DNA of 64,000 nucleotides, taken from positions 4,340,001 to 4,404,000 of the forward strand of contig JAHQIY010000006.1 in assembly GCA_019054805.1 (NCBI GenBank). The letters run 5' to 3'. The position numbers and the translations under genes were made by a program. Shown piece after piece: positions 1-64,000 of this stretch (position 1 is its first letter; each line of letters opens with the position of its first letter). The stretch is from Brachionus manjavacas. Lineage: Eukaryota > Rotifera > Eurotatoria > Ploima > Brachionidae. Under the pieces are notes generated by a model. That model worked only from the letters and a program-made list of their open reading frames with translations, did not search any database and was not told the DNA's origin.

Positions 1-2032
1 AAAATCCGAAAATTTCTAGAAAAAAGGAATATAAGTATTATAGATTAAAAAGACATGAAATTAATTTTTTTTTAAATATTTAGTTGAACACTTAAAATTT
101 TAAACTTCAGATTCTTAATTTTATGCCCTCATGAATGAGCTTAAAAAGAATACTTGAATTAAAATCGATTCAATCAAATAAAGTTTCTTGTTAAGCTTTT
201 AATTTTAAATAAACTTAATTTTCTTGCTAATTTTTATGATCCATAGGTCGATTATTGATAAATTTTTTGGGCTTTAGTCTCATTTTAATTGATTGATTCA
301 AATTAATTCCATTTTTGAACTTGTGAAGCAAAAAAAATCTTCGATAGAATCTATCTTTCTGGAAAGCTGGATTATTTAAAAAATCTTTATATCTATAGTT
401 ATTTAATTTTTATGATATTATTTAGCTAAAAATGTTAAATCTTTTAAAAATTTTAGCGCATCGTCTTGCTTAGAGACCCCGAGATATCCTTTTTTGTATT
501 TTTTTCCAATGCGTCAGATCCCATTAATGTAAAAACATTGAAAATAGACTAAAAAAATATAACAGTCTAAAATAAATTTATTGAAAAATAACGTATTCTC
601 AAGAAGCAAAAAGTCAGCAAGAATTATCTATTAATTTTAAAAATGTACAAAACTTTTGAAAGAAAATTATAATTTTAATGAACTTTTTTAGTTCAAAAAA
701 ATTAAAAATTTTGAATGAGATTCTGTATTACTTGGAAAAGTCAAAAATAAAATAAAAATTTAATGAAAAATAAAATTTACTAATGGATTTTTTAATTTTC
801 TTATTTATTTCAATAATTTGATTTAAATAAAAGTCATTCAGACGAATATGGGAAGCATCTTAAAATTATGCTCTTAATTACTGAGAATATAATTTATTTT
901 CCTGTAAAAAATAATATAAAAAGTAAAAGGCAGAATTAGTAATTAAAAAAAAATTTTGAAAAGAAAAAGTTGAAAATTTTTAGCAATTTATAGAGATTTA
1001 GCAAATATCAATTTTAGATAATGTAATTCATAAAGAGATTACAAATTTGATTTAAGAACAAATGTTCTTAAATCAAAAAAACAATTTACTAAAATAAAAT
1101 TTTTTAGCTTACCTTAGATTTTTGCTTATTTAATTAATGTTTCGGTTAAGTATAATCAATTTATAGTTGCTTAATACTTTCAAATCATTTCGGGATTCGA
1201 AACAGGAAAATTTATTTTTTTGAATTATTTTTATACTTTCGAATTAAAAAAAATAGATCTGATTTAAGTTAAGAATTTTTCTTAAACCATTTTTGGATGA
1301 CAAATTCAATTAACAATTATCGAACTAAATAATTTAATCAGTTATTATCCATTTATGTCACATAAGCTATTGTTCGATTTCTTTAGAAAAAAATTTAAAG
1401 GATAAATAAATCTAAAAATTCTGAGTACAGAAAAATTTTATTCTTAAATTAATTAATTTTAATGGTAAAATTAATAATAATCAAAATAATAATTATTGTA
1501 ATCCTCCAACAATTTGCAGTAATTCAAAAAACCCAAAATTATAAACAGTCTATTTATTCGCGATGGTCATTATGAAACCGTTGACGTAATAAGATGGTTA
1601 TTTAGGAATTAATTTGTTAAAAAATCCTAGAGTAAAAATCCAAGGCTAAGAGTCAGTGAAAAATAAATGAGTGCAAATTTGAAGTAAATTTTTGAGATTG
1701 ATTTGTATATTGATTTTCCTTCTTGAAATTGAATCGAATTAATTTGAATGAATGTCAAAAAAATTTTAGTCGTATTTTTTAATCATTTCAATATCTTAAA
1801 AATTTGAATAAGAATTTTAACTTAATTTAAATAAAATAATAAAATCCAATTATAATCATGTTATATAGAATATTCAAACGTTGATTTTAGAAACAAATTG
1901 TTAAACCTGTAACCGACATCTGCTTGAATATGGAAAAATTGAAATATTAATGGATCTGGGAAAATAACCTAATGAGATATTTAAATATTTCAAAAATTAT
2001 TTATTTTGTTTTGAAATTTCAAATTGTTAAAC
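1..2032. other. AT-rich intergenic sequence, no gene seen
   Basis: Both strands are dense in stop codons and show no coding or RNA-like signal. The sequence is homopolymer-rich A/T without obvious tandem structure. Confidence 0.6.
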
Positions 2033-2042
2033 CATATTCTTG
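2033..2042. repeat. Left target-site duplication of the LINE insertion
   Basis: CATATTCTTG here is repeated exactly at 2462-2471 directly after the poly(A) run. The reading frame upstream of this point (1972-2042) is therefore host sequence, not part of the element. Confidence 0.85.
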
Positions 2043-2438
2043 TTGGGGGATGTGTGAATCTGACAGGAAAAGTCTTAACACCTTCCACACGGGAAGCCTG
2101 CGGAGGATTCTCGGGAAACACTGGCCTGAGAAACTGTCGAATGCTGACCTATACAGAAGAACAAATTCAGAGCCATTAAGTCAATGCATTAAGAGCAAAA
2201 GACTGCGATGGCTCGGGCATGTACTTAGAATGAAAGAAACACGGATACCAAAAGGGCCCTTCAATGGACACCTCAAGGGCGACGTAAGGTAGGACGACCA
2301 GCAGTAACATGGAGATCAACAATCACGAAAGAGCTCATCAAAATGAGAATGACATGGGGAGAAGCAAGTGTAAAGGCAAAAGATCGACTTGAGTGGAAAT
2401 CGAAAGTAATGACCCTATGCTCCACAAGAAGTGAATAA
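2043..2438 (+). pseudogene. C-terminal end of a LINE reverse transcriptase polyprotein, frameshifted
   Basis: Translation shows the conserved tail found after the reverse transcriptase domain in many RTE/L2-type LINEs: RRILGKHWPEKLSNADLYRR, then LRWLGHVLRM, then (in another frame) GRPAVTWR, LTWGEA-like TWGEASVKAKDR and a final LCSTRSE before the stop at 2436-2438. The frame changes at the run AAAGGGCCC near 2250, consistent with a single-base indel. The fragment lacks endonuclease and catalytic RT domains and cannot be autonomous. Assignment to an exact clade is uncertain. Confidence 0.75.
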
Positions 2439-2461
2439 GGAAAAAAAAAAAAAAAAAAAAA
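2043..2461 (+). mobile_element. 5'-truncated non-LTR retrotransposon with poly(A) tail
   Basis: A roughly 420-bp block of higher GC ends in about 20 A residues and is bounded by an identical 10-bp sequence on each side (CATATTCTTG at 2033-2042 and 2462-2471). Truncation at the 5' end, an A tail and flanking target duplications are the signature of target-primed reverse transcription. The insert codes for the extreme C-terminus of a LINE polyprotein. A short relative of its tail lies at 34218-34255. Confidence 0.85.
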
Positions 2462-2471
2462 CATATTCTTG
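2462..2471. repeat. Right target-site duplication of the LINE insertion
   Basis: Exact 10-bp match to 2033-2042. Confidence 0.85.
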
Positions 2472-5400
2472 ATATCTTAAAGAAACTCTCTTCTTAAATT
2501 AACATTTATTGAAATTTCTTTTATGCTTCATTTTTAATAATATGATTAATTTTAATGAAATAACTAATTTTATAAGCACCGATTTTCAAGATTTATTTTC
2601 AAGGCTAAGAAATAAATTAAAACTAAGATCATTTTAATAAAATTTTTTAACGATGTAAATTTTGGTTTAATTTGTTCACTTTTTTAAAAAAATATAATTT
2701 CAATTAGTAAAAAAATTTTTTATAGCAATTATGTAGAGTTAAGATGATGGAAAAATCAATCCTACCAAAAATTTAATTTAATTTTTGAATGCATTTTTTT
2801 TATAGAAAATATGGTCAGGAAATGCAATACTTCTTCTTTTCTTCCTAATATTCTATAAGTATATTTATAGAATTTGATTCTCCAACTCAAATTTTTAAAA
2901 TTCATGAACAAATCTTAACATCACCTAAAAGAATACAAGGTTTTTTACTGAAAATTAATTGAATTGATTTATGTTTTCTAATAATAAAACTTTCGCATCC
3001 CTCGTTATATGTAATGATTTTAAAAAATTGACAAAATATATTAAATATGTAACTATTTTATGTATATTTAATTTTTGATAAATAAGAGTCTAAATTTTAA
3101 CAAAATTGATTTAAATAGTGTTTATGCGTTAAAAAAGTTGAATTTTATTCAGATTTGTTTCCAAAATAGATAAATAATTTTAAGTTAAAAACTTTTAAAA
3201 GTGACTTGTTGAATTGCTTGAACCTTCTACTAAAGAATATTTTTATGTAAGCTGATTAAAAACTCTTATCAGTATTTAAAATTCTTATTTTTAGAAATTT
3301 TTTTCAAATATCCAAAATTTTAGATTTCGTTCGTTCAAAAAATTAATAATTCTTCAACAGCACTCGAGGCAGCTTAAAAATCATTTTAACTTCAGGCAAT
3401 AAGCAGTCAAAAGACATAATCTAAGTATCTTACTTCTGCATGCTTAAATATCAACCAATATTTAAAATATTTACCAAAGAAATTTGCTACAGATTATAAA
3501 TATTAAAATTTAAATAATGAAAATAGTTTATTTTTATTTTTTAATTAATTTTTCTTTTTTGTTCAATAAATGCGTATATGTATATAATTAAAAAATTTAA
3601 AAGACTTTAGTATTTTTTGTGCTAATGAATGCTCACGTAAATGAAAGAGGAAATAAAATAAGAATATATCAAAATTGAATTAAAAGGTTTTTTAATGCTT
3701 TGAAATAATTTTTAAGAATTAAAAAAAAAAGTACAAAAGATGATTCATGATTTTTAAAAATGTATTGAAAAGTTTTGTTTGTCTATGAATCAAAAATGAT
3801 TAAATCTTTTAAAACTACTTCAGTTATTTTTTATTTTTTCAAAAAAAAAAAAATTAGTGATGTTTTAAAGTTTTTAAAGAGTATTAATCTTCTAAAAATA
3901 TGAAAAATAAAAATCATATAATATTCTTAAAAATCAATTCTTCAAGGATTGCGTGTGTTGACAATATGTGTGGGTGAGAAAGTTCGGTTGTATGTGTATG
4001 CATGCTCGGTTACATGCAATGAAAAATATTTTAAATCTGTGCCGATATCAATATTCCATTCAAATAGATTGTTTACTCTGAATCTTCAGGGAAATTTCAA
4101 ATTAAATTCAAATTTTCTTTATATTTTGACACATTTTTTTAATTTATTTTTCAACTAAATTTTTATAAAACATTCTTTAATTTCATCCATACTAACTCAA
4201 GTTAACTTTTAAATTTACCAGAAAATTGGGTCTTTGTAGGGATTCTGGACAATTTTAATTTGCATTTTAAAATTTTTGAATCATTTAAAAAAAGATATTC
4301 AAATTTAGAGGTGAGATGATAAAGAACCTTGCAAAACGTTCTTTTCGGAAAAAAGAAACGAAACCGTGACGAATTAAAAAAAAAGTCCGTATTTCATTTG
4401 ATTGCGTTCCATTTCATCCGATTTCATGCCGAACAGTTCCATTCCATTTCATCGATGGCATTATATAATTACCTTAAACTCTTAAAATAATTGACAAGAA
4501 TGTTTAAAAACAATTAAAGGTATTCTCTTTTATGTCAACTAGTTGAAGTTATTTTATAGTTTTCACAAAAATATACTGGGACTTAATTCGATTGATTGCA
4601 AAAAAATATAAGAAATTTCTTCCAAATTGAAATTATCGTATTAAATGTTTTAATAAAATAATAGATTAAATTTAAATTTATTATATTCAAATTTAAAAAT
4701 TCTCTATAAATTTTATTAAATGCAACAAAAAAAATATTTTTTTCAAATTTTAGATAAAACATAAGTTAATTAGAAATAATATTCTAAAATTTCGCCCAAT
4801 AATGCAAAGCCGGATCCCTAAACCAGGGCTACGCTCCAGACCCCTTTTTTTATTAAAAATTTTGTTAGATAAAATCTTATTTCAAAATAAACCCTAAATT
4901 GATAAAACGGTAATCCCTAACCATAATCAATATATGGTTTATTTTGGAATTAGTTTACTTTAAGAATTATTGTTTCAAAAAATTTTTGTTTATTTTATGT
5001 ATTTTTCAACTTATTGATTATATGCAATACTCATAAAATTCTTCAAAAATTTATTTGATTTATGTAAAAGGACACTAATGGACACTAAAGGACAATATTT
5101 TATTTTTAAAAAGTATAGGACACCAAAGGACATAAAAGAATTTTCAGTTTTAAATTCAGGATCATTGTCAATCCATGTAATTTACATGAAATCAAATATT
5201 TTAAAAATTACATAAATGATCAAGTTTTATAGAATTTCTAAATTTTAATGATAATCCTTTTTTTTTAATTTTATAGATAAAATTCAAATATTCAGAAAAA
5301 TTTTATTTATCATTGAAACTTAGTTTTAAATCTGATAAATAGAAAGGAAGAAAAAACATTTCTAAAAATTATTTTGATTTTTTATTATTTTAATGGCAAG

Positions 5401-5645
5401 AAAATCTTTAATAGCCTGAGTAGATTTATAAGCTTTAGGATAGATTTATTTTACTTTTTTGTTTGTAATAATCAAAAAAATAGATTAAAATTAAAAATTA
5501 TTTGTGTTTATAATTCTTTATTTTATTAGAAATATTTTTAAATAATTTTCATTAATTCAATAAATAAAAAAATATTGCGAAAGTTTTAGTATAATTCGAC
5601 AAACGAAATAAAAAACCAAAAATATGAGGAAATTATATTTAGGAA
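2472..5645. other. AT-rich intergenic sequence with two small unusual patches
   Basis: No gene is supported. Two patches stand out. At 4806-4850 there is a GC-rich island without readable coding sequence. At 5066-5133 the unit GGACAC(T/C)AA(A/T)GGACA recurs about five times. Neither can be assigned to a family from sequence alone. Confidence 0.55.
5066..5133. repeat. Short degenerate repeat of GGACACTAA-type units
   Basis: The words GGACACTAA, GGACACTAAAGGACA and GGACACCAAAGGACA lie within 70 bp, separated by an A/T run. This may be a decayed MITE end or a small satellite fragment. Confidence 0.4.
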
Positions 5646-7976
<2,331 letters not shown>

Positions 7977-8813
7977 CTAAAATTTGGGAAAAAAATAAAT
8001 AACAAAATGAATTATTTGAGTTAAATTTATTAGTATTTAACAAAAATTATTAATTAAAATATGCAGGCAATATTTTGAAGCAATCGTTGGTAAAAAGTGT
8101 ATTGAGATCGGAACCATTAATATTTTGAAATTTTTATTTGTTTAATTATAATTTATTTTCGCACAATTCCTCATCATCGTAATTCAAATTTCAAGCATTA
8201 TAAACCTAAATTTAATGCATTTAAAATTAGTACTTTATTTTCCATAATTTTTTGTTGAATAAAATTTTCTGACTATTTTTCTGACTTTTATGAAGGAATA
8301 TTTAAAACAAAATAATCTTACCTAATGAATAATTTTTTATTTAAATTAAGAGAATTTATTTTTCACTATAAGGCTTAAATTAAAATAGCTGATAAAAAAA
8401 AATATTATTATTACTATTTTTATTAATTTTATTAATAAAAATTAGAATATATCAAGTTTTTCAAAATTTATTTTGAAAAGTTCAATTTCATTTTTACTGA
8501 AGAACGCAATCTTTGTTTTTACCTTTTTTTTTTTAGATTTATTTGATTACTTTCACTAGTAAAATCCAATTAATTTTGAGATAGACATCATCTTTAAGCA
8601 ATTCTTTCAAATAAAATATATAATTAAATATTTTCAAACTGACCTCTTCAATTTAAAGACTTTATATTTTGAAATCACATTTTTAAAGTTAAAAAAAGAA
8701 TAAAGATCAAAAACTAACATCAGATTTTTATTTGGAATTTACGCCAAACTATGTGAAATGAGATTGAGATCAAACTCTGTAGTTCACATCAATTTTTTTG
8801 GCATATGTTTGAT
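7977..8813. other. Intergenic sequence upstream of PI4K2
   Basis: AT-rich, without coding signal. It should contain the PI4K2 promoter, but I see no defined element. Confidence 0.5.
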
Positions 8814-8842
8814 ATGTGAACTGAAAATTATGTGCACTTTCT
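8814..8842. repeat. Left inverted repeat of the Merlin-like element
   Basis: Core ATGTGAACTGAAAATTATG matches the reverse complement of 13668-13696 with few differences. Just outside, 8790-8821 can itself fold (AGTTCACATCAA against TTGATATGTGAACT). Confidence 0.5.
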
Positions 8843-8880
8843 TAAAGTTGATAGGTGAATTTATTATTTTTTATTTGTAT

Positions 8881-8909
8881 ATCTGCACCGAGCTAAAGCT
8901 CCTTCAGAT
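8881..8909 (-). repeat. GAGCT-AA-AGCTC hairpin, LINE 3'-end motif (copy 1)
   Basis: A near-palindrome of 29 bp with inner arms GAGCT/AGCTC and outer arms ATCTG/CAGAT. It is nearly the same sequence as 10216-10244 and, read on the minus strand, is followed by the same AGATA(T/A)ACAA(A/G)TAAA-like tail, suggesting the 3' end of a truncated LINE. Confidence 0.6.
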
Positions 8910-9139
8910 TAAATAAAAAAAATATATAAATAAAATACGAAAATTTATAGACAAAAAAAAACGTGAACTGATCAATTAATACGAGAACTTTATTGATAAT
9001 TAAAGTGTTGATTCGAGTTAATTAGATAATTTAGAAAAAAAGAGTATCACAGTGTTTCAATTTTTTTATGAGTCCGACTTACATGTATTTTTAGACCCCA
9101 CTCATTCAAACAATATTTCTCTTTCTCCAACTGACTACA

Positions 9140-10190
9140 CAATTCACATTAAATCATTCATTTTTTCCAACATTTGCGATTGGATTGACTGTACAGGTTT
9201 AATCACTGAACATACCTCTACTTCAGGTTCGGCGTTCAAGATAGTTTCAGATAAATTTACCACTGGCTCTTCTACACCACATTCTATCTCTTCTTCTTCT
9301 TCGCGATGCTCTGACCATGTACCATCGTTATCATTGTCTTCATCTATAACTTCTTCAATATCTTCTTCTCAGTTAAGTTCGGCATCTTCACTACCTTCTT
9401 TGAAATCAACATATTTAATACCATCAGCTGGATAGAATCTTGAGATTTCATGTAAAATTTTATCAAAAGCGTCCAATTTATCAGACGCAACCATTTGACG
9501 CCAAAGGAATTCGTCGATGAACGACTTTAGATTGACCCTGACACAACCATTGGTTTCTTTAAAAATTTGCTTAGCATGCTTTCAGAGGCCTTCGATTTTA
9601 TTGGTGTGAGCACCAGTAGTCGTAACCAAGAAGTTGTACTTATGATTAACTTAAAGGTGATTATAATTGTTAAATCCATGCAATTTTTACAATCCGTAAT
9701 AAAGTCTCAGCCTTACGATCCGGTACAATTTCAATTTAACAACGGCCTTTCGAATCTCTCTCAACAAGACCAAACATCCAAACCTGTTTCTTTTTTAGCT
9801 TGCTACCACGGTTGTATTTGACTTTAGATATTAGAGATTCATCAATCTCTACTACCTTACATATTCCTCCCAGTTTAACATTTTTAGTATAATCCTGGAT
9901 ACTCGCACTACAAATATTTCTCAGTAATCTAAAAAAATTTGAAACGATATACTTGGAATCATTTTCAACATTTTCGTTAATTTTAATCAAGTCTCTTGTT
10001 TTCGATAAGGTCAACTAAACAGCCCAATACTTGATGATTTCTAATATGAATAACATCGATTTACGAAATATTTTAAAAAATGATTCCTAGAGAATACTTG
10101 AAAATTTTTGACATTTTGAGTTCTTACACCGAGCAGAAAGTAAACTTCGACCGTCTTTAATTCGCTTGCGTCTTACAATTTTTAATTCGG
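9140..10190 (-). pseudogene. Merlin/IS1595-like transposase, main part, inactivated
   Basis: The minus-strand translation from 10190 downward shows a zinc-ribbon-like start (RRKRIKDGRS, ARCKNSKCQKFSS) and then the DDE core: KVVEIDESLISKVKYNRGSK, VWMFGLVERDSKGRC, PDRKAETLLRI, VNHKYNFLVTTTGAHTNKIE and KHAKQIFK. The GG..VEIDES..KRKYNRG..WVFG.ER pattern is diagnostic for this family. In-frame stops, including TGA where a conserved Trp follows IEG, and frame changes near 9735 show that it is dead. An acidic C-terminal stretch runs to about 9140. The serine-rich plus-strand frame at 9052-9435 is only its shadow. Confidence 0.72.
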
Positions 10191-12388
10191 AGTTTTAATT
10201 TTTATTTACTTGTTTATCTGTACCGAGCCAAAGCACCTTCAGATTAAAAAAAAAAAAGAAAAAAAAATTAAAATAAAGTTAAATAAAATAAAATAAAAAA
10301 AAAAAAAAAGATATAAGTTAAAAGTAGATAAATATTAAAATTAAGATTAGATAAATTTTAATAGAGAGTAACAGAGTGCATATTTTAAAATATTTTATGA
10401 TTCAGGAAAAAAAGAAGAAATAGTAAGGTAGCAATTACACAATGGAGTTGAGTATTTGATGTATCTTGATTCGAAACCTTTGTTATATTCTTCCACCAGT
10501 CTAACAGTTAATGGAACAGATTGGCTCAGTCCTGCCCTAACATATCTTTACTCAACTCAAAAAGTCGATTTGAGACTGTTAGTAGTTTAAGTTTATTATA
10601 TGCCTCATAATGTAATATGTTAGAGGGAGTATCATATCTAAGTTTTAGTATAGAATGAACTACTCAATTTTGGACTACATCTAACCTTTTGATATTAGTT
10701 TCTGAAAGAGAGTTCAGACAAGGAAAAGAATAATCTAGAATAGATCCAATCAAAGACTTATAAAGGTTTCCTAAAGTGTTAAAGTCAAGGCCCGATTTTT
10801 TATTCGACAAGATTTTTGTTAAATTTAACCTTGAATTGCAACGTTCTTTAATTTCATCTATTATTGATACCTGGGAACTTTATTTCTTTTAAGCTTTCGA
10901 TTCTATTCCCATAAACCCTTAAATTAAATATAGAACTTTCTTTGTTGTTTTTAGTAAAAATCATTGAGCAAGACTTTTCAACCAAAATCTTCATTTTCCA
11001 CTTGAAAAGCCACTGTTCTAATTCAACAAAGTACTTATTCATCTTACTTTCTTTATTTCCATCTTTTTTATAAATAAAAAAAGTGACAAGATCATCTGCA
11101 AAGAGAAGTAAATATTAATTATTAGATTTATTTCTTTTAGGAATATCATTGATAAATATACTAAATAATAAAGGAATAACTGATTCTTGAGGAAAGCCAG
11201 CAGAAATTTTGAATTCATAACTAATGTGATCATTTATATTTACTTTAAATGTTCTACATGTAAGAAATGATTTAATCCATTTAATTAAGGAGGCAGGAAT
11301 ATTTATCTTTATAAGCCTGTAAATTATACCTTCATGCCAAACTTTGTCGAAAGCTTTAGAAATGTCAAAAAATAAGCAACATACTTTTTTCTTTCTATTA
11401 AAAGATTCGATTTTTTTGGATAAAGAAAACTAAATAATTTTCGGTTCTTAGATGTTTTCTAAAACCAGATTGTTCCTGAATTAGAAGAGAATTTTTTTCT
11501 AAGAAATCATATAACCTTGAAAAAATAATACGTTCAAGCAGTTTAACTAGACAGCTTGTAATGCTTATAGGTCGATAATTGTATGGGTCTTGTGTAGGAG
11601 AAGAATTCTTAGGCATCATTGTGATATTGGAACTTTTTCAAGCTTTAGGAACTGTACCTTTTTGGAGACTAAGATTAAAAAGATCGATTATTTATTTTAA
11701 TAAATTTAAGGGGAGGTCTTTTAACATTAAATTGTGGATAAAATCAGGTCCAAGCTCCTTCTCCCTTTAACCTTTTTTATGCCATAATCATTTCATTTAG
11801 GCTAATCGGTTCATTAATTATTGGCTGACTATTATTCATAAAGTATTTTTAATTAAAATGAGTTATTTATGTATCTTTTCCAGTGTTTTCGAGGTCAGAA
11901 TTAAGACTGAATGTTGAAGATAATATTTTTCCAAATAATTTCCGTTTTTCCTCATCTTGTGTCAAATTACCTTTTTCCGCATAAGGATTCCTTAACTGGA
12001 CATTTTGCTACATTATTATTTTCATCGTCACAAAAATAGCATTTAGGCTTTGGACCAACAATAGAGATTACACATCTTAACACATAAATATTAGCGGGAC
12101 CAGAAAGGTTTTTGATTATATTTTCTGTCTGTTTTGGGTAAGATATTTTCACTCTTTTAACTCCGTTTATTAGAGGCCTTTCTTTATAATTTTCTTCAGA
12201 AATGTACTCGATTTTTAGCCCATCAATCCGAAAGGCATCAAAAAAATTTTTGAGTAATTCGCAATTGAAATTACTGGGTTAGAAGTGAAAACGAAAAGTA
12301 ATGTACTTTCTAAGATCCGGTAATTTTTTTGCGTCTTCAAGATTAAAATTTGTTCCATTTATAATGATTGTCCGATTGTAGATATCTT
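10191..12388 (-). pseudogene. Jockey-like LINE with 3' hairpin, inserted into the Merlin-like transposase
   Basis: Read on the minus strand: an ORF1-like piece with a zinc knuckle (CYFCDDENNNVAKCP at about 11990-12050; the histidine of C-x2-C-x4-H-x4-C is replaced by Asn), then reverse transcriptase segments NYRPISITSCLVKLLERIIF and QSGFRKHLRT (11619-11420), SAGFPQES, and the catalytic FADD box (about 11090), followed by a degenerate thumb region to about 10400. Several stops and frameshifts make it non-functional. The 3' end is an A/T-rich stretch followed by the hairpin at 10216-10244. ORF1 is interrupted at about 12389 by the next LINE. Confidence 0.75.
10216..10244 (-). repeat. GAGCT-type hairpin at LINE 3' end (copy 2)
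   Basis: ATCTG and CAGAT form the outer arms and GAGCC/GGTGC-type bases the degenerate inner arms. The hairpin sits at the minus-strand 3' end of the LINE at 10245-12388, just before Merlin sequence resumes at about 10190. Confidence 0.65.
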
Positions 12389-13255
12389 GTAGTAGTAGTA
12401 GTAGTAGTTTTGACTGTAGTTGGCTAGCCAGCGAGTGTGCTGATAAGGCACACAATGACAGCTGATGTGATTGATTGCGGCTCATCCAGCAATCAATGCC
12501 TGCTTTAAAGCTATTAACATTAGGGGCTTCAACTAATTGATTTGGCAGTGAGTTCCATATGTTAGCGGTTCTGTTGAAAAAAAAGTTATCTCTATGTTGG
12601 AGCCTCGAAATTTCTTTGTGATATTTGAAGCAGTGACCTCTTCCTTGGATTTTGGTGACATTAAAATTGTTGCTTTTTTCAACCAATTCTATTCCATGCA
12701 TGAACTTGTGTAACTGAATCAGATCACCTCTTTTTCTTCTTTCCACCAGATTTGGAATGTTTAAAGCTTTCAATTTGCTTTCATACGGTTTGTTTCTAAT
12801 TGAAGAAACAAATTTCGTAGCTCTGCGTTGAATCCTCTCAAGATTCTCACAATCCGACTTAAGAAATGGAGACCACACAGGCACAGCAAATTCCAAAAGA
12901 GGACGAACAAAAGTTAAATACAATGATCTAAATAACTTACAATCAAAACGAGCGAATGATTTCCTGATGCGACCCAACATTTGATTTGCTTTGTTTGTAG
13001 CCTCTATCACTTGATTTTTCCATTTGAGATTTGTATTGAAGATAACTCCAAGATCTCTTTCGGTTTCAGACGTTGATAACTGTTTACCATCAATAAAATA
13101 AGTGAATTCTTTGTTTTTATGACCGTAATGCATAACCACACATTTTGATGTGTTGAAGAGAAGAAGCCAATCTTGAGTTCACTTGAAAATTAAATCTAAA
13201 TCTGTTTGAAGTTTCATTGCGCTTATTTCTGATACCTTTTGCGAGAATATTTTTG
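12389..13255 (-). pseudogene. CR1/L2-like LINE fragment ending in (CTA)n, copy 1
   Basis: The minus strand encodes the post-catalytic part of a LINE reverse transcriptase from about 13250 downward: KLQTDLDLIF, SKCVVMHYGHKNKEF, ERDLGVIFNTNLKWKNQV, FVRPLLEFAVPVWSPF, LERIQRRATKFVSSI, NIWNSLPNQLVE and SLCALSAHSLASQLQSK. It then runs directly into CTA repeats (12389-12408) read as leucines. A TGA replaces a conserved Trp near 13180. Downstream of the CTA run the frame continues by chance into the older LINE's ORF1. It is 5'-truncated and closely similar to 27785-28234. Confidence 0.8.
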
Positions 13256-13281
13256 TGAGTTAAACGCCGAGTTAAATTCGA

Positions 13282-13469
13282 TTATCAATACTTTATTGGA
13301 CCAAAAATGTAAATCGACGTTATTGCATTATTTTCGTCTTGGTTTAAGGCGATATCGAGCGCACTAAAAGAGTCTTGTGGCTAACTGGTTTGTCTAGCTT
13401 CTTAAAATTTTGCTTAACAGAATTCTTGAAAATCCACCAAGGAATTACGCTTTGATTAGCTAGCGACAT
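13282..13469 (-). pseudogene. N-terminal scrap of the Merlin-like transposase
   Basis: Beginning at an ATG at 13469, the minus strand reads MSLANQSVIPWWIFKNSV and, in a shifted frame, ALNQDENNAITSIYIFG, resembling the region before the zinc ribbon of Merlin transposases. It supports the view that 10191-13281 is an insertion. Identification is weak by itself and rests on position and orientation. Confidence 0.4.
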
Positions 13470-13667
13470 TGCTAACATTCAAATTTAACGATGATTTGTC
13501 ACGTGACGACGCTATTATTTAATTTCAATTTTGCTAAGCCAAACGTTTTTTTTTTGATATTTTTATTTTTTAAATTTGTTTGTTTCTTTTTTCAAATAAA
13601 TTAAAATAGATCACACTGAAAAGATCACATAATTTTCAGTTTACACTTTTTCGTGCAATATTATTCG

Positions 13668-13696
13668 AGAGAGTGCTCATAATTTTTAGTTCACAT
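13668..13696. repeat. Right inverted repeat of the Merlin-like element
   Basis: Inverted match to 8814-8842. A second, related copy of the motif lies slightly inside at 13624-13648, suggesting a duplicated subterminal repeat. Confidence 0.5.
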
Positions 13697-14809
13697 AATT
13701 TTTGATCTATAGTGCACATACCAGACATATTTTTTTTTTTTCAGAAAAATTAATTATTTTTAAATTGGTGGAAAGATATGTGAAATATCACCTACGTTCC
13801 CGACGCCCAATAAAAGCCCTAATATAATCAAAAATTGATAATGTACGATCGTTGACAGAAGAAAACTCTTATTGTGCATATGATTATATTAATTAGTCAA
13901 GAAATAGCTTGTGTTAAAACGCATTCACTATTGCTTGTTAAAAATGTTAAAGTAATAACTTCACGACGGATGTCCAACATTAGAGTACAAAAATCTTAAA
14001 CAACATCTATTTATTTTGCAGATTTAATTTAGCTAATATAATTGATTAGCAAAAATAATGACTTCTCGGAAAGATTAAATATTCAAAATTGAAAAAAAAT
14101 ATGTTTTATTTAATAAAGGTTGAAATTTGATGTGTTAATATTTTCAATAGATCAATTAAAATTTCAACTAAAAAGTATGAGTAATCAAAAATTTTTTTTA
14201 ATCAAATATACCTGAAATAATTTTTTACTCAAAAAACTGATTTTGTTATTATTCAACTTTTTGATAAGTGATGATGATATACCGAAAAATAATGTTTTCG
14301 AAATTTTATTTAAAAAACAAAGCAGAATACTTTAGTTGTAAAAATTTTTTAGACATTTGTAATTATGTTTCATGGAGAAATTTTTTTAATTAAACTGCGG
14401 TTAAAATCAAACAGCTATGCTAATAATTTTTGAATCCATTGAATATGTAACTGTCAATTTGAAAAATGTGTCATTCTGTAAAATGACAGCAGCAGAAGAT
14501 AAAATTCCAGAAAAAATATAATTTATATTCCCTTAAAGCAGTCTAAGTGCTTAAATTTGGACACAGTTAAGGATTTCTAAATTGCTTGTTTACTGGAGAG
14601 TGAACAATTATGAGATTGTAATTAAAGAATTATTAAATTATTTAAGAATTTTAAAAAATTAATATTAAAAAAAAATGAACTTTGACACGTTAAAATTCGC
14701 TAAATTATTCAAAATTCTGACAAAACTAGGAATAAAAGAAAATTTTAATATTTATCAAGTCACTTTATATTTTGACAGTAACAAATATAAGATTTCGAAA
14801 GAAAAAATT
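13697..14809. other. Intergenic, no feature seen
   Basis: AT-rich sequence without credible coding frames. It lies 3' of the Ig-domain gene and should hold its 3'UTR. Confidence 0.5.
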
Positions 14810-17459
14810 TTAACAATATTTATTAAAAATGCATAAATTCTTAAATATGAGAATAAAATAATAAAAATATTGAGTTTTATTAGATAACCGACTGTTAGGA
14901 CAGGAATTTAAAATTTTGTCCGGTTGCTGATTATTCAGTTCTACACTTTTTTTTTTGCTATAGTCTTTAAAGTTCAACCGATATAATTTCTTAGTTGTAA
15001 CTTGTTTATCTAAAGGCAAACTTCTCATTTTATCCATATTTATAATATGATGGTTCATACCTTAAAATAATAAAAATTTGTTTGAAATTTACATTGCTTT
15101 TTGGAAATATTACGTTTAATTGTAAACTCCATACTTCTATTAGCTATTTCGTTTGAGGCAATACATTTATAAGTCCCGAAATCAGACTCAGATATGCTCT
15201 TTGGAACAAAATTAATAAAGTAAAAAAATAGTTAAATATTCAATAGTTAAATTACTTTTATCGAAAGAGAAGAAACAACAAAATTCGATTTTAGGTGTTT
15301 TTCATTTATGTGATATTTTGTGAAAGGTAATTTCGTATCAGGGCTTGGATCATAATTCGATGAATGTTTAATTGAAAATGATGCTTGTAAATTCAAAAAC
15401 TTCCATTCAGTTTTTGTCTTATTTTTTGGCCTGTCTTCCTCTAATTTTTTGTATTCAAAATGGTCTTTTTTTTTTAATAACCAAAAAATTGTTGGCAATG
15501 GATTAGACACTATGGAACAATTGAGATGAAATTCAGTAGCTTTAGAAGAAACTCGAAATATTTTTGATCTTGTTAAAATTCTTGGAGCGTCTTAAAATAT
15601 TATTGAAAATTTTAAATATTTACACTTTTAAATTATAAATTGTAATTGTAAATTTTACACTTGAATTTACATTTTAGATTAATTTTAAATGATCTAATCG
15701 CTTTAGCTCCATATCCATTTCCAGCTTGACATTCAACTAAATTAATTCTCGAAGACCTTTTTATGTTTTCAATGACTAGTTCAGGTTTATGATCATCTAA
15801 CTCTAAAATAAAGAAACATAATTTTAATTTTTTTTTTATGAACAATCACTAACGTAAAATTGTTCCATTAAGAAATATCAAATACCAACTGATAGTTGGT
15901 GATGGTTTTCCTTTTGCATTGCACTTTAATTTTAGGTCCGCATCCTCATTTACACTTTTTAAAAAAAGTGAATTTTCATAATTAGACATTAATTTTAGTT
16001 GATTAGTTTCAAGTTCCTCAACAAAATAAGCTGGTTCTAAAGAAAATTTATTAAATTTCATTTTAAAAAAGTAAACTTTGATTACCATTGACGTCTAAGT
16101 CAAATTTTTGAAGCCAATAAGTGTCATAAGGTTTTTTATTAAGTTGGCAAATATAATTGCGAGAATCAGTTTGTTTAAGAAAGTTTATTATTAAACTCCA
16201 TTTTATTTTTTCATTTGTCTGTGTCGATACATGGATTCGTTCAAAATGAAAACGTTCATCAGGTATCAACCGAATATCATCAAGACCTAAAGGCTCATAA
16301 TCTTTCCCATTTCCATCTTCTCTTGACCAAATAATCTAAAATATTAATTTATTAATTTAAAAAAAAATCTAAATTAACTTTATTTTATCGGAGACATTTT
16401 ATGAAAAATAATTTTTACACGATTTTTTAAAAAAATTTTAATAGAAATTAAAAAAAACTGTTATCTATCATACGCTCAAATGTGAAAAATATTAAACGAA
16501 AGAAAGAAATAAAGGTTTTTTTAAATTTTATTTTTGTTCCTTTATCTGTTTTTATCTGGTTAATATGTTATGATAATAGAAAACATAACAAAGGTAATAT
16601 TAATTCATGCTTACTTACAGATCTTGAATGAAAAAAAAATTAGGTCTTGTGAAGTTTGGTAACAAAAGAACAGAACAAAAATCAACTTCTTCTTTTTAGA
16701 CTTATGTAATTAATGCAACAATCTCTTTTGCACTTTGTTGCAGTAAAAGAGCTTATAAAGATTTATTAGATTTTTTGAATTATTTTTTGTACTTTTTGGA
16801 ACAAATTTTATAATACTGGGAATTTAGCAGTAGAAAGCTTTGAGAAATTCAATATAAATTTGTCTGTAAAAATTGAATTTAAAATTTAGAATAAAATCTT
16901 TGCTTGTATATATTTTTCAGAGTTGCTTTTATATTAAATTTCGTAAGTTAATGGCTTTGACACAAACTTATGAAAATTAAATCTGATATTTTTTATTTAT
17001 AAAAAATTTTAAAATCCATAATAAAAGGATATATTATAATTTTTTATTTGCCTTTTTAAATTTAAAAAAAAAATATTTTACCAAAATAAATATTAACTTT
17101 AAATTTCTAAAGATTTTTTAATGTCTTAATTTAAAAAAAATTACTTTATAATTTTGTGATTTGAAAAATTGAATTCCATCTAGTTCTATTGAGCATGTAA
17201 AGGATACAGTTTTGTCGACTAGAGATGTAACCTTTACAAAATTTTCACTCCACGAAGAATAATTTAACGGAATAAGTTTTAAGTTGTCCGATTTATTGAA
17301 TACCAAATCCATGTTGTACATTGACTGTTTTTCCAATGGTGCAAATTTGTTTAATTGAAATTGGAAAGCAATAATCAGAAAATAATAGCAATACTTTTGA
17401 TTAATTATCATTTTGAACCATAACACAAATACAATTTTCCGACTTAACTTGGAATACAA
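14810..17459 (-). CDS. Three-Ig-domain cell-surface protein, lachesin/IgLON-like
   Basis: Probable secreted or membrane-tethered adhesion protein. Seven exons: 17459-17145, 16335-16086, 16036-15854, 15802-15671, 15590-15256, 15198-15093, 15060-14810, giving 1,572 nt (523 residues). Residues about 17-36 are a hydrophobic signal-like segment. Ig1 has VSFTC (Cys89), the tryptophan of IIWSRED, a lachesin/Dpr-like DERFHFERIHVSTQT strand and DSRNYICQLN (Cys168). Ig2 has LKLKCNAKGKPSPTISWY and NLVECQAGNGYG. Ig3 has FHLNCSIVSNPLPTIFWL and SDFGTYKCIASNE. The C-terminus ends in a hydrophobic run (YFYYFILIFKNLCIF) suitable for a GPI-attachment signal. Intron 1 is 809 bp; the rest are short. The final intron (15061-15092) would be only 32 bp, so exon 7 is the least certain part. 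Whether it is lachesin proper, a neurotrimin-like IgLON or another family member cannot be decided. Confidence 0.8.
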
Positions 17460-19599
17460 AATTTCATTCTGTATTGTTAATTTTTTTTAATTTTCCTAAT
17501 TCACAATCATACACTTTCAAATCATTGCATTTGATTTCAGAATTATGAGAGGGTCATTTCAAATATCTAATAAAAAAAATAAATTTAATTCTTATTAGAA
17601 ATGATTAAAAATTTATAATTCTAACTTAATGAAAATAAATTAAAGGATCATTAAGTAACTTGATTAAGCGAAAATTAAATTCATTCAATTTACGGTCTTA
17701 TTCGATTATATCGATAAACAAGCTCAAATATTAATAATGAATAAAATAAACAAGCTTATTGCGAGATCAGAATTAACCATTTTTACAGACTCAAGTGATT
17801 ACAAATAGAATGAAACAAAATTGCAAATTAGTTCTTTTAAGTCTTTATTTAGGCTATTCATTAGATCTCATTTAACTATCTGAATATTAAAAAAAGAATG
17901 CAAGTTATTTAGAACAATTTTAATTATTAAAGTAGAACTAACAAAAAAAAAGAACGGAAATCTGGGCATGAAAATATTATCCATTTTTGTCAACATAATG
18001 TTAGAATTTTTTTGTCTAAAATAATTATTATCATATTAAAATAATTATTAATAATTATTATGGTGTATTTGAATCATATTTATCAAATGCTCAAGTATAA
18101 CTAATAATTTAAATTGAAAAAAAAATGATAGCTCTTTGGTAATTAAATTTTTTGAAATAAAATAAAATAAAATCTTAATTTTACTTTTAGCCAAAATCAT
18201 CTGTTTATACCACTAAAAATTGTGTTGAACTTATTCCTTTTCATTATTAATCCTTTTAATAAATTCGGTATGCATTTTTGCTGTATTCCTAAATAATTTT
18301 TCAACTTAAAGATTTAAATTAAAATAAGAAAAAAATCAAACATCAAAATTTTGACGTAAATATCTTTTTTTTCTTAGGTCCTGGTCTATTCTTTTCCAAA
18401 AAAAAAATTCTGAATCATTTTTTTATTTACAATTTTTGCTTAACAAAATAAAAATTATATTTACTTTTATTAAGACTATTTGTTAATCAAGTTTATATAA
18501 AATAATGAAAAATCAAATTCATAGACCGAGAATTTTATAGTAGCATCAATCATCAAAAAACCCTTCTCAAAAATATCACGAAAGAGCTTGGTGAATTTAT
18601 CTCTATATTTTTTTAACAAACAAATCTAATAATAAATCAACAAAAATTAAGCATTTCTGAATTTAAAATAATTACAATTGATTATTCTTAAAAAATTTTT
18701 ATATAAATTCGACTAAACTAAATACTGAAAATTTTTGATTGATATTTTAATTACATTTCGAGGGAATAAATATTTATTAGCGACAATTAATTAATCGGAA
18801 TCGACCGAATTAATTATTCTACAAGACTTCAAATACATTTAATTAAAGGTCTTTTTTTAAATGAGCGAGTTTTGAGCAAAACTTTATTTGTACAACCTTT
18901 TTTAACAACAATAAAATAAATTTTCATAGAGTTAATTGCAATTCTCGATCAATTTGTTGAAAAAGATTTTCTAGGTAATTGAATCTCTAAAATAGCATTT
19001 ATTTTCCATATTTAAAAAAAAACGAAATTAGAGAATATTCATCCTTAAATCCTGATTATTTATTAACTTAAAATGAAGAAAAAATGCTTATACAACGCCC
19101 ATTTCAAAAACTAGTTCCAAAAAGCTTTTAGTAAAATGATAAGAATGAATTTATAAACAAAAGTTTTCTCTTAATGTATGACTTGAATTAATTGACACAA
19201 ATATCAAAGTGTTAGAAATTATTAATTTTTAAACCGGAAAATTAAACAAAAAGCAAAATTAGCAAAAAAATAAAAGTTTAGAAAATTTGCCTACGTGATC
19301 ATATGTGCCAACAGATTCTTTAAAATCGGAAATTTTTATTTATAAAATTAGAATTGTTTTTTTTAATAATTTAAAATTTTAACAAAATAAAATTTATAAT
19401 TTTTACTCTAAAATCAAATGCCTATTTTTTAGTTTTGGATTAATTAGGTGTATTTTGGGAAAATTCAATAAAAATTATCAATTAATTATTTTTTTAATTA
19501 TTATTCTTTTTACTACTGTTTTTATTTGTGACTCGGAGCCCGTAAAGCCGAATTATTTGTGTGTTAGTCATGCAAGCAGAGAATCGAGGCTTTAAAACC
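17460..19599. other. Intergenic, no feature seen
   Basis: AT-rich sequence upstream of the Ig-domain gene. No coding frame, RNA gene or clear repeat was recognised. Confidence 0.5.
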
Positions 19600-19930
19600 C
19601 GCTGAGGATGGAAAAATCTTCAAAATATCTTTGCAGCACGGGACAAATGTTTAGAATTATTTCATCCTAAAATAGAGGGACTGGTTTCAACTGGGTTAAA
19701 ATAGCGGTGAAGATTATCAATCTCAATGCAGTAACCTTTGCATTGGATCCGGATGCTCAAAAAGGTACTGGAAAAGGAGATGGAGAGGCTTTTAAACTCT
19801 TATGATTTTTCTTGACTTTTAATGTGAAGTGACAAGTTGGATATGACACCCAACTTTCGGCTTACCCATTGTGGTTGTGGTGTCATCAGCAAATAAGCAA
19901 ACTTTTATTTGCTACACTTTGCTTTTGTAT
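19525..19930 (-). pseudogene. Degenerate LINE reverse transcriptase fragment with FADD box
   Basis: This block is much richer in G and C than its surroundings. On the minus strand near 19900 it reads VCLFADDTTTTMGKP, which matches the RT catalytic box with its typical hydrophobic lead-in. Sequence after it is broken by stops and shifts. No further domain is readable, so the clade is undetermined. Confidence 0.45.
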
Positions 19931-20219
19931 TTATCATCTATAAGTTACAAAGAAATGCGGAGAAGCGAGAATTAAGGTAATCGCTTGTTTACTTGTTTTT
20001 GTTTTCTAAGCTTAAAGTTCTTCTTTTTTTTAACCACTTTCTATTTAACTTTACTTAACCACGGTCTAGAACGGCCGTTTTCCAAAGATTTATTTATTTA
20101 GATAAAATAAAGAAGCAACCAAGAAAAATACTTAGTCTCTTTCATTTATTCCAAGCTTAATAACTTTCAAAAGTGTTTGATAAGATGTTTTTATTTCCAG
20201 CAAAAAATGAAATTTAAAT

Positions 20220-20353
20220 CAGAGTTGTTTTTAAGTCGCAAGTCTTAAGTCAAGTCAAGTCAATGACTTAAAAAAAAAAAATTAAGTCAAGTCATAACTT
20301 TGACTTAAATTTTTGTGACTTAGACTTTAAACTGTGACTTAAAAACAAGTCTG
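20220..20353. mobile_element. hAT-type MITE with AAGTC repeats
   Basis: The element starts CAGAGTTGTTTTTAAGTC and ends with the inverted complement of CAGACTTGTTTTTAAGTC (17 of 18 matching). Both ends are flanked by the 8-bp palindrome ATTTAAAT (20212-20219 and 20354-20361), which fits the nTnnnnAn target preference and CAGRG-type ends of hAT transposons. The 134-bp interior is non-coding and made mostly of AAGTC/GACTT words, so a single strand folds back. A related copy begins at 63890. Confidence 0.8.
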
Positions 20354-20630
20354 ATTTAAATAAAAAAATTGATTGAAGAATTTTAAAACTAAAAAAAAGA
20401 TTTTAAAACAACACACTTTTACTATGTTAGAAAAACTAAGCTGATGGTTTAAACACTTCAAACTTAATCTTGAATAAGAATTGTGCTAATGAAATCATTA
20501 CAGAAAAAAAGATATAAAGATTGATGAAGGGGTTCAAAGAATTGCTTCTAAGCTAACGGGTATTCAAAAAAGGTCAAAATATGTTCAAAAAAACAGAATT
20601 CAATATAAAAAGTCCTGAAATTTTGAACAT

Positions 20631-20735
20631 TAAAAGTTTAAGATCTTAATGATATAAAACAATAGTTATCTTTTTTATTTCAATCTTTCCCTTCAAATAG
20701 GCCATTTAGCCTTGACCCCCTGGTAAAGAAATAAA
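20631..20735 (+). repeat. 105-bp direct repeat, copy 1
   Basis: Nearly identical to 22675-22779 in the same orientation, differing at only a few positions. It includes the distinctive core TAGCCTTGACCCCCTGGTAA. The family is unknown. It could be a dispersed repeat or the two direct ends of an element that enclosed the MULE-like remnant. Confidence 0.75.
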
Positions 20736-20986
20736 GTTTTTTAGTACATCAAATTTATTAAAAATTCCCTCAAATTTAATAAAAGACTATTTTTTTTAAT
20801 GAAAAAGAAGCAAAATATAAAAAAAAAGTATTCAAATAAAAAAATTACATCAATTAATAAAAAAAAATGCAATTTCATTAGAAAACCGCAAAAAGTTAAT
20901 ACTCATCTCTAAAATTAAAAAAAATCAACAATTATCACAATAAAAATTTCGTTTTTTTTTAAAACTTTACCTTCGTCATCTGGTAT

Positions 20987-21559
20987 TTATTTTTTGCTTT
21001 CACACCATTGCTTTAAATCATTTAAGCTTGTTTTTGCTTGTGCTGTTGCTTGAGTTAATGATTTTTTTGAACGCGCATTTTTGAAAATGTATAATAATAG
21101 AGAATATTTAGGTGGTTGTAATCCTTATTTGATTAATTGCTGAATAATTTCTTTGGTCTTTAAACCAAGATTTTCATGGTAGATAATTTGCTTCTTTATT
21201 TTATCTGAAAAGTTTGCTTTTTTCACTTGCTCATCATGATCAGAGTGCTCTCCATCGGATTTAAAACTGAACCATTTTCTTTTTTTATCGGTTATTTTGT
21301 AATACATTGAAATTTTGCATACATTTTTTTGACAATTGCAATCATAACAGTACTTATCTTCATTTTTGATTGACTTTAAGTCTGTTTAGTTTCATAAAAT
21401 ATCATCAACATTTTTTTATTTAATTTCGTAGAATTCGTATACTTTTCCTTTACCACGCTTATTTTTAACAACAATTTCTTCTTCGTCATCTTGGATATCA
21501 TCTATTAAATTTTCCATTAATACTTCCTCTGAGAGAATATTTGCTTCATCCAAACTCAT
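20987..21559 (-). pseudogene. MULE-like transposase N-terminal region, broken
   Basis: Starting from an ATG at 21559 the minus strand reads MSLDEANILSEEVLMENLID, an acidic stretch, GKVYEFYEIK, a Cys-rich YCYDCNCQKNVC, MYYKITDKKRKWF, SDGEHSDHDEQV, IIYHENLGLKTKEIIQQLIK and finally NDLKQWCESKK. A Cys-rich FLYWCH/WRKY-like module, a GEHSDH-type histidine motif and an LGLKTKEI segment are typical of the N-terminal part of animal Mutator-like transposases. Stops after YEIK, DIL and QLIK, and absence of the DDE core, show that it is a remnant. Family assignment is tentative. Confidence 0.5.
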
Positions 21560-22674
21560 TTTGAAGTTTTCTAATTTCGATTAATCAAATTATCAAAAAC
21601 AATTTTTTTAATAGAAATTTTTGAGGCTAAAAATTAATAAATCAGATTGATTTTTAATTCATTAAAGAAGTTTTTATCAATTAGATAGTCATTTATATAA
21701 TTTGTTTGATTTTTTATAAATATGCGTTTGTTTAATTAAAAGAGTTGGTTTTATTTTTTTTGAAACTTTTATTAATATTTTGAGGTATTTTTTAACAAAT
21801 TAGAGGTAACTTTTAATAAACTTTTAATAAATTAAAAAACCGATAGCCCCTGGTAAATGGACCCCTTGTCCGAGTTTTGATTTTAAGATTTTTTGATTTA
21901 AATACTGTTTAAAAAATAATTTAGCCAGGATTTAAATGATAAAAAGATTATTTTATTGGGACTAATATTTCAATAAATAGGAGATTGTCTGTTCTACACA
22001 TATATATTTATCTCATAATGAGAAATAAATATTAAGATTAGTTCATGTAGAACGAATAATTCAATAAAAAAAACGTTGTTGGATTTTAAGAGAATGCTTC
22101 TAGTTTGAAAAAAATTAAAGTTAAATAAGTATTATCTCAAAGCTAAAAGAGTTAACTTTAAATTAATGGGATTATAAATCTTTAAAACTAAATATTTATA
22201 TTTGAATTAATTTTAAGATTCAAAAAGAATTCAATCATAAAAATCATTACAAATTTAAAATAAAATAAATGCCAATGTTAAGTATTGTATTTCAATTTAG
22301 GAGTTATGAGTTCGCTTAAATTCAGAAATACTTGAATAACTTTTTTAATATAAGGGATAGTTTTGTTCTGTAAAATGCTTGATGCTTAAGTTATATCCGA
22401 AAATATATGTCTGCAAAGACTTATTGTACTGCATTAAGCAAATTTTTTATAACCAAGAATTTTACATAACTAAATTATCTCTTTTATCATAGAAGATATT
22501 CAAATTTTCATGAATTGAAAAGATCGAATTGAAACGAACTACCCAGCGAATAAATTGAAATAGAATACTTAATATTGGCGCTTTTTTTTTAAATTTGTAA
22601 TGATATCTATGATTGAATTATTTTTGAATTTTAAAATTAAAAATTTTGTTGTAAAATATTCAAAATTTAAAACA
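21560..22674. other. Intergenic, no gene seen
   Basis: AT-rich. A small patch at 21841-21870 (AGCCCCTGGTAAATGGACCC) resembles part of the 105-bp repeat core and may be another fragment of the same family. Confidence 0.45.
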
Positions 22675-22779
22675 CTAAAAGTTTAAGATCTTAATGATAA
22701 AAACAATAGTTATCTTTCTTATTTCAATCTTTTCCTTCAAATAGGCCATTTAGCCTTGACCCCCTGGTAAAGAAATAAA
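22675..22779 (+). repeat. 105-bp direct repeat, copy 2
   Basis: Partner of 20631-20735, 1.94 kb downstream in the same orientation. Confidence 0.75.
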
Positions 22780-23060
22780 TTTCCAAATATTTAATTTAAG
22801 TTTTAAATGTGCAATTAAAAACATATTAAATGAATAAACCAAAGTGAGTAGAAATTAGATTTTTGGTCACTTTAAAATGGACAAGAAAAACAAAGAAATT
22901 TTTGATAGTTTTGCTAGACCAGTAAGCTTAAGAACAATTCAAAGATGAACAAATGATTTCAAAATATTTTGAAAAATTAGCAAACTGAGCAAAACGTTTC
23001 CTTATGTTAATAATATTCAATAAAAGATTTTTTTTTCTTTTAATCCACTAAAATAAATTA

Positions 23061-23260
23061 CAGTACAAAGCTGAAAAAAGTTATCAACTATTTCAGAACA
23101 AATTTTAATTTTTTTTTAATTTTTTTTTAGAAAATTTCAGAAAAAAATTTAACCAAAACTTAATTTTGGTCTGAACAAATTCAAAAAAAAAATTGAAACT
23201 GATTTGTTTTTTTTGAAACTGAACAAAAACTGAAAAATATAAATTGTAAACTTGACCTTT
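23061..23260 (+). repeat. Left terminal inverted repeat of the Tc1/mariner element
   Basis: The first 31 bp are identical to the right end in inverted orientation. The middle has drifted, and the inner edge (GAAACTGAACAAAAACTGAA to AAACTTGACCTTT) matches again. Repeated GAAACTGA words inside suggest subterminal transposase-binding repeats. Confidence 0.85.
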
Positions 23261-23522
23261 GATTAAATTTAATGATAAATCTTATTGGATAAATTACTAG
23301 TCTATTGTTGTTTCAATTTAAACAATCATAATATTACTGCTAGCTATTAATACTAAAATAATAAGATTAAACTCATGCCGACTTATTTTTCAATTTCTTT
23401 TAATCTTTAACATTCAATATTTTAAAAAAGAATTCTTTTTTTTTAAGCCGCTCTTTTAATATTAGTTAAAATTTTACACTAAAATTGTTTGCTTTAGAAT
23501 TTATTTTTTTAATATAAAAACA

Positions 23523-25270
23523 ATGTATAAAATAGCCGATAAGGTTCAAGTTCTTGATAGGACATGTTTTGTTTGGCGAAACGCAACAATAAAAGATATC
23601 AAAAACAATGATTATGTGATCCACTTTGATAACTATCTTAATAAATATGACAGCGAATATACAATAGGTACTGTTTTAAAAAATAAATATTATCAACTTA
23701 TATTTTAATTTCTTTTAACGCTTTTTTAACAGAGCTGATTCGAGAGCCTGTGGCAGAACGCGAAATAGCTCGGAATAGCTTGATCGTAAAGTCGATCGAT
23801 TTAGCTAATTTAATAAACAACGATAAAATAATGTTTAAAATAAACCAGGAAACATTTCAAGGTATTAGATGTTTTTTTTTTAAATTAATTATGGAATTAA
23901 ATTTTATCTTTAATTTTTTAAAGGGACTGTTATTCAAAATGACCCTTATTTATGTTGTTTAAAAGTACTTGAACAAAATTGTTGTGACGTTATGTACGAA
24001 CAAGTGCTTAGTACTAGTAAAGAAGTTGCGTTTAGTAGCAGAAGAAAATCGCTTAGTTCAAATGCATTAAATAAGGTTTTATTTAGATTTGTTAATTTAG
24101 CTTTTTTCAATTAGATTAGAAAAATTTATTTTTAAGTTGTTGGATTCTGTTATGGCTACCTCAGTTGATTCTATTCCAAAAGTTAATTTTATTCTATGTA
24201 TCTTATTTATTATTATTAAATTTTAATCTACTAAACGTTAAAGAAATTAACAAAAAATCTTTCTCAATTATCTTCAACTTCTGAGAAACAAGTAATATTT
24301 AAATTGAAGTGTTTTTTATTTATTTGATTTAATAAAAAATTACAATTTAAGATTCAAGTTCATGCTGAGTTCTTGGCAAAAACAGATAAAGTTAAAACAA
24401 AAAATGCACCAAAAAGTTCAAAAAACAAGTGCGATTTGACACAATTTGAACAAGTTGAATTTGAAAAATTGCAAAGTCAATTTAAGGATAAACTTACATC
24501 AACTGAGTCATATAAAAATGAACTCAACGATATTAACCAAACCTTAAAAGAGGGATTGGAACTTGTAATTGTTATAAATTTAAGTTTAATTTAATAATTT
24601 TCAAACTATTATTTTTTGTAATTATTAGATCTCAAATAGCATCAACGTGTGCAACAGCTATTTATCCGAGTTGGTAAAACAACAAAGCAGATGTATTGAA
24701 CAAAAAAATGAAGTTATGATGAATCATAGAGTCTTAACAGATCAAAACAAACATAAAGAGACTGACCAAAGAATAATACAAAATACATCGGTCTTAGATA
24801 AATCTTCTCATTATCAACCAATGCTTAATCAATCTGTATTATTTGACGATTTTATTTCAGCAAACGAAGAATATTCAGGGCCAATAGATAGAGACGTTAT
24901 TTCTTCATTCGATGCTAATATTAATAGATCTTATGCTACTCCAATTCACCGTAGAGAGAATTATAGCAATATTGACTATTGCTCGAGATCAGATTTAGAA
25001 GAGTTAATTAGAGAATCAAAAACTGGCCCTCTTTTTGCAGCCAATGTACTTGAAAAGATATTTTGCCGTGAAGAGTTGGTTGGTTGTAATGTTTATGGAA
25101 AGGGTGATAAGCTTGCTAATAAAAAACCATTGGATCTGAATAAGATAAACTATATAAAAAAATTGTGTAACAATCATTACAATAATAATGTAAACAATAA
25201 AATTGTCAAATTTTGGGAACAATGTGTTATTTATATGAATCGGCGAATTAGGAACATTTTAACAAATTAG
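23523..25270 (+). CDS. Passenger protein with Tudor/chromo-barrel-like N-terminus, coiled coil and C-terminal BEN domain
   Basis: Seven exons: 23523-23667, 23733-23861, 23924-24075, 24137-24181, 24244-24291, 24352-24564, 24629-25270, giving 1,374 nt (457 residues). All six introns are 60-65 bp with GT-AG ends and consistent phases. Residues about 1-55 resemble a Tudor-knot/chromo-barrel: KVQVLDRTCFVWRNATIKDI, then VIHFDNYLNKYDSEYTIELI. Residues about 183-265 are charged and heptad-like (FEQVEFEKLQSQFKDKL), a likely coiled coil. Residues about 377-452 match the BEN domain: ANVLEKIFCREELVGCNVYG, then KKPLDLNKINYIKKLC and VKFWEQCVIYMNRRIR. BEN domains bind DNA or mediate protein contacts in chromatin repressors. 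It lies wholly inside the Tc1/mariner repeats, tail-to-tail with the transposase. The unbroken frame over seven exons argues for recent or continuing selection. Role in the element is unknown; targeting, self-repression or host-chromatin interaction are inferences. Confidence 0.83.
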
Positions 25271-25995
25271 AGTTTTATAATTAGCTATCAATAACAAGAT
25301 TGTTTTTTTAAATCAATTGATTTTCTTTTCTTAATGTTAAAACAATCTTAATTTTTTCTAAAATTAAAGAAAAACAATTATCATAATTCCTCTTTTTTTG
25401 TATAATTTGGAATTTTTTAAGACTTATTTTACTTAATAGCCATTAAAATTGATTTAATTAAATTTAATTAATAAATATTTTTTTTAAAAAAACAAAGCTA
25501 ACTATTTATCTCTTTATTATTGAATGCAGAGTTGGTCCTTGAAAAACATCACAAGTCAAAGTCAGACTTTGAATTTTCATTGAATGTATCAGTTCGAACC
25601 AGTTGGGTAGCTACATCATGGCAACGAAAGTCGGTCGACCCCTAAAAAGACAATTCTTTTTTGTAATTATTAATTCAACACGCTTAGGCCAGATAATAGG
25701 TCCAGGAGCAACTTTCTAAGTTTTTAATCGAACCTAGTTGTGAAAGAATATTAAACTATTTTTGCTCTTTTTGAATTTAAATATAGTCTAAGAATTTTGT
25801 TTTAATAAAAAGAAGCATTTTTATTTACACAAATATAACCAAAGCATAATAAAATATAAAAGCAGAATCCTAAATAAAATAAACACAAAAGTTTTGGTGA
25901 ATATAAAACTAAATACAAAATAAAAAGGAGCTTCAGCTCGACCAGATAAAACTTAATAAAAAAAAAGCAACGAATCGAACATTTCATTCATAGTC
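25271..25995. other. Non-coding spacer between the two convergent transposon genes
   Basis: Holds both 3' ends. At about 25529-25650 there is a less AT-rich patch beginning CAGAGTTGGTCCTTG with AAGTCAAAGTC words, reminiscent of the hAT-type MITE at 20220 but without a recognisable second end. Confidence 0.45.
25924..25947 (+). repeat. GAGCT-TC-AGCTC hairpin (copy 3)
   Basis: GGAGCTTCAGCTCGACC is followed by AGATAAA, the same arrangement as at the LINE 3' ends (8881, 10216). Here it lies in the 3' region of the transposase gene inside the Tc1/mariner element, so it is either a tiny LINE tail insertion or a structural element shared by both transcripts. Confidence 0.5.
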
Positions 25996-27307
25996 TTAGT
26001 AACCAGTAGCTCTACCATTATTTAAGATAACATGTGGAAGAACTCTTTTAACATGTGAGATGTATCTTTGACACTTTTCGACTGTTAATTCTTTTTGCCA
26101 GAATTGGCCTATTTGCTTAATAAAATGAGTCTTTGAGGTCGGTTTTTGATGTCTAATATATGTCTTAAGCTCATGCCATACAAGTTCGATTGGATTCAAA
26201 TCCTTTAAACAAAAACTCAAAAGCTATGAAAAAAAAAATATATATATATATTTATTACTGGACTTTGAGCTGGAGTGGGCCAATGGTTTATTTTATTTTC
26301 TTTAAGCCAATCTTGAGTAAAGAACGATGTATGTTTGCGATCGTTGTCCATTATTAAACGGTGACTATCCGGAAAACAATCGCTATAAAAAAAAACAATA
26401 TATAAATAAATAGTTTAATAAATGTCTAGTCTGTTTAATGTATTTTACCTAATAAAAGGTAGTAAGTTTCGTTTAAGAATATTTGTAAAATCGTTGCTAT
26501 ACATCGTCCCATTAAAAATGCAAATTGGTGTTGCACCTCTATTGCTTATTCCTCCCCATAGAAGAAGCTTTAATATAATACAATTGGCTAAATTTTTTTT
26601 AATATTTTAATACATCGAGAAAAATACCTTTAATGGGTGCTTTGCGACTGGAGCTTTATAATACCGACATCCTTTTTTTACCCAACTACAATCACACATT
26701 AAAACAAAAAAATCAATATAAATAAAAATGGTAATAAAACTAACTTTTTAAAGTATGAAGCTCGAGTTCGATCATACATTCATCAATAAAAATACAATTA
26801 TTAAGCTCATCTCTAGTTGATAAACAAAAATTTGCATACAAAGCTCTCTTAATTACATTTTTTTCTGAAACAATCTGACAATACCTTTTTCAAATAAAAA
26901 TAAATAAATTTCTGAAAAAGTTGATACATTAAAAATATAGATTAGTAACCTGGTTGTTTTCCTAGTCCAATCGAGTTTTTTAGCAGCCCTACTAATCGTG
27001 TCTCTGCTTACTTTTAAGCTAAATTCAGAATAAATTTTAGCAACTAAATGAGCAGAAGTAATTTGTCTGTTGGATTTTATTTGTTCATCAATATATTGGT
27101 AATGTTTTTCGCTAAATAATGTCTTTTTTCCTCTTCCAGGTAAGTCTTGTAAACTGTGCGTACGTTGATATTTTCTGCAAATTTTTCCAACTGACACACG
27201 ACTAATTGGACTGTCTTCTGTTTTTAAAATCTGAGAAATTTTTGTATGAGATAAACCTTTTGATCTTAATAATATTATTTATGGCGAATATTAATTGTTG
27301 CTCTCAT
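25996..27307 (-). CDS. Tc1/mariner DD34E transposase with five introns and an N-terminal frame break
   Basis: Exons: 27307-26950, 26884-26741, 26685-26628, 26567-26449, 26382-26259, 26202-25996; introns 55-66 bp. An HTH region (KGLSHTKISQILK, SVGKICRKYQRT, then PGRGKKTLF) is followed by DRAAKKLDWTRKT-like RAAKKLDWTRKTTRYCQIV. The catalytic residues are seen in FIDECMIEL, IMDNDRKHTS and LNPIELVWHELK; the second Asp and the Glu are 34 residues apart (DD34E, Tc1 group). HPLKLLLWGGIS and GTMYSNDF are also typical. The first ATG (27307, MRATINIRHK) is separated from the rest by a one- or two-base frame change and a TAA near 27285, so the N-terminus is damaged or wrongly sequenced. From there to the stop no further break is needed. 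Donor of the second intron (26740) is the least certain. Tc1 transposases usually have none or one intron. Confidence 0.8.
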
Positions 27308-27435
27308 ATTGATAATAAACTTTTATTGATTAAATGATAATATTCAAATTGGCTTAATAAACATAATTCTTGGCTTATTTATAAATGAAATTAGATTCAA
27401 TTAAATAATTAACATTAAATAAAACTGAAACTTTA

Positions 27436-27624
27436 AAAGGTCAAGTTTAATTTATTAAATTTTCAATTTTGTTCAGTTTTTGAAAAACAAAACAGTTTTT
27501 AGTTTTTGTTTAAAAAAAATTTTAATTTTAGCTTAGACTTTGTTTAATCTTTAGTTTGACTTTTTCTTAGAAAAAAATTTGAAAATGTTCTGAAAAGTTG
27601 ATAACTTTTTTCAGCTTTGTACTG
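27436..27624 (-). repeat. Right terminal inverted repeat of the Tc1/mariner element
   Basis: Inverted partner of 23061-23260, ending in ...CTTTGTACTG followed by TA at 27625-27626. Confidence 0.85.
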
Positions 27625-27784
27625 TACCTTTAATTTTGCCACATTTACTATTTTGGAAACAGAAACAAAATAGGGAGAAAGAAGCTTGAAAGACAAAATT
27701 TAAAGAAATAAAAGAATTAACCTTATTCAATATTAAAAAATTGACAGACAACTAATTTTAACAAAATAGTATCATCCCAATATT

Positions 27785-27798
27785 TAGTAGTAGTAGTA

Positions 27799-27854
<56 letters not shown>
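27785..27854. repeat. (TAG)n/(CTA)n microsatellite at LINE 3' end
   Basis: About 23 TAG units with one AAG interruption. On the element's sense strand these are CTA units and form its 3' terminus in place of poly(A). Confidence 0.9.
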
Positions 27855-28234
27855 TTTGACTGTAGTTGGCTAGCAAGCGAGTGTGCTGATAAGGCACACA
27901 ATGACAGCTGATGTGATTGATTGCGGCTCATCCAGCAATCAATTCCTGCTTTAAAGCTATTAACATTGGGGGTTTCAACTAATTGATTTGGCAGTGAGTT
28001 CCATATGTTAGCGGTTCTGTTGAAAAAAAAGTTATCTCTATGTTGAAACCTCGAAATTTCTTTGTGATATTTGAAGCAGTGACCTCTTCCTTGGATTTTG
28101 GTGACATTAAAATTGTTGCTTTTTTCAACCAATTCTATTCCATGCATGAACTTGTATAATTGAATTAGATCACCTCTTTTTCTTCTTTCCACCAGATTTG
28201 GAATGTTTAAAGCCTTCAATCTGCTTTCATACGA
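27785..28234 (-). pseudogene. CR1/L2-like LINE fragment ending in (CTA)n, copy 2
   Basis: Minus-strand translation repeats that of 12389-12800 almost word for word: MKALNIPNLVERRKRGDLIQ, FMHGIELVEKSNNF, RTANIWNSLPNQLVE and SLASQLQSK followed by about 22 leucines from CTA repeats. Homology to copy 1 stops abruptly at about 28234, the 5' truncation point. Close similarity to copy 1 suggests both inserted fairly recently. It lies 160 bp outside the Tc1/mariner element. Confidence 0.82.
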
Positions 28235-28635
28235 TTTTAAAATTTAAACTATCTAAATCAACTAGAAAGGACTGACAAGTCCGAATAGACTTTAAAAAAA
28301 ATTAAAAAAATAGTGATCCACAATGCAACTTATTCTTCAAATAAATCGTTCCAATGTGAAATAAACTTGATTGTGATGCAAAATCAATAACCGTTGTCAG
28401 ATATTTTTTTTTAACATTACTTTTTAAAAGCGTACTATTTTATTTTTTAAATTAGGAATTTGAAATGATTAAAGAAAAATCTTTTTCGGTTTTTGAGATT
28501 AGGTTGAAAATCAACAAAAAAAGCTTCAAACAAACTGAAAAAAAAAACTAGCCTAAATTTGGCTTTTTTTGATAGATAAAACGTTAATTTTCAAAATTGA
28601 TATGAGAGAGCAACAATGGTAGATGACGCCCTCTA
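28235..28635. other. Intergenic, no feature seen
   Basis: AT-rich sequence between two LINE fragments. Confidence 0.4.
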
Positions 28636-28760
28636 GCAGTTATAGCTTATCTATCTTTTTTCAATGCGTTTACCAAATTTGTTTTTTCGTCTGGAAGATC
28701 ATTCCACTCATTTGTAACTCTGTTGTTAAAAAAAAATTAGTGTTGATTGCGGCAACGAAA
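28636..28760 (-). pseudogene. LINE C-terminal scrap
   Basis: The minus strand reads NNRVTNEWNDLPDEKTNLVN and ALKKDR, matching the FxNRVxNxWNxLP segment near the end of CR1/L2-like LINE proteins. Too short to classify further. Confidence 0.55.
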
Positions 28761-28796
28761 TAATTACAGTGTAAAAAATCGGCGATGTTGTTCAAA

Positions 28797-29038
28797 ATTG
28801 AGCACTGTTTTAAAAAAATAAAAATTTAATTTAAGTGACATGTAATAAAAAGTGAACACATTTTAAAACTATTAGCAATTGTTAAAGCTTATATTAAATT
28901 CTTTAGAAAATGAAAATTGAATTAACTATGTTTTTTAACAATGTTAAAGTCGGTTTTTTTTAACATGGGTCAAATTTATTCATTTTTTAAGACACATCAT
29001 TAAAATTGAACATTACTCTTTTTAAAACCAGTGCTCAT
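28797..29038. repeat. Foldback with imperfect inverted ends
   Basis: ATTGAGCACTGTTTTAAAAA at 28797 pairs with AATGAGCACTGGTTTTAAAA read on the other strand from 29038. Internal AT-rich sequence is non-coding, and GTGACATG/GTGACAGG words recur outside. It is MITE-like, but I could not find a convincing target duplication. Confidence 0.4.
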
Positions 29039-30974
29039 TTTTTAGTGACAGGTCATTATTTGATTTAGTAGCATGTCACTAAATTCGGGTAGCTAAGTAT
29101 TATACAGTTCAATATTTTTTGAATAAAAAAAAATTAAAGAAAAAAATTTAACTTAAAATTTTTAATTTGTAAAATTTTAGGTAACGGTATTTAGGTTACG
29201 AACAAAATTTTAGGTAATTTTTTTTTAATGAAATAAATACAGCTGAAAAAATCAATCAGAAAATTTGATTTGAATTCCTTTTTTAGTCAAAAGTTAATTA
29301 AATTGTTTATAATTTTGCTTCAGTTTTTTTCGACTGAGAGCACCAGAAAAAATATGCTATAAATTAAAATTTACTAAGTTATAAATTTAATAATTGATTA
29401 TCAAATTTTATAACATTCTCTGATCAAAATGAATATATCTTTATTTTATTATCTCAACAAACTCATATTGATTCAGAATTGATTTTGTTTATAACTCTTT
29501 CACTGAATGATTAGAATATGTTTTTATATTCAATTGGAAAGTTTTTTTTCTTTCAAATATTTTTCAATAAATCTAAATATTAAAAAAAGTACAAAAAAAG
29601 AATTGACTTTTTTAATAAAATAATCAAACAGAATCTAATTCAAAATACGTCTTTGAATAAAATTAAAGCATTTGGTATTTTTTTGCGATTATCTTTTTTT
29701 AAAAATTGAAATATCTTTAATGTATTATTTTAGAACAAATTTTATGAGAATTATTGAAAAGATTTTCTATGATGAGACTATTACTGTGCTCAAAGAACTT
29801 AAGTTCTTAAATTTAAACCACTATATGGTTGAATTGAGTTCAGTTTATTTTAATCATTTTGTTCGATTGTGTTTATTGATTTTCAAGGAAAAAAATGGTA
29901 TAAATCAGTAAATCTTTTGTTTCATAATCTAATTAAAATTTAAAATAAAAAGTTTGGTGTAGTGATTTAAATTTTAAAAGTAAATTGTGATAGAACAGTA
30001 AAAATCTCATGACAGAAGATCCTGCGAAAACTATTTCATTTTTGACAAAAAAAATACTTAATATTTTGTCTGAATGAATTTTTTTGTTACATAAAATTGC
30101 CGTAAGAAAGCAAAAATTTAAAAAATGATTTTAAAGAAAAATTTAAACAATTAAGATTTAAAATATAAAAAAATAAAAAAAAAAATCTAAACTGATAAAT
30201 CGGAATACTAATTAATGAAAGGTTAAATGAAAATAAAGCCAAAAAAAATTATCTGCTAATATTATAGTATCCTTTTTGCTATTTAAATCAGGAGCTTGAG
30301 ACCCTCAGCTTCGGTTTTGGGAATATATTTTTAAAATGACGAATCCAGAATAAAAAATTAAATAAAATTTTAGAAAATTATTGTTTTTACGATCACTAAA
30401 GAATATAACAGTATAATTAGTTCTCAACAAGAATAAATATGGTAAGTTTTACAAGAATTCATGCTGATATGTTTCATCATATTTGTCTTTTGTCAAATTC
30501 TCCGGTATTTTAAAATTAGCGCAGACAAATGATTCCAGTATAGTTAAAAGGTAAGTTTTTAGGGAAATAATTAAAAAAAATATTTAAGGAGTACATAGAA
30601 AGAGTTTCATGAGTATTCTTGCGTATTTAGATTATCTGATTATTTTAAGATTTAAACTGTGATTTTGAATTTTTTTTTCAATTAAATTTTTAATTAAATT
30701 TTAATTTTTTATTTGCCAATAATAATAAAAAAATACAAAAAAAAACATAATTAATTTTAAATTTAAACACGCAAAATCTTTCTCAAAGAGTTAACTATAT
30801 GACAAGAACTTCAACTAATAACAAACGGAAAAGCCGAATTTAAAAACACGCAAAATATTTTATTTTTGTTAAAATATGAGTCTAATTAACAAAAATTACA
30901 CTTGTATTGAAAATGTAACAGGTTGTTAGATATTAAGGACTTTTATTAGGCTTAAAATATTTTCTCATTTCGTT
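29039..30974. other. Intergenic, 3' of the NK3 gene
   Basis: No convincing gene. A polyadenylation signal for the minus-strand NK3 gene (AATAAA on the minus strand) lies at 30942-30947, 28 bp past its stop. Confidence 0.5.
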
Positions 30975-32497
30975 CTAATTAGTTGATGTGGCATTTACTC
31001 CATTTCCATTGCACGCAGCCTTGTAAAAATTCAACGCTTCCAAATAATTTTTTTGGTATAATGTGACATTATTAGGATTAATTGGCACTAGCAGGTTATT
31101 TGGCTTGGATGAATTGTAAAACATGGCTGCGGCAAATGTGGCCGGTGACATAAACTGGGCCAGTAAGCTACCATGATTCACTTGTAATGGTGTCTGACTT
31201 GCCACTAAGTTATTTACACTGGTTAAATTGTCCACTGATACTTGTGTCGACTGAGGAGATATATTCGTGTATTGCTGCATGCTGTCACATTTCTCAACCA
31301 CATCACTTTCACTATTTGACTTGTTTAGTTCATTCAAAGACTTGGGCACATTGACACTATCATTGGATTTTTTACTCTTGGGAAAATCTGAATTTTGAAA
31401 ATTAGCTAAACTATACTGATGAAATTGTTCTTGTAACTGACTATTTTGACTGATTAGTTTGTAGAAATTTTTTGAAAACATGCTAGTTTTTTCATTATCA
31501 TTTAATTTTTTTGCCATGTCCTCACACTTTTTTCCATCTTCACTCTCTCCCACTGAATTGTCGCAGTTCTCAGTGTCATCATCCTCTTCGTCGTCCTCAT
31601 CTTCATTAAAATCTGAGTTGGTCGAATGTATCTGTGACATTATCTGCTTCCGCTTTGTCTTGTATCTTCTATTTTGAAACCAAATTTTGACCTGGGTCTC
31701 TGTAAGCTTTAAATTAAATTAAAATTAAATTAAGACTCATTGAATTATAGAAAAAATAATTAATTAATAATTTATTAAAATTTTACTTTAAGACTAGATG
31801 CTAAATCCGCTCGCTCTGGTCCGGACAAGTAGCGCTGATAATTGAACCTTTTTTCCAATTCCAGAACTTGAGCATGTGAAAAAGCAGCTCTGGACCTCTT
31901 CTTTTTTGGTTTTACAAGCAATGGATGACCAGAGTGATGACCAAAATTAGCATTCGAAGCATAGCCACTGTGAAATTGAGGAAAATACAAGTTGTTATGC
32001 TGAAAAGATGAATTGGGCAGTGCACTTGGTGGAAAAGAAAGCTGTGGAGTTTGAAAAATTGATGCTTGGTTAAAAGAGAATTTGGGCACCATACAAGGCT
32101 TGGCCAGTTGGTTCAAGGCTAAATGCTGGTTTAGTGACCAGTCTTTTTGTTTTGGCATAAAAGGTGCTGACGACACGGAAGAGGAAGAAGACGTAGATAT
32201 GCTAGAAGATAGAGAAGAGTTTGATATTGGTTTAAAAGAGCATTTTTCATCTTTTTTCGCCTCTGTGTCTTCTATGTCGCTAATATCCGACTCATCATCA
32301 CTGCACCCGATCCTAGCCTGCTTTTCAGCCGGCTCTTCCCACTGCTCGTCATTATCTCTGCACGATTTTTTACTCAAAATCTGATCTATGGAAAAAAATG
32401 AATTTTTTGGCACCGACTGGGCTCGGGCACTGGTCTCGTTGCTTCCAATCGAAACATTCAATTCAGAGCCTGTCTCGGAACTGCTTTGCTCGGTCAT
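30975..32497 (-). CDS. bap: NK3/bagpipe-class homeodomain transcription factor
   Basis: Nuclear DNA-binding regulator of the NK cluster; bagpipe/Nkx3 genes act in visceral mesoderm and foregut development in other animals. Two exons, 32497-31787 and 31706-30975, 1,443 nt (480 residues), with an 80-bp intron inside the homeodomain. The homeodomain (about residues 198-258) reads [59 protein letters not shown]. The FSHAQV and [12 protein letters not shown] words are typical of NK3, and Tyr at position 54 (NRRYKTK) is the NK2/NK3 signature. An N-terminal [11 protein letters not shown] (about 34-44) is the EH1/TN repressor motif. Low-complexity serine and acidic runs flank the homeodomain (serines about 93-112; DEDDEEDDD after it). 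The C-terminal region has no other recognisable domain. Confidence 0.93.
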
Positions 32498-32550
32498 TTT
32501 CGATCAAGACAAATTTATGTGTCTAAAATTGTTAGAGCTAGTTAAATTTC

Positions 32551-32592
32551 GGAATGGGAAAAAGAGAGAGAGCGAAAGAGAGGGAGGAAATT
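32551..32592. promoter_or_regulatory. GA-rich tract just upstream of the NK3 start
   Basis: About 54-95 bp upstream of the ATG lies an uninterrupted purine tract (GAGAGAG, GAAAGAGAGGGAGG). GAGA-type tracts are common in animal core promoters. Function here is inferred from position only. Confidence 0.35.
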
Positions 32593-35500
32593 CGAAGAAT
32601 ATTGCTCAGGTTTAAAATTATATTTTTATTCTCTTAAATATAATTTGAGTAAAATATAAAAAAATTAAGATTTAGATTTTTGTTTTATTGGTCGATTGAA
32701 AATTATTGATAAGCAAAAATTAACAAATAAAATTGATTCCTAAATTGTTTTTCTTAAAATAATAAAATAATAATAGCAAGTAAAAACTTGTTCTTTAGAA
32801 AATATATTTATTTTTGTTTGTAAGCTAGATGCGTATAAATCAGACTCCTGCCAGCTATCGATTATTCCATTTTATTAACGTGTAATAAACGATTATCATC
32901 TAGAATAATTTAGGCAGCCCTATTCGACAACTAATTGAGTTCTATTCTTGAAAGTTGAAGCCTTTTACTTTTTATTTTTAGTCAAAAAAGTGCAAGTAAT
33001 TTATACGAGTTTATAAAATATTCAATATGAACAAATTTTATTTGTTATTAAACAATGATTAAGATTATAAAAATCTAATTGAAGCAAATAAGGCAAGAGA
33101 AATTGCAATACGATTTAGCTGATGATATAAACAAGTTTATAAACTTTGCTAGTTGTATTATTCACCAACTGAAAGGTAATTAATATGTAATTAAAATAAT
33201 CTGAAATGATAGTTTCTTAAAATAATATATCTGGATTCGATCGTCGATGAGATCTTTACGAGTAATTAAATCTAAATTAGAAACTTGGAAGAATATGTTG
33301 TAGTCAAGTTTGAAATATCTCCAAGCACTCGGAGCGTCAACACTGCTAACATTTTCAAATGCCAGATAAATGCTGCTAATCGCCTAGCCTCGGTTCTGGC
33401 TATTAATTATTTTAAGCAAAATTATTAAAATTTCATTATTTGTTTATGGTTGCTGCAGCCTGTTTGATTCTATCAACATCTCATTGGAATTATGCAACAT
33501 GCTCACTCAACCAGAAAATTTTTATTTTTTCTAACTTTTATTTTTTTCCAACAGTTTTAAAATTAAAAAAAATTTAATTGACTTTACTTCTTTTAATTTT
33601 TTTTCTTTATCTCACAATTTTAAATTGACAAAATTCAAAAAAAAATTTCTATTTTTTTTGTAATTTGAAGCACTGAAGATATAAAAAATCATTAGTTTAA
33701 TAATTTTTGAATTCGGCTTGTAATCTTGAAATTTTTTAAACTTTTTCTTTCAAATAAATCGAAGCACAGAATTAATATTTAATAAAATTATCACAAAATT
33801 TTAAATCCATGCACTCTGAATTAAAGGCTTATTTAAATAAATAAAAAAATTACTGATCTCAAAATCGTCTAAATTTGTTTAAAATTTACCCAAGCAGTTT
33901 GAAATGGAACTTAGTCCCTTTTTCAGCCAAATGTAATTTCTTTCTTTCAAAAGAATTTTGTTATAAAACGTAAAAACCAAATTTAGATTCAAAACTAATC
34001 AATCTTACTTTATTCTATAAAGTTAAAATAAAAAAATGAATTTAAAAAGTAATTTGTGATCAAATTGAAACCTAACTTAAATTTTTTTTTGATATTACAA
34101 ATAGATTTTTTTTGAGTTCCATCTTAAGGAAATTTCTGCAATTTCTTTAAAGTTTTTTTTTTAATTTTGGTCTTAAAAGAAAAAAAATTAATCAAATTAT
34201 TGAGTGGTAATAAAAAATAAAGACCCTATGGTTCACAAGGAATGAATAAGGATAGAAAAAATAAAACTATGTATTAAAAAGGCTTTCGAAATTATAACAT
34301 CTAAATAATAAAAGAAAATTAAAAAATATTTTCCCAGTAAAAGTCAATATGATGCAAACGGTGCTTCTCATAAAACTTATTTAAGAAATAATTAAAATAT
34401 TAAATAAAATCAAACTTTATTTTTATAAAAACAATTAATTATCTTTTTTGGTGATTTTTTTCCAAATATAATACCATAGTATTCGAAAACAATATCAATT
34501 AGTTTCAGGTTTTATTTTTTAAGAAAAATAGATGAAAATTACAATTGATTTCAATCTAACTTTTAAAACAATTTCATAGACAAACTAGATTTAATTATTT
34601 TATTTTACAGTAACAACAAAAAAAATTAACACCTTTTAAAATTTAAAAAAGAAATTAAATACTTTTTAAAATTAATCAGAATTAAATTAAAGACATGGTA
34701 AAATAATCTTGATTTTAAAAAAGGCATTTTTCCTAACAAACAGTTTGTTTACTCGATAAAAATCCTAAATATATCAGATGGACATCGCATTTAAATAAAA
34801 ACAAATAGAAGGGGGACGTACCAGGAGTTCTTTGATCGAAGTCCATCAAACAAAACTTAAATCCTTTAATCCAGTAGGTAGTTTATCAACAAACTCACAA
34901 TGCCAGATCAGACAAGCTAATAAGGAACATTCGAACAAGTGTAATAGATTAAAATTCTGAAGCGAATTGCTCTTATTCCGAAATAGTCTGATTGTTAATC
35001 TCTTCAAAAGAAAGCTCCTTAATCCCGAGAGATTTACTCAACAAATCATTTTCGATTAGTTTTCATGTTTTTATTAACTACTACTATTACACTTGGCATG
35101 CTAAATATTTGTTTATTCTCGAGTCAACTAGAACTGTTTCAATAAGAATGAGAAAATTATTTATTTATATTAAGAACAATTTTTATAGTTCTAATTTTTT
35201 GGAACAAAATAATCAGCCAATATGGCATTTTAGCATTATTCCCGAGTTATTTAGTCTAAAAACCTGTTCGCTGAATATTATTACAGAGATAAACGATTAT
35301 TAATTCGGCCAAAATTGATCGCTAAAATAGATTTCTCTCCAACCAAGTTAACAAAGCTTTGAAGCGATGATTTATTGGCAAGATTCCTTTTGATAATAGT
35401 CGATTGATTTGATTATTTGTTTTTTTTTTGGAGTAAATCTCATCGTCAGAATAATTAGCAGCATTTTTGAGCCTAAGCAGAATCAATCTTGTATTTAAAA

Positions 35501-37399
35501 TTTTTATTCAAGAGCCCGAAAAACATTAAAATTGTTCTTAGACACAAAAAACAAAAGTCATTTCCATTTCTAATTTGGAAAAATAAAGGAAATGGCTCTC
35601 TACGGCTCTTTATTGGTGGTAATCATTTTTTCAAGCTCAAAATGAAACTATTATCTGTTCAAAGTCAATTATCACTCAAAATTATTGGCATCAAAAATTT
35701 TAACAGTTGGACTTTAATGTTTTTTAATTAAGCGAATTTATTTATTTAAATTTTTTTTTGTTGCTAAACTGAAAGTTTTCTGAATTTATTTCAAAGTATA
35801 AACAAATTGATATAATCTCGGATAGATCGCTCAATTTGGCATTATTTGTTTATTGATATATCGATTTAATTAAATTAACGTCGATGGGAAAAAAATAAGA
35901 TATCTAATTTTTAAAATGTTTTTTAATAAATGTATTTATTTGATTATTTTAGCCACATACTGAATACCTTGTTAATCAAGACTTTTAATCAAAAATGCTT
36001 AAATCTAAAAACTATTCACTAATTGTTTCACTTGATTATTATTTCAAACATTCTTTTTCTAAAAATAATTTATTATTTACTCTCTAATTTTTGAATCGGT
36101 TTTAACACCACCTAACTTTAAAGAAATTAGAAAATTTAAACACTTTTAACATTTTAAAATTTAAATGGCGCTAGAGAAATACTCTCAAATTAAATTTAAA
36201 ATTTTTATTTAAAAAAAATAAAATTTGAAAACTAATTTACTCAACAAAAAAAAAATCACAAAGACACCTGGAACTCTTCTCTGTTTACCATGTTCAAAAT
36301 AGGCATCTCTTGATGTCAATTTTATCATCATGATTTCAAAACGGAACCCCAAGATTCCTCATCTTGTATCTCTGTTTCTGTCTAACTCAACCATTTTTAT
36401 TCTTTCTGCATATAATTGTGAAATATTCCAATATTCTTGCAACCCTATAGATCTACAAATGAAACTCCAAGGTTGCTCACCTATTATATTGAAAGGGCTT
36501 GATCTAAAAATAGACGTGAAAAAAACTTACCTTCGAATCGCAATACTAAAATTCTTCAGACGCTGTAAATTAAAAAAAAATTGAACAAAATTTTTCTTTA
36601 TTTTATGAATTAAAACTAAAGATAATAAAAAAATATTTGAAAAAATGCTACAACATAATCAGCATATTTTGTTGTACTTTTTTTATCTAAAATAAAATAT
36701 TTATTTTCTTTTTTTAAGCAAATCAAACCAATGATCAATTTGAATCCTATTGATTTTTATGATTTAACAAAATCTACTTATCAAAAATCAGAAGTTTTAT
36801 ATTACCAGAGCTAATTAATCATCAAAAAAGAATAATAAAAGTATTAAAGAATCTTATTTTTTATTTAAATTAAAATGTTTTTTTTTATTTATGGTATACA
36901 ACTATGTTCTATATTAATTTTTAGGGTTTGAGTAAACTAAAACTCAGTTAATAATTTTTATTGAATCAAATAAATTCAGACATAAGTTTAATGTAACCAG
37001 CAAAAGTATTGTGAAACAAATTTTAATGCTTATTCTAATGCATAGTCACAGTTTAAAGAATTTGTACAATTTGTCACAAAACAGGGAAGAGAAGATTTTA
37101 CATTGAATTAAAATATAAAAATTAAATTTTTAAATAAATTAGATTTTTTATTAATAATTTCTCTGTTTATTATAAAATAAAAATCCTAATATGAATAATC
37201 AAGCTTTAATGAATTTGAATATTGTAAAAACATCATGAAAATCTGTTGAATAATGGTCTTCAAACTTGTTTAATTCTTTTAATTCGTTTAATTCTTTTAA
37301 TAAGTAGAATTTAATAACTTTTTAAAAGATATTAGAAATTGAAACATTCAATTTTTATATAAGGTAATCTGAATAATCATCAAATGATTCAAGTAAATG
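32593..37399. other. Long intergenic region between NK3 and LINE relics
   Basis: No gene seen. Some patches (32830-33500, 34800-35000, 36240-36560) are more complex in sequence than the background and could hold NK3 regulatory DNA or decayed elements; I cannot tell which. A 38-bp LINE tail scrap lies at 34218-34255. Confidence 0.5.
34218..34255 (+). mobile_element. Tiny 3'-tail copy of the LINE family seen at 2043
   Basis: GACCCTATGGTTCACAAGGA and GAATAAGGATAGAAAAA correspond to the last 35 or so bases of the element at 2043-2461 (GACCCTATGCTCCACAAGAA, GAATAAGGAAAAA). Only the 3' end is present, as expected for extreme 5' truncation. Confidence 0.6.
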
Positions 37400-37700
37400 A
37401 TAATAATATAAGTTACAACAAGCTAGCAAGCTAGACTTGCAAAGATGGGAAACAGTAGGATCCCATCTGTGGTAACTATGGTATGTACACTTAATCAGTA
37501 GAATTCATTATGTCAGTATATAATTAGTTAAAAATGATAAAATATAATTAATTAAAAGATGATAATAGCGTTTGCAGAGGAAGAACAGTGTCGTGGAGAA
37601 CTGGTTGACTGTTGGTAATTTGGTTCGATGTTGAGAGGGATGAGGACCTCGATGGGGACGATTAAAACTTTGTAAAACGTAAAACGATAAAAAATTACTC
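37400..37700 (-). pseudogene. Probable LINE 3'-end relic
   Basis: On the minus strand, RPHRGPHPSQHRTKLP lies upstream of WDPTVSHLCKSSLLACC and a TTATTATCA-type end. The segment TGCAAGTCTAGCTTGCTAGC resembles TGCAAGTTATCTAGCTTCGC at the 3' end of the LINE at 39005-39840. Assignment rests on these end similarities. Confidence 0.4.
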
Positions 37701-39004
37701 ATGTAACTTTAATTCTTAAAAGGCAAACTTTAAAAATTAGTATGGAATTTGTTGAAAATATTCATGGCTAAAAGAATCCATTATTTGTATCAAAAGTTTT
37801 ATTTAGCACTATCGTTTAATTTTTGAAAAAAAAATTATATCAACTCAAATACAAAAAAATCAAATAAGCCCGTAACTTTAGATAGCTTGAATGATTGCTT
37901 AATTTTTGAGAAAAAAAAAATAAAAGTATTAAAAATAAGTGTCAAAATAAATTTAATATTAAATTCAAATAATTTTTGTTGGCAAAATTAAAGAAAACTT
38001 CAGTTCTCAAAAATTTCGGATGTTTGAATTTTAATCTAGATATAAATTTGTTTTATCTTGAAAATATAGAACTAGACAAAAGCATTAAATCAAAAGATAA
38101 TTTTTTTGAATATTTTTTTTCGTTAATCGACTCGGTTCAACTCAAGAAAATCCTAATTACTTTAAAAATATGATAAACCAACTTAGTAAAATGTTTTATT
38201 GTAAATTATGGAATAATATTGCTAGAACCAAAAAAATTTCACTATTTAAATCTTAAATATTCTTAAAATTAGATCCTAATTTTTAATAAGAAATTTTTTT
38301 TTTTTAAAAAATCCATTTTAGTTTTTTTAAATTGAACTGAAAAGTTTTCAAAAATTTCACACTTTCTTTATATTTAAATTAAAATATTTGAACAAGAATA
38401 ATCGAATATAGATAGTTTTCTTTTCTTTGGGCTTAAAAGTGTTTAAAATTAAACGATAGCCGAACCAAATAAATACCATCAAATGCAATTGAAAAGTTGA
38501 TTTGCGATTATTAATTCAGCTGCTTATACCTGATAGAATAAAATCAACAAATTTGTAAGACATGTGAACATGTTATCATTAAAACAAAACATCTGATTTT
38601 AATTTTAGGTCTAAATTTATAAGTTTTTCTCATAGGGGAAAAATGTGAGCGTTTAATTTGGTGTTTAATATTAAAAGAAAAATGATCGAATTTTTTAAAT
38701 CTAAATCAAACAAATAAATAATGTCCAGTCGATTAAATATTTTTTCTATCAAATTTCACTTATTTAAATTTATTATAACTTAAACAATTTTGCCTTAATT
38801 TTTTTTTTTCATTCATTCTAAAACAAATTGTCATTTATTGAACAAAAATAATGGCGTTAACAAATTTCACCCCTTTGTTTCCTGGCTGTGTTATTTTTTA
38901 ATTTTAATTATTTATCTTAAATTTTTTCCATGTAAATTTTATTTCATTAAAAAGTATTTTGAGTATAAAAAAAAAGTCATCAATTAGAATTAACTAGGAA
39001 AAAA
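37701..39004. other. Intergenic, no feature seen
   Basis: AT-rich with no coding signal. Confidence 0.45.
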
Positions 39005-39840
39005 GCTCCTTTTAGTAGTATTAGTAGTAGAATTAGCAGTAGTAGTAAAAGACCGCGAAGCTAGATAACTTGCAGGGATGCCCCTCAAAGCGGTCGTCTC
39101 AATTGAAGTTGGTCGTATTTGATTTTAAAGGGATCCACTATCTCAGTTGCGACTATGTTGTCTGAGAGTCCGTTTCATGAATTTGCTGTCCGATTTATGA
39201 AGAAGTTGTGTCTTTGCTGACAAAACGTCACCATCTCTTATTCTATACCTTTCAAAGAAGTGGGGATTCTAGTTACTCTTCTCTGTAATTTTTCAAGGGT
39301 ATTAATATCTCTTCTGAGAAACGGGTTTTAAGCGGACATTGCAAACTCCAGATGCGGACAAATGTAATTGCGATAAAATGAGGCCCATAGTTACGCGTCC
39401 GTATGCCTAGAACTTGGTTGGCTTTTGATGCAGCGTGAGCGGACTGTGAGCTGAACTAAAAATCACGCTTGAGAATGATGCCTAGGTCGCGTTCTTCAGA
39501 GGTGTTTTGAAGCTTTATACGAGAGTCATCCTTCTGGCTTTTGCTATATGCTCGTTCCTGCCGATATTCATAATCTTTCCAATTTGAAACGTGTTGAGCC
39601 AGAACGACACGCTACTTCCTATCCTAAAGGAAAAGTTTAATCCTATGCGCATTAATGTCAACCTTATCGAAGGTTTTGGCAAAGTCGAAAAATAAAATGT
39701 CGACCGGCTTCTTTTTCTTAATCACCAATGTGACTATATCCACAGTCTCAAGAAGTTTAGTGATGAACGCTTTCTTTAGAACAAACCCGTGGTGTTGCGG
39801 TGCAAGTAGATTGTTGACGTCAATATCAATTAGTCAAACG
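39005..39840 (-). pseudogene. LINE reverse transcriptase relic ending in (CTA)n-like repeats, copy 3
   Basis: Minus-strand fragments in shifting frames: PVDILFFDFAKTFDKVD (RT block around the first catalytic Asp), NTSEERDLGIIL, SAHAASKANQVLGI and LKNYREE. The sense 3' end carries CTACTACTGC and CTACTAATACTACTAA repeats (39010-39050). Heavily mutated and older than the copies at 12389 and 27785. Confidence 0.7.
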
Positions 39841-41370
39841 TCTCCATTAATAAATTAAATTTAGATATTTCATAAAACTTAATCGAAAATATTTGTATTT
39901 AATGTTCTAGAAATAAAAAAGTTAATTTTTAATAAAATTATTATCATTTTGTTCAATTTATTCAGTAATTATTAGAATTGATAATTTTTATTAAATAAGA
40001 TTATTATTTTAATAATTCTTTTCAAAAGCCTTCGATTATCGCAAAACTTCTAATTTTAATTTTGTATTTTATTGATTTTTAATAAATCGATATTTTTAGA
40101 TCATAATTTTAAGGAAATCAAAACTTCATCTTTTGTTTGAATTTAATATCAAGAAATATCAAATATCAAATTCAAGAGCGTAAAAAGTTCTACATGATAC
40201 TTTTTACTGCGTACCTAAAAGATAAAATTCAAATTTGCTATTCTAACTAAAAGCTTATCGTTTTGTTTACTATAAAAACATGAATCTTAAAAATATTTCT
40301 AGCCTTTCTAGTTTAAAATTAATTTCTTTTTATATTCACTATAATTTCAGTTCAAAATTAAAAATATTGTATAAAAACGTACCTAATGATATTTTTTTAG
40401 ACCAGAAACTTAAATTAAAAGTCTGATCTAATGACAATACTAAATACTATTGTTTCTTCGGTATTAATCACGGACACAAATTTTGAAAATATTTTAAGGA
40501 AAAAAGTTCAAAGTTATGTTATCCTTTTAGGAGTCAAGTTACCTTTAGGTAAATCAATTTTTTTTCCGATTCTAAAATAAGATGAATAAACAAATTTATT
40601 TTAAAGATATCAAAAATTAGAGCGTAGGATTTTTTTTTCTAATTCATAATTATTAAATCTAAAATTTAATAAATCTAGATATATAATCAAAAAGCGCGTT
40701 TTTTGATAATTTTATCAAATCTTATTTATTAATTGAATTGTTGGGTTTCGATAAATCTTAAAAAAAATTCTTGATAGAGTGCATAATAGTTTAAATATAA
40801 ATCCATGATAAACAGTAGCTATTTCGAATTATTTTCAAATTAATTAAAAATAAATAGAGATTTAAATTATAAAATGCTCAATTTTAAAATTACATAAAAA
40901 GAAAAAAGTGATAAAGAATTATTTTTAAACGAATTATTTTACGTGTTTTATTACTATTCTTGGAATAGAATTTTTTTTAAATTATAATAAAATTTCCAAT
41001 TATAAAATAAAATTGCTTACTTTTTCCAATTTAGACTCAGAGTCAAATTCAAGGTTTTTCATTAAATATATACGTGCACTTTAAAATTAGAAGACTTTGT
41101 TACAGTCGCTAGGTAGATTGATCTTAAGAAATCATTTCTGATTATGATAATAATAATAGTATTATTAAAATTTGCTAAAAAAATTTCTTTTTTTTTTAAT
41201 TATCGCTGCCGAAACTAATTTCATCATAACTGACTTTATCATTTTAAGTCGCTTAATTTAGCAACATCATAATGAAATTTGAGTATATAAATTAAAAATT
41301 TTTAAATTACCTTTAAATATTTAGAAAATATTTCTATTTTATAAAATTTTCATATTTTAATCAACCTAAA
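39841..41370. other. Intergenic region upstream of UBA1
   Basis: AT-rich. The UBA1 promoter should lie here, but no defined motif is recognised. Confidence 0.45.
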
Positions 41371-44300
41371 ATGAATGACAAACAAAATGGAATTGATGAA
41401 AGTCTGTATTCGCGCCAATTGTAAATCAATAAATTTAGAAATATTTCAAAATTTTACTTGATTAAAAAAGGTACGTACTTGGACATGAAGCAATGCAAAA
41501 AATGCAACATTCAGACATTTTAATACTCGGTTTAGGAGGTTTAGGTGTCGAGATAGCGAAGAATACTATCCTTGCTGGGGTAAAATCAGTTACTCTTTAT
41601 GACAACAAGGATGTTTCTTATGAAGATTTATCTTCCCAAGTAGTCTAAGATTTTAAATTTATTTTCCAATTTGTTAAAAATTGTCAGTTTTATTTAAAAG
41701 ATACCGACATTGGCAAAAACAGAGCGACTTGTTCTCAAAAAAGCTTATCAGAACTAAATCCATATGTTCCAGTCTTTGCAAAATCTGGAAATGTTAAAAT
41801 CGAAGACCTGATCCATTTTCATGTAAAACACAAAATTTCCTTATCTGGTTTTGATTTTTAGAATTTTAAAAGGTGGTTGTTGTAACGGATAGTTTTAGTG
41901 AGGAGCAAATTAGAATTGCTGAAAACTGTCATAAAAATGAAGTAAAGGTTATATGTGTGGAGACAAGAGGATTGTTTGGAAAAATTTTTTGTGACTTCGG
42001 AAAATCATTTCGGATAATGGACATAAATGGCCAAAGTCAAAAAACTTCGATGATTTCTTATATTACCAATGATAGAGAAGGTATTGTGACTACTTTTGAA
42101 GATCAAAGACATGATTTAGAAGACGGTGACTTTGTTACCTTCAAAGAGGTCAAAGGAATGACTGAAATAAATGGCAGAGAATTTAAAATTTCAGTTTTAA
42201 GTAAATTAAAATTTGAATTTATAATTTTAATTTTAGAATTTTTTAAATATTAATTTTAAAAGCTCCATTTTCTTTTATTATCGGCGATACCAGTAATTTT
42301 GGTGAGTACAAAAACGGAGGAATTGCAATCGAAGTCAAAAAGGAAAAAATAATTAATTTTGTAATTTTGAATTTGATTTTTCGGAAAAAAAGTACATTTC
42401 CTTTAGTAGAAATCAATGGAATGTTGCATAGACGAGCCACAATTTTTTGACCAAGACAGCTATTGGGGAGATGCAGACCCAAAAAAAATCGACAATATAT
42501 CAATTCATGTTGCTTTTCAAGCTTTGGATGAATTTAGACAAGAAAATTCAGGTCAACTTCCTAAACCATGGGATCTAACCGATTCAAACCGCTTCGTCGA
42601 AATTGCTTTTTTAATCAATTCCCAAAGAAAAAACCCTTTTCCTAAGCTAAATGAAAGTTTATTAAAAATTTTTTCTTTCACTTGTCGCGGAAATCTGTGC
42701 CCCATTCAGTCAATTATTGGAGGAATAGCAGCACAAGAAATTATAAAAGCATGCTCAGGAAAATTTTATCCCATTCACCAACTATTCTATCTTGATTGCA
42801 AAGAGATTCTGCCAGAAAATTCTTCCAAAAATTTGGATCAATATAAGCCTGAATCGAATTCCAGACATTATTCACAAATTATTGTTCTTGGAAAAGAAAT
42901 TCAAAATAAAATAGAAAATTTAAAATGTTTTTTAGTGGGGTCAGGAGCATTGGGATGTGAATATTTAAAAAATTTTGCTATGATGGGTCTCGGTTCAGGA
43001 CCCGATGGTCTAATTACCGTAACCGATATGGACACTATTGAAAAATCCAATCTAAACAGACAATTTTTATTCCGTAGCTGGGATGTTCAAAAATCTAAAG
43101 CTGAAGTTTCATCTCGTGCTGCAAAAAACATGAACCCTAATTTAAAAATTCGGACAAATTTGAACCGTGTAGGTCCTGAAACCGAGCATATCTATAATGA
43201 GGAGTTTTTCAATTCTCTAGATGTTGTTTGTAATGCATTGGACAACGTTAAAACTCGTCTTTATATTGATGCCAAGTGCATTGAGTACAGAAAGCCTTTG
43301 ATTGAATCAGGCACTTTGGGAACCGAAGGTAACGTTCAAGTTTGCTTGCCGTATTTAACAGAAGCGTATTCTTCTTCCCAAGATCCTCCTGAGAAAAATA
43401 TTCCCATTTGCACGCTAAAAATTTTTCCTAATGCTATCGAGCACACTATTCAATGGGCTCGGGACCTATTTGAGGGTTTATTCTCCAACCCGGTTGTTTC
43501 GGCAATGAATTTTTTGCCAAATTCTGAATTCTATTTGAAAAATTTGTCTAAGCTCGGAAGTCAGCAGCGTCTAGATGAGCTTCTACAGCTTGAAAAAATT
43601 CTAATCAGTGAAAAATGTGTCACTTTTGAAGAATGCATCATTTGGGCCAGAAAAAGCTTTCAGGAAAATTTTCACAATACCATTCAGCAGTTATTATTCA
43701 ATTTTCCGGCCGATTTACAAACTTCGAATGGTTTACCATTTTGGTCTAGCCCAAAGCGGTGTCCGCACGCTCTAAATTTTGACCCAAATAATCGAACACA
43801 TTTAGCTTATATTTTTTCGGCAGCAAATTTAAAAGCTTATTTGCATGGAATTGAACAGGTTACAGATTGTAAGAAAATTTTTGATTATGTAAAAAATGTT
43901 CAAGTGGAACCATTCAAGCCAAAATCAGGAGTTAAAATAAAAATAAATGAAAATGACGAGGATGAATTTACCGATGAGGACGAGATTGAGATTGAAAATT
44001 TGATTCGCAAGCTAGAAAATCAACACCTGAAATTGAAAAATACTAATTTGGTAAAAATTGACTTTGAAAAAGACGATGATACCAATTTTCATATGGATTT
44101 TGTTACTTCTTGTTCGAATTTAAGAGCTGAAAATTATGATATAACACCGACTGATAAACATAATGTAATTTTTATCTAAAATTTATTTTTTATTTTTTTT
44201 CACCTAAATTTTTATAAGACAAAATTAATAGCCGGAAAAATAATACCAGCTATTGCGACCACTACCTCAGTAATTGTTGGTTTAGATTGTATAGAGCTTT

Positions 44301-44887
44301 ATAAAGTAATTTAATAAACTTTTTGTATTATGATAGTAATTATTTGAATATTTAAAGTTAATAATTGGTCATAAAAATTTAGACTCTTATCGCAATTATT
44401 ACTTAAATTTAGCTCTTCCACTATATCAGTCTTCTGAACCGATGCCAGTTACAAAATACAAGGTAAATTTTTCGATATTTTAGACTTTAAATTTATTTTT
44501 TGTTCAAGTTTCATAATATTGAGTGGTCTCTATGGGATAGAATTGAAGTTAAAGGAGAATTAACTTTGAAAGAATTTTTAGACTATTTCGAAAAAGAGTA
44601 TAAATTGGTAGTTACTATGATCGGTTGTGACATCACTACAATTTACTCAAAATTCCTTTCAATCGAAAAAAGGAAAAATCGTCTAAATAAGAGGTATTTT
44701 TTTAGAGTGAATAAGTTTAAAGAAGCTACTTTTTTTAACTAATCGAAGGATTACGGAAATTTGGGAAATAATCAAGCAAGAAAAGCTTCCTGAGCATACT
44801 AAAAATTTGACACTGAGTATTGTTGCTTATGATACTAACAACCAAGATATTGAAGTGCCTCCGATTAAGTACATTATTCGAGATTAA
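41371..44887 (+). CDS. UBA1: Ubiquitin-activating enzyme E1
   Basis: Adenylates ubiquitin with ATP, holds it as a thioester on a cysteine and passes it to E2 enzymes. Ten exons: 41371-41420, 41471-41639, 41688-41822, 41873-42200, 42263-42360, 42410-44164, 44219-44305, 44358-44462, 44509-44693, 44749-44887; 3,051 nt, 1,016 residues (yeast 1,024, human 1,058). The start gives [20 protein letters not shown], matching the family N-terminus. Inactive adenylation half: [14 protein letters not shown] (about 34-47). Active half: [20 protein letters not shown] (from 434), [19 protein letters not shown] (to about 482), [26 protein letters not shown]. Catalytic Cys594 lies in [57 protein letters not shown] and [19 protein letters not shown] follow, then the E2-binding ubiquitin-fold domain from 910 ([19 protein letters not shown] to [10 protein letters not shown]). 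Introns are 46-62 bp; seven of nine end in AAG. All expected active-site motifs are intact. Confidence 0.96.
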
Positions 44888-46008
44888 TTTTTATGTTTTT
44901 TTTTCAATTTTTAATTTTAAACAAAGCTATTTTTTTAATAAATCAAAGATCAAGTTTTTCTTTTATTATTTGAATTTATTTATTAGACTCTTTTTTCAAC
45001 TACATGAAACACAATGACTGATTTTTATTTTTTTTTTAAATTAATAATTATAAAAATAATATTAGTCGTCAAAGCCAAATAAACGAACAGGTTCAATTTT
45101 AGATCCAGTTTAAAAATTTAATACAAAGCAAATAGATTGTTAGAGTTTATTTTGTATATTAGGCTTTAAAAGAGAGATTTAAATGTTATTAACACAAATA
45201 TTACCTTTAGTTTTCACCTTAAGCTAGTTAAATTTGAGACTGATTATTGCGCAAAATTGGACAGATAAATGGCTATAAAAACTTGACGATAATTTTCAAG
45301 GAAGCGATTTATTTGTTCAATTTTGAAGCCAAAATATAATTTAAACATGGCTTGAATTACAGAAAAATTGGCTTAAGGCCTATCCATTTGATTTGATACA
45401 TTTTATATAAATTTTGAGCATAATAAATTAATCTTTAAAATTTATTGAAAAATATTTTTCATGACAATTTTTTTTTTCACTGACATTCAAAGCTTTGGAT
45501 GAATTGAACAAACAAACCATTCATTTTTCCATAAAATTTTCAAAAGGATTCCGAGCAAACAAAATATTCTTAGTCGATTTTTTTCAATATCTGAGTATTT
45601 ATTCAAAGCTAATCAAAAGACCTAAGTTAAATGAACTAGAATAAGTAATATTCGAAAAGCTAATAGAAATTCTCTTGTTTTTCCTTAAGAGTATAAAGCG
45701 AAGCAGTATAAAAGCTTATTCTTTACAAGGCTGATTTTGTTTCATCATTCTTATTTTAAGAGCAATTATATTGAAATGACAAAATTTTGATTTTTCTCAA
45801 AGAAATCAAAATAGCTTTGAGATTAATAATACGTTGTTTAAATTGAGGCTGATTTAGTCAAATGAAATATAGGTAATTATGATACAAAGTTTTAGGAAAA
45901 GAAAAAAAAACAAGAAATTAATTAAAATTTGGATACCCAGGAGAGATTAAGCGTAGGTAATTCTAAATTGTAAAGTCACAAAAGCTTGCATTAATATCTT
46001 TAATTAGA

Positions 46009-46063
46009 GCGAATTTCGCTTGGAAAAAACGACTTTGCAATGTCGTTTTTTTGCGGAATTCGC
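46009..46063. repeat. Strong hairpin, about 20 base pairs with 8-base loop
   Basis: GCGAATT, CGC and AAAAAACGAC pair with GTCGTTTTTT, GCG and AATTCGC across the loop TTTGCAAT. There is one four-base bulge (TTGG) on the left arm and single-base bulges. Could be a small-RNA precursor, a transcription stop structure or a decayed foldback. Confidence 0.55.
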
Positions 46064-49000
46064 CTTCTTTTGTTAATATTTTTTTCAAATATTTAGATTT
46101 AAATATTAGAGCTAATTGTTTTACTTAGAGCAAATTTAAACTAAAAAGAAATCGAATTACAAAACCAGAAATTAATATTCCTAAGCTCGGTAGCGTCTAA
46201 TCAGTCGAAAAACAATGAAAAGAATGAAAAGAAAGTTAAAGAAATCAGCATTTAAAGCTGGTTTATTTTTATTATTAGTTGCCTAGTAATTTCGACTAAT
46301 CCAAGGTATTTAATTATTTGAATTAATCTTTAGCAAAAATTAAGACTAAAAATAAGGGAAACAAAAGAATTCCAAATTAGACTTAAGAGTGTTTCTTCAA
46401 GAAAAAGACAAATTGATTTTGAATTTGGCACAAATTTGAAATCTTATCACCGTTTATTGAAGAGATAAAGAGCAGAGTCTATTTTGGCAACCAAAATAGC
46501 TAAGCTTGTAAATACTAAAATTCAAATTTGTTTAAAGATTATTTAAAAGCCATTGAGATTATCTTAGAAATAAAACTCGATACCTTTAGTTTTGAAATAA
46601 TTTTGAAATTTTTTAATTTTAAATAAAAAAAAGCAATTTAAATCACAAGATTTTATGAACTAGCTAAAATGGGATAAAGACTGCTTAAATCTCTTACTAT
46701 CTCTATCTAATTTTTATGTTTGTTTGAATGAGAGCTTTTATATAATGGGGATAATTTATGATTTTAGGCGCTTCGTAATCTTTCAATAAAGCTTTTTAAA
46801 ATTTTAAAAAGATTGAATTTTGTTTTTAATTAGGAATATTTATTAAAGTTTCGCTTGTTTGGTTAATGTAATCAAAATCAACTTAAAACTAGTTTATCTT
46901 ATCTTTATCATTGTGGTTTTGGGTATTTGACAGGTACAAAAATTTCCATCGTTGCAACAAAAAAAAGCTATTTTTTTTAAAATAGCTAGATTTCGCCTCT
47001 AATTTAGTTTAAATTACCTGGTGATTCATAATCTGGATAGTTAATTTATGTCATAGACTTGATAAAGCTTGTTATTATCTAGGCTTAAGTGCGATGATGT
47101 AAATCTAAAAAATACTTCACGATTTGGTTATTTCTGGATATTTTTCAATGATTTTTAAATTATTAAGCAGTGGACAAAGATGAGATGACCGAAAAATAAA
47201 TCGAAATTTTTGCTATTTAGACAAAATTGAAAATTTGAAAAAAGTTTAAAATAAATAATTCTTTGACTGCTACCAAAACAAATAATAAGTAAAGCCTGAT
47301 CTATGAACACTATTGATTAAGCCTAGGTTGGTTTGAAAAAAATAATGACAAGCAAATTTTATGCTGCAACATATTGAAGCTAAAATGCAGTCGAAAAATA
47401 TTTTGTTTTTTATTATAGCAATAAAGTGAATTTAAGTTTAATAAAATTTTTAGAATATTATCATAGGAGTTAAGAGACATATTCATTTAAGACCAAATAT
47501 TTGCATTAAATTGACAAGCTGATATGAAATACTTGGTAGCATTATGCATGAGTACTCAATCAAGCATAAATAACAGAATGAAGTATCATATCATCAATAG
47601 ATTAAAGATAAAATTATCTTTTAAATAAATAAAAAAATTATTCAAACAAAATTTTTTAAGAATTTTTATCATTCAATAGTCGAATTTATTATGTAATCAA
47701 TAGAAAGAGAGAGAGAGAAATAGATAGAGTAAATAAAGGATATATTAAGTTGAGTTTCGATTAGCAGAAATGCGACATAGTCGCGTTAAAGCTATTTTAA
47801 ATTAGAGTTCTTGTTTTGGGATAAGAAGATAAAGCTAGAACTAATCAAGTCTCTATGCATTTGAATATAATTGGTGTCGTGATTTCAAATTTATTATCTT
47901 TTAATAAATTAAGTCTAAATCACATAAAGCTCGTAATTAACTTGTTCAGAATTTGTTTGCCGATGATAATACTAGCTTGGAAATGATATCTGAATTTCAA
48001 GTCGACACACAGTTAATGTTTTTATCTTGGAAAGAGATTATTTAAGCCAAGAATTTTTCAGATAAATGACAATGCATTGTTTGGTATAAAGCTATTTCGA
48101 GTGTTTGATTCGGTCCTATTGAGATTAAGACTTTAATAAAGTTTGCTAGATATGAGACCCAAATACGCCTATGCGATACAATTTCTTTTTTTTTTAATTT
48201 TCATGAAATCTAAGAATTCGACAAGCATTTAAGCGAACAGATTTTGTTTCATCATTTCCATGCCTAGTTCTTTCTTCTTAGGAGATATAAATGCAAATTT
48301 TAAATCAAGATATTTAACCATTTAAAGCATTGTTTGTATTAGTTTATAGATAATAGTAAATTAAAATCGTTTCGTATTAAAAGTTATAGCTTTATTTTTT
48401 TAATTTAATTTAATGAGATCAACTGAAAGAGCTCTCCATTTTTTAAATTTAAATTTTTTAGATTAAAATTTTAAAATCTTAAACATAATTCAACTCTTTT
48501 GTTAATAACATAAAATTTCTTATCTTTTTTTCTCTTTTTCTCTCTCTCGCTCTCTAAATTTAATAATCAAATTTTAAACTTAGTGATACTAAAGCTTATG
48601 TTGCCTTACAGCGCTATGATTATTTTGTTATTAATACCTTCTTTTTTATTTTGTTTAAAATTAGAGATCTGTTAGTCAAGCGATTTAAGGTTCAAGTCAA
48701 GCTTAAAATTTAAAAAACTGGACCCGTGAATTGAATTCAAATAAACTCGCTAAATTTAATTAAGGCAATAGTCAGCCACTGGTTCAGCTAGATTAAGAAG
48801 AAAATATTTTTCCAAAAAAATAAAATTTAAGACCAACAAGCAATCGGTGGCAATAAAAACACCTTTAAAAAAATTCATTTATTCTTTTTTCTATTTCGAA
48901 TGACTCCTTAGAGCTAATCGTTCAGATTTAAACAATTAGATTTTGTTTCTTTAGACATAAATCTTTTCAAGTTCTCAAATACTGTTGCTTTTATTAATAA

Positions 49001-51204
49001 CATATAAAGAGAAAATTTTTCAAATACGAAAGAAAAGTTATGCGACAAGTTTCAAGAAAGCTTAAATAGCAAAAATGCTTTTTTAAGCATTATTTAATTC
49101 AAATCTTTCTCTATTGCAGCAGCAAAACATAATAACTTAAATAATATTCTGTTTTTGATTCAATCTCGATTTTTTTCTATTTTTTTGTGTTATTATTCTA
49201 AAAAAAATTATCTCAATTTAACAAAAGGGACCCTCTTTAGATTAACAAAAGCATAATACAATGGTACCGAGAAAAATTCAACTCGACTCTATTAAATTCC
49301 AACTTTAAAATAAAGTAACAAAAATCAAATTTATGTAAATAGAAATTCTATTAGAAAAATTAATTGCAATTAATTAAAGACACTAGGATTTGGGGACTAA
49401 GTCTATTACTCTTTGATTTTTGATGCAGTCTCATTTCAAATGACTCGGTCTAGTTCGGAACGACTCGTAAAATACCTATTGTCAGCAACAAATGACTTGC
49501 TGGTATCCGAGTCTTGAAATAAAGCTAAATATTCACTATTCTAGTTTTGGGACAGGAATGAGCACGCGATTTGGATGATAAAGTCGCGCCATTGATTTGG
49601 CATATTATCTAAATAGTCGAAGTTTCTAAATCTGATAATATAGATTGTCACGCATTAGGATCTAAATTTTAAGTGATTTAGAAAAAAGCGCATTTCGGGA
49701 CATTAAGCATTCAAATCAGAGACATTGAGTAGAGAGATATATCGTTTGAATAAAAAAAAAGAAAAAAAAATGAATCTATTCGATTGGGGTTGATTCTGTG
49801 AAACCAAAAACTTGATGCTCTCAAAACTAGCTGGCAAATAAATTTAATCTCATCTCTTATTATGTCCTCAATCATTTATATATTTCTTATCTCTAGTTTT
49901 TATTATCTTTTGTGCTCAAAAATCAAATAGTCAGTATTTGCCATAGTAAATTTCAGTTAGATTTTTAGAAGAGCTCTTTTCAAAATTTTCATATATTTCG
50001 TTTTACTAAGCACTAGATAATGAGATAGATTAAGATAAAAACCCTGTGTAACAAGTGTCTGAATTGTAATCATCTATATTTTTGTGCTATTTAAACACTT
50101 TACAAAAATAAATTTATTTCAAAGTTCTAGTCAAAAAGCTAGACTGTTGGCATACAGTCCTTGGCAATTAGACAGCCATTTAAATGTTACTAATAAAACT
50201 TAATTTTTAGAGTTAATGTGTCAGATATTCAGGTCGTGTTCCTGATAAAGGTTAATTTTGAAATGTGTTTTTCAAACTGCAAGGCTGGAAAGTTTTCGAT
50301 CCGACCCTGATCACTTTAGGCAAAACATTGGACATATTCCGAAGTAATTTATTTAAGATTGATGCTCAAATCATTGAGGGCTTTGCAAGATTAATAATTT
50401 GATCCTATTAACAAAAATGACATTTTTCTTTTTTGATTTCAAGTATAATATTAGATATATCAAGTTACATAATCGAAAATACAGAAACAATTTCTTTTCA
50501 TAGTTATTGCACCATCTAATCTCAACTTGGACCCGAATTCGGATGAATATAATTACAAATTTGAATTAAATGTTTATTTTTAGTCTTTGTTGGAGGAAAA
50601 TGTGTTGGCAAAATTAGTTTTTTTGTAGTTATAGCTTGTGATATATAATGTGGTAAAATTAATTCGACTTCGCCCTAATCCCGCTATTTATTCGGTCTAC
50701 TCGTATAAAATTTCTCATTCATTTTTTTTAAATTTCTAATCTTATTTAATTTAAGATAAAAAGTTTCAAATTAACAATATAATAAAAGGTAATCTTCTTT
50801 CATTCTTGTTCTCATCTCATCATTTATATCAAATATTTTTTCTAAATAGTGTTTTAACCATTCTTTGGTTCACATAAATCTCTTCTTTTTTTTTTGTCAG
50901 CTTTTTGTACATTTATTAAATTTGGCCAATTTAGAATCCACGACATCAAATATGCTCAGCTTTTGAGTTAATAGGCCTTTGTTATGCAATAGAAAATAGT
51001 GCCAGATTTTGAAATTAGAGAATGACCTGGTGTTTTTTATTTTTTAAATTAATCACAAATTTGGGATTTAGTTACAAAATAAATCAAAAAAAGTAAAAGA
51101 TCCGGGCTAAATATTTAATTTAAATAGATAAATTATAATAATGGGTGATTAACTTGTCTCAGTTGAGTCATGTTTTTTTTTTGAAAAATAGATTTTTGGA
51201 ATTT

Positions 51205-51230
51205 TCTGAAGGAGCTTAGCTCGACCAAAT
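51205..51230 (+). repeat. GAGCT-T-AGCTC hairpin (copy 4)
   Basis: TCTGAAGGAGCTTAGCTCGA shares the same core and flanks as 8881, 10216 and 25924. It lies 640 bp upstream of the first dve-like gene. Confidence 0.5.
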
Positions 51231-51690
51231 TGTCAAAAAGAGTATTAAACTAATCAGGAATAATGAGTAGGAATCGAAATGTCATTTTGACACAGGCAAA
51301 TCTGATCATTAAGTTGAATTTTGATTTTTGTCGAGTTATAGAATTTGATTTTAAAATTCCAAATAAAAAAAACAGGAACCCCATAACTCAAAAATTTTTT
51401 GTCGTGTATAATATGATTATCGATCGATAATTCTCATTATTTTTATATATTTTTATTTTTTAGTTGCTGGCTAAATCCTTAATAAAATAATCATCATAAT
51501 CATGTTTGCTTATATTTTTAATCGGGAATAAATCTCAGAACAAAAATCTAGTTGGAAAATATTATAATTTGTCGTGTAAAGTTGATTTAATCAAACTTAA
51601 ATAAAATATCCTAAATAATTAAACCAATTTTTATCCATATCTGTTCATTTTGTTCGGATTTTAGCGGTCCGAAGTGTCGTCCTAATTAGG

Positions 51691-51702
51691 ACTAGGCGCC
51701 AA
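51691..51702. promoter_or_regulatory. Conserved promoter-proximal motif ACTAGGCGCCAA, upstream of the first dve-like gene
   Basis: The 12-mer also occurs at 58616-58627 upstream of the paralog, 150-210 bp before each ATG. GGCGCCAA resembles an E2F-type site. GC-rich 12-mers are rare in this AT-rich background, so shared retention suggests function or incomplete divergence. Confidence 0.5.
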
Positions 51703-51852
51703 GTTTCAAGTTTATCTGTTCAAATGGCGCTCAATTACATCCTTAATAAAATTATCTAAATACCCACTTTATTTAGACTTAAAATGCCGTTCAATTGAAT
51801 TTTAATATTAGTCAAATTTTTCCAATTCCGAATCTAAATTCCAATAGCCAAC

Positions 51853-54198
51853 ATGAAATTGAATAATCTTAAGTTCTGGTCTAACACCAATTTGAAGAAA
51901 AAATACCGCAACATGTACTTTAAAAAGCGGACTGCACATTTGTTCAAAAATAGCAAGTTTCTCAATAGGTACTATTCCAAATTGAACCAAAACGCCAAAA
52001 ACCAATTCAATTATAAGCTACCAATTTTGACATGTATTGAACTTGTTCAAGGATCGAACCTGCCTGCCGGCACCGAGAGCAACCCAGTGCTTTACAATGA
52101 CTACCTTTTAATTTCCTCAAAGACCAAATACAAATACTTATTACGTACTCTATATGAACAAGTTAATTTGGACTCCAAAGATAATTATACAATTGAAGAT
52201 GGTATCTATTTTTTTTAAATAAATAAAAAAATTCTTATTTTATTTTTTTAGGGTTTTTACAAATAAAAAACTGGGAACCTGTAAGCTTAAACAGTATTAG
52301 TTCGATAAAGCAATGCTTCAAATTGGAAGCCAGAAATTTGGCTGATAAACAAGACCAGTGCGAGACCACCGATGTAAATAGCAAAGAAACTAATAACGGT
52401 GAGATAGAAAATACGGAAAATTGTCAGATAAATGAGTCATTAGACATTTGCTCAAGTCCTATGTCCCAAAATTTACACCAAAACGAAAAAAGTGCACCAA
52501 AAGCCAGTATCAGTGTATATGATATTTTGTCACATGTGGTCAGCTTTGCCACAATCAGGATAATGGTAAAGAGCAAAGACTCGGTAAATATGCAATCTCA
52601 AGCAATGGAAGATGATTCAAACCAAGAAAAAATATCGAATCTAGATAATGGGTCAGAATCCAATGATAATTTAGAAGACGACAAGGAAACTGGTGTCACA
52701 GATAGTCCAATTTTGAACACAGTGCCCAATTTTACCTCCATGTTGTATTCAAGTCCTCAATTTGCTAGCCTTCTTCCTCTCTTCAATTTGCCCATAATAA
52801 CCCAACTTCTTAATGGAATAAAAAGTCAGCAGGAAAAAAAAGATTTTACGAGTTTTTCCGAAGATTTAAATAGCGAATCTGATAATAATTTTAATCAACA
52901 GCCTCTAAATTTAAGCAAAGATGTGGCCAAAAATGTAAATAGTAAAAAAATGACTCAAAACTTAAGTGTTAGTACAAACAAAATTCAAAATAATATTGGA
53001 TTTGACAATGCTTCACCATCTCCGTCATTGTCCACCACTTCTTCTACTTCCTCATCGTCAAGCTGTTCCAAAAATTTAAAACAGACCGACTCGGCTCACA
53101 CTTTAAATTCCAAGTATAGCAAAGAGCTGATTGTTAATGAACAGCTAAAAAGTTTTCCTAGCCAAAGTCAAATCAAAGTGAGCTATGGCAATCGGCGCCA
53201 AAGAGAACGAACCACATTTGATCCGCAAGAAGAAATAACCCGATTGATGCAAGTGTTCGAAAGGACGCATCATCCGACACGATTTCAAATTGCGAACATT
53301 TGCGAGTTTTTGAATTCTCTTGGTTGCCGCAAGGACAAAAAACCCCTTGAGCCATACAATATTCAATATTGGTTCAAGAATGCTCGCGCTGCTCTGAGGC
53401 GAAAAGTTAAAGGCGATAGCCAAAATTCAAATTTTGAGTTAAACTCTAAAGTGGCCAACACAGTAAAAGATGATGAATTTTTGAACAAAGTTTTGAACAC
53501 AAGACCCTCATCGCATACACTTAGCTCCAAATTCACAGATAACAATGAACTCAATGGAGACACTTCGGACCAAAATTATGAAGATTCGAATTTGGATGAG
53601 GACGAAGTGAATGATGACGAAGAGGTAAATTTGAAAATTGAAAATTGTGATTCATATTATGAATATCAAAATTCTGAATCAGGTAGAAAATTTTAAATAA
53701 AAATTAAAGCTTTTTTTAACTTTTATTTTTAAAGAAAATGGATTCAATAAAAATAATGATAAGGAAAATCTAGAGAATATCGAGAACAGTACTTGCTATG
53801 AAGACTGTGAGTATCAGGATGACTTGAGTTATGACGGGGAGGAAAATAACCAGGAAATAGCTAATAACTCGGCTGGCAATTTAGGCATCAATGTGACTCC
53901 AGGCGCTAAAATTCGAAATCCATCAAATGGAAGCCGACGAAACCGAGTGTTCATAGATCCGATCAGTGAGGTGCCTATTTTGGAGCATTATTTTTCCATC
54001 GAGACCTATCCGGATCATTACTTAATTGAAAAAATTTGCGAAAATCTTAACAAAGGTGAGTACAGATACAAGTTTCCGAAGTTGGAGTCGAGAAATATTC
54101 AATTGTGGTTCAAGAATCATAGAGCCAAGCTCAAGAGGCTAAAAACGAATCCATCAAGTTCAAGTTTCAATCAAAATCAGTCTAATCCTGTGTCATAA
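51853..54198 (+). CDS. dve: Defective proventriculus/SATB-type protein with two homeodomains, paralog A
   Basis: Nuclear regulator of the SATB/Dve group (CMP/ULD domain plus divergent homeodomains). Three exons, 51853-52201, 52252-53682, 53735-54198; 2,244 nt, 747 residues. The ULD spans about 54-224: KLPILTCIELVQGSN, YNDYLLISSKTKYKYLLRTL, FLQIKNWEPVSLN, SISVYDILSHVVSFATIRIM. A conserved hydrophobic block (FTSMLYSSPQFASLLPLFNL) follows. PLNLS (334-338) resembles a CtBP-binding PxDLS motif. Homeodomain 1 (about 431-504) has RRQRERTTFDPQEEITRLMQ, the extended loop CRKDKKPLEP and IQYWFKNARAALRRK. Homeodomain 2 (about 661-730) has RRNRVFIDPISEVPILEHYF, GEYRYKFPKLE and IQLWFKNHRAKLKRLK. The roughly ten-residue insert before helix 3 is characteristic of Dve/SATB homeodomains. 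Acidic stretches lie between the homeodomains. Confidence 0.87.
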
Positions 54199-57100
54199 AT
54201 TTTAAAAAGTGATTGAAAATTTTACTCTTGCAAATTTTTTTTGATACATTTATCCTTCGAATCAATTTTATTTTTTAAATTAGTTTGAATTTTGTTATTA
54301 TATGATTTTACGATAATCGAATCTGTAAAATTTATTTGTTATGATATTCCAGTTGAAATAAGTTCAAGATGCGTAAACAAAATATTATTCCAAATTTATT
54401 CTAGTATCTTTTTTTTGTTGGTAATTTTTTCGTTCCAAATTGATATTCCTTAAAAATGTCTTGTTTTTTTGGTTTTGTTTATTTTGATTATTAAAAAAAA
54501 ATAATAAACCTTTTTATGAATATTTTTTTTAATTTTTATTTAAATTTTTCAATCTTTGATAAAATTGAGATATGGATCATTTTAAGATTTATATAATTTT
54601 TAACAGCGCCTTTTTAAATTGGCATTTTGGATTAAGTCTAATTGATAGTGTTTGATCAGAATCAGTTCAGATGTTATTTGATATTTTCTTATGTCTTAAA
54701 TAGGAAAATAAATTTTGGATTTTTGATAAGATTTATCAACTTTTTCAGCAATTTAGAGGTCTAAAAGACTGCAATACAAATTTTAAATTTGAAAATCTTC
54801 TTGTTTAAAAAATTATGTTTCCTTTAATTTAGATTTTTTTTTCGAAAAAAAAAATGAGCCTAAAATCTTAACTAGACTCTTATCAAATGATTAATTCATT
54901 AAAATTGACTAACAATTTTTGTATCAGGTATCGAATTCAAAAAACATTAAGGTAAAGTTGTGTAAGATCGAATTTTTACATATCCTAAATATTTATGTTG
55001 TTATTCTACAAATGCTTTTGAGTGATAAATCGAAAAATGACTCAATTAGTGTTTAATGTGATCTTTTATTTGTAATCAAAAAAGAAATAATTCGTGATTC
55101 ACTGGAACTAAAATCAATTCTAATTTAATAATTTTGCAATATTTTTTTAGTTTTTAATATTAAAAACTGTCATATGTTTTCATTTTTAATTAATTTAAAA
55201 TTTGCTAGATAATATTGGTTTTCGAAAAAACATTAAGTAGCTAGATCGATTTCAAAAAAATCTTGATTTTCTCTTTAGTCAACGAAAAGGCTATTCGAAT
55301 TAAAAACCAAAAAAAATTAAAAAGATAAAATTTGTCTAAAAAAGTTTAAAATATTTAAGGATAAAATAACAATTTTAAAATCTTCAAAGTAGAACTTAAC
55401 TGAATGAACTTTTTATGTAATTTTTCGCTGCAGATTCAATTTTTTGTCTTAATGTGATAGCTTCGATGAAATTTATGGTTTAATTTGTTCAAAAAATTTT
55501 GTAAGTTTTCATTGTATAATCTAATTAAAAAATATCTTATCAAATTACATTGCTTCAAAAACAATAAATCTTGAAAAAAACTTTTTCAGTTTTTTATAAA
55601 AAAAAACATAAATAACATAAATTTAGAATTAAATGAAATTTATATTTCAAAATTTTTTTTTTGGGCATTTTTTCAATCTATATATGTTTAGTTTGTCAAT
55701 CTATATATGTTTAGTTTGTGGAAACAAATATTTATCAAACAATTTGCTTATTTTATCTGAAATTTTTAAAAAAAAATTAATTAAGATTTTTAAAATTTTA
55801 ATAATTACTTTGTTGATTAAATTTTGAATCTTTATCTAATTTTTAACTAAAATTAAAATTCTAAGTATTTTAAACTAAAAATTAAATTGATACAAAATAC
55901 ATTCATTCAATTGCATTCTATTTTTATCAAGTGAAATTAATCCGGCAAACTTTTTGCAGAGTAAAAGATGCTGAACTGCTATAAAATTATCATCTTACCG
56001 AATTGATTGCTCAATTCCTTTTTTAGAATCATTAAGGTTTTCTTATACCGAGCTGAGTCAATTGAAAAGAATTTTACGTACCAAAAAATTAAAACCAAAA
56101 AAATCAATTTTCCTTATGTAAAAATCTATTGATGTATAAAATTTGGTGTGACGTTATTTTTCACAACGTTTAAAGGTAAATTTTTTAGTTTTAAAAATCT
56201 TCAAAGTGACTATCCCTTATTGATTCATCTAAGAATAAAAAAAACTGTAGAAATAATAAATTAGCCAAATATTTTATTAAAACTCATGTCAATTCATGCT
56301 TTTAAACTGACTAGCTTGGAATGCATAAGCTCGAATTCATTAGCTTTCCAATCAAGAAAGAATATTTGAAAAGTATAATATTGACGACAGTTTACACAAC
56401 TAGATCTTTTGATTCCTATTTTGATCAGAATTGAATTTAGATAAAATCTCTGTGATCAAAATGAAGGAATCTTGAATATTTTTTGACTTTAATCCGATAA
56501 TAATTTTTCGGACTTGAACATAAATCGCTATGAATTCGGATTTTTGAATATATTTTAGATTTAAATGTGCAATATGTGAACTCGAGTTTAAAATTTTGGA
56601 AAATGAGCTTTTTTTAAATTTTTAAAATCTCTGCTAATTACTTTGGCTAAAATATTTTTTGATCATTAAGAGCAGAATCAACAAGTAGATGAAATTAATA
56701 CATGGCAAAGCAAAGGAAAGAAAATTGAAACAAATTGTTTTTGTTGTGAGAGAGTTAGTGAAGCTTAAACTTTATTCTAAAACAGTGTTTTTCTAAGCTC
56801 GATTTCAAAAATATATAGATATATTGTCGCAAAACTTATATATTAATTAATGCTTAGATATTATTTGGAATGATAAATAGTTTCATTTTAAAGCTATATA
56901 TCCAAAGTTATTTTTTAAGATATGCTTTCTTTTTTACTTTTATTCCTAAGTATATTTAAGAAGCGAGCATGATTAATTTTTATGATCAAGAATCGAAAAA
57001 AAAGCCAGAAATAAGAACCATGTCTAATAAACCTAGTCTCTTTTCTTTAGTATCATTTATTTTTCTGATTCGTCTAAAGACTTTAATTAAATAGTTTGCC

Positions 57101-58615
57101 ATAATTTTGGCTAATGATTTTTTCAAGCAAAAAATTAATTAGTAATTCTTGAATTTTAATTTCAAAATTTTGTAAAAGTATACAATAGGAAATAGCTATT
57201 TGAAGTTAAAATTTTGGTTAATGAGTTAGAAAAAAGAACTTGAAACTAGATAATTTGGTTAAGCTCAAGCATTATCAAGTTGGGTAATTTAATTTGATGA
57301 AGATATTCGATTAGTGCTCGATTAATTCGACTGAAAATGTTCTATCAGTGAGAATTAAATTAAGAATTTACTTGACTCGATTTCATTTTATATGAAAAAT
57401 AATATCAAATAAAGCTTAAATGAATCAATGATCTAAATAAAGCATTATTTGGATTTTTTTTTAATTTTCAAATTTTTTTTAGAGATAAATGACTTTTGTC
57501 TTGTGGACTAAAAGTTTATTTATAATTGAAAATTATTATTTTCTTTGAAATTCAAAGTGAATTAAACAAAAGCTTAATGAAAAACTTTTTATTTTATTGC
57601 GTTATTGTTGGGCAACCCCGATATTAAAATGAGAATAATTGAGTCGGAATAGAATGGTGGTTATTATTTGTGGTAAAGTTTTGTAATTTTTGAAGCAAAA
57701 AATAAATCGGTATTTTAAACTCGAAATTAATTAAGTTTTTATAAAATCTCAGAGCTTTGGCCACGCCAAATTTAGACTCTCATTAGGAAATTTGATTTAT
57801 TATAAAAGGAACTTGTCATGGTTGTAGTTATCTCAAAATTAAAAATACTAAGGCCTCTACTCGAAATTTAAATTTTAATTAATTAGTTTTTGATTTATCA
57901 TTATTATTGCTATTAGTTTTAAACTTGGCTATATTTGATTTATTTTTAAATTTTTTTAAAAAAGGCTAAACTAAAAATTAAATTTATTTCTTCTTTTCCT
58001 AGAGTTTTCTATGTTTAAAATATCTGTCTTTGTATAATAACAATAATAACAAAATCAAAGGTATAAAAAAGAAAAGTATTTTTTTATACTTTGTTAAATA
58101 ATGAAAATACTTTCTCAATTTCGAAATTTAAATAAAGACAGATTTGGAAAAGCAAGCATATCTTTGGTACGTTTGGCAAATTGCTCAGCTAAACATTGGA
58201 AATATTTTGTGATTATCAAATAGTTATTCGAAGCGAGTTATTTAGATTCTGTGAGGTAAAAATTAAATCTCAAATGGAGCATTTAATTAGCAAAAATAAT
58301 GATAATTTTAAAATGGTTCTGGTAGTTGGATATGCAGGTAAATAGATATGTTTGATTGAAAGCTAAATAGATAAATAATCAAGATGATCAAAGTGTTTAT
58401 TCAAAATTTTTTAACCAAAATCTTTCAGATTTTATTGCTTAAAGCAAAAACTGGATCTGCTTGTTTATGATTTCATTCTTTCTTTAGCTTGTTTTGTTGT
58501 CATTTTTAATTTTTTTATTTCACTAAAATTTATAATCTGCGCCAAAAAAAATATATTTCGTTTTTATTAAATAAAAAATCCCCAATCCATAAAATCGAAT
58601 CCTGATCAATTAATT
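54199..58615. other. Intergenic region between the dve-like paralogs
   Basis: 4.4 kb without coding signal. A 17-bp word (TCAATCTATATATGTTTA) is repeated in tandem at 55674-55712. AATAAA occurs at about 54502 as a possible end signal for paralog A. Regulatory DNA for paralog B is expected here. Confidence 0.45.
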
Positions 58616-58627
58616 ACTAGGCGCCAA
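58616..58627. promoter_or_regulatory. Conserved promoter-proximal motif ACTAGGCGCCAA, upstream of the second dve-like gene
   Basis: Exact copy of 51691-51702 at a similar distance (about 200 bp) before the start codon. Confidence 0.5.
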
Positions 58628-58824
58628 AACATTCTATAAACCAAATTTATCTTTCTAAAGTTGAAGTAAAAAACTGTTCATCTTTACTCTTGCAATCACT
58701 GTCCAAAATTAAACACCATTTTTTTTCTTTAAGATTAAAAATTTAAAATGATAACAATTTTTTGAGTATAAATTAAAACCTAATAGCTTATCATTACCAG
58801 TCTAATTTACTAAAAACATTCGAC

Positions 58825-61160
58825 ATGAAGTTCAATTCAACCTGTAAATCAAAGACAAATCAACGAAAAATGTATTTTAAACGACGCAATGCCCATTTGT
58901 TCAAACACAAGTTCAATCATTCCAGGTTGCACTTCACAGCACATTCCAAACCAATCTACAAACTGCCAATTCTAACTTCCATAGAATTAATTGACTTTTC
59001 TTCAGACGATTTAATCAACCCTAAAATCGGCATATCTTCCAGCAATTCCATTTTGTTCAACGATTACTTACTGGTCTCAGCAAAAACTAAATATAAGTAC
59101 CTTCTATGCACTCTGTTTGACCAAGTCAATCTAAACTACAAAGAAAATTATCTCATTGTAGATGGTAAACAAATAAAAAAAGATTGGAAACGTTTTTTAA
59201 AAAGCTTATTTTTAAGGTTATGTAAAACTTGGAGATTGGGAACCAATTTCTTTGAATAACATTATCTCAATAAATCAATGTTTAGATAAGTTTTGTGACA
59301 ACGAAGTCAAAATCATGTCTAAAAAATCTAAATTGGACACAAAACATGCGGACTCTGTGTCCGTATATGACGTCCTTAAGCAAGTAATTAGCTTGATTTC
59401 GATAAATATTAGAGTTAAAACTAAGTAATTTTATCAGAATTAAAAAAAAATAATGATTAATTGTATTTTATTACTGGCAGAAAAGGAGATGATTTTGGCG
59501 ATTGTAAAATAGGTTGTATAGAAACTAGTGCCAAGAACCAAATATGCAAAAAATTACAGGATTTAAATGACGATGATGATGATGATGAAAATTTTGAGCG
59601 TTCAGACGATTATCACGAAAGCACTGAGCAGCGAGAGTGTACTTTCACCGAAGTGACAAATGAAGATGAGCTTCAACACGACAATAATATCGAGGATCAA
59701 GAGGATCACGAGGTTGCATCAGATTCCAATGCTCAGTACTTGAACAATTTAGGTCTAAGTTCAAAATTTCCCAACATATCTCCAAATTTAGCAGCTCTAC
59801 TTTACACTAATCCTCATTTGGCAAATCTTTTTTCCATGTTTAACTTTCCAATTTTGAGTCAGTATTTGAATGGCTTCAAAAAGCCCGACCATCAGACAGA
59901 ATTTTCTAGTATTCTAAACAAACAAAATTCAAACTCAAAACATTCTTCTTCTAATCTATCGATTGAAACCCGGCTATTGAACAATTTAAATGAATCTCAC
60001 AATTCAAATAACTATGCATCCCCTTCATCTAGCTACTCTTCAGCCTCTTCTACATCTTCAGCATCTTCTTATAAGCACAATCAGTGTCAAAATATGACCA
60101 AATTGGCACACAACGAAGACAATTTTTCTTTTCAAAGCTCACATCTTGATCAACTTCAAAAGCAGTTTCAACAAGAGAGCAGTTTAGGTCAAAATTTTGC
60201 CAAAGAGAAAAAACAGCGAGAAAGAACCACCTTTGATCCTCATGAAGAGATAAGTCGTTTGATGCAAATATTCGAGCAAACCCATCATCCAAGTCGATAC
60301 CAAATTGCCAGTATTTGTGATTCACTGAATTCGCTGGCTTGTCGCAAAGACAAAAAACCCCTCGAACCTTACAATATTCAGTATTGGTTCAAGAACGCTC
60401 GAGCCGCTTTAAGACGAAAGAGCAAAAGTGACAATTCAAGTCAGAGCAAAAATGGCATTCCAAATGATCTGGGCTCAAATGAAGACTCAAAGAACTCATT
60501 TGATGATTTTGACGAAACTAATTTGGACAAAGTTGAGAGTTGTTTTTTAAATCAAAAAGGTTTGTTTTTTAATTACATAACTAATAAATAAACAAAAATC
60601 ATTTAAAATTCATTATCAAAGGAGTCAAGCATGAAAAAAGTGATCAAAATGTAAATAAAATAAATTATGACTATCAAAACGAAGAAGCTAGTACAAAAAT
60701 TTTGGACACAAACCATAATCGTGTTAATCACCTTCATAAGAATGTCTCTACCAACTCTCTTAGTGCACCAAAAAGTAATGGAAGCCGACGCAACCGAGTG
60801 TTTATAGATCCGATTAGTGAAGTGCCCATTTTGGAACACTATTTTTCTATTGAAACATATCCAGATCACTACTTGATTGAGAAGATATGTGATATACTTA
60901 ACAAAGGAGAATATCGTTACAAATTTCCAAAATTGGAAGCTAGAAATATTCAGCTGTGGTTCAAAAATCATCGAGCTAAGCTTAAAAGATTGAAAACTGC
61001 AGCTTCTGAATCGAGTATAGCAGATGTGAACCATGCCAGTAAGTCTAAATTATGCTCAGAAAAAGAAGAAGGTGATAGTGGCGAAATTTTCGAAGATTAT
61101 GATTATGGAGACTATGAAAGTGAAGATAATGGACAAAACTCACAAACCATTTCAAATTAA
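58825..61160 (+). CDS. dve: Defective proventriculus/SATB-type protein with two homeodomains, paralog B
   Basis: Tandem duplicate of the gene at 51853. Four exons, 58825-59164, 59217-59424, 59481-60559, 60622-61160; 2,166 nt, 721 residues. ULD: YKLPILTSIELIDFS, FNDYLLVSAKTKYKYLLCTL, YVKLGDWEPISLN, SVSVYDVLKQVISLISINIR. An aspartate run follows intron 2. The hydrophobic block is LAALLYTNPHLANLFSMFNF. Homeodomain 1 (about 426-498): KQRERTTFDPHEEISRLMQI, CRKDKKPLEP, IQYWFKNARAALRRK. Homeodomain 2 (about 598-667) differs from paralog A at about three positions. Introns 1 and 3 sit at the same codons as introns 1 and 2 of paralog A; intron 2 (59425-59480) has no counterpart. No PLNLS motif is present. 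The C-terminus is acidic (GDYESEDN). Confidence 0.87.
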
Positions 61161-61479
61161 TTTTTTTCTCTAGTTATAAGCTCAATGAAAGATATATTTT
61201 TTTTATAAATTATTAACGAAAGTATTAATTATATTTAATTGTATTTCTTTTGTTGAAATTTTAAAAAAATTGTTTTAATCGCAATTATATTTTTTTACGA
61301 ATTTTTTTACATTTACATTTTTTATAAATTAAATAAAAACTTTAAAAGATGTTTTTTTTTAAGGATAAAAAAATTTGAATTGTTAAGTTGATTTTCAGAA
61401 ACATTCATTTTTAAATACGAAATAACACAAATAATTTATCTCTTACAAAATAAATAAATATAAATAAAAAAAATATAAT
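61161..61479. other. 3' flank of dve paralog B
   Basis: AT-rich, with AAATAAAAAC at about 61330 as a possible polyadenylation region. No other feature. Confidence 0.4.
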
Positions 61480-61925
61480 TTGGGTGGATACCCTGGGCAG
61501 TTCCGAAAGACGATAGCCTTCTTTTCAGCCCCATGTTAGGAAAGTGTTCACGAAATTTTTATATATTGAAAAGTTGGAAAAAATAAAAATTGAGTTTCTA
61601 CTTTAAATTATAAACTGAAATTGTCAATTAACCAGAAGAGAAAAAAAAAAAAAAAAAAAGATTGAGTTAGTCGATTTTATCAAAAATAGTTAGAAAGCGG
61701 TTAGTTGTTGTGCTTCTTGGACTTTTCAGATATTCGCCTATCTCTTGCGCTATAATGTCTTGCTTTTTTTTCGCGTGGATAAATCTGAGGAACAGCTCGT
61801 TGGCTCTTTTTTCTACCATGTCTAACTTTAGGACTTTGTGGATCGTCGCGATACTCGTCTTAAACGGGAATTTTTTTATTATTTTAAGGATTTTATTTTG
61901 TATTTTCTGTAGTTTGGTCAAGATT
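61480..61925 (-). pseudogene. LINE C-terminal and 3'UTR relic
   Basis: The minus strand from 61921 encodes TKLQKIQNKILKIIKKFPFK, TIHKVLKLDMVEKRANELFL and RFLTIFDKID, the post-RT segment of Jockey-like elements (LQKIQNKILR...P..T....IH). It is followed by a 20-base A/T homopolymer (61640-61659) and a GC-rich stretch (61480-61550) that may be its 3'UTR. It lacks RT and endonuclease domains. Confidence 0.65.
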
Positions 61926-63889
61926 TTTTGGGTGCCTGACTGGAGAATGATAAATGATATTTTTAATTCTTACAAAATAAATAGCTAAAATATAAAGATT
62001 GTTTTTTTAGAAAATTATCATACAAAAGTTTTTAATTAAATAAAAGATCCCATTCACAACATGGTACAAAATTAAGAATTCAAAATAAATTTTTCTCAAT
62101 TTGGCATTTAATTGTGATTCTAGAGCTATTTTCTTTTTATTCGTGTTTTTAATTTTGGCACTTAAGATTATTAATCTTAATAATTAATTGATATTTTTTT
62201 ATTTAATTTTGATGAGTAAAATTTTGAAATGCTGGATGAGGTAAAAACAAAAACACCAATAAACTTTGCCAAAAAAAATAAACAAAAAAGCTTCACAAGT
62301 TTTTGAACAAAAATTTATTCAATTTTTAAAATGGTTCTGAGTAATTAGACTCCTTTTATTATTAATTATTAAATTTTAAATAAACCTCATAAAGATAAAT
62401 ATTAGATCTAAAGAGATAAAGAGAATTGTGTAATGCCAAGTGACAATTTTAATTGTATTCTATAATTATGATTTTTAATTAAATCAAAAATCACAATCAA
62501 GATTTCAGAAAGTATGAAATCAAAACCATAATTAATAAGTTTCTAATAAATGACTCATTTTTGATAACTCCAAATTTAAAAGCTATTTTTTTTGTCTTGT
62601 AATATTTTTATTACAATTATTATTTTAAATATAAAATCACACTTGCGTCGTCGATGAACCGAAAAAAGATATTTGAATTTCAATAAAAAATAAAAATTCT
62701 TAAAGTATATAAATTTGAGAGCATTTTTTAATTTCAAGATTAATGAACAGCTTAATGTCTAATAATAGGAGTTCAATAATAGAATAACTTACTCATCAAA
62801 TCAAATAATTCAAATTATGCAGTTTAATCTGTAAAAATTAAATTTTGAGAAAATTTATAGCATAAATGTTAAAAACTTCAATATTTATCTTGTTATCTCA
62901 TTAATTCATTTATCTTAAATATAATTATTCAAAATTTTATAAATCTTGAGTAATTTTTATTAAAATTTTTTTAAATTCTAGAGATAACTATTAATATGCT
63001 CTTGAAATAATCTTTAAAATAGGTTGAAAGTGTTCTAAATCAATTTTAATTTTTGAAAAAAATGGCAACGATTGAATCAGGAAGTTTTAAAACTAAAATC
63101 TGTTATGAAATGAAATTGTGTAATTCAATAATTTTGGTAAATTTGATCCATCCGGCTAAATTTAATTTACTCGAATAGAAGAAGATATAAATTATTTCTG
63201 AAAATTCTTAACAATTTTTATAACTTGCTCTGATGCATTTTCCATTTCATTAAAAAGCTTTGTAATCAAAGCGAATAGTGATGTCTTTAATTCAAAGAAT
63301 TACATGGAGGTGAACATTTTAGTTAAAATTTCCGACTTGAAATATTTGTATTGTTTAATTTAACCCTAAAAGCACTAAGCATTTTTCGTATTCATTTTAA
63401 ATCGAAAATATTTAAAAAATGTTATTTTACAGAAGAAAAACTTATTTTGAAAAAAATTTAAAATCTACTTAATTCAAAAAGATTTATTTGAAAAATCTGT
63501 TCAAATGATATGAAGATTAAAATTTTTGGATTAAATAGTCTTTTTGACTCGTTTAGTGTTTATAGTGTAAAATAGAATTTTACCTTTTTTAAAATTCTAA
63601 TTTTTTAACATTTCCAATAATTAAAATTGCTTTCTTATTTCCTTTGAAATGATCCCAAGCGTATTTTGCATTTAACTTAAATAAAAATCTGATTCAGTAA
63701 CAACTTGTATTGTTTAGCCGACCTTTAGCGTCAGTTTTACATTCATTAGGCCATCTGAGACTAAATAGAACTTTATTTGAATAACTTATCTTTTCAAAAA
63801 CTACTAAATTAATTATTAAAATCAAGTTAAATCACTTCATTTTTTTTGACCCTTTTTTCAGAGAATAATTTATCAATATCAGATTTTTC
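61926..63889. other. Intergenic, no feature seen
   Basis: AT-rich, no coding or RNA-like signal. Confidence 0.45.
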
Positions 63890-64000
63890 CAGAGTTGTTT
63901 AAAAGTCACAAGTCTCAAGTCAAGTCAAAGTCAAGACTTTTTTTTTTTTTTTTCAAAAGTCCCACCAAAGACTTTTAAATTTTTTTTTCAAAAAAAAGTC
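63890..64000. mobile_element. hAT-type MITE with AAGTC repeats, cut by the window end
   Basis: Begins CAGAGTTGTTTAAAAGTC and continues with CAAGTCTCAAGTCAAGTC, closely matching the element at 20220-20353. The right end and its target duplication lie beyond the window; the left 8-bp flank would be GATTTTTC (63882-63889). Confidence 0.7.

Follow-up and report, generated by a model that had tools for sequence, protein, structure and literature searches.

The window analysed here, a stretch of 64,000 nucleotides from the rotifer Brachionus manjavacas, contains at positions 23061-27624 a transposon of 4,564 bp, which our analysis confirmed to be a complete Tc1-family DNA transposon carrying two genes. 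Read directly, its termini are CAGTACAAAGCTG...CAGCTTTGTACTG, and the target-site duplication TA stands immediately outside them on the left (23059-23060) and on the right (27625-27626). Comparison of the inverted arms and a genome search for terminal inverted repeats (TIRs) place the TIR cores at 23061-23092 (plus strand, starting CAGTACAAAGCTGAAAAAAGTTATCAACT) and 27593-27624 (minus strand); the arms 23059-23092 and 27593-27626 are 97% complementary across 34 nt. The perfect terminal repeats of 29 bp are nested within degenerate repeats: the left extended TIR/subterminal region (23061-23260, plus strand, about 200 bp) pairs, with gaps, with the reverse complement of its right counterpart (27425-27624, minus strand). 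The inverted ends of the original prediction are present, although with this degenerate similarity of about 200 bp the TIR is longer than had been claimed. Both genes lie convergently between the single pair of TIRs, the transposase gene on the minus strand and a gene for a BEN-domain passenger protein on the plus strand, and the exons of both map inside the 4,564 bp, as was predicted.

The transposase gene has six exons spanning 27307 to 25996 with introns of 56-66 nt, all GT-AG. According to the splice model, exon 1 (26950-27307) starts with an ATG at 27307 and, from Pfam, encodes the helix-turn-helix region; exon 2 (26745-26884) contains the first catalytic D and is followed by exons 3 (26628-26685) and 4 (26449-26567), while alignment of the catalytic residues puts the second D (DND) in exon 5 (26259-26382) and the E (DLNPIE) in exon 6 (25996-26202). 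In the copy of the C9 contig, where the frame is open, these residues are D154, D238 and E273 (i.e., DD34E), Pfam DDE_3 matches at 2.7e-21, and among solved structures only Sleeping Beauty SB100X comes up at E <= 1 (2.1e-20). The N-terminus matches HTH_Tnp_Tc3_2 (6.9e-4) and HTH_32 (8.6e-4), neither of which reaches the curated cut-off, and these Pfam domains recur in many homologues. The top protein matches are three Brachionus proteins (59-72% identity, 56-79% of the query covered). Judged from these residues and domains, the transposase is of the DD34E, Tc1-like type. The prediction of a DD34E transposase on one strand, the minus strand, is borne out by the open frame of C9. The transposase of the window copy differs at two single bases from that of the other four long copies, near 27280 in exon 1 and at the 3' end of exon 2 (near 26745), and these differences disrupt its frame.

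The passenger gene consists, in our splice model, of seven exons at 23523-23667, 23733-23861, 23924-24075, 24137-24181, 24244-24291, 24352-24564 and 24629-25270 on the plus strand. The six introns measure 60-65 nt and are all GT-AG, and the frame of the window copy is intact over 457 aa; eight slight variants of the splice choices (457-463 aa) are also open. Exon 7, which ends with the stop codon, encodes a C-terminal BEN domain: PF10523 matches at 1.1e-6 with this exon alone and at 4.8e-7 with the spliced protein, and the scores of 29.1-30.3 bits are above the curated cut-off of 23.2. The predicted uninterrupted seven-exon BEN gene is, therefore, upheld. The spliced frame is far beyond chance, since the longest spliced ORF with at most six introns in this stretch has 474 aa, against a maximum of 202 in 60 dinucleotide shuffles. 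The N-terminus encoded by exon 1 matches L3MBTL3 weakly (E of 2.3e-5 summed across repeats, the best single-repeat i-Evalue being only 0.74), and Pfam reported no model at cut-off for it, with MukE and Agenet below; this weakly suggests an MBT/Tudor (Royal family)-like domain. Exon 6 is coiled-coil-like by eye. The BEN domain and, weakly, the MBT/Tudor-like N-terminus both point toward chromatin.

As a single sequence, the passenger protein gave no match at E <= 0.01 in a set of 5.8 billion proteins, and its alignment recovered three from this set, P0121 and P0122 of B. plicatilis and P0123; exon 6 is also present in P0121. The latter implies a splice from within exon 7 (after 24952) to 25529, by which the BEN domain would be lost. 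No solved BEN structure matched the passenger in a search of PDB sequences, nor did exon 7 match sequences of phages, plasmids or the PDB. AlphaFold models of exon 7 and exon 1, made from single sequences, had mean pLDDT values of 39 and 43 and were unusable.

Copies in the genome and joint movement

A search of the 114-Mb genome with the 29-mer of the TIR, allowing up to three mismatches, gave 12 matches, all of them ends of six elements, whereas the reversed pattern gave none. TA flanks all six on both sides, as had been predicted for the window copy. Five of the six elements contain both genes, with identities of 98.7-99.9% among them across aligned sites. The remaining element is an 837-bp internal-deletion derivative. 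Together the six occupy five sites, each on a contig of its own (C1, C2, C5, C6 and C9), and since the two C2 copies (C2a and C2b) have common flanks, they represent five insertion events, four of which involve both genes. At >=98% identity the BEN gene occurs five times in the genome, always inside these elements and nowhere outside the repeats, from which it follows that both genes moved as one unit. The joint movement proposed in the original prediction stands: the arrangement exists in more than a single copy, and five of the six pairs of repeats enclose the BEN gene. That the transposase and the BEN gene form a composite mobile unit is virtually certain, and recent transposition has carried the pair jointly to several sites. 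With the two flanks of the window copy joined as query, the matches in the assembly were these flanks themselves and one partial match of 78% on C19 (query 4-105), none of which spans the junction of an empty site. A candidate distant TIR match (L006, C6:2281687) was rejected, as it holds no TIR at up to six substitutions.

The alternative that the arrangement is an artefact, i.e., a misassembly or an ordinary host BEN gene that by chance is flanked by mariner ends of separate origin, is extremely improbable. We found nothing to support it, and the same ends recur at five sites on five contigs, once as a deletion derivative; the copy survey rules out a host gene trapped by chance. Moreover, parts of the passenger have been annotated in another assembly, that of B. 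plicatilis HYR1 (P0121 and P0122).

The young copies are decaying. The BEN frame is open in two of the five long copies (window and C2a) and the transposase frame in three (C9, C2a and C2b). Coding differences in the BEN gene among the five copies amount to 4 synonymous and 14 nonsynonymous, as neutral decay yields; ten of the nonsynonymous ones occur solely in C5, a dead copy, and when C5 is left out the counts fall to 3 : 4, too few for judgement. Young BEN copies decay about neutrally. This near-neutral pattern and the broken BEN frame in three of five long copies would suit a hitchhiking cargo, that is, a captured host BEN gene which is of no benefit to the element and persists since it does not prevent transposition. 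However, decay after insertion is common to any transposon protein.

Diverged relicts and a sister lineage

Searching the genome with the passenger revealed five more loci with diverged relicts (E from 8.7e-6 to 0.08; all were fetched) and a sixth, weak match at C7:3909697 (E 0.19). Within the fetched loci, controls with reversed proteins gave no match below E 0.14. The parts matched include exon 2, in part, in L026 and L027 and a portion of exon 6 in L028 (weak, E 0.007). Two of the five relicts, L026 and L028, face a downstream remnant on the opposite strand of the transposase lineage of the window element (E 2.4e-24 and 7e-5, respectively), i.e., the convergent layout of the element. In L027, L029 and L030 no convincing transposase remnant was found in 3.5-5.4 kb on the expected side, the best match among them (L027, E 0.099) being on the wrong strand. 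A further transposase relict, L031, is 84% identical to that of L026 and has no passenger beside it in 4.1 kb on the expected side.

Codon comparison of the passenger with all five relict loci (36-120 codons each) gave saturated pS values of 0.78-0.92 and pN values of 0.28-0.41, so the passenger has outlived one burst of transposition. Such a pattern is as expected if selection kept the passenger protein while subfamilies diverged. With respect to selection on the BEN gene, the picture is divided: nonsynonymous change is restrained in the diverged relicts, but the young copies look neutral. The BEN exon is detectable in none of the five relicts and, consequently, a lasting association is shown only for the N-terminal part and that of exon 6.

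A sister lineage, C26/C46, has a transposase that is 43-64% identical block by block, and the common part is restricted to the 1.68-kb transposase block. It gave no passenger match at E < 0.05, which indicates that some relatives do without the passenger. In a transposase tree of 95 columns the order of the lineages of the window element, L026/L031 and C26/C46/P0071/P0001 has a support of only 46-65, which would fit a single gain of the passenger as well as its loss in the sister lineage. TIRs were searched for at the relict and sister loci and none fitting was recognised; a candidate TIR for C26 (L015, 5664-5692) was discarded because it is the end of an abundant repeat family, with at least 48 matches listed, and not demonstrably that of the C26 transposase. 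At two gene-like loci of the same genome, L007 and L008, a Tc1-like helix-turn-helix exon adjoins BEN exons; these may derive from such elements by domestication.

These data bear directly on the hitchhiking alternative. The sister lineage without passenger, the relicts without BEN exon, and the occurrence elsewhere in the genome of BEN domains related to that of the passenger (the four best 39-45% identical) agree with it. However, neutral cargo would hardly last through long divergence, and the restrained nonsynonymous change at saturated synonymous sites, together with the convergent layout repeated in two of five relicts, argues for retention. We consider hitchhiking rather unlikely, and that the passenger was kept because it is useful to the element seems the more probable course of events.

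Known two-gene transposons and the role of the passenger

Tc1/mariner elements are the textbook case of a minimal transposon, for which a single protein suffices. The window element resembles members of the Tc1 family (Sleeping Beauty, Tcb2-like) in its TA target, TIRs, DDE_3 domain with DD34E and helix-turn-helix N-terminus, but differs from them in its 4,564 bp, its introns in both genes and its second gene. It departs from the single-ORF form of ~1.3 kb, which is typical, not defining, of Tc1. The original prediction held that Tc1/mariner elements are normally short and carry only the transposase. This is true of the described Tc1 elements, which contain one ORF and have a mean length of about 1300 bp, but not of the ciliate elements TBE and Tec of the same superfamily, which have a DD34E transposase and extra ORFs, with TBE encoding a zinc-finger protein (PMC7325037). 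TBE and Tec differ from the window element in their ciliate hosts, three ORFs, other passengers and other TIR lengths, and section 8 of that paper mentions no BEN or MBT-like protein in its account of them; the window element has two genes only, neither with a zinc finger or recombinase Pfam domain. In the literature searched we found no Tc1/mariner element with a BEN passenger, in line with the claim that no such family has been described.

Epigenetic or BEN genes on other mobile or viral genomes offer further parallels. Fungal DNA transposons encoding a TET/JBP dioxygenase, which include members of the hAT, IS3EU, Harbinger, EnSpm and KDZ superfamilies, are likewise DNA transposons with an epigenetic gene, and the main text of the paper describing them never mentions mariner (PMC12730594). 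Bracovirus and poxvirus genomes carry BEN proteins (PMC4574769), but these are viral genes outside transposons, and the bracovirus N-terminal domain is PHA02737.

PIF/Harbinger elements also have an internal second gene for a DNA-binding protein (Myb/SANT/MADF), and their transposition depends on the Myb-like protein, which recognises a motif in the subterminal DNA (PMC9710019). Their transposase family and accessory domain are unrelated to those studied here, and canonical members have a 3-bp target-site duplication (PMC12730594), whereas the window element has TA and a Tc1-type transposase. By analogy, the BEN protein might be an obligate co-factor that binds subterminal DNA and delivers the transposase to the nucleus or to the element's ends. 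In favour of this are the Harbinger precedent, the DNA-binding type of the second protein and the long degenerate subterminal repeats. However, a sister transposase lineage without passenger exists, purified mariner transposase alone is enough for transposition in vitro (reference in PMC5704228), and the two noncoding ends contain no recurrent word beyond 7-mers occurring three times. An obligate co-factor is an unlikely role.

VANDAL transposons encode VANC proteins, which attach to noncoding regions and strip silent marks (PMC10398659), and as a working model these provide an example of an element-borne accessory protein acting on chromatin. VANC targets tandem noncoding repeats, for which the window element has no clear counterpart: a motif search in it gave no clear repeated target, and Pfam reported no VANC domain in the passenger. 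The most enriched words of the whole element, ATACATCG (4 times vs 0.04 expected) and AGTTGATAA (4 times vs 0.09 expected; two occurrences fall in the TIRs), are scattered, and these figures are uncorrected for the many words tested.

The original prediction suggested that the passenger could steer integration, silence the transposase or counter host chromatin. Guidance of insertions to particular chromatin by its MBT/Tudor-like and BEN parts, or repression of the element that spares the host, would be in keeping with the combination of reader-like and BEN domains within one protein, with the low copy number (six elements) and with the report of a Drosophila BEN protein as a DNA-binding repressor (PMC4574769). 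Five insertion sites are, however, too few for testing a site preference, and we regard target steering or self-restraint as quite improbable.

We prefer to read the locus as a two-gene Tc1-family (DD34E) cut-and-paste transposon with a BEN accessory protein that serves the element, to which we assign a probability of roughly 0.55, its function being deduced from domains and comparison. The passenger is best read as working like the Harbinger Myb-like protein or VANC of VANDAL elements, without kinship to either. It would enter the nucleus, where the BEN domain would bind DNA, the MBT/Tudor-like N-terminus would perhaps bind modified histones and the middle stretch might multimerise the protein, so that it could keep the element expressed or help the transposase to find or use the ends. 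A specifically anti-silencing or chromatin-opening role is only a tentative suggestion. More speculative still is the idea that a Tc1/mariner lineage evolved its own MBT/Tudor-like and BEN chromatin factor, an animal counterpart of plant VANC, which would read element DNA and local histone marks and thereby avert silencing or guide insertion.

The element brings its own chromatin-type gene to each new site. A lineage that keeps such a passenger, as the relicts suggest, would be an unusual animal DNA transposon with chromatin machinery of its own. Gene editing has been reported for rotifers, a small animal group (PMC10395877), and the silencing, targeting and self-restraint of cut-and-paste elements in chromatin would become directly testable with one gene present or absent.

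Structure and copies of the element

The element at 23061-27624 starts with TA|CAGTACAAAGCTGAAAAAAGTTATCAACT and, as read directly, has the reverse complement of this sequence followed by TA at its other end; the terminal repeats extend, in degenerate form, approximately 200 bp inward. The passenger gene lies on the plus strand and comprises seven exons with an uninterrupted frame of 457 codons and introns of 60-65 nt that are GT-AG throughout, while the transposase gene, on the minus strand, has six exons and introns of 56-66 nt. The longest spliced open reading frame of the passenger stretch measures 474 amino acids, compared to a maximum of 202 amino acids among 60 dinucleotide shuffles. 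Both the inverted ends with their TA flanks and the uninterrupted seven-exon gene opposite the transposase, as described in the original prediction, were thus confirmed.

A scan of the whole assembly (114,169,980 bp, 61 contigs) for the 29-nt terminal inverted repeat, with up to three mismatches, yielded 12 sites, i.e., the two ends of six elements (control, 0), all six with TA on both sides. In addition to the window copy (4,564 bp), these are the C9 (4,383 bp), C5 (6,461 bp), C2a (4,425 bp), C2b (4,421 bp), and C1 (837 bp; L002 1023-1859 = C1:7074522-7075358) copies. Because C2a and C2b have their flanks in common, one of them is a segmental duplicate and there were five insertion events in all. 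The five long copies share a pairwise identity of 98.7-99.9% over aligned sites. The C1 copy, which lacks window positions 23487-27213 and has perfect 29-bp ends, is an internal-deletion derivative, a type that could seed a MITE. The C5 copy (L003) contains a nested 1,897-bp insert at window-equivalent 23458 with a MULE transposase domain (PF10551, 3.3e-13). A genome survey of the BEN exon, in which all 13 candidates were scored, placed it at ≥98% identity in five genomic places, all inside these elements. Since five of the six elements of this genome enclose both genes within the same repeats and every such BEN copy lies in an element, the suggestion that the two genes move together holds. 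We conclude that the element is a genuine Tc1-family transposon that bears a passenger and exists in several copies.

Of the long copies, the window copy and C2a (2/5) retain an open BEN frame, which in C2a is one codon short; in the others the frame is disrupted by two deletions (146 and 25 bp) within the exon 3-4 region (C9), by a frameshift and a stop (C5), or by a frameshift (C2b). For the transposase, the reading frame is open in C9, C2a, and C2b (3/5) and broken in C5 and in the window copy, where assembly errors may account for part of the two frameshifts. Both frames are open in C2a. Several residues distinguish its transposase from the C9 one, including one between the DND aspartates, both of which are kept.

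The two encoded proteins

The C9 transposase matches Pfam DDE_3 (2.7e-21) and Sleeping Beauty SB100X (2.1e-20), with catalytic residues D154-D238-E273 and 34 residues between the last two. Judged from its sequence it is a Tc1-family DD34E enzyme, in agreement with the initial assignment. Its top matches are a Brachionus calyciflorus protein (62% identity, 79% query coverage) and B. plicatilis proteins (72% identity with 56% coverage and, for P0071, 59% with 56%); relatives outside Brachionus are 35-47% identical among the best 120 of 254.

The passenger contains a BEN domain (PF10523) at residues 380-453, scoring 30.3 bits (cut-off, 23.2). Its N-terminal 70 residues resemble L3MBTL3 in that protein's MBT repeats (E 2.3e-5 for the whole sequence, but an i-Evalue of only 0.74 for the best single repeat). 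When the N-terminus and the relict rows were compared with the PDB, L3MBTL chains made up 14 of 18 sequences among the matches listed (best E 0.012), and the weaker matches included PHF20. MukE chains also occurred among the structure matches of the N-terminus, at E 0.05 and above, and no Pfam model matched it at cut-off, the nearest being MukE (0.0028) and Agenet (0.008). These comparisons give moderate to weak indications of an MBT/Tudor-like N-terminus. The middle part is taken as a coiled coil, judged by eye only.

A hypothetical protein of B. plicatilis HYR1 (P0121) is 99% identical to the passenger over 39% of the latter's length. This match and those of the transposase suggest that the host is a Brachionus rotifer belonging, or close, to the B. 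plicatilis complex. P0121 corresponds to exon 6 and the first half of exon 7 (24629-24952) plus a downstream stretch (25529-25642; found only in the five long copies), as if spliced without the BEN domain, which reflects either genuine alternative splicing or a mistake in gene prediction. On contig C6, two gene-like loci, L007 (3920-6852, minus strand) and L008 (4286-9373, plus strand), combine one or two BEN exons with an exon for a Tc1/Pax-like helix-turn-helix (HTH_32 at 1.1e-6 and 1.2e-6, under cut-off) of like strand. If these exons are spliced together, the loci are possibly host genes, perhaps domesticated, that join a transposase-type DNA-binding domain to BEN.

Relicts, constraint, and relatives

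Besides the young copies (five), a genome search with the first 244 residues of the passenger recovered five diverged loci, with E values between 8.7e-6 and 0.08, as well as a weaker match on C7 (E 0.19). At relict L026 (C12:5826-7425) the passenger part is on the plus strand with a transposase remnant downstream on the minus strand (E 2.4e-24); at L028 (C2:6785063) the passenger is on the minus strand (E 1.9e-7; exon 6, 0.007) and the transposase C-terminus on the plus strand (E 7e-5). The convergent layout thus recurs in both. L026 is broken up by an inserted transposase (PF13843, 5.2e-15), presumably piggyBac-type. No convincing transposase remnant was present within the 3.5-5.4 kb examined on the expected side of L027 (C37:290373), L029 (C3:242003), and L030 (C12:585166), nor a passenger within the 4.1 kb examined on the expected side of L031, a transposase relict with 84% DNA identity to that of L026. 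Reversed-protein controls at the relict loci gave nothing under E 0.14. Since a BEN exon was not seen in any relict, only the N-terminal and exon-6 parts of the passenger can be said to have been linked to the transposase in the older copies.

In codon comparisons, excluding relict stop codons and pairs of <30 codons, the window passenger showed saturated pS (0.78-0.92) and a pN of 0.28-0.41 against all five relict loci (36-120 codons each), a pN that is biased downward by the choice of segments on protein similarity and raised by nonsynonymous changes from relict decay. Transposase codons gave similar values at the loci compared (pS 0.66-0.88, pN 0.19-0.48). Without constraint, such a pN would be difficult to reach once synonymous sites are saturated. 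The young copies differ at 18 sites of the BEN coding sequence, 4 synonymous and 14 nonsynonymous, which is about neutral; the dead C5 copy alone accounts for 10 of these 14, and its exclusion leaves 3 versus 4. Variable sites per kb, counted as substitutions only, amount to 13.1 in BEN exons, 23.9 in the transposase, and 21.5 in noncoding parts. The dN/dS of the BEN gene, proposed at the outset as a check, therefore points to constraint relative to the relicts but not among the young copies.

The transposases of the sister lineage C26/C46 are 43-64% identical, block by block, to that of the element. Their common block of 1.68 kb contains the transposase only, and the passenger had no match at E < 0.05 in the C26/C46 loci examined. 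Given these kin without a passenger, it was gained, or lost, within this clade; a transposase tree on 95 columns did not settle the order of the lineages. Loci L011 to L014 (contig C46, 108000-145000) contain repeats of up to 9 kb with 96-99% identity and four sister-transposase copies without passenger.

Another family (L016, L017, L018, L019, L020, and L024, ~3815-5280) has ends near CAGTACAATCCAAAACAAAGTTAACG, a length of ~790-890 bp, and an N-terminal transposase fragment. An abundant repeat family ending in TACAGTACGTTTCTGAAATAAGTTGACAG (L015 5664-5692; at least 48 genome matches) adjoins, in its L015 copy, a GC-richer tandem array of ~44-bp units. Host genes in the window include part of a ubiquitin-activating enzyme E1 gene (42410-44176) and two related homeobox genes (52227-53693 and 59461-60588). 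The window further contains a repeat ORF in two minus-strand copies (12279-13178 and 27758-28243); its leucine run is encoded in the latter copy by a TAG microsatellite. By eye this ORF looks like a reverse-transcriptase C-terminus; against Pfam, the first copy had no match at 0.01 and the second weak matches only.

Novelty and proposed role of the passenger

Among the papers listed by full-text searches of open PubMed Central, which take in neither subscription journals nor Repbase entries, none showed a Tc1/mariner element with a BEN passenger. Extra ORFs within the superfamily are described for the ciliate TBE and Tec elements (PMC7325037). What is new is the passenger and its persistence.

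Tc1-family elements are moved by their own DD34E transposase, and this element would likewise be mobilised by its own. The passenger would most simply have been retained over subfamily divergence for the transposon's own use. A recurrent target motif was sought in the element and no clear one was found. We favour an accessory role for the passenger at the element's own chromatin. There are two working precedents for such a role: the PIF/Harbinger Myb-like protein, which is described as binding a motif in the subterminal region and as being required for transposition (PMC9710019), and VANC, described as binding noncoding parts of VANDAL elements and stripping silent marks (PMC10398659).
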